Shown here: one piece after another, positions 1-29,886 of the stretch
How positions within the stretch are numbered: the stretch's first letter is position 1
Layout of the letters: the number at the start of each line of letters is the position of its first letter
IMG/VR virus record: IMGVR_UViG_3300031688_000084
Location: 1 to 29,886 of that record
Origin: a virus
Strand: one strand, 5' to 3'
DNA length: 29,886 nucleotides
Program-made: the position numbers and the translations under genes
Notes under the pieces: generated by a model
Database searches by the model: none
Told to the model about the DNA's origin: nothing
The model's input: only the letters and a program-made list of their open reading frames with translations

Positions 1-567
1 TATTTCTTAGCGTATAAGGCAGTACAAATAGCCCGTAAGTACGACGTAGAAACAGGTGAAGAGATTGTCAGCGTTAGTTATGATGGAGATACAGGAGAGA
101 GAGTTGAGGAAGTATTGAACCAATCAATGTCCTTCAAACCTTATCACTCAGGTGCTCATGGAATGATAGTTAAAGTAGGCGAACCTATCACTATGCCAAG
201 AGAAGATTGTGACTCTGACCCTTACCAAACTTGCTCTGCAGGTTTACACGTAGGGTCTATGGATTATGTACACGATTTTGGATACCGTGACGGAGTTATC
301 TTAGAGGTACTAGTTAGTCCTCGTAATGTTGTTGCAGTCCCTGAAGACTATAATAACACTAAAATGAGATGCTGTGAATATTATCCAATCGCTATCACGA
401 ATGGTAATAACGAGAATATCTATCTAGAATCTGATTACCAAGCTATTGACCACAATAACTTAGAGTCAGATTTAGAAGATTATGAAGTCTCTAAATTAGA
501 GGTGATTAATGAAATAGAGAAAGAGCTTGCGGAACGCAGAGCTATCGCTTTAGAGATAACGGCTTAA
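1..567 (+). CDS. rIIB: rIIB-like protein, 5'-truncated by the window edge
   Basis: The frame is open from base 1 to the TAA at 565-567, so this is the C-terminal 188 residues of a longer gene. A TTG at 115 could be read as a start, but conserved sequence (YFLAYKAV...) continues upstream of it, so the true start lies outside the window. Family features seen in order: a HSG motif, a MPRED block, TCSAGLHV (229-252) and VVAVPEDY followed by TKMRCCEY (about 328-381). These match the conserved C-terminal part of T4 rIIB-type proteins (T4 rIIB is about 312 aa). In T4, rIIA and rIIB are membrane-associated and let the phage grow on lambda lysogens that carry RexAB; the biochemical role is unsettled. 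No rIIA is visible here. The C-terminal tail after about 420 is acidic and helical. The gene converges on the minus-strand virion block, which suggests a different expression class. The family call is strong; the function in this phage is unknown. Confidence 0.85.
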   Translation, partial: YFLAYKAVQIARKYDVETGEEIVSVSYDGDTGERVEEVLNQSMSFKPYHSGAHGMIVKVGEPITMPREDCDSDPYQTCSAGLHVGSMDYVHDFGYRDGVILEVLVSPRNVVAVPEDYNNTKMRCCEYYPIAITNGNNENIYLESDYQAIDHNNLESDLEDYEVSKLEVINEIEKELAERRAIALEITA

Positions 568-590
568 AAACTGTTTGTTGGTTGATTGTT

Positions 591-638
591 AAGAGGGAAG
601 ATAAATGCTTAGGCGTTTATCTTCCCTTTTTATTTTTT
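591..638 (+). terminator. Rho-independent terminator after the rIIB-like gene
   Basis: Bases 595-608 pair with 613-626 (14 bp, one T-G wobble) around the loop TTAG. The A/G run 591-594 can extend the stem with 627-630. A T-rich tail (627-631 and 633-638) follows, giving a classic intrinsic terminator for the + strand gene that ends at 567. The same inverted repeat lies just past the stop of the minus-strand virion block (stop at 637-639). On that strand the stem is followed by TCTTAACAATC rather than a clear T-run, so it would terminate leftward transcription less well. It fills the only intergenic space between the two convergent units. Confidence 0.87.
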
Positions 639-1059
639 AAGCTACAGCAATGAACATTTCAATTTGAGAAGCAGAAGATGTTTTTACAGCTATACTATCC
701 AAGTTGGTTAACGTATCAGCAGTTGTAATATCATTATAAGCATCTATAGTTTGATCTGTAAAGACATAAGAACCTTTAGCTGCAATCTTCACATAACTTG
801 TATGGGCATCTGACCTTAGTCTTACAATTATAGTAGCAGAAGCGTCTAAATTGGTGATTCGAACATAGTTTACTGTTCCATCCTTATACTGACCTGCACC
901 GTTAGCAGCCCCAAAACGTATATACTCTATATAAGAAGTTGTAACATCTAGTATTCTGTGGTCTACCTCTGTTGCAGTAGAGGTTAAAGTGTTTGTAGCC
1001 CCTCTGTTTATACCGTTAAGGGTTATTGCTTCTGTGATTGTTACTGTTAATGCTGCCAT
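637..1059 (-). CDS. Small beta-rich virion protein (hypothetical)
   Basis: A 140-residue protein, the last gene of the minus-strand block. It begins MAALTVTITEAITLNG and continues with alternating hydrophobic and polar residues, many Thr/Ser/Ala/Asn, and no Cys. This pattern is typical of a small beta-sandwich and resembles short proteins often found among structural genes of marine and Bacteroidota phages (my recollection of the pattern, not a search). The segment around YVRITNLDASATIIVRLRS looks like paired beta strands. No signal peptide or membrane segment is visible. The ATG at 1059 lies four bases after the TAA of the upstream 1,198-codon gene; upstream sequence is A/T-rich without a Shine-Dalgarno site. 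Position suggests a decoration, fibre-base or tail accessory role; this is inference. It could also be a chaperone or an unrelated late protein. Confidence 0.6.
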   Translation of the reverse strand: MAALTVTITEAITLNGINRGATNTLTSTATEVDHRILDVTTSYIEYIRFGAANGAGQYKDGTVNYVRITNLDASATIIVRLRSDAHTSYVKIAAKGSYVFTDQTIDAYNDITTADTLTNLDSIAVKTSSASQIEMFIAVA

Positions 1060-1063
1060 TTTG

Positions 1064-4000
1064 TTATAATTTTAAATATTTAAGAGACGACTCTATGTCT
1101 CTGTCTAGTTGTTTAACCATAGGGAGAATATCTCTAAACTCTTTACCTAACTTTGTTCTTCCTTTTCTTTTACCTCTCTTATATATCTCAAGCTCACCAT
1201 TAGCTATATCTCCACCAAGTTGAGCTAGTACTTCTGCAGCACCTTCAAGCATTGATATTGAGGCTGCAGGATTCTTAAGAATTAAGAAAGTTTCCAAAGG
1301 CCACATATAGAATGAAAGCTCTGAGTACAGTCTTCTAGAGTAGAAGGCTAAATACATAAGCTGTCTTCTTTTTACTTCATCATCCTCATCTACGGCTATA
1401 CCTAAAGCTAACGCAGACATGGCGAAAGACATTACCACACTCACTGCTTCAGATACTGTTCTATGTATAGCAGCCTTCTCTCTATCAGAGAGCTGGTGCC
1501 AGTTGTCTTGCATCTTAATACTTGACCCTAAGCTAAAGATTGATTTACCTAGGGATGTAATATATCTGATAGTCTCAGTGTATTGACCGTAACTCATATC
1601 CTCAGAGTGTCTACTGTAATACAAATCTTCAGACGTTAAGTCATCTCTATTAGTAAACACTTGACTTATACCTCTATATCTTTTTAAAACACCTGGGCCT
1701 AGCCATTTTCTCATCATCAATACAGCCTTACCTGCAATAGTTCTTTGAAAGTGAGAGTTATTTTTAGAGTCATAATTACCGTTCATATAGTAATTAAGTT
1801 CTAATAAAGCGTCTTTAACTTTAAACTCTGCACTTCTCAATGCTTTAGGATTACTAATATCTAGGGTTCTACCTGTTTTAAGTTCTATTGAGTTTATATC
1901 AATACCTTTTCTAACCTCTAGTTTACCCTCAACAGTTTCGTACATCTCATCCATAGACATAGCTCTATCTCTGCTCTCTACTGCTTTACCCTCTTTATTT
2001 ATATACTCTCCTTTGGAGTTTTTAATTTTCGCCGCATTCATGTAGGAATACATAAGCAAATGCTGAACATAGTGCTCTCCCATACCGTGGAATCCGTGTA
2101 AAGCTCCTGCATCAAAATTCTGACTTAACCCTGTGGCTGCCATAAATCTTTTAGCAGATACTGACCAGTCTTGCATAGCCTGGAAACGTTCTCCTAGTAA
2201 GTTGGTCTTTGCTTGAGGGCGTATACGGCCTATATCTGCAAATATCTTACCATTGGCGGTATCTGACCCATACTTACCTATAGCAGTGATGGCATCTCTA
2301 CCTCCAAAGTCTACACCATAAAACAACCCAGCGCCTGACTCTATAAATAACATTGTAGAAGCCTGATTAACGGACGCTATAGCAGAATATGCATTCAGCA
2401 TAAGCATTACATTTCCAGTCCACGCCATAACAGCAGAGGCTCTCTTGTTGGCTTTAGCGCTCCCTAGTTGTTTAACCCCATACAGCCTTGCAGAGATTAA
2501 ACTCTCTAATGCAAAATATGTATTGGATTGCTTACCTCCCACGGTTTCATGCTTAAGTAATGTACTACCATCCTCAAGGGCAATTTCTTGGGCCTTTCTT
2601 TTACCGTTGTAATTAGGAGATGCTTTTCTAAGGTCACTACCTACAGCTCCTCTAAGTACTTCTAACTCTGGTGCTACCATACTCTTCTCTACAAAGTTTA
2701 CAGATCCCCAATAATCCATAAGAAGGATAGAAGCTAAATCAAAAGATTGCTCCTCAACAGGAACTATATCATCTTTCCTATAGTATACAGGTATATTCTC
2801 TTGAACCTTACCATACTCATCTAGAGAGGTGTGTAACAATTTTTGAACATCGTACCACTTCTTATTTTCAGTGGGGCTGTTATTCTCAACATGATAGTCA
2901 ATGTCCTCCCCTGTAATCTTAAATGTATCCTTGTAAACCCTTGCAATAGATGAAGTTACTCCATCCTCAAAAGCAGTTTCCATTAACGTTTTCTGTATAG
3001 CAGGAAGTTTCATACCCCTACCTCTACCACTTAACATCGGATAGTTTCTGTCTCTCTCAGAGATCATACCTCTAAAGAACCAATACATTTTGTAGTCTGC
3101 GTTCTCTTTGTTTGCCTCATTAGCAAAAAAGTCATACTGAGAATCTAACCACTTTTCCTTAACTATGAAGGTATTTGTCTTGTAATCCCATGTAACAGTA
3201 TTTGCATCCATCCATGTCTTGAATACCTTATTGGCTTCTTTGTAGAATGCACTATCTATACCGTGTTCCTTTTTAGCGTCCAGCCTAGCCTTGTTGACTA
3301 TAGCTCGGGCCTCCCAAAAGGGTCTACCTATCCTGTCAACCAAGTACTTGGTGGTCTTTCCGTCTTTATCCTTAGCAATCATAGAGTCGTATAAACTTCT
3401 CTGATCTGTAGTGCTCTTACCTTTAATAAACTCTTTCCACAAAGTGTGTAACTCTGTAGCTTTATTAACTGTTGTACGCATTACGTTGTAATCCGCTATA
3501 TCTAAAAGCTCTACAGCCATAGATATAAGGTCGTTGTTCATGTTCCTTGCATCTAATATTATAGAATGCAATTTCCCTAAATCTTTAGGGTCGTTAGAAA
3601 GTAGCTGCTTAATGTGATCAACTTCCTGTTGTCTTATATCATCAGCTGACTTCTCCATAAGGTTAGCTATGTACGCTGCCTTATCTTTTTTATACTGAGC
3701 CTTCAACTCTTTACCTTTCAGGTTTGAGTTCCTCTCATACTCACTAAAAACAGTGAAAGCATTTCCAAAATCTCTAATGGCTATAGCAGTCATTTTACCT
3801 GGAACATTTCCCCACTTCTCTGCGATAGCGTCTATAGAGGCAGTGTTGAATTTAGTTTCTAGTGCCACCTTTCTAGCAGATAACCCCTTGTAGTCTAGCT
3901 TTTTACCTGTCAAGGAATCAGCAGCAGATACAACTTCTTTCAGTGCGGGATCATTATCCACAGACTGTATAATATCTTCTAGCCCTGCAAAGAAGGATAG

Positions 4001-4660
4001 CCTCGTGTTGTATTCCGCTATATTATTTACACTAAATGCGTTAGCATATGAAAGAGCAGCTTCAGCACTGGACATTAAAGAATCAACTGTCTCTAAGTAA
4101 GTCTTAACAGCAGCCAACTCTACTTGAGTTTCTAGCGCTGCTCTAAGTTCTTTTAGCTCCTCTAAGTACGCTCTACGATTAACCTCGATCTGAAACTGAG
4201 CGAATTCCTCTTCCGAGGCAGTCTCTCTCATTGCTTCAATGATCTCTATATCAGTGTCTGATAAAGATGCCATCTTGGTTTGTTGTAATCTTCGTATACG
4301 TTGAATAACTTTCCCCTGCATCTCCTGAACAATCTTGCTAGTAGTAGTAGGTTTGAAAGCTTCATGCTCTAAATATAAAGCAGAGGTCTCAAAATTTTCA
4401 ATTTTTTTATCCTCCTGATTAAGTGTTTCTAGGAAAGCTTTAATAGTAGGCTCTCCGTTCTTATCCACTCTTCCTTTAAATCTACTAGTGTGAGCGTCTC
4501 CTTCACCAGACAACTGGTTAATAGCTTCCCAATCACCAAACTTACTTTTAAACCCAGGTGTATGGGCGTGGGCCCACAAAACATCAGCTCTACTGCTGAC
4601 ATCTTTATTGGAATCATTCTTTAAACTCTTGTACAGCGTACTATCTAGTTTACAGCTCAT
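1064..4660 (-). CDS. Large crAss-like cargo protein downstream of the virion RNA polymerase
   Basis: A 1,198-residue, mostly helical protein. Residues 37-44 (FKSKFGDW) and 66-71 (DKNGEP) form a motif seen near the N-terminus of many large phage proteins. Residues about 85-300 are charged and probably coiled coil. Three hydrophobic stretches follow: about 740-783, 1063-1092 and 1107-1138, each able to span or insert into a membrane. The C-terminus is basic (KRGKRKGRTKLGKEF) and resembles the ends of crAss-like proteins encoded next to the polymerase. I see no confident catalytic motif; EHYVQH (within about 840-870) is not a full zincin signature. The ATG at 4660 follows the polymerase stop by one base (TAATATG), so translation is probably coupled. 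Likely role, by position: a protein ejected with the polymerase, perhaps helping membrane passage or acting as a polymerase partner. The family assignment is moderate and the function is unproven. Confidence 0.62.
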   Translation of the reverse strand: MSCKLDSTLYKSLKNDSNKDVSSRADVLWAHAHTPGFKSKFGDWEAINQLSGEGDAHTSRFKGRVDKNGEPTIKAFLETLNQEDKKIENFETSALYLEHEAFKPTTTSKIVQEMQGKVIQRIRRLQQTKMASLSDTDIEIIEAMRETASEEEFAQFQIEVNRRAYLEELKELRAALETQVELAAVKTYLETVDSLMSSAEAALSYANAFSVNNIAEYNTRLSFFAGLEDIIQSVDNDPALKEVVSAADSLTGKKLDYKGLSARKVALETKFNTASIDAIAEKWGNVPGKMTAIAIRDFGNAFTVFSEYERNSNLKGKELKAQYKKDKAAYIANLMEKSADDIRQQEVDHIKQLLSNDPKDLGKLHSIILDARNMNNDLISMAVELLDIADYNVMRTTVNKATELHTLWKEFIKGKSTTDQRSLYDSMIAKDKDGKTTKYLVDRIGRPFWEARAIVNKARLDAKKEHGIDSAFYKEANKVFKTWMDANTVTWDYKTNTFIVKEKWLDSQYDFFANEANKENADYKMYWFFRGMISERDRNYPMLSGRGRGMKLPAIQKTLMETAFEDGVTSSIARVYKDTFKITGEDIDYHVENNSPTENKKWYDVQKLLHTSLDEYGKVQENIPVYYRKDDIVPVEEQSFDLASILLMDYWGSVNFVEKSMVAPELEVLRGAVGSDLRKASPNYNGKRKAQEIALEDGSTLLKHETVGGKQSNTYFALESLISARLYGVKQLGSAKANKRASAVMAWTGNVMLMLNAYSAIASVNQASTMLFIESGAGLFYGVDFGGRDAITAIGKYGSDTANGKIFADIGRIRPQAKTNLLGERFQAMQDWSVSAKRFMAATGLSQNFDAGALHGFHGMGEHYVQHLLMYSYMNAAKIKNSKGEYINKEGKAVESRDRAMSMDEMYETVEGKLEVRKGIDINSIELKTGRTLDISNPKALRSAEFKVKDALLELNYYMNGNYDSKNNSHFQRTIAGKAVLMMRKWLGPGVLKRYRGISQVFTNRDDLTSEDLYYSRHSEDMSYGQYTETIRYITSLGKSIFSLGSSIKMQDNWHQLSDREKAAIHRTVSEAVSVVMSFAMSALALGIAVDEDDEVKRRQLMYLAFYSRRLYSELSFYMWPLETFLILKNPAASISMLEGAAEVLAQLGGDIANGELEIYKRGKRKGRTKLGKEFRDILPMVKQLDRDIESSLKYLKL

Positions 4661-4661
4661 A

Positions 4662-7600
4662 TTAACATTTATTAATGTGTGGTGCAGTTAATCTTACTAC
4701 TTGTGAATAATGTAAAGGTTGTCGCAAGGTAGTTAAAAATTCTGTCAACCTATCTGCATGCCCTTCCTCTTTTTTACTTAAAAGCCTATACCCCGTCTTA
4801 TTAGAATCATAGATACTGGCCAACTTAACGCTTGATACAGAGTCAGGATTAAAATTAAACTCATTTAATTTAACACCTCCCTTACCTCGATACCCTAAAG
4901 GATCTCTTGATATGTATATAGGGTTACCTGAAGTTCTATCCTCTCCTGCAAATTCATACAACATAGGAGTATCTTTCCCCTGCTTTGTTGTGAATATAGG
5001 GTTACCATTTTTATCTAAAGTCTTAGAAGAAGTTGTCAGAGACTCTCCTGATACATCATATCTAATAAACTTTTTGTAAATAAGTATAGGAGCTTTACCT
5101 TCCATTTGAGGGATACTCTTTGATATTGCCATCTTTGCTGCAGGGAATTTTAATTCCACAGCCAGTGCTCTAGGGAGAGTAAGTTTCTTACCTCCATTAG
5201 TTCCTGAGGCTTTATTATCTTCAGCGCTTCTAAACACATTCCATACCCCTGCCATATCAGAGAAATCCTCTACAAAAGCTTTGTTATCGAATTCATGTCT
5301 AAGTATCTGAGATACCATATCATTAAGGAATATACCAGATCCGTCCTCTCTTAGGGTGTTTGAAACATCTTTTACGTAGGTTGCAAAACCACTATCGATA
5401 TTCCACTGCATAGGTATCATCTTATGGAAAGACGCTAGCGAGTCTCCAAAACCTGAAGATATAAATGCCATCCTAACCATCTTACTTGCGAACTTAGTTG
5501 TCTCTTTGTTTAGATACATCTCTTCCCACTCTCTGTATGCTAAATTCATAACATCAGAAGGAACACTCTTAGTACCCCTAGCAGTAATATAACTTGGGTT
5601 CTTGAATTCCGAACCTGCATTGTGATTCAACTTACTTCCCAGCATACTTAATAATATGCTATTAGGTTTCTTTTCCTGCATCACTCTGAATTCTCTTACG
5701 AAAGCTGCATTATCAGTGGAATTAAATAACATCCCTTTAGATACTGAGTCTACATCCATACCTCTACTGAAGAATCCACTGTATACATAAGAATACATTT
5801 TGTTTGTAATCCTTGTACGTAGCTCTACATCTTGAGACCCTGTGCTCCCTGTAACCCCTAGTATGGCGTTAAGTCCATTCTCCATAAACGGAGAGTTGGA
5901 TAGGAATTCACCCTCAAAGGTATTTAATAGGAAGTCTACAGAATTCTTATACTGAGACTCTAGAGTTGTATTAGTAAATTTATTAGAGAATCCTTCGAAC
6001 ACATCACTATTGTCTGCCTCCAATTTCTTCTCTCTCATTACAGCTGCCTCTATTAAACTTTTACCTGCCCCTTTAGTGCTCACCTTAGTAGCAAGTAGTT
6101 GGGAGAATACAGGTCCAGCAACATCTTTAAGTTCTCCGAACTGGTCTAAGATATACTCCTGTAGCTCATAAAAGTCATCTGCAGAGTCATCTTTTAGTAG
6201 TCTATTTAAAATAGGTATAGTTAATTTTTCTTCTAATCTTACCTCTTCTTCTAACTCTTCCTCTTCTTCAATTTCTTCTTTTACAGGTGAGTTTATCTCT
6301 AGAACTTCAGCTACTTGTTTTTCAAACTTCTCACTGAACACAATATTAGAAGGAATTTCATTCCCTTGGTAGATAGTGAACATCTCTGCCATCTCTTCTC
6401 CTGTGTACCCGTTAAGGTTTTTGCCTGAGTAGTCATTAACTAGGTATTCTTTTTCAGGATTCTCTCTTGCAACATTATACAGCTGCTCAATACTATCTGC
6501 TATATCATCCTCAGAGATAGAGCGCATTCCTTTATTTTCTGTAACCCTTAAATCTTTAGTAGGTAACGCGTAGGACTGTCCTTGCATTCCTTCTCCTTGG
6601 CCGTATATAGCCCCGAAATTCATAGCAGCTTTGGCTGCACCTTTACCGTGCTTCCCCTCAGGATTACTCCCGAACACAAACACTTGGTTATCTTCAAGCT
6701 TAGTTACAAAGCCTGAGTATGTCTTTCTAGCTCCCTCCACCTCTGCTTTAGGGAAGAACACAGACTTGGTTCTTGCTAACGCCTCTTTGAACCCCTTCTT
6801 TCCTGGGAGAGACTCACTGCCTAAAGCGTTCATTTGATCTGAAAGCTCTCTTAGTACAGGCTGAGCTAAGAATCTATTTACCCACCTGTAATCCACACCT
6901 GCTCTAAGTAATAGGAATCCTATATTAGATGTGTTAGGGTTGAAGTTGGTGTAGTATATATAAGGATCTTTCTCAATATCCACATTGGCGTTCATATACG
7001 CAGACAGAAGCTGAGTTATAAAGTGGTGCATATTCTCTGACTGCTCTTCATGTAAGGAAGTCCTCCATAAAGGGTTTTCAGATGTACCTAAATTAAACCT
7101 ATGTCCAATCCCAATATCCGAGTTAAGGTAGAATCCTGATTGAGTAGAGTTTACTTGGTCTACAATGTTGTTAGCTACTGCAGCTACCATCTTCTGACCT
7201 ATAATAAACCTCTCTCTTAAAGACTCTTGATAGTCAGGGCTTATCATTTTAAGTCCTAACATTATATCTTTACCCTTACTGTCTGTCTCTGGGTTGTTAC
7301 TTTCTATTAATTTTCTAATCTCGTTAGCATCGTCTTTAAGGAAGTTAGCATCCGTAGGGTACATAACCTGAGCCATGTTATCCTTACTTTGTAATGCATC
7401 TTCCCATAGCTCTATTCTTCTATTCTCTAAAGACTTTTTACCCTCTTCATTAGAAGGTACTCTAACTAAGTTTCCTGTGTTTCCGTGAGCGGGCCCATCT
7501 ATTCTAAGATTAGGTAGTAATAAGAATACTTTATCAATATCAAAATCACTCCCTGTTTTAGCGGTGATGTCTTCGTACACTACAATAGTGTCTCCCATCT

Positions 7601-10600
7601 CCTCAGGTAAAATACCTACTATCTCTAACGAATCCATAGATGCTACAGACTGGTTAGGAATACGATAACCTATAACCTGTAGGGCTTTAGGGTCTATCTT
7701 AGACCTTAACTCTTCATCAGTCATATTCTCATACCCCTTTATATCTTTAACATATTTATAAGGTAAAAGTATCTGTCCAGGCAGAACTTTCTTGTTCTTC
7801 ATGTCTAGCCTAGGCGGCTTCAATCTGCTTGTTGGAACTATCCATCTAATTTTCCCTCTAACAGAGTCACTTAGGTTTCCATATCTATTTTCATCTATCC
7901 CTAAACCAAATGCAGACATCTGAGCAAATGATCCTCCTAAGGATTTATACAGTACCGCTTTAGATTTAAGTCCGTTTGTTATGATAGACTGAAATCTCTG
8001 TCTAGCTTGGAATATAGCATCTAAAGGAACTTCCCCAGACTCTAATCCTTCTACTATGTTCATGTTATCAGCCTCTAAAAACTTAGACGCTAAGGCTTGT
8101 CTGAATAAGGTCTTATCTTTTACGACTCCTGAAGGAACTCCATCAAAGTCTCTTGTAATCTCAATACCAAACTCCTCTGCGAACTCAATTAAACCTAGGT
8201 CAGAGATCTGTCTCTCTACATCATGAGCTTCTGCTAGCCATTCTTCACCAGTAAGGTCTCCATATATCCCTTCAGGATTTATGTTGGCCATAATGTTAAC
8301 CTTAGCTTGAGAACCTACAATGGTAGGTTTAAATCCTTTCGTAGGTAAATCCTGAGCTAATCCCCAACTCTCATGGCTCTCAGAAGTGAACGTTAAATCT
8401 CCCATAGAAAGATTACCCGCGTTATCATCCATCTTACCTACAGTGTTTGCTCCAGTTTTTACAGAACTTATCAATCCTATTTGAGCCCCAATCTCTTCTC
8501 CGTATTCTTTTTTGTATTCTGACTCTTTCTCTAGTAAAGTATCGTATACTGCTTGAAGAGATGTGGTATTTACTAATGCAGGCCATAAGGGCATGTAGGC
8601 AGTTTTCTCTATCCTAGGGATAACATAAAAACCTTTAGCCACCATACCTCTCACTGTACCTTTAATAGGTGTGAACATTGCGTTCTCGAAATCAGCTTGA
8701 GTACCTTTACCTTGCATTATTCTATTGAAGGCTGCATCTCGTAGGTCATTCCATTTACCAACACCTTTCTCTCTTTGCTTAAACAAAGTAGGAGAAACCC
8801 ATGTGGTTGCATCTGCTATATCTGTTTCGCCTTCCCAAAGGTCAGCTATCTCATCTCCTACAAGGTCTCTGAATCTAGGATCTTGGCTAACCATAGAAGG
8901 GGCCTCAATATCAGTTACAGTTGCATGCAGGTAGTGAGGGTTAACTTCCCACTTATCGTTTGAATCTCTATAAATTCTAAGCTTAGATACTGGAGTGGTG
9001 AAATGACTTGTTCTTTTAGGCATATCCTCCACAGACTTGTACATCGCAGGGTGGCCTACAAATAAACTTATAGACTCTCTAGTAGCAATCATAGAGTTTA
9101 GGACATAATTACCTAATACTCTACCTGCCTTATGTTGTGCTTCTATATCAGAATGGGTGTTATCTATAAGACCCTTTTCAATCCTTTTATTTATAACCAC
9201 TCCATTAACAGGAGACATAACCCCTAGCTTATCTGCTTTATTTAGGTTATGCATGTAAATTCTATTGAAGGACTCCGTAATAAGGGCCTCAACTTTAGGG
9301 TTATTTAGTACGGAGGCGTCTTTATCATTTTCGATAGTAAAAGGAAGCCCTCTAGTATCACCGTTCTGACCGTAGATACCTAACTCTGCAGCCAGACCTG
9401 TAGCCTCACCTTTCTCGTTAGCGTTATACCCAAGCTCAGGGAATACCATTGTATTAGGATTGAATACATTTCCAGTGGGAACTCCATTCTTATCGAAGAA
9501 CACTACCTTGTTATTATTATCTAACTGATAGTGATAGAATAAAATCATTCTAGTCATGTCTCCTGTAGCCTCAGCATTCTTAACATCCTCAAAGGCTTGC
9601 CTCTGAGCAACTAAATCTGCTGTTATATACTCCTTAAATACATCTAGTACAGTGGAATTCTCAAAAGAGATTTGGTCGTCTTCAAAGATTACACCCGAGT
9701 CCTCGATTGGTGGGCCTTGTATAGCGTAATCAGTGGAAGATGTCCCTCTAGCTATAGTACCATGAAGCCCTTTCATAGACCTGGTTATAGCATTCACCAT
9801 ATGATCAGGTCCTAAAAGCTCTGTGTATGCTTTACCCTGAGAGTCTGTACTTGTGTTCACCATGTGCAAGAACTGCACAAGCTTAAAGTTGTCTCTATTT
9901 AGTTTACCTTCCTTTACAGTTTCATCCCTCAGCCATCTAACCCATCTCGAGTTGGATGTATAAGGAGAAGCTTCTAGTTGTTCTAAATATGAGGTATCTC
10001 CTCTATGTAGTTTGTCAATTGTTGTGTGAAGAAAGCTGTATAATCCGTACTTCCAGTATAACTTCCCTCCAGGGCCTAACACAGTGTTGTCAACAAGGTC
10101 TTCCTTGAATACAGCCTCTGCTAAAGCTAGAGTATTGATACCTGATTCGTCTGTGATTATGGATCTCACGTCACCCTCCTCATCCTCTAAGACAGGTCTA
10201 TTGCTGTTAGAGGCTTTAGCCTTCTTAGCGCTGTCTATTAAGTTGGATACAGTGGTAGAGCTTGTAGCTTTACTACTCTGGAAGACATAATTCAATCCTG
10301 ACATCGTCATTGTGTACCCTATTGTAGGGTCTTCCTCGGTAGATGTATTCAGAATGTGGTACTTTAGAGCTGCTTTAGACATTGTAACGCCTATAGAGTC
10401 TAATAAATTTAATATTTTCCCGTCAAACTGTGTTAACGGAAGATCATTTCTGCGGGCGTATCCAATTTCCTTTACTAATTTATTGTAATTAGCTAGGGCC
10501 TCTTCAGCTGCCTCTAAATCAAGTATTTTTCTACCTGCTTTACTTACAGAAAGTAACTTTTTCTCAAAATTTACTTGCCATGAAGCTAGTATATCCTTCT

Positions 10601-11846
10601 CACTTGACTGTACGTCTGGTGATCCTATCACCGTAGAGTACTTAGATTGTTTATCTACAAATGTAGTAGAGAAATCTAGAGATGGTCTATAAAAAGCTTG
10701 AACAAATTGAGTCTTCTTGTACTCAGGAGTTGCGGGATCATTTAAAATCTTCAACAGCTCTGCGTATTCTGCGTGATAAGGTAATAGAGTTTCTAACTTC
10801 TCTAATAACGCAGGCAGTGCATCAAACTCTCCCTCTTTAGGGTGAATTCCAGCCAAGTATGACTGTAGTTGAGCATAAACTTTCGTAGCATTTACTAAAG
10901 TACTAGATTTTAATGTAGCTGATTTGGAGATCTTTACAACCGCCTTACCGTTTACATCTACCCACTCAGTCTTCCATAGGGACTGAATAAGTAATTTTAT
11001 ATTAGCAGCTGCAGAGTCTTTAGGGTTAGTAAAGTGTGCAGGTGTTATATTTAAAGCCGCCGTAGGCTCATTGTCTTCAACGGCCTGTACACCTGAAGCA
11101 GACGATACTCTCCTCACAACTAGCTCTAGTAACTTAGAGTTTTGTTTATCCAAGAAGTATTCCCCTTCACTATTCTTTACTGGCGTACCAGTTGTAGCGT
11201 CGTGATAGATTAAATCAGTGAACATTCTATCCCACATATCTTGCATTGCTGCAGGATATACAGCGCCTGCAGCTTTAACCTTCATAGGAAGATAAAACTT
11301 ACCAAACGTAACAGCCTTAGCTAACACATCAAAGTTTATGTGCTTAAGGTCTGTGAAATCTTGTATAGTGTATGTATTGTTTTTAAGGATCTCTGCGAAC
11401 AACCGTTCAGTTGCTTCTAAAATCTGAGAAGCAGACATTCCAGGGATTCTCTTCAAACCTAAAGGAATTCTTTCCGTTGCTGTAGCCTTATTAGTATCCG
11501 ATACATGCCAAAAAGACTCCTCACCGTTTACTTTAGAGTTGTAGTGTTTATTCCCAAGGAGCATTGGTTCTCCTTGTGAGTTTACATTATGCCCAGACTC
11601 ACTTTCTTCAAACCAGTCTAAGAAATCTTGAGTCTCGATTGTCTTATATAACTCATAGGCCTTTTTAGCTGCAACAACATCAACCCCCTCTTCGGTGGTT
11701 TTATTTAAGTTGTAGAGCTCTGCGTATAAAGAAGAAAACTGATCGCTATTTTGAATAGATACTTTACCATTTCTGACTGTCTTAACTCCCGCTTTAACTG
11801 AAGCGTAAGGGTTTTTAAAGTCATCCGTTACTAAACTACATCTCAT
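4662..11846 (-). CDS. Virion-packaged single-chain RNA polymerase, crAss-like (phi14:2 gp66 type)
   Basis: A 2,394-residue protein. The metal-binding motif DFDID lies at residues 1434-1438 (bases 7533-7547), in the context KTGSDFDIDKVFLLLP, as in crAss-like phage RNA polymerases with the double-psi beta-barrel fold shared with eukaryotic RNAi polymerases and multisubunit RNAP. The three Asp residues are expected to hold the catalytic magnesium. A second conserved block, about residues 915-944 (SMIATRES, then LFVGHPAMYK and a KR pair), is also typical of the family. In phi14:2 the enzyme is packaged in the virion and transcribes early genes after injection; I infer the same here. Unusual features are a phage 'A1S_2505'-like domain at about 1711-1840, an acidic linker at about 1852-1873, and an N-terminal FxxWF...GEP motif (74-94). 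The C-terminal part (about 2100-2200, MAFISSGFGDSLASFHKMIP) again resembles the family. It is slightly longer than gp66 (about 2,180 aa). The start follows an A-rich stretch without a Shine-Dalgarno site, 10 bases after the previous stop. Confidence 0.9.
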   Translation of the reverse strand: MRCSLVTDDFKNPYASVKAGVKTVRNGKVSIQNSDQFSSLYAELYNLNKTTEEGVDVVAAKKAYELYKTIETQDFLDWFEESESGHNVNSQGEPMLLGNKHYNSKVNGEESFWHVSDTNKATATERIPLGLKRIPGMSASQILEATERLFAEILKNNTYTIQDFTDLKHINFDVLAKAVTFGKFYLPMKVKAAGAVYPAAMQDMWDRMFTDLIYHDATTGTPVKNSEGEYFLDKQNSKLLELVVRRVSSASGVQAVEDNEPTAALNITPAHFTNPKDSAAANIKLLIQSLWKTEWVDVNGKAVVKISKSATLKSSTLVNATKVYAQLQSYLAGIHPKEGEFDALPALLEKLETLLPYHAEYAELLKILNDPATPEYKKTQFVQAFYRPSLDFSTTFVDKQSKYSTVIGSPDVQSSEKDILASWQVNFEKKLLSVSKAGRKILDLEAAEEALANYNKLVKEIGYARRNDLPLTQFDGKILNLLDSIGVTMSKAALKYHILNTSTEEDPTIGYTMTMSGLNYVFQSSKATSSTTVSNLIDSAKKAKASNSNRPVLEDEEGDVRSIITDESGINTLALAEAVFKEDLVDNTVLGPGGKLYWKYGLYSFLHTTIDKLHRGDTSYLEQLEASPYTSNSRWVRWLRDETVKEGKLNRDNFKLVQFLHMVNTSTDSQGKAYTELLGPDHMVNAITRSMKGLHGTIARGTSSTDYAIQGPPIEDSGVIFEDDQISFENSTVLDVFKEYITADLVAQRQAFEDVKNAEATGDMTRMILFYHYQLDNNNKVVFFDKNGVPTGNVFNPNTMVFPELGYNANEKGEATGLAAELGIYGQNGDTRGLPFTIENDKDASVLNNPKVEALITESFNRIYMHNLNKADKLGVMSPVNGVVINKRIEKGLIDNTHSDIEAQHKAGRVLGNYVLNSMIATRESISLFVGHPAMYKSVEDMPKRTSHFTTPVSKLRIYRDSNDKWEVNPHYLHATVTDIEAPSMVSQDPRFRDLVGDEIADLWEGETDIADATTWVSPTLFKQREKGVGKWNDLRDAAFNRIMQGKGTQADFENAMFTPIKGTVRGMVAKGFYVIPRIEKTAYMPLWPALVNTTSLQAVYDTLLEKESEYKKEYGEEIGAQIGLISSVKTGANTVGKMDDNAGNLSMGDLTFTSESHESWGLAQDLPTKGFKPTIVGSQAKVNIMANINPEGIYGDLTGEEWLAEAHDVERQISDLGLIEFAEEFGIEITRDFDGVPSGVVKDKTLFRQALASKFLEADNMNIVEGLESGEVPLDAIFQARQRFQSIITNGLKSKAVLYKSLGGSFAQMSAFGLGIDENRYGNLSDSVRGKIRWIVPTSRLKPPRLDMKNKKVLPGQILLPYKYVKDIKGYENMTDEELRSKIDPKALQVIGYRIPNQSVASMDSLEIVGILPEEMGDTIVVYEDITAKTGSDFDIDKVFLLLPNLRIDGPAHGNTGNLVRVPSNEEGKKSLENRRIELWEDALQSKDNMAQVMYPTDANFLKDDANEIRKLIESNNPETDSKGKDIMLGLKMISPDYQESLRERFIIGQKMVAAVANNIVDQVNSTQSGFYLNSDIGIGHRFNLGTSENPLWRTSLHEEQSENMHHFITQLLSAYMNANVDIEKDPYIYYTNFNPNTSNIGFLLLRAGVDYRWVNRFLAQPVLRELSDQMNALGSESLPGKKGFKEALARTKSVFFPKAEVEGARKTYSGFVTKLEDNQVFVFGSNPEGKHGKGAAKAAMNFGAIYGQGEGMQGQSYALPTKDLRVTENKGMRSISEDDIADSIEQLYNVARENPEKEYLVNDYSGKNLNGYTGEEMAEMFTIYQGNEIPSNIVFSEKFEKQVAEVLEINSPVKEEIEEEEELEEEVRLEEKLTIPILNRLLKDDSADDFYELQEYILDQFGELKDVAGPVFSQLLATKVSTKGAGKSLIEAAVMREKKLEADNSDVFEGFSNKFTNTTLESQYKNSVDFLLNTFEGEFLSNSPFMENGLNAILGVTGSTGSQDVELRTRITNKMYSYVYSGFFSRGMDVDSVSKGMLFNSTDNAAFVREFRVMQEKKPNSILLSMLGSKLNHNAGSEFKNPSYITARGTKSVPSDVMNLAYREWEEMYLNKETTKFASKMVRMAFISSGFGDSLASFHKMIPMQWNIDSGFATYVKDVSNTLREDGSGIFLNDMVSQILRHEFDNKAFVEDFSDMAGVWNVFRSAEDNKASGTNGGKKLTLPRALAVELKFPAAKMAISKSIPQMEGKAPILIYKKFIRYDVSGESLTTSSKTLDKNGNPIFTTKQGKDTPMLYEFAGEDRTSGNPIYISRDPLGYRGKGGVKLNEFNFNPDSVSSVKLASIYDSNKTGYRLLSKKEEGHADRLTEFLTTLRQPLHYSQVVRLTAPHINKC
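6326..6716 (-). other. A1S_2505-like phage domain inserted in the RNA polymerase, next to an acidic linker
   Basis: Polymerase residues about 1711-1840. Visible family pattern: KLEDNQVFVFGSN (VFVFG begins at residue 1722), GKHGKGAAKAA, FGAIYGQGEG, SYALPTKD, a helix with EDDIADSI, then LNGYTGEEMAEMF and a final NIVFSEKF. This is the complete order of motifs of the stand-alone proteins usually named 'A1S_2505 family phage non-structural protein', found in phages and bacterial prophages, whose activity is not established as far as I know. The block just before it (FLAQPVLREL) and the helical region after it look like polymerase sequence, so it appears to be an insertion. It is followed at about 1852-1873 by a run of Glu (bases 6226-6292), presumably a flexible linker. 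Confidence 0.75.
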
Positions 11847-11856
11847 TGTTTTTTAT

Positions 11857-14800
11857 TTAAAATATTGAACCTCCACAGGTTTTATCCTCGTTGGAAACTG
11901 ACTCATCCTCTACTAATGTAAAACCACTAAGGTTAAACTCATCTGCAGTCTCAAAGCCTTTAAGCATATTATCAACAGTAGAGTTGACATCTTCTTTATT
12001 TTCACTTTCAGTCTTCGTAGTAGCTTCTACCTCTCCACCACCAAAAAATCCAATCTCATCTAGGAAGCTTTCCGCATCCTTCATAAGAGCTGACTCAGTC
12101 TTACCCTCAGTTCCAGGAGCCTCCTCTACAGCTTTCTTTGGAGCAGCCTTTGGTTTAGCTTTAGGTTTAGCAGTCTTCTTAGGTAAAGGTTTTCTGTCCT
12201 CGCTTTCTATGGGCCCAAACTCTAGAGAAGGCTGAATAAACGAAGAACCTGTAGCTTGAAAAGCTCTAGCGTTGGTGTAGATAATACCATTATCCGCCAA
12301 CCAGTCATTATATGCGTAGTTGTTAACGCTGTTAGCTTCAGACATCTTAACGTTAAACCTTTTGTTTTCCGTTATCCATGTAACTATCTCTTCCTTACGA
12401 CTCTCTACTTCAGCAAGCGGGATAGTCATATCCCCCAAAGTTAATGTTTTTGCCTTTAAATCAAACTTAAATGCAGGAGTATTACCCTCATACGTGATTA
12501 AACTTAACATTTGAGAGTATGTACCTCTACCCTTTCTACTCCCAAAGTACTTCATGAACTCTTCAACTAGTGGGCTTTTACCTGACCAGCCTTCTAGATC
12601 CTCTTTAGCTACTTTAGAGTTTAAAGCTTTAAGCTTACCTGTAGCCTTTGCTATATAAATATCTACAATAACACTAGCCATATCCTTACTCACATTAGAT
12701 ACAAATAATCTAAGTGGGAAAGGCTTACCGTTAGCCATCTTTAAGATAGTATAAATAGCCCCGTTGGTTGCAGGACTTCCTTGGAAATCGATAAGCCCAG
12801 GGTGAGGAGTTTTAGATTCGTCCGTGTACTGAGTATTACTGTTAGCTAAAAGAACTAATTTCTCTTTTCTACCTTGAGTATACCCACCATTAACAACAAC
12901 TCTTGGATTGTTTCTCTCGAAACTACCATCCTTGTTCTTTCTAACCGTTATATGACCACCAGACATTCTAGTGATAGTGGTTGTAGGGGTTTTACCCTCT
13001 TGATAAGCCTTGTAAATAGCTCTTCTATATTCCAATAAGTCTTTAATAGCCTTATCCTGGAGAGCAGGCTTCATGAATTTATGAATATGTCCCTCTTCGT
13101 GTACATACACTACTACAGGGCCATCTTCATTAGCTACTTGGATCTCTCCTTTAATAGCTAACCTTCCTAATTCCTCATCAGTTAAATCTTCTTTGTTTTT
13201 AACCTTAGATACTAATCCTGCAGTCTTCTTTTGAGACAGCATGTAGTCTAAATCAAATTCAAAGTATATTTTCTTACCTTTCATGTTCCCCGTTTTAGGG
13301 TTTTCTAAAAAGTCAGAGGTTACTTTATCTTTACCTGCGCCGTTGAAGTAATTTCTAGTAGACTTCCAAGCTGCCTTAAGTATTGTAGATAGAAATCCAG
13401 CTGAGTTATCAACATTATCTATCTGCTCCTCAATAGATTGAGAATCATCTTGAGCGTTATCAGGGATAGGAGCTTCCTTCTCTGTGGACTTCTTAACAGG
13501 GCTCTCTGGTGCTGGAGGAACAGTTTGCTCTCCCTTAGACTTAGCTTTGTTAAGAATTGCATCTGTAGTATTCCTAGGTAATTCTACTTTATCCAACATC
13601 TCTACCTCAACCTTTTTAATAGGCTTTTTAGAGGAAGGTAATCTACTAGTTTTAGAGGCTCCTGGTTGGTAGTAAATAGGAATAGCTAACACTACTAACT
13701 CTGTAGCCAAGACACCGTGGGTGTTATTTAAAAGTATTCTATAAACAGACAACTGTTTTTGATGTTTCTCTTTGTTTGATACTCCGTACTTAGTAGACTC
13801 GTACTTAGGGATATTCTCTCCTGGGTATTTATCCACTAGCTGATCTCCCCTCATAGTCTTCATATCATAAATACGGAAGACCCCATCTTTATCATATGTA
13901 AGTAAATCTACTGTACCTGCAACTCCTAACTCATCGTTGTATAAAACAATATCATCAGAAATTACTGTCTCTCCTCTAGACTTAAAGCCAGCTTCAAGCT
14001 CTTTGAGGTGACTTTCAAATTCATAAAGTAAAGGTCCAGGAGCAAAAGTATATGCACGCATCTTTTTTAAACCTTGAGGGCTAAAGAAATCCCTAACAAA
14101 CTCATCGATAGCTGTCCCTATCTCCTGCGCGCTCTTAAGCATTGGAGATTCTTCAGGGTCAGTCTCAGTTATTGTGTGAGTTACACGTCTATATTGTTTT
14201 CCTGTTTTAGTGTTTATATAATGTGACCCATCCTCAGAAAGTTTAATAAAGTCTTGATTACCCGTAAGCTCTTTTATTATGTCATCTATCTTAGAGGGTA
14301 CACTCTTTGTTTTATTCTTAGCGTATGCGTTTACATCTTTCTTGGTTATGGTGTGATTACCATTCGCATCAAGAGGTCCGCTACCTTCTATCATAGAGAA
14401 GTCTACACCTAATTTTTTAGCCAGCTCTTGAGCTCCCTCTTCAAACGTAGGTTCCTGAGCTGTTGGCGCCTCTTCAGTGGAATTTGACTCCTGTCTTTTT
14501 AATTCCTCTGCGATTTCTTCCTCAGATTTACCGTCTTGTACAGTCTGATTAGCTTGCTCTTCTGCTTTAGCCACTGCTACTTCTGGAGCAGCCTTTGCAG
14601 CCTTGTTTAAGGTGTCTTGAGGGCTATTATATAATCCATTAACAAGCTCTCTAAAATGTCTCTTAGACTCGCCAATACGCATTGCATCTATAAATAGTTG
14701 CATACCTTTAACCTTGTCTATAGTGGTAGGGTTTTTAGACTTCTCCCACTCAGAGGCTTTCTCTTTATACATCGCTGCTGCCTTATCCCAAAACGACTCA

Positions 14801-17514
14801 CCTTCTTTAGGGTCTTGTTCTGTGGATATGCTGTCCAGATCAGTTACATTAAGAATTCCTCCTGATAAATCAGCCATCTCAGCTTTAACCTCAGCCTCTC
14901 TTTTATCCATATCCTTAGACATGAAAGAGTAATAAGTTAAAACAGATTTTAAATAAGGTAAAGCTTTAGCCAAATCCTCAGGACTTCCTTTGAACTTCTT
15001 AGCTATGTCTTCTATAATTGAATCTATACCCTCCTCTACTGAAGAGAAAGAAGATTTGAAATCTTTTACTTTAGACCTAATTGAGTCTATCTGCTTATTA
15101 ACATCTAGTCTATTAGGTAGAAGATCTTTATCAGTTTCACTTCCTTTTTCGTAACCTGCAATACCAAAGGTTTCCCCAAACTCGTCCTCAGACATTTTGG
15201 AAGCATCCTCTAATATGCTCTCTATAACATCCATCTGACCTAACTCTTGAGCTAGTTTAAGTGTATGGTATAGTTTTATGGATTCTTGGTTTTTAGATTG
15301 ATGTATATCACCTTTCTCCAAAGCGTCAAGATGAGCTCCTTCACTGGCTTCCAATCTTGCCATAGCTTCTACATGTCTATACAGCTCGCCGTCTTCCGTT
15401 AGGATGTTAAAATCCTCTACTAATTTTTTAGTGTTCTCATATTTAGCTACCCATGTTTGAGCTTCTGTAGGAGATCCTGTGAATCTTCCACCTTGCTCAC
15501 CTAGGAATCCTAACAAGAAGCCTAGAAGCATCGACTGTCTACCTTCTACTTCTGTAGGGGTTTTTGCAATCCCTCTACCCATAGAACCTGTAATACCTAC
15601 AAATCCCTCAATAAGACTTGCAACACCTTTTTTATCTGGTCTGTATTCGTAATCAAAGTAATCATGAGCACCCTTCTCTATTGCGAATTGGGCCCACTCT
15701 TCAGACATCTCAGCTAAAGGCTTCTTTAAAGCCAGTAATTTAGCTTGAGTAAATAATCTCTTTTTTGAATACTCCTTAGTACCTAGTTTTAATCCTCTAC
15801 GTTTTATTAATCCTTTAAGAATATTAGAAGAAGTACTCTTGTAGCCACCCTTAAATAGGTTTTTAAACATTAAAAGGTTAGTAGATCCTACTACAGCGAC
15901 GTTAGCTAAAAATCCTACATTAGCGTAAGACGCTGCTGCGGTTTCCACCTCTTCGTCACTCATATTCACATACCTAGGGTCTCCTGAATCTCTTAGGTTT
16001 TGTATCTGCTTGACACTTCCCCAATAAATACTATTAGATTCTATACTTGCCTCTCCTACTGCAGATATAATACCTGCACCATAAAAGTTAGCTGCTTTCG
16101 ATCTTGTAGCGGTCTTTCCTAGAATATCTACCATACGTCTAGACTTCTCCATAGACAACCCTAAACTTTGGGCCCTCCACTGGGCAGCTTTCGCTCTCCA
16201 GATAGATTTAGGGTTAACTCTGTTTAAGGTTTTAAACATTTTCTCCCCTAATTTCCACTCAGCTGCAACACCCCCTGACATAGCTGCCCCTGCTAGGAAT
16301 CCAACTCCTTGAGGTAATTGCTTTGTCCAAAAGTTTGCATTTACAGTGGTATTTTTCTGCTCTTCGGTGTCATGGTGGGGGTATTTCTCTCCCTCCCATT
16401 TAACCATTTCTTCTATAGCTGTATTGACAGGGTTAGAGTATATACCACTAAACCTACCTGTAGCTATAGCTGTTGGAATACCTACAAGTATAGAGGCTTC
16501 TGTTGCGGAAACAACCTGAGCAAAACTAGTTGCCATTGTTCCCATCCCTCTACCTAGTTTATTCCAATTACTTTGAAGCCTACCTGCAGCCTCTGTTCTG
16601 TTGTTACCTTCAAACATGGTAACTCCTTGGTCACGTTGCTCTTGTCTGAAGCCTGCCTCAGATTTATGTTCTAATATATTTGAATTCCACTCCCAATCCT
16701 TATCCTTATAATACTGAACAGCCTTACCTTTTTTACCGTAGGCCTTTATACCATCACTTTTGTAAGGGTCAAATTTAGGTTCTTTCTTATCCTCTATCGA
16801 GTAGTTAGATAAATCTGTTTTACCCTTAACCTTAGCTTCAGGCCCGTTACTTTTAGGTCTATTCATCATAGACATGTAAGGACTTCCTTGGCTTATATCC
16901 AAAGACTTAGCACCTTCCTTTAATAGCTCATTGTACACTTCAGCGTAAGAAGAGCTAAGATTGAAAGGGTTCTCTTTAAAAGAGTTTTGAACTCCGAATA
17001 TAGGGTAGTCACCTGAACTAGTAAGCTTTCCGTCTTCATACACAGATTGCTCTCCGTCTGCATTAATAAAATTAGGGCCATTTTTGGAGTTGAATTCTAA
17101 ATGAAAATGCTCTCCATCAGGATTAGTTCTTTCATCTATTAATTCTGCATTATTGTTAATTAAAAACTGACTACCAGCTTTACTTATCTTAGTACCTGCA
17201 TCATCGTCAAAGAAGAAGTTCAGAAAATCTTTACCGTCCTTATCCTTTACCCCAAAATCAATAGCATTCCCAGTTCCGTGCAAGCTAGAGGAATCCCCCC
17301 TAGAAGCACTTGTGATAGTGAAATCTGACCCCGCTTTAGAGACTAAATCCCTAAGCCCTGTTGACGCCTCCCTACCTAAAGAAGGGTCACTGACCCCTCT
17401 AAAGGTTATATTGGGTACATCTAAAGGTTCGGGTGCTCCTGCAGGTAAATTATCTGTACCTAAAGGTTGTTGGGTTGTTTTAGGAGCTACTGTTAAGTTA
17501 CTAAGATCTGCCAT
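11857..17514 (-). CDS. Multidomain ejected protein: M15 peptidase, membrane segments, PD-(D/E)XK nuclease-like domain
   Basis: A 1,885-residue protein. Residues 77-86 fit the M15 peptidase motif SxHxxGxAxD (SLHGTGNAID), and HFH at 136-138 supplies the last zinc ligand; expected ligands are H79, D86 and H138. This family cleaves peptidoglycan peptides. Hydrophobic stretches lie at about 323-351, 395-418, 528-555 and 630-675. Residues 1133-1258 fit a PD-(D/E)XK nuclease of the RecB/Cas4 sort: a GTAIDEF block, D1203 in GTVDLL, D1217 and K1219 in IYDMKT, and Q1254xxxY1258. HEEGH at 1472-1476 matches the zincin HExxH pattern but in a doubtful context. Residues about 1773-1798 are Lys/Pro/Ala-rich, and the protein ends in CGGSIF. 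Long charged linkers separate the parts. The start overlaps the previous stop (TAATG). By position and content it is probably a virion cargo protein that opens the cell wall and enters the host. The M15 call is strong, the nuclease moderate, the zincin weak. Confidence 0.75.
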   Translation of the reverse strand: MADLSNLTVAPKTTQQPLGTDNLPAGAPEPLDVPNITFRGVSDPSLGREASTGLRDLVSKAGSDFTITSASRGDSSSLHGTGNAIDFGVKDKDGKDFLNFFFDDDAGTKISKAGSQFLINNNAELIDERTNPDGEHFHLEFNSKNGPNFINADGEQSVYEDGKLTSSGDYPIFGVQNSFKENPFNLSSSYAEVYNELLKEGAKSLDISQGSPYMSMMNRPKSNGPEAKVKGKTDLSNYSIEDKKEPKFDPYKSDGIKAYGKKGKAVQYYKDKDWEWNSNILEHKSEAGFRQEQRDQGVTMFEGNNRTEAAGRLQSNWNKLGRGMGTMATSFAQVVSATEASILVGIPTAIATGRFSGIYSNPVNTAIEEMVKWEGEKYPHHDTEEQKNTTVNANFWTKQLPQGVGFLAGAAMSGGVAAEWKLGEKMFKTLNRVNPKSIWRAKAAQWRAQSLGLSMEKSRRMVDILGKTATRSKAANFYGAGIISAVGEASIESNSIYWGSVKQIQNLRDSGDPRYVNMSDEEVETAAASYANVGFLANVAVVGSTNLLMFKNLFKGGYKSTSSNILKGLIKRRGLKLGTKEYSKKRLFTQAKLLALKKPLAEMSEEWAQFAIEKGAHDYFDYEYRPDKKGVASLIEGFVGITGSMGRGIAKTPTEVEGRQSMLLGFLLGFLGEQGGRFTGSPTEAQTWVAKYENTKKLVEDFNILTEDGELYRHVEAMARLEASEGAHLDALEKGDIHQSKNQESIKLYHTLKLAQELGQMDVIESILEDASKMSEDEFGETFGIAGYEKGSETDKDLLPNRLDVNKQIDSIRSKVKDFKSSFSSVEEGIDSIIEDIAKKFKGSPEDLAKALPYLKSVLTYYSFMSKDMDKREAEVKAEMADLSGGILNVTDLDSISTEQDPKEGESFWDKAAAMYKEKASEWEKSKNPTTIDKVKGMQLFIDAMRIGESKRHFRELVNGLYNSPQDTLNKAAKAAPEVAVAKAEEQANQTVQDGKSEEEIAEELKRQESNSTEEAPTAQEPTFEEGAQELAKKLGVDFSMIEGSGPLDANGNHTITKKDVNAYAKNKTKSVPSKIDDIIKELTGNQDFIKLSEDGSHYINTKTGKQYRRVTHTITETDPEESPMLKSAQEIGTAIDEFVRDFFSPQGLKKMRAYTFAPGPLLYEFESHLKELEAGFKSRGETVISDDIVLYNDELGVAGTVDLLTYDKDGVFRIYDMKTMRGDQLVDKYPGENIPKYESTKYGVSNKEKHQKQLSVYRILLNNTHGVLATELVVLAIPIYYQPGASKTSRLPSSKKPIKKVEVEMLDKVELPRNTTDAILNKAKSKGEQTVPPAPESPVKKSTEKEAPIPDNAQDDSQSIEEQIDNVDNSAGFLSTILKAAWKSTRNYFNGAGKDKVTSDFLENPKTGNMKGKKIYFEFDLDYMLSQKKTAGLVSKVKNKEDLTDEELGRLAIKGEIQVANEDGPVVVYVHEEGHIHKFMKPALQDKAIKDLLEYRRAIYKAYQEGKTPTTTITRMSGGHITVRKNKDGSFERNNPRVVVNGGYTQGRKEKLVLLANSNTQYTDESKTPHPGLIDFQGSPATNGAIYTILKMANGKPFPLRLFVSNVSKDMASVIVDIYIAKATGKLKALNSKVAKEDLEGWSGKSPLVEEFMKYFGSRKGRGTYSQMLSLITYEGNTPAFKFDLKAKTLTLGDMTIPLAEVESRKEEIVTWITENKRFNVKMSEANSVNNYAYNDWLADNGIIYTNARAFQATGSSFIQPSLEFGPIESEDRKPLPKKTAKPKAKPKAAPKKAVEEAPGTEGKTESALMKDAESFLDEIGFFGGGEVEATTKTESENKEDVNSTVDNMLKGFETADEFNLSGFTLVEDESVSNEDKTCGGSIF

Positions 17515-17516
17515 TA
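17512..17516 (-). promoter_or_regulatory. TAATG stop/start overlap
   Basis: The TAA of the 916-codon gene (17514-17516) and the ATG of the M15/nuclease gene (17512-17514) share one base, the same arrangement as the previous junction. It links three consecutive cargo genes into one coupled translational run. No strong Shine-Dalgarno site precedes this ATG, which makes coupling more plausible. Confidence 0.7.
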
Positions 17517-20264
17517 GTCTTCATTTTCTTTTTCTAGTAAAGTCTGCCCAAGAGCTCTTGTATACTCTTCTGCAGTTTTTCTACCTCCCATTAATCCGAA
17601 TATTAAATCACTTAAATTACCCCAAGACCTTTGACCTCCGTGCTCTAAGTATTCTCGTACATTAGCTACCTCTCCAGATTCATCCTCTAAAGAAGGGAGA
17701 TAGTACATTGAGTACTCCTCACGCCCATCAGGGTTGGTGGTTTTCTCTACCTTAAGTCTGTTTACAGCTGGGTCATATACAGCATTACCTTCGCCGTCTG
17801 TGATTGCACCTATAAAACTACTAGGAACTGTTCTGGTTACTTTCCCAATAGTCCCTGAAGAGCTATTTAAGAAGTCTTCTGACAATGCGGACTCTATACT
17901 TGTCCCTTGAAGCTGTGGCATCATCTCTATATTAAGATTTAAACGCTCTGCATCCTCAGCGAACTTAAGTGCGTCTTGCACTTTACCTGCCTGTAGATTA
18001 AACTTAACATTCTCCTTAAGTTGTGTAGCAAAGTCTTGAGCAGCTTCAGTACCTTTATCTCCTAAATGAACTAGACGTTTACCACCTGTAGACTTAAATG
18101 TCTCTCCACCATACTTATATTTATTCATAAGATTTAGTGGTATCCTTTTAGGCACCCCTCCTTTAGAATCTTGGTAGTACGCCATATCCATTAAATAGGT
18201 AGGCTTACCGTCGAAGTATCCTGCAAAGTAAGTTTGAGGAGCCCATAACGCAGAGTTATTTTCTCCCCCGAAATCTTGATTTATAGTTTTAGCAATATCA
18301 GAGAGCTCGTTTTTAACAATATCTCCTATATATACATTCTCATTTAAAGGATCCGTAGGTCTTAGGTTTCCTGCAACAATAGCTGCACCTCTCCTATCTA
18401 AAGCCATTCTTTCAGGCTCCATATTTTCTCCTTCACCGTCCAAAGAAGGTACATAGTAATCTGCAGTTCTTTCTAGGGACTCTAAATCTTCGAATCTAGC
18501 GAACTTGGTTCTAACATCTTTAGCCATGTGAGCTATATCAGCTAGCTTAGTACCTGTAGGTAATATGTGCTCAGGATCTGCAAGCCTAGTTTGTAAGTCC
18601 TCTTCGCTCATATTCAACATTAACCCCATATCCTCAGAGAAAGTACTTACATCTATGTTATTGTTGTCTGATTTGTAAGCTGCGTCAAGATTATAGAAAC
18701 TAATTAAAGATTTATTTACATTATCTCTTGCCTCTACAACCTCCGCAGAAGTCATATCCTCTCCAAAGATAAGGTTTGAAGCTGAGTAAGCCATCTTAGC
18801 GCTAAATGCAGCTCTATCCATTCTTTCTAACAACTCTGCTACCTTAAAAGGAGTGTAAGCTGTAGACATATTATGTGTACTAGTCTCTAGCTCAGCGATT
18901 TCACCTTTAAGAGTCTCTTTCATTTCTGGGCTAGTATTAGGGTCAGCAAGTATTGCTCTTTTCTCCTCTAAAACAGCCGTCTCTGAGTCTAACTTCTCTT
19001 TAACAGCAGAACTGTTTGAGTTAGGTCTAGACCCTACCTGAAGGTCATCCGTGGTGTATGTCTCTCCTGCATTATATGGAAGGTCTTCGTGTTCTAAAGA
19101 GGTTTTTTGAGTAGTTTTTTTAGGGTCTTTTTGAACCGCAATAGTTTGCTCTCTAAACGCTCCGATAGCGGAAGCTTCTGCTATATCATCTATAACTCCA
19201 TCTGAAAGAAGCTCTTTCCATCTAGCATTTGCTAAAGCTTCTTCAGCCTCTTCAGGGTTCATTCCGTATTGCTCTGCAATTGCGGCTACTTTTTTCTTAT
19301 GCTCACTACTTTTTCTTGCAGTTTCTAGTCTCTGCATTTGTAGGTAGTCGTTCTCATTTGCAGCGCCTGCTGCGCTTATTTGACGCTTAGCTGTTTTAGG
19401 GTCATCGCTTAAAGGCTGTAATAATGGGTTTGTTTTCTTCTCTATACCCATTAATCCTCCTCCGTCGTATCCTGGTCCTGCTAAACCTAACTCTACTTGT
19501 TGAGCTGCATAATCTTCGTACCCTGGAAGAGCTTTAAGCATATGAGATGTAAGACGCTTCCTAGCCTCAGCAGTACTATATTTAACTTGAGTCTCGCCAT
19601 CCACATAACCTACTACAACATCGTTATCCTCTTCATCTTTACCTATTTGTGGTATGTATCCAAATTCTTCGTACTTCTCCGCTTTTATTAAAGGCTGAAT
19701 TTTAAAAATATCATCTTTAATAGAAGGAGTTGCTACAGGTGTACCGTTAAATGTGGCACTTGAGAACATCTCCCCTTCCCCTTTTTTGTATGCATCTAGG
19801 GATGTATTAAACTCAGACGTGGCTTTCTGCAAATATGCAGCACCAGTGTTAGAGTCTAATGTACCCGCTGTAATCATTGCGTCGATAGAGGCCTGAAGAG
19901 ACGCTCTAGAGGCTCCAGCTTTAGTAAGCTCTTTACTCTCTTTAGATTTATTGGACATAAAGTCAAAAGCCAGCCTCTGAAGATCAGGGGCGGCTCTACC
20001 TAAGTCGTTACCGTATTGTTCGTGTATTTTATCTAGCCTATCTTGGAAGGGTTTGGTTAGCGCTTCTGCGTCATCTTCTGTACCAGGGATAGATCCTAAA
20101 GCTTCCATAGCGTTCTGAAGCTCGAGTGAAGTTTCCATACCTGAAACCCTAGAGGCTTCTAAGTCTAAATTTCTTTGTCTTACTTGGTCGTACGCAAATG
20201 GTACGAGTTTGGTTTGCTTCATTGGCCCTGCCATCATAGCTCCCGTAATTCCTCTTACTCCCAT
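17514..20264 (-). CDS. Helical virion cargo protein (uncharacterised)
   Basis: A 916-residue protein with no enzyme motif that I recognise. The N-terminus has a short hydrophobic/Gly-Met stretch (GITGAMMAGPM) and then KLVPFAYDQVRQRNLDLE, a pattern I associate with internal or tail-associated proteins of Bacteroidota phages. The rest is predominantly helical and charged, with likely coiled coil at about 305-345 and 415-460. No transmembrane segment is apparent. It starts at the ATG at 20264, which overlaps the TAA of the upstream gene by one base (TAATG); a purine-rich AAGGA lies about nine bases upstream, so both coupling and a Shine-Dalgarno-like site could serve it. It ends in the same kind of overlap with the M15/nuclease gene. 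Equal-level synthesis with its neighbours is therefore likely. Its place between the muzzle and polymerase genes suggests a packaged cargo protein; scaffold-like or assembly roles are alternatives. Confidence 0.6.
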   Translation of the reverse strand: MGVRGITGAMMAGPMKQTKLVPFAYDQVRQRNLDLEASRVSGMETSLELQNAMEALGSIPGTEDDAEALTKPFQDRLDKIHEQYGNDLGRAAPDLQRLAFDFMSNKSKESKELTKAGASRASLQASIDAMITAGTLDSNTGAAYLQKATSEFNTSLDAYKKGEGEMFSSATFNGTPVATPSIKDDIFKIQPLIKAEKYEEFGYIPQIGKDEEDNDVVVGYVDGETQVKYSTAEARKRLTSHMLKALPGYEDYAAQQVELGLAGPGYDGGGLMGIEKKTNPLLQPLSDDPKTAKRQISAAGAANENDYLQMQRLETARKSSEHKKKVAAIAEQYGMNPEEAEEALANARWKELLSDGVIDDIAEASAIGAFREQTIAVQKDPKKTTQKTSLEHEDLPYNAGETYTTDDLQVGSRPNSNSSAVKEKLDSETAVLEEKRAILADPNTSPEMKETLKGEIAELETSTHNMSTAYTPFKVAELLERMDRAAFSAKMAYSASNLIFGEDMTSAEVVEARDNVNKSLISFYNLDAAYKSDNNNIDVSTFSEDMGLMLNMSEEDLQTRLADPEHILPTGTKLADIAHMAKDVRTKFARFEDLESLERTADYYVPSLDGEGENMEPERMALDRRGAAIVAGNLRPTDPLNENVYIGDIVKNELSDIAKTINQDFGGENNSALWAPQTYFAGYFDGKPTYLMDMAYYQDSKGGVPKRIPLNLMNKYKYGGETFKSTGGKRLVHLGDKGTEAAQDFATQLKENVKFNLQAGKVQDALKFAEDAERLNLNIEMMPQLQGTSIESALSEDFLNSSSGTIGKVTRTVPSSFIGAITDGEGNAVYDPAVNRLKVEKTTNPDGREEYSMYYLPSLEDESGEVANVREYLEHGGQRSWGNLSDLIFGLMGGRKTAEEYTRALGQTLLEKENED

Positions 20265-20266
20265 TA
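20262..20266 (-). promoter_or_regulatory. TAATG stop/start overlap
   Basis: The TAA of the 1,343-codon gene (20264-20266) and the ATG of the 916-codon gene (20262-20264) share one base. Such overlaps usually allow terminating ribosomes to restart, coupling the output of the two genes. Coupling here is inferred. Confidence 0.7.
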
Positions 20267-23200
20267 TGAATGTTCCTTTAATAGTTTACCAAATGCAACC
20301 TTCTCTTGAGGAGAAAGGCCTTGTATATATTGCCCCATTTCATAGTTTGCTGTCCCAGACATACTTTTAAGAGTCTCATTACCTTCTAAAGCTAGAGAGG
20401 TGTCAGCCACTTGGCTAAACCCTTCCTTTAAAAACTCATAAGGAGCAGCTGCTAATTTAGTGTTATATTCTTTAATACCCAGTCTCATTTGGTTATTACC
20501 CTTATCTATGTCGACATTAGCTGTATCTGTTTGATACTGTCTTTGACTATTTACATAATCAACCTCACTGAATGCTTTTGACACACCCGATGCAGCCGCA
20601 GAAGCGTATGCTTGTCTTCTCCTAGGGTCAGACTCGTTATTCATGTATGTAGCAGACATTTGGTTCATGCTCGCTGTATGTGCGTACGGATCTATTCTCT
20701 TAGGGTCCTTTAACTTGTCAGTGGTATACTTCTCTGGGTCTAATCCTTCTGCAGGATTAATAATACCTGCAGCTCCCATTCCTATGTTGTATGCAGAAGA
20801 AGCGTAGGGAGCGAAATCACTTAACCCTTTACCTTTAAACATTTCCTTAAGTTTATCAAACCTACCTCCTCTGTTGTTTCCTCCTTCAGTTTTTGCAGGA
20901 GGATACCCTGTAATATTATAATTGTCAGGAGTAGTGTACCCTTCAGGCATTTCTTCTGGGAAAGGTCCTGTAGAATATGCTGCTCCATTAGCGTAATCTG
21001 AGAAGACACCTATACTTGATTCGTTATCTACCTGTTGTCCAGGTGCTGGAGCGGTATTCCCCATTGCTTGCACCTGATCTACATTACCGCCTCCAAAAGA
21101 AGCAAAATCCATAGCCCCAGGAACACTTATTTGCTGGTCATGACCTTGTGAGTATCCATTAGGTCTTGGCTCAGATAGTGTCATATTTTCATCAGGATTG
21201 TATGTCATACCATCATAGGCCTTCATATACTTACCTCCATCTCTGTACGATCGGTTTCTGTTAAATGTAGATCCTAGATGTGAGTTCTGTCGGCCGCTAA
21301 AATTTCCCTCTATATCAATTCGAGGGCGCGAAACAGATCGATCCATATTAGAGTAAGCTCCTGCTTCATTTCCTGGGATGCTTTGAGGGTCAAACCCTAA
21401 TCCGTACATAGAAGATGATATTCCTTCAGGCAGATCTATTTCAGCAGGAATTGTATATTCCTCGCCAACACCATAAAACTTTTTAGGATTAAAAGCATTA
21501 TTTAAAAAACTTACTCCTTTAGAAGGTCTTGAGTGAATTCTATCTTGATCCTCTTCCCCAGAAAATTCTCCTCCGTGGTTATACTTATTGAATTTACTGC
21601 CGTATTTAGCTTTCATAACATTACTTTTATTTCCATTTTTAGCCTGCTGCGAAGCAACAACCCCTTCTAAAGCTTTAGTGTACTTGGTTACATTTAAGTC
21701 TCCAGTAGCTTTAGTTATAAAGTCCCCACTTTGGGAGTCCTTTTTGGCCGTCTCTAAATACTTTATATATTTCTGAGCAAGGGGTGCATCATCTTTATTG
21801 ATTATAATACTTTCCCCATTAGGCATCTCCATGTCCACTCCACCTTTTCCGTGAGAGTTTCCATTTATTTTAAAAGCACCATCACCAAGCTTGGTCATAG
21901 ATGCGTTATTGTTCGTTGCGTTAGGTATCCCTCCCTGAGTAAGAACTAATTCTCCTCCCTCAGCTTCTAAGTCTGCCTTACCACCTGTTCCGTATTTCTT
22001 CATTTTCATTCCATCTTCAGCTGAAATAGGAGGTTCTCCTCCCATAAATATACCTGCAACCTGGCCTATATCTTTTCCTATAGCCCCTGGCCCATCTTGC
22101 CCTTGAGTTACTCCTGAGGCCTCTAAACTAGACCCTACCTGATTTAAGGCAGCTCCTGCCCCTGGTACTATAGTATTTACGTAAGCGTTGGCGACTCCGC
22201 CTATGGTAGAACCAACCCCTTCAGTAACTTTACTTGCGGTTTTAGCCCAATCGTTACTGTATCCGTATTTCTCATCAAACCCAAAATCAGTTCCTACCAG
22301 TCCTTCTATAGGGTTAAGAGCAGAATTCACTGACAGTCTCGCGACATCCCTTACTCCTCTACCTGCTTTAGATGACTGGAACCAACCACCTTTTTTGTAT
22401 TCTTCTTTCTTCTTAGGTTTCATATGTGAGTATATTTCTGTAGCCGCAAAACCTCCGAATCCTATTTTGGCTGCATTTACTTGTACGTTTGTTTTAAGTT
22501 CTTCTACGGGGCGGACTCTGTTAGCTAAAACCTCTGCAGACCCTCCCTTTCTAACCATCTCCATCCTAGGTATATAGATGTTTCCATCAGCCCCTATCTT
22601 GGTTTTAGGTAGGCCCTGATTAAGAATCTTACTCTGCCTAGCCGTTATTTTATTAGCTGTCTTTACGTACTCTTTTGCAAAATCCTTATGCCAAAGAGGT
22701 TTTCCTGAGGCAACAACAAGGTCGGAGCCTGCCCCCAAAAACTCTTGCTTAGATTCAGCTTTTAAGAAATCTTTATACCATTGAGGAGCTTTACTGTTCA
22801 TGTCTTTTAGGGCAGCAGACGCACTTTCCCATGTACTTCCAGGAGCCGTCTCTATCTCACGTGTTAACCTTTCCGCCTCATCTGTGAATTTTGCAACATC
22901 TTTATTTGTTTTACCTCTCTGCTTTAACCAGTATTTTTTAGCAGCATTCTGCCCTATACCATTAGTATGCATATATCCTGCACCTTGTGTAATATTAAAG
23001 TCCTTTGAGTATTTAGATAACTGACTCTGCTGAAGTAGGAAGGCATCAGCGGATATAGAATTTTCCGCAAACTTACTTCCTGCAGGAATGTTTTTCACCT
23101 CATGCAGGCTTTTCTCTATATAATTAAGACGTGCATTCCCCTTCACACTCAGACCGCTAGTCATATCTACTCCTGTTATATCTCCAACCATCCTTGGCTC

Positions 23201-24295
23201 AGCATTTTTAAGGTACGTATTAGGGTTAAGTCCCCCTTTATCCTTAAAAGCCTGTAAGTTTTTGTAATGCTCACTTATAGTAGTAGCTTTAGGGAAAGGT
23301 AATTGTCGCCCAAGCTGAGGAATACCGTTACCAAACTCAGGGTAATTGAATTTACCTTTAACAGAGTTTACTAAAGGGTTGTTCCCTACAGTAGCTCCTT
23401 TCCAGGTTCTTTGTAGGTTCTCCACCTTACTCGCCATATTATTATATACTCCCTTACTTGCAAGGGTAGAAAGCGGTACTTCTTGGTAAGGAGGTATAGT
23501 CGATTGTATAAAATCTTTTCTAGATCTGTTTTCAAACCACCTAGAGAAAGGGGAGTTACTGGTATTAAGGCTGTGTGCCTCTTCCCTTAGATAGTTATTT
23601 ATGGTAGGGTGTTTATTCCCATTCTTCATGGCTATATCTACCAACTTTCTAGATAACGGGGATACATTATCCATACTATTAGATAGCATAGAACTCGCGT
23701 AACTGTTTTCAAAGTTAGCATACCCATCAACTTCTTTAAGTATCTTTCTAGCATCTTTAAAAGGTTTATGCAACCCCCTTACTGCTCCTGGAACTCCAGG
23801 GGCCATCATTAGAGCATCAATACCTACACTTGCTGCATTCCTCCATGAGGGGTCTTTAGCAAATTTATATGCATCAGGAAGTAAATGAGTGGCACCTTGC
23901 ATGGCACCTACCCCCATACCTGCGGGAGTCATGTATGCAGCAGCTTGAAACGGAGCAAAGTTAGTTATAGCGTCGTGCCCTGAATTTAGATACGAATCTT
24001 TAGCTCTTTGACTTTTGTTTGTACCCTCTATGTAAGACTGAGTTAACTCCTCTTCATTTAGGTTGTACCCTGACTCATAGTAATCTGATTTACCTAAAGT
24101 TTTCTCTCCTTTAGATACATTTATAGGGGCCTTTAACCTAGACAACCCTCCTGAGGACTCGTCATATCCCCACTTACCTGTAAGTAATTGCTTATTTATA
24201 TAGTCGTCCTTCCTCTGATCTCCAGTGAATGAGCGTCTATCTCCCTGTAAGGAGCTGTAAGTTATTAAATTATCTTTATTAGGTTGTATAGGCAT
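20264..24295 (-). CDS. Gly-rich virion cargo protein with GGE / HGKGGV motif region
   Basis: A 1,343-residue protein. Residues about 112-173 are hydrophobic and rich in Ala, Gly, Met and Pro, and residues about 685-728 form a second Gly/Ala/Val-rich hydrophobic stretch; both could contact membranes. Residues about 765-845 contain a motif series: KKYGTGGK, EAEGGELVLT (GGE at 780-782), GNSHGKGGV (H815) and GESIIINK. Similar GGE...SHxxGGI...NK patterns recur in large virion proteins of Bacteroidota phages and in some tape-measure proteins; the role is not known to me. Related short pieces appear at about 632-638 (YKKGGW), 900-910 (KYNHGGEF) and 1015-1027 (YRDGGKYM). Residues about 910-1180 are Gly/Pro/Asn-rich and probably disordered. 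The ATG at 24295 is preceded by GAAGGATT, a close but short-spaced Shine-Dalgarno-like site. It is probably packaged and injected, but this is by position and composition only. Confidence 0.6.
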   Translation of the reverse strand: MPIQPNKDNLITYSSLQGDRRSFTGDQRKDDYINKQLLTGKWGYDESSGGLSRLKAPINVSKGEKTLGKSDYYESGYNLNEEELTQSYIEGTNKSQRAKDSYLNSGHDAITNFAPFQAAAYMTPAGMGVGAMQGATHLLPDAYKFAKDPSWRNAASVGIDALMMAPGVPGAVRGLHKPFKDARKILKEVDGYANFENSYASSMLSNSMDNVSPLSRKLVDIAMKNGNKHPTINNYLREEAHSLNTSNSPFSRWFENRSRKDFIQSTIPPYQEVPLSTLASKGVYNNMASKVENLQRTWKGATVGNNPLVNSVKGKFNYPEFGNGIPQLGRQLPFPKATTISEHYKNLQAFKDKGGLNPNTYLKNAEPRMVGDITGVDMTSGLSVKGNARLNYIEKSLHEVKNIPAGSKFAENSISADAFLLQQSQLSKYSKDFNITQGAGYMHTNGIGQNAAKKYWLKQRGKTNKDVAKFTDEAERLTREIETAPGSTWESASAALKDMNSKAPQWYKDFLKAESKQEFLGAGSDLVVASGKPLWHKDFAKEYVKTANKITARQSKILNQGLPKTKIGADGNIYIPRMEMVRKGGSAEVLANRVRPVEELKTNVQVNAAKIGFGGFAATEIYSHMKPKKKEEYKKGGWFQSSKAGRGVRDVARLSVNSALNPIEGLVGTDFGFDEKYGYSNDWAKTASKVTEGVGSTIGGVANAYVNTIVPGAGAALNQVGSSLEASGVTQGQDGPGAIGKDIGQVAGIFMGGEPPISAEDGMKMKKYGTGGKADLEAEGGELVLTQGGIPNATNNNASMTKLGDGAFKINGNSHGKGGVDMEMPNGESIIINKDDAPLAQKYIKYLETAKKDSQSGDFITKATGDLNVTKYTKALEGVVASQQAKNGNKSNVMKAKYGSKFNKYNHGGEFSGEEDQDRIHSRPSKGVSFLNNAFNPKKFYGVGEEYTIPAEIDLPEGISSSMYGLGFDPQSIPGNEAGAYSNMDRSVSRPRIDIEGNFSGRQNSHLGSTFNRNRSYRDGGKYMKAYDGMTYNPDENMTLSEPRPNGYSQGHDQQISVPGAMDFASFGGGNVDQVQAMGNTAPAPGQQVDNESSIGVFSDYANGAAYSTGPFPEEMPEGYTTPDNYNITGYPPAKTEGGNNRGGRFDKLKEMFKGKGLSDFAPYASSAYNIGMGAAGIINPAEGLDPEKYTTDKLKDPKRIDPYAHTASMNQMSATYMNNESDPRRRQAYASAAASGVSKAFSEVDYVNSQRQYQTDTANVDIDKGNNQMRLGIKEYNTKLAAAPYEFLKEGFSQVADTSLALEGNETLKSMSGTANYEMGQYIQGLSPQEKVAFGKLLKEHS

Positions 24296-24320
24296 AATCC
24301 TTCAAATATACAAATTTTTA

Positions 24321-27300
24321 CTATCTTTTTGACACTCTGAACTTAGTTTCTATGTAATGAGCTCTAAATTTAAGGGTTCTAGTGTTATCATATATAAATG
24401 TATGTATAACATATTTATCCCTTAACCTAGATAAATCCTTAGCCCTCGCTATAGGGGATCTCCATGTACGTTCTCTTCTCCACATATTAACTTCAGACTC
24501 CATAAGACCTCCCGTAGGTTCCTGATAATCTGTCTCAGAGTAAATAGCAGACCATACTCCTCCCTCCATATGCCAAACAAGGGAATCAAACACCTTAGTT
24601 TCGGTTGGGAACTGATTAACTATATATTTTAATACAGAGTCATATACGATACCGTACCATGAACCTAACTCTCCTGCGTTATGTAGGAATACATTATGCT
24701 GAAGAGAGGGATGAATAGACAGTAACTTATCTTGAGTATCAATTAAGAAAGGTGATGCAAAATCATAGAAAGATGTGAATGTTCCTGTAGTTTCACTATA
24801 CACTAAAGTCTCCGCTAGAGTTATCTCTAACTCTGGTTTACCGTGAGGATCCGAGGGATCGGGTAAAACAAGCTCTCTCTTTAAGAAAGAGAATAAAACC
24901 TCATTGTTTTTAGAGTCAAATCCTGTTGTAACTCCCGAATGGTACACAGGATTATCTCCTGTAGGTAGGTTGGAAAATTCACTTCCCTCTAAAACACCTT
25001 CAAAATAACTTTTCATACCTTTAACTCTAGAGAGTTCCATAGTACCCTCACTGTTAATTTTGTATATAGAGTTAGTTAGAATGTCTAACCAGTATAATCC
25101 TTTGTTAGTTGAAAGAACTGACCATTGATGTTTACATCCAACCCCTGTACTTAAGTATTTACTATCCTGAATAACAGCTCCAGTACCTAACACAATCGAA
25201 GATTGGTCAGTGGCTGTAGTTATTGCTACAGGATTAATAGAGAGTCGTCCTATACCTCTATCTTGTAGATAGTATATAGTATCTGAGAAGTGTGTAAGCT
25301 TATTTATTGGGCCGTACGCTCCGTCAACATCCCTGTAATCATCCATCTTGAACTGTCTCCAGGAATCTACTTTATCCCCGTTAGTTTTTAATTGAGAGTA
25401 CAGCACTCTAGAGTCATATTCATCTGACTCTACATAGTTGTAAGGTCTAGGGTAGAATTGCTGCAGATCTGCCTCTGCAGAATACACTTGATCGTACTCG
25501 TACTGATCCAGCTGATAGTCATCATTCTGCTTACCTGTGAAGTTATCTTTATTTGCAAAGTGGTATCCAGTTCTTAGTCCTATATTAATAGTACTTTCTA
25601 CGGGTATAGCAAAAGAAAAAGAATGCTTTTTACCTGCCCCGTTCGTAAAAGCGTCATCAGGAGATTGGCCAGATTGCCATCTACGCATTTTCTGAAAGTC
25701 GTAGAAGTGTACAAACATGTCACCTCCCCACACATCCGTAGATGGGTAATGCGTTGAAGGTATTCCTGAGGGGTTTATGTACTCATAGGCATCTTCAATA
25801 TTAGCAGGAACAAAAACTCCCGCGCTCATATAGACGCTTCTACTCCTAGCTTCATAAGTATTACCTCCGTATTGAGTAGGACGCTCTCTTCTCCACGCTA
25901 ATAAAGGTTTAGCCTGCACCTTGGATCTTCCCCACGGGTTATTGTGTCGGTCATCTGGATCAGATTCAGCCCCGCTTCGAGATGTGTCATAGGCAGTACT
26001 TCCAGTGAAATACGACACGTCATCATCATACTCCTCATTACTGTTAAAGTATATTTGATTTGGGTTATCTTCACCTGTCGCAGGGTTTATCCAATACTCC
26101 CAGTAAGGGAAAGCTGTGGCTTGCCACGCACCGTTCGCCATCGGAACCGCATCTCCTACCCATTCTCCGTTTGCCATGTACCCTTTAAACTCCATATATA
26201 AAGTATCGCACCCTATAGAGTATGTGTCCTGAGAATCTGTCCCATTCACCTCTACACCTATATTGTTTATACCATTATCTAATAAGTCTCCCCCAGGAAG
26301 AGATCCTCCCGATGGGAATTTCTTAGCTAGCGAGGGCTTAAAAAAGGACCCATTGGCGTCAGGCGATGTATTAGAAGAGCCCTCCATAAATATAGCTCCT
26401 TCTGGGTTTTCAGGGGAAGCTTGGTATGCAACCTGATGAGTGTACATTTTTCTATAGAAATCATCGTCTGTTCCTGTATTTGCCCCGTCAAACTTAAAGT
26501 CGTTCTCCCATGCATTTCTAGACGCCCCAGTACTTAAGCTACCTACAACCTGCACCCAATCACATTCACTTGCGGTAGGATACTTTCCTGTAAGAACAAA
26601 ATCAGGGCTGTCCATGTTCATTATGTTATTTCTCAACTCCCCGTGATCGTAAGACGATGAAACATCTCCATGCTTCCACGTAGACATATAAGCGCTGTGC
26701 GCGAACTGGAATGTCTCCCCTAAAGAGCTTCCTTCTTTGTCTCCAAACCTATACATCCAACTACCCATACCAAGACCAAGTACAGTTTTATCTATCTCTA
26801 GACGCTCAACCCGAACAATGCTATATCCGCTTATAAAAGGTTTTATAGAGTCAGGTATATTGACCGTGAACTCAACCCCTAACGCATACATCTCGTGAGT
26901 ATCTATGTCTGTATTCTTACCATACCCAGACCCTAGCCAACTTAAATCCCCAGGGATAGCAGTAGCTACTCCAGTAAGAGCCCCATTTGGATCCAAATCT
27001 GAGCCGTAAGATGCCCCACTCTGAGACCCCGTTAAACTATAATCTGTCCCTAACGCTGCGTTAGCCTTACTTCTAGTTTGAGATAGACTAAAATTATATA
27101 AGTCTGCGCCACCAGTGGTATCAAAATCTTTATATGCAGGGAATCTAATATCTCCCGCCCAGTTAGCAAACCCTGGATTACCTTGAAGATCATGAAGAAC
27201 TATAGCAAACCTATACACCTCATCTCTCTGGTAACCTTTGAATCCCTCTACCATGACAGGGTTCTTGTAATCCAACCAATCTGTACCTGTAGTACAGGTG

Positions 27301-28997
27301 GAGTCCTCTGCGGATACATCTATAAAAGGTGCTGCTGTAGAAGGAACCCCCTCAACATAATTATCTCCACTTATAACCTTCTTAACAAAGGTATAAGATA
27401 CGTGAGGACCTTCACCTCCTAAGGTTACCCCATCCTTTTGGTACTTATAAGAGTCTCCACTCCTATTAATAGCCATCAACTCATTGTAAGGGTTGATTGC
27501 GTCTAGGTTTTCCTCTACTGTAAATTCAAAGTCTGAAGGATAAAGATCAGGGTCTTTAACATAAGCGGCATGCTCATCAAACGCCTCGTCCATGTAGGTT
27601 GACATGATAACCCCCGACGAATCGTAGTCATGGTGTACGTTTGTAAGACTGTCCCCCCTTCTGTATCTAATAGCTCTAGCATTGAAAGGTAGTTCCTCTA
27701 AAGGAGTAACTACATTCCCTAGGAATAGTCTGTTATCTTTAGTTGATAATGTTTTAGCTTTTTTAATATTATAATTAAAAGTAGTTAACTCTGTTAAACT
27801 AACTAATCCTATTATAGCTGAGGAAGAGCTGTGTACAACCTCCGTAGAGGTAGCGGTCACAGACTGCCTTGCGAATATGTAAGACGAACTTATACCTTCC
27901 TTTGTAGTTTTATATATAGCAGCCACCTCTAAGGTGTCATAATCTAAATCTAAATTGTCTATTTTTAACCTGACAGACTTAGAGCATAAAACCCCAGGCG
28001 CCGTACCTACATATTCCGTAACATCTTCAGGATCTTCAGAGTACGTCCAGTAATCAGTCCCCCCTTCGGAGGCCTGTACTACATGTAAAAATCCCGTAAA
28101 AGGGGAGAACCTAGTCTCCGACCCTGAGGCACTTCTAAGTCTGTATGCATATTGGTACATACCTGCAGGAAGCTCCCCACTACTCATCACCCCTACAACC
28201 TCAGGCATAGAAAGTGAAACTGAAGGATTTATATCTAAATCTTCAGGGGTTAGGTTTTCTATATTAGGATCTTTAATATTTAAAGTTCTTACTGTATTAA
28301 AGTTATCCGTCCAATAAAGTCTCTGAACATTTTTAGATTCATACCTACCTATAGCCTCTATCTGATGCCTCTTAGTGAGGTTAAGTTCAGGGTGTACGTA
28401 CACAATCTCTATAGAACTTGCTGAGTTTGTTTGACTGTTAAATTCTATCTTGAATATAGCCCCAGAACTGCTAGGATCTGCATCCAGAGTTGTGTCTACT
28501 CCTCCAGGATTTAAACTTAAATCGTTTGTAGCAAAGACATACAATGTATCCCTGATGGTAGTCCACCCTATAGCGTCATAAGTACATAGCCCTAAAGAGG
28601 CTTCAATATCCGCTGCTGAGGGCATAGGTCCACACTCATCATGCCTGGTATGATCAAAAGACCCATCTACCCCTCCCGTATAAAAGTATATAGTACCAGT
28701 TGGTACATAGTGCACATATGTATCAGTGGCAGGAACAGTAGACCCATCATACACAGCCCAAGAATCTTCTTGAGCTGCCCAAGCCTCATAGCAAAAACTT
28801 AACGGAGGGCAAGGCCCTTCTAACTTAAAAGAGAAAGCATTACCATCTACATTAACAACTATACCTGACTCTAAAGAGTCTTCGTTAGCTATAATTCTTA
28901 TATTCCTACCTTCAAGGTATGTACTTAATTGAGGGACAGTTTTACCTAAATCCCTAGTCATACCTTTGTTGAAATTATTTAGAGCGCTTTGTTTCAT
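24321..28997 (-). CDS. Tail stabilization / muzzle protein (P22 gp10-like, crAss-like)
   Basis: A 1,558-residue protein, beta-rich throughout. The N-terminus (NNFNKGMTRDLGKTVPQ, then LEGRNIRI and NVDGNAF) follows the pattern of crAss-like tail stabilization proteins, which begin with a 'F-x-GGM-x-DL' block. The C-terminus (RERTWRSPIARAK, then RDKYVIHTF and HYIETKFRVSKR) also fits that family, whose ends carry an R-rich block and a final Y/F-R-V-S segment. In the known crAss-like virion the equivalent protein forms the distal part of the short tail tube, through which DNA and cargo leave. It is much longer than P22 gp10 (472 aa), as expected in this group. The start lies three bases after the tail tubular gene stop. 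The gene ends in tandem stops (TAG then TAA, 24318-24323), the only TAG stop in the window. The 25-base gap downstream is the longest in the block. Confidence 0.8.
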   Translation of the reverse strand: MKQSALNNFNKGMTRDLGKTVPQLSTYLEGRNIRIIANEDSLESGIVVNVDGNAFSFKLEGPCPPLSFCYEAWAAQEDSWAVYDGSTVPATDTYVHYVPTGTIYFYTGGVDGSFDHTRHDECGPMPSAADIEASLGLCTYDAIGWTTIRDTLYVFATNDLSLNPGGVDTTLDADPSSSGAIFKIEFNSQTNSASSIEIVYVHPELNLTKRHQIEAIGRYESKNVQRLYWTDNFNTVRTLNIKDPNIENLTPEDLDINPSVSLSMPEVVGVMSSGELPAGMYQYAYRLRSASGSETRFSPFTGFLHVVQASEGGTDYWTYSEDPEDVTEYVGTAPGVLCSKSVRLKIDNLDLDYDTLEVAAIYKTTKEGISSSYIFARQSVTATSTEVVHSSSSAIIGLVSLTELTTFNYNIKKAKTLSTKDNRLFLGNVVTPLEELPFNARAIRYRRGDSLTNVHHDYDSSGVIMSTYMDEAFDEHAAYVKDPDLYPSDFEFTVEENLDAINPYNELMAINRSGDSYKYQKDGVTLGGEGPHVSYTFVKKVISGDNYVEGVPSTAAPFIDVSAEDSTCTTGTDWLDYKNPVMVEGFKGYQRDEVYRFAIVLHDLQGNPGFANWAGDIRFPAYKDFDTTGGADLYNFSLSQTRSKANAALGTDYSLTGSQSGASYGSDLDPNGALTGVATAIPGDLSWLGSGYGKNTDIDTHEMYALGVEFTVNIPDSIKPFISGYSIVRVERLEIDKTVLGLGMGSWMYRFGDKEGSSLGETFQFAHSAYMSTWKHGDVSSSYDHGELRNNIMNMDSPDFVLTGKYPTASECDWVQVVGSLSTGASRNAWENDFKFDGANTGTDDDFYRKMYTHQVAYQASPENPEGAIFMEGSSNTSPDANGSFFKPSLAKKFPSGGSLPGGDLLDNGINNIGVEVNGTDSQDTYSIGCDTLYMEFKGYMANGEWVGDAVPMANGAWQATAFPYWEYWINPATGEDNPNQIYFNSNEEYDDDVSYFTGSTAYDTSRSGAESDPDDRHNNPWGRSKVQAKPLLAWRRERPTQYGGNTYEARSRSVYMSAGVFVPANIEDAYEYINPSGIPSTHYPSTDVWGGDMFVHFYDFQKMRRWQSGQSPDDAFTNGAGKKHSFSFAIPVESTINIGLRTGYHFANKDNFTGKQNDDYQLDQYEYDQVYSAEADLQQFYPRPYNYVESDEYDSRVLYSQLKTNGDKVDSWRQFKMDDYRDVDGAYGPINKLTHFSDTIYYLQDRGIGRLSINPVAITTATDQSSIVLGTGAVIQDSKYLSTGVGCKHQWSVLSTNKGLYWLDILTNSIYKINSEGTMELSRVKGMKSYFEGVLEGSEFSNLPTGDNPVYHSGVTTGFDSKNNEVLFSFLKRELVLPDPSDPHGKPELEITLAETLVYSETTGTFTSFYDFASPFLIDTQDKLLSIHPSLQHNVFLHNAGELGSWYGIVYDSVLKYIVNQFPTETKVFDSLVWHMEGGVWSAIYSETDYQEPTGGLMESEVNMWRRERTWRSPIARAKDLSRLRDKYVIHTFIYDNTRTLKFRAHYIETKFRVSKR

Positions 28998-29000
28998 AGC

Positions 29001-29882
29001 TTAGTGTCTTTTTCTTGTTTCAGGTTTACCTAAACTTTTAAAGAATGTTTCATGCGCATTAATCCTAGGGAGTAATCTCATTGTCATATTCTTCATAGCC
29101 TCCATACCATCTAAATTAGGCATCTTGGCTTTGTTTCCTGCCTGAGCTACATACCACATCCATTCTCTTTCCGAGTGGTCGAATACTTGAGGAGCAATAG
29201 TACCTCTTCTCCACTCAATATAATCAAGCTTCATAGTAAGATACTTCTTAACTGCAAGTTTATAACTTACATCATCAGGAATAAGAGGTAGACCTTCTTC
29301 GTCTGTAGGTATAGCTAGATAAGCCATACACACTTTACCCTCTTTAGTTGATAGTGTTATATTATTGTTATTCAAATCAAACGTGATGGGCGCATAGTCT
29401 CCTAGCATGACATCATTCATATCGAAGGACATTAGGCCCCCACTCGTATTTGATTGAGATTCGTTTCTTTCTACATACACTGCTGCACCTGCGCCGTCAG
29501 TAGTCTTCACCATAGTACCCCAGTTACTTTCGTTCACATAGGCAGCTAGGTTTGTAAAACCTTCTATACCACAACAGCCTCCCTCCATTAAATGGTGGAA
29601 GGTATTACCAGAATATTCTGCAGGCTGGCCGTTAACAGCTACTTGCTCTAATTTATAGAAGTCACAAGGTAGTTGTGCTCTATAGTTCTTAATATCTAAG
29701 TTAGGGTTTTCTTTATGTCCCGTGACTTTTCTAACATATTGTCTTGGGTGCCCTATTAAATTTAAAGCTTCCTCAGTCCACATCATTGCATCTACCCATG
29801 GTAACTCATACTGATAACCGTTATCAGCGTACAGCTCTTCCATGATTGTTTTAATAGATATATATTTTCCGTTTAGTGCCAT
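29001..29882 (-). CDS. Tail tubular / ring protein (P22 gp4-like, crAss-like)
   Basis: A 293-residue protein. The N-terminal helix region (GKYISIKTIMEELYADNGYQ, then PWVDAMMWTEEALNLIG) is the usual opening of P22 gp4-like and crAss-like tail tubular proteins, which attach below the portal and connect the head to the tail. Next comes a beta part with the LPCDFYKLEQVAVNG block, typical of this family ('P-x-D-F...l..v..nG'). The central region has a Gly/Cys cluster (EGGCCG) and the C-terminal third is helical and basic. The size fits the crAss-like group and exceeds P22 gp4 (166 aa). The ATG at 29882 is only four bases from the window edge, so its upstream context cannot be checked, but the N-terminus matches family starts. 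By gene order in related phages, capsid, portal and terminase genes should lie further right, beyond the window. Confidence 0.8.
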   Translation of the reverse strand: MALNGKYISIKTIMEELYADNGYQYELPWVDAMMWTEEALNLIGHPRQYVRKVTGHKENPNLDIKNYRAQLPCDFYKLEQVAVNGQPAEYSGNTFHHLMEGGCCGIEGFTNLAAYVNESNWGTMVKTTDGAGAAVYVERNESQSNTSGGLMSFDMNDVMLGDYAPITFDLNNNNITLSTKEGKVCMAYLAIPTDEEGLPLIPDDVSYKLAVKKYLTMKLDYIEWRRGTIAPQVFDHSEREWMWYVAQAGNKAKMPNLDGMEAMKNMTMRLLPRINAHETFFKSLGKPETRKRH

Positions 29883-29886
29883 CTTG

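Follow-up and report, generated by a model that had tools for sequence, protein, structure and literature searches.

A predicted macrodomain of the A1S_2505 family inserted in the virion RNA polymerase of a crAss-like phage

In the window, the whole 29,886-nucleotide stretch of viral DNA analysed here (IMG/VR record IMGVR_UViG_3300031688_000084), an open reading frame of 2394 aa was found on the minus strand at 4662..11846. It encoded a crAss-like catalytic virion RNA polymerase (vRNAP), the carrier of the insert studied here. The polymerase matched the phi14:2 gp66 structure (6vr4) with E 4.3e-95 in phmmer, over separate stretches on either side of the inserted domain, the C-terminal-side stretch being weak alone; phi14:2 g066 matched it at 1e-68 in tblastn. 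The AlphaFold2 (AF2) model of residues 1200–2394 matched 6vr4 with E 2.9e-35, and all other structures gave E ≥ 0.001. The DFDID catalytic motif lay at 7533..7547 (minus strand, residues 1434–1438). Both marks of a crAss-like vRNAP of the gp66 type, the DFDxD core and homology to 6vr4, were present. The large neighbouring protein (11857–17514, minus strand) had a weak match to a PHROG exonuclease (phrog_298, E 2.3e-8, residues 1094–1278), and may be a further case of cargo, here a nuclease, in a protein of virion transcription. A partial open reading frame at 1–567 (plus strand) matched RIIB lysis inhibitor PHROGs (E 3.6e-25).

Residues 1722–1841 of the polymerase (6324..6683, minus strand) formed an A1S_2505_Nterm / PHROG 2072 domain with a predicted macrodomain fold. 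These residues matched the whole NCBIfam profile NF049995 A1S_2505_Nterm (1–109 of 109) with E 6.6e-30 and 103.6 bits, exceeding the curated cut-off of 45 bits more than twofold, and matched PHROG 2072 with E 1.8e-30. The family core, FGSN..G.HG.GAA and G.SYA..TK, was present in the window copy. An earlier note on this DNA had claimed an A1S_2505-like domain embedded in a virion RNA polymerase and had proposed a profile search. The full-profile match, at a level well beyond chance, bore out the domain, and the 6vr4-matching flanks with the DFDID motif bore out the embedding. Lack of a profile match, or universal conservation of the region in the polymerase, had been named as grounds against this reading; the match was strong, and the region was missing from most relatives. 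The span given, 6326–6716, was sound when read in frame on the minus strand as 6327–6716; the start at 6326 was one base out of frame. The same fusion was found in an independent metagenomic contig (L007), with a domain 98% identical and a polymerase about 90% identical, so the fusion is no assembly artefact.

Insertion of the domain into a variable loop of the polymerase is well supported. In the alignment of 22 relatives, including phi14:2 gp66, the site held no more than a short and variable loop, joining the ...WVNRFIAQPxLxEL helix to the conserved segment that follows, which identifies the domain as a genuine insert. Against the profile of 20 relatives, the window polymerase had 151 additional residues at profile position 1645, where several other polymerases had unrelated inserts of 80–95 residues. 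The whole insertion relative to the domain-less polymerases covered 6231..6683 (minus strand, residues about 1722–1872), including a C-terminal linker. An acidic linker, EEIEEEEELEEEVRLEE, followed the domain at 6228..6278 (minus strand, by translation). In the AF2 model of the polymerase half, residues 1700–1888 had low pLDDT (about 30) between two well-ordered flanks; the insert was presumably left unfolded because almost no relatives carry the macrodomain at this site.

The fold of the domain was predicted separately. The AF2 model built with 69 family members had a pLDDT of 92.9 and a pTM of 0.88. The list of PDB structures matched by Foldseek consisted nearly entirely of macrodomains, with E from 8.7e-4, probability up to 1.0 and TM of about 0.55–0.64. 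It included nsP3 of CHIKV and VEEV, Thermus TTHA0132, YmdB, macroH2A, TARG1 and DarG, and also designed serine hydrolases, which are built on a macrodomain scaffold. In the viral structure library, phage members of the family ranked first, followed by alphavirus nsP polyproteins. In the record of Agrobacterium phage Milano, an independent annotator had given a family member an HHpred macro assignment of >99%, and some depositors named family proteins macro domain or ADP-ribosylglycohydrolase. Sequence comparison gave no such match. Pfam Macro (PF01661) was not among the families listed for the 69 members and had no match in the search of the window genome. In hhalign against a YmdB alignment, narrow and of one subfamily, there was no match (probability 0.1). 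Phmmer and profile searches of the PDB returned chance matches only (nucleoporin repeats and designed helical repeats), and a ymdB scan of the viral contigs found nothing. Since sequence-only tools miss Macro and YmdB, the assignment draws on the predicted structure, the motif register and the Milano HHpred note. The structural match was moderate, as the TM values indicate, which speaks against the assignment; a macrodomain fold predicted for the A1S_2505 domain is nevertheless well supported. PADLOC gave a single weak match, to an unrelated CARF.

The motifs were compared with the ligand loops of known macrodomains. The predicted ADP-ribose loop 1, FGSNPEGKHGKGAAKA, lay at 6627..6674 (minus strand) and contained N1728, H1733, G1734 and G1736; its columns were invariant or near-invariant in A1/A2. 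FGSN or FGAN was present in 83/83 copies, with Gly at N+6 and N+8. The register of FGSN..G.HG.GAA was that of the E. coli YmdB loop N25...G31.G33-V34, and the position of YmdB D35, the MacroD catalytic Asp, was Ala in the A1S_2505 family. DarG makes contact with ADP-ribose through T79 and uses K80 for catalysis (PMC5179494). T1763-K1764 of the window polymerase (6555..6560, minus strand) is a candidate equivalent of this binding and catalytic pair. TK was present in 28/32 of the embedded copies, 33/41 of the free-standing ones and 10/10 of those of mid-size. An embedded subclade (L066, L070, L072 and L175) combined GSNPLGINGGGAA in its loop 1 with a TV pair where most copies have TK, and may be a binding-only version. 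In the predicted loop 2 (6405..6425, minus strand), GKNLNGY replaced GCGLAGY; the Gly-rich loop-2 motif of the DarG/TARG1 class and the TARG1 Asp were absent. The earlier note had read the C-terminal end as GKNLNGYTGEEM instead of IGxGLAGYT and suspected divergence of this copy. The reading was right, and the divergence proved not to be peculiar to it: an LNGY-type loop was found in 65/83 aligned family members, so the altered end is a trait of the lineage. LNGY as a mark of embedded copies was rejected, as free-standing copies have it too.

The family was found in 364 phage records (tblastn, E ≤ 0.01), mostly as small free-standing proteins. The window domain belongs by full-profile match to the same family as N4 gp14-like proteins of Schitoviridae, and members also occur in Vibrio, Bacteroides and other phages. 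Whereas these proteins are usually small and free-standing, the window copy lies inside a virion RNA polymerase and has the LNGY loop 2. In LIT1, the free-standing N4 gp14-like member was encoded close to the start of the genome, upstream of the N4-type RNAP genes; in crAss-like contigs, the domain lay within giant polymerase ORFs. Embedded copies were found in about 30 crAss-like polymerases and were mapped on the polymerase profile from local matches, global hmmalign having misplaced the frurule copy. About 22 were C-terminal, 6 N-terminal and 3 internal, the internal ones being at the sites of window/L007, frurule and cr116_1. Among 80 polymerase loci fetched by the catalytic core only and ordered by how closely they resembled the polymerase of the window, 7 (L097, L111, L116, L130, L149, L164 and L175) had the domain either within the polymerase ORF itself or in a neighbouring piece; the query alignment consisted mostly of domain carriers, so that 7/80 is no rate for the whole order. 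The L111 copy was divergent, and a degenerate-looking match in L156 was left out of the count. In the contig of L009/L130, the polymerase ORF was broken into two overlapping frames by either a sequencing error or a frameshift; it was intact in L008.

The domain tree, which is based on a short domain and has many weak forks, required a minimum of 7 transitions between the embedded and the non-embedded state. A single fusion inherited vertically was rejected by this tree and by the varied positions. Between the window and L007, the domain was about 97% identical at the DNA level and the linkers on both sides 72–78%; the drop in identity around a near-identical domain suggests recent exchange of the domain module. 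The domain is under purifying selection: dN was 0.01 and dS 0.12 against L007, and 0.18 and 2.7 against L008, with dS near saturation. The resulting dN/dS of about 0.07–0.08 was similar to that of the polymerase.

Kehishuvirus polymerases were about 96–97% identical, yet the content of an N-terminal slot differed among them. The crAss001 gp50 and cr112_1 polymerases shared 97.3% identity across 2318 aa and agreed at all of the first 64 positions (64/64) of the frames compared; between these two blocks, cr112_1 had the macrodomain and crAss001 nothing. A DNA search among cultured Kehishuvirus isolates showed an empty slot in tikkala. In crAssBcn1, the slot held a cpYpsA SLOG domain (PF12694, 30.2 bits; cut-off 26.2). 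A third allele, a helical-looking domain, was found in crAssBcn4 and crAssBcn9, and more widely in crAssBcn4-12; in crAssBcn9 (L229, OQ221544) it was about 115 aa long at slot residues about 60–190 and had no significant Pfam or PHROG match. The RNA polymerase of the crAssBcn isolates has been called only slightly variable (PMC10354031). SLOG and macrodomain also occurred in tandem, with SLOG directly before the macrodomain in the L035 vRNAP (28.7 bits) and directly after it in L021 (37.2 bits). Both families handle ADP-ribose derivatives. They have been predicted to be phage counters to soluble ADP-ribose derivatives and are often fused (PMC9503650), and Thoeris effectors sense ADP-ribose-type molecules through SLOG or macro domains (PMC11204291). 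Their swap at one slot and their tandems point to a common purpose, the capture or destruction of ADP-ribose-type signals.

The polymerase is known to be packaged in the particle of phi14:2 (record note), and crAss001 gp50 was detected in virions by mass spectrometry (PMC10172136). By analogy with both, the window polymerase would be packaged and injected with the domain aboard; the delivery with the polymerase proposed in the earlier note thus stands as an argument from these relatives. The polymerase would be ejected together with the DNA or before it and would refold in the cytoplasm, as inferred from phi14:2 and crAss001, and the macrodomain would be present at time zero, before all phage gene expression. 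The earlier note had left a nucleotide, a host factor or the template as possible targets. Because the predicted fold is a macrodomain, a nucleotide is the most fitting of the three, and more precisely a derivative of ADP-ribose. The domain is proposed, with fair probability, to be a passenger macrodomain of an injected polymerase, which on entry would bind immune signals of ADP-ribose type or hydrolyse them and so serve counter-defence. ADP-ribose binding, the exact ligand and the counter-defence role are predictions. The ligands would be ADP-ribose derivatives from NAD-dependent defences of the host, candidates being TIR/Thoeris-type signals (ADPR, cADPR isomers and base-exchanged ADPR), and the defence alarm would be blunted during the first minutes. 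Two observations speak against this proposal: the Ala at the position of the MacroD catalytic Asp, and the ART-PolyVal domain (E 3.4e-13) of the cr116_1 polymerase, which is cargo that makes rather than removes ADP-ribosylation.

The main rival is a DarG/TARG1-like hydrolase that strips ADP-ribose from the incoming phage DNA or the polymerase and so counters DarT-type toxins. The Thr-Lys pair resembling DarG T79-K80, the Asn at the loop-1 position and the presence of DarG and TARG1 among the Foldseek matches agree with it, and tethering to a template-using enzyme would suit a macromolecular substrate and keep the domain beside the template. However, the position of the domain in the polymerase is variable, so there is no fixed geometry to the active site; the equivalent of TARG1 Asp125 is missing from the loop-2 motif, TV replaces TK in four embedded copies, and the swap and tandem partner SLOG acts on soluble nucleotides (PMC9503650). 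Such an eraser is considered unlikely. It is more doubtful still that the domain is a ligand sensor or structural add-on, binding NAD/ADPR or 5'-NAD RNA to adjust the polymerase and playing no anti-defence role. Macrodomains can be pure readers (PMC11204291) and loop 2 is altered to LNGY, but a minority of relatives carry the domain, at differing places, free-standing homologues exist in hundreds of phages without a crAss-like polymerase, and crAss001 is a working phage without the domain in its 97%-identical gp50.

The joining of ART-PolyVal and the macrodomain in one polypeptide in cr116_1 would also suit an antidote to a co-injected phage ADP-ribosyltransferase, guarding phage proteins from self-modification. 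Pfam detected no ART in the polymerase of the window or in five further proteins encoded there, and none was recognised in the N-terminus of the L030 polymerase; the antidote is given a very low probability. An inert passenger tolerated in flexible loops is hardly credible: the insertion sites are variable loops, and several relatives have unrelated 80–95-aa inserts at the window site, but the domain has a polymerase-like dN/dS of about 0.08, its ligand-loop residues are invariant and it was captured repeatedly.

The proposed counter-defence macrodomain was compared with known systems. Phage macrodomains and injected polyvalent proteins are already known. Phage polyvalent proteins (PMC5512222) and T4 Alt are likewise multi-domain, packaged and injected with conflict domains, but the carrier here is a DPBB-type vRNAP, and the text of Iyer 2017 (PMC5512222) on polyvalent proteins names neither macro nor SLOG domains. 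The polymerases of phi14:2 (gp66, 6vr4) and crAss001 (gp50) are the same polymerase, both without the macrodomain. The DarG/TARG1 macrodomain shares the predicted fold, the Asn and the Thr-Lys motif with the window domain, whereas loop 2 and the TARG1 catalytic Asp are not conserved and there is no sequence-level match. Alphavirus nsP3 (CHIKV 3gpg, VEEV 3gqo) shares the predicted fold and is likewise a viral macrodomain on replicase machinery. However, nsP3 is a separate cleaved protein of an RNA virus, whereas the window copy lies within a phage DNA-dependent RNA polymerase, with 11–14% identity; the likeness of arrangement is convergent. Outside the polyproteins of eukaryotic RNA viruses, such domains are typically standalone (Iyer et al. 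2022, PMC9503650). No report of a macro domain in a crAss polymerase was found in the literature searched, which covered the main text of openly accessible papers. The results assign a predicted fold, and a class of ligands that can be tested, to a functionally uncharacterised phage family present in hundreds of genomes, and point to abundant gut phages possibly countering NAD-based immunity before making any protein. The polymerases of crAss001, cr112_1 and crAssBcn form a ready natural experiment together with two phages cultured on B. cellulosilyticus WH2: frurule, which has the domain, and tikkala, which is viable with an empty slot.

Other cargo was found in related polymerases. The L030 polymerase was 96.4% identical to gp50, and its macrodomain was nested within a further unrecognised cargo domain (residues about 65–350), whose halves were near-contiguous in L024 (1023–1153) and L161 (4548–4681). 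The nesting in L030 is double by sequence, the macrodomain lying in a domain that is itself an insert of the polymerase. In L024 (5789–11845), Kinase-PolyVal (1.5e-31) and an AAA_30/PIF1-like helicase shared one polypeptide with the vRNAP and the macrodomain. Several conflict domains per polypeptide were thus recognised in cr116_1 and L024, and the macrodomain alone in the window copy. About an even chance is given to the wider reading, in which the crAss-like vRNAP would be an all-purpose carrier with cargo slots, where macrodomain, SLOG, ART, kinase and unrecognised domains are interchangeable among related, even near-identical, polymerases. Each phage would then inject, along with its first-acting enzyme, a ready-made counter-defence aimed mostly at ADP-ribose/NAD signalling. 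In cr116_1 (L005), 4784–8167 was a cargo stretch of about 1100 aa with ART-PolyVal and the macrodomain; the end of the ORF fell close to the region of the catalytic motif, which may be a point at which the polymerase is split. In L154 (10436–11659), an intein (Hint and LAGLIDADG homing endonuclease, E 7e-22) was found in the vRNAP near the catalytic core.
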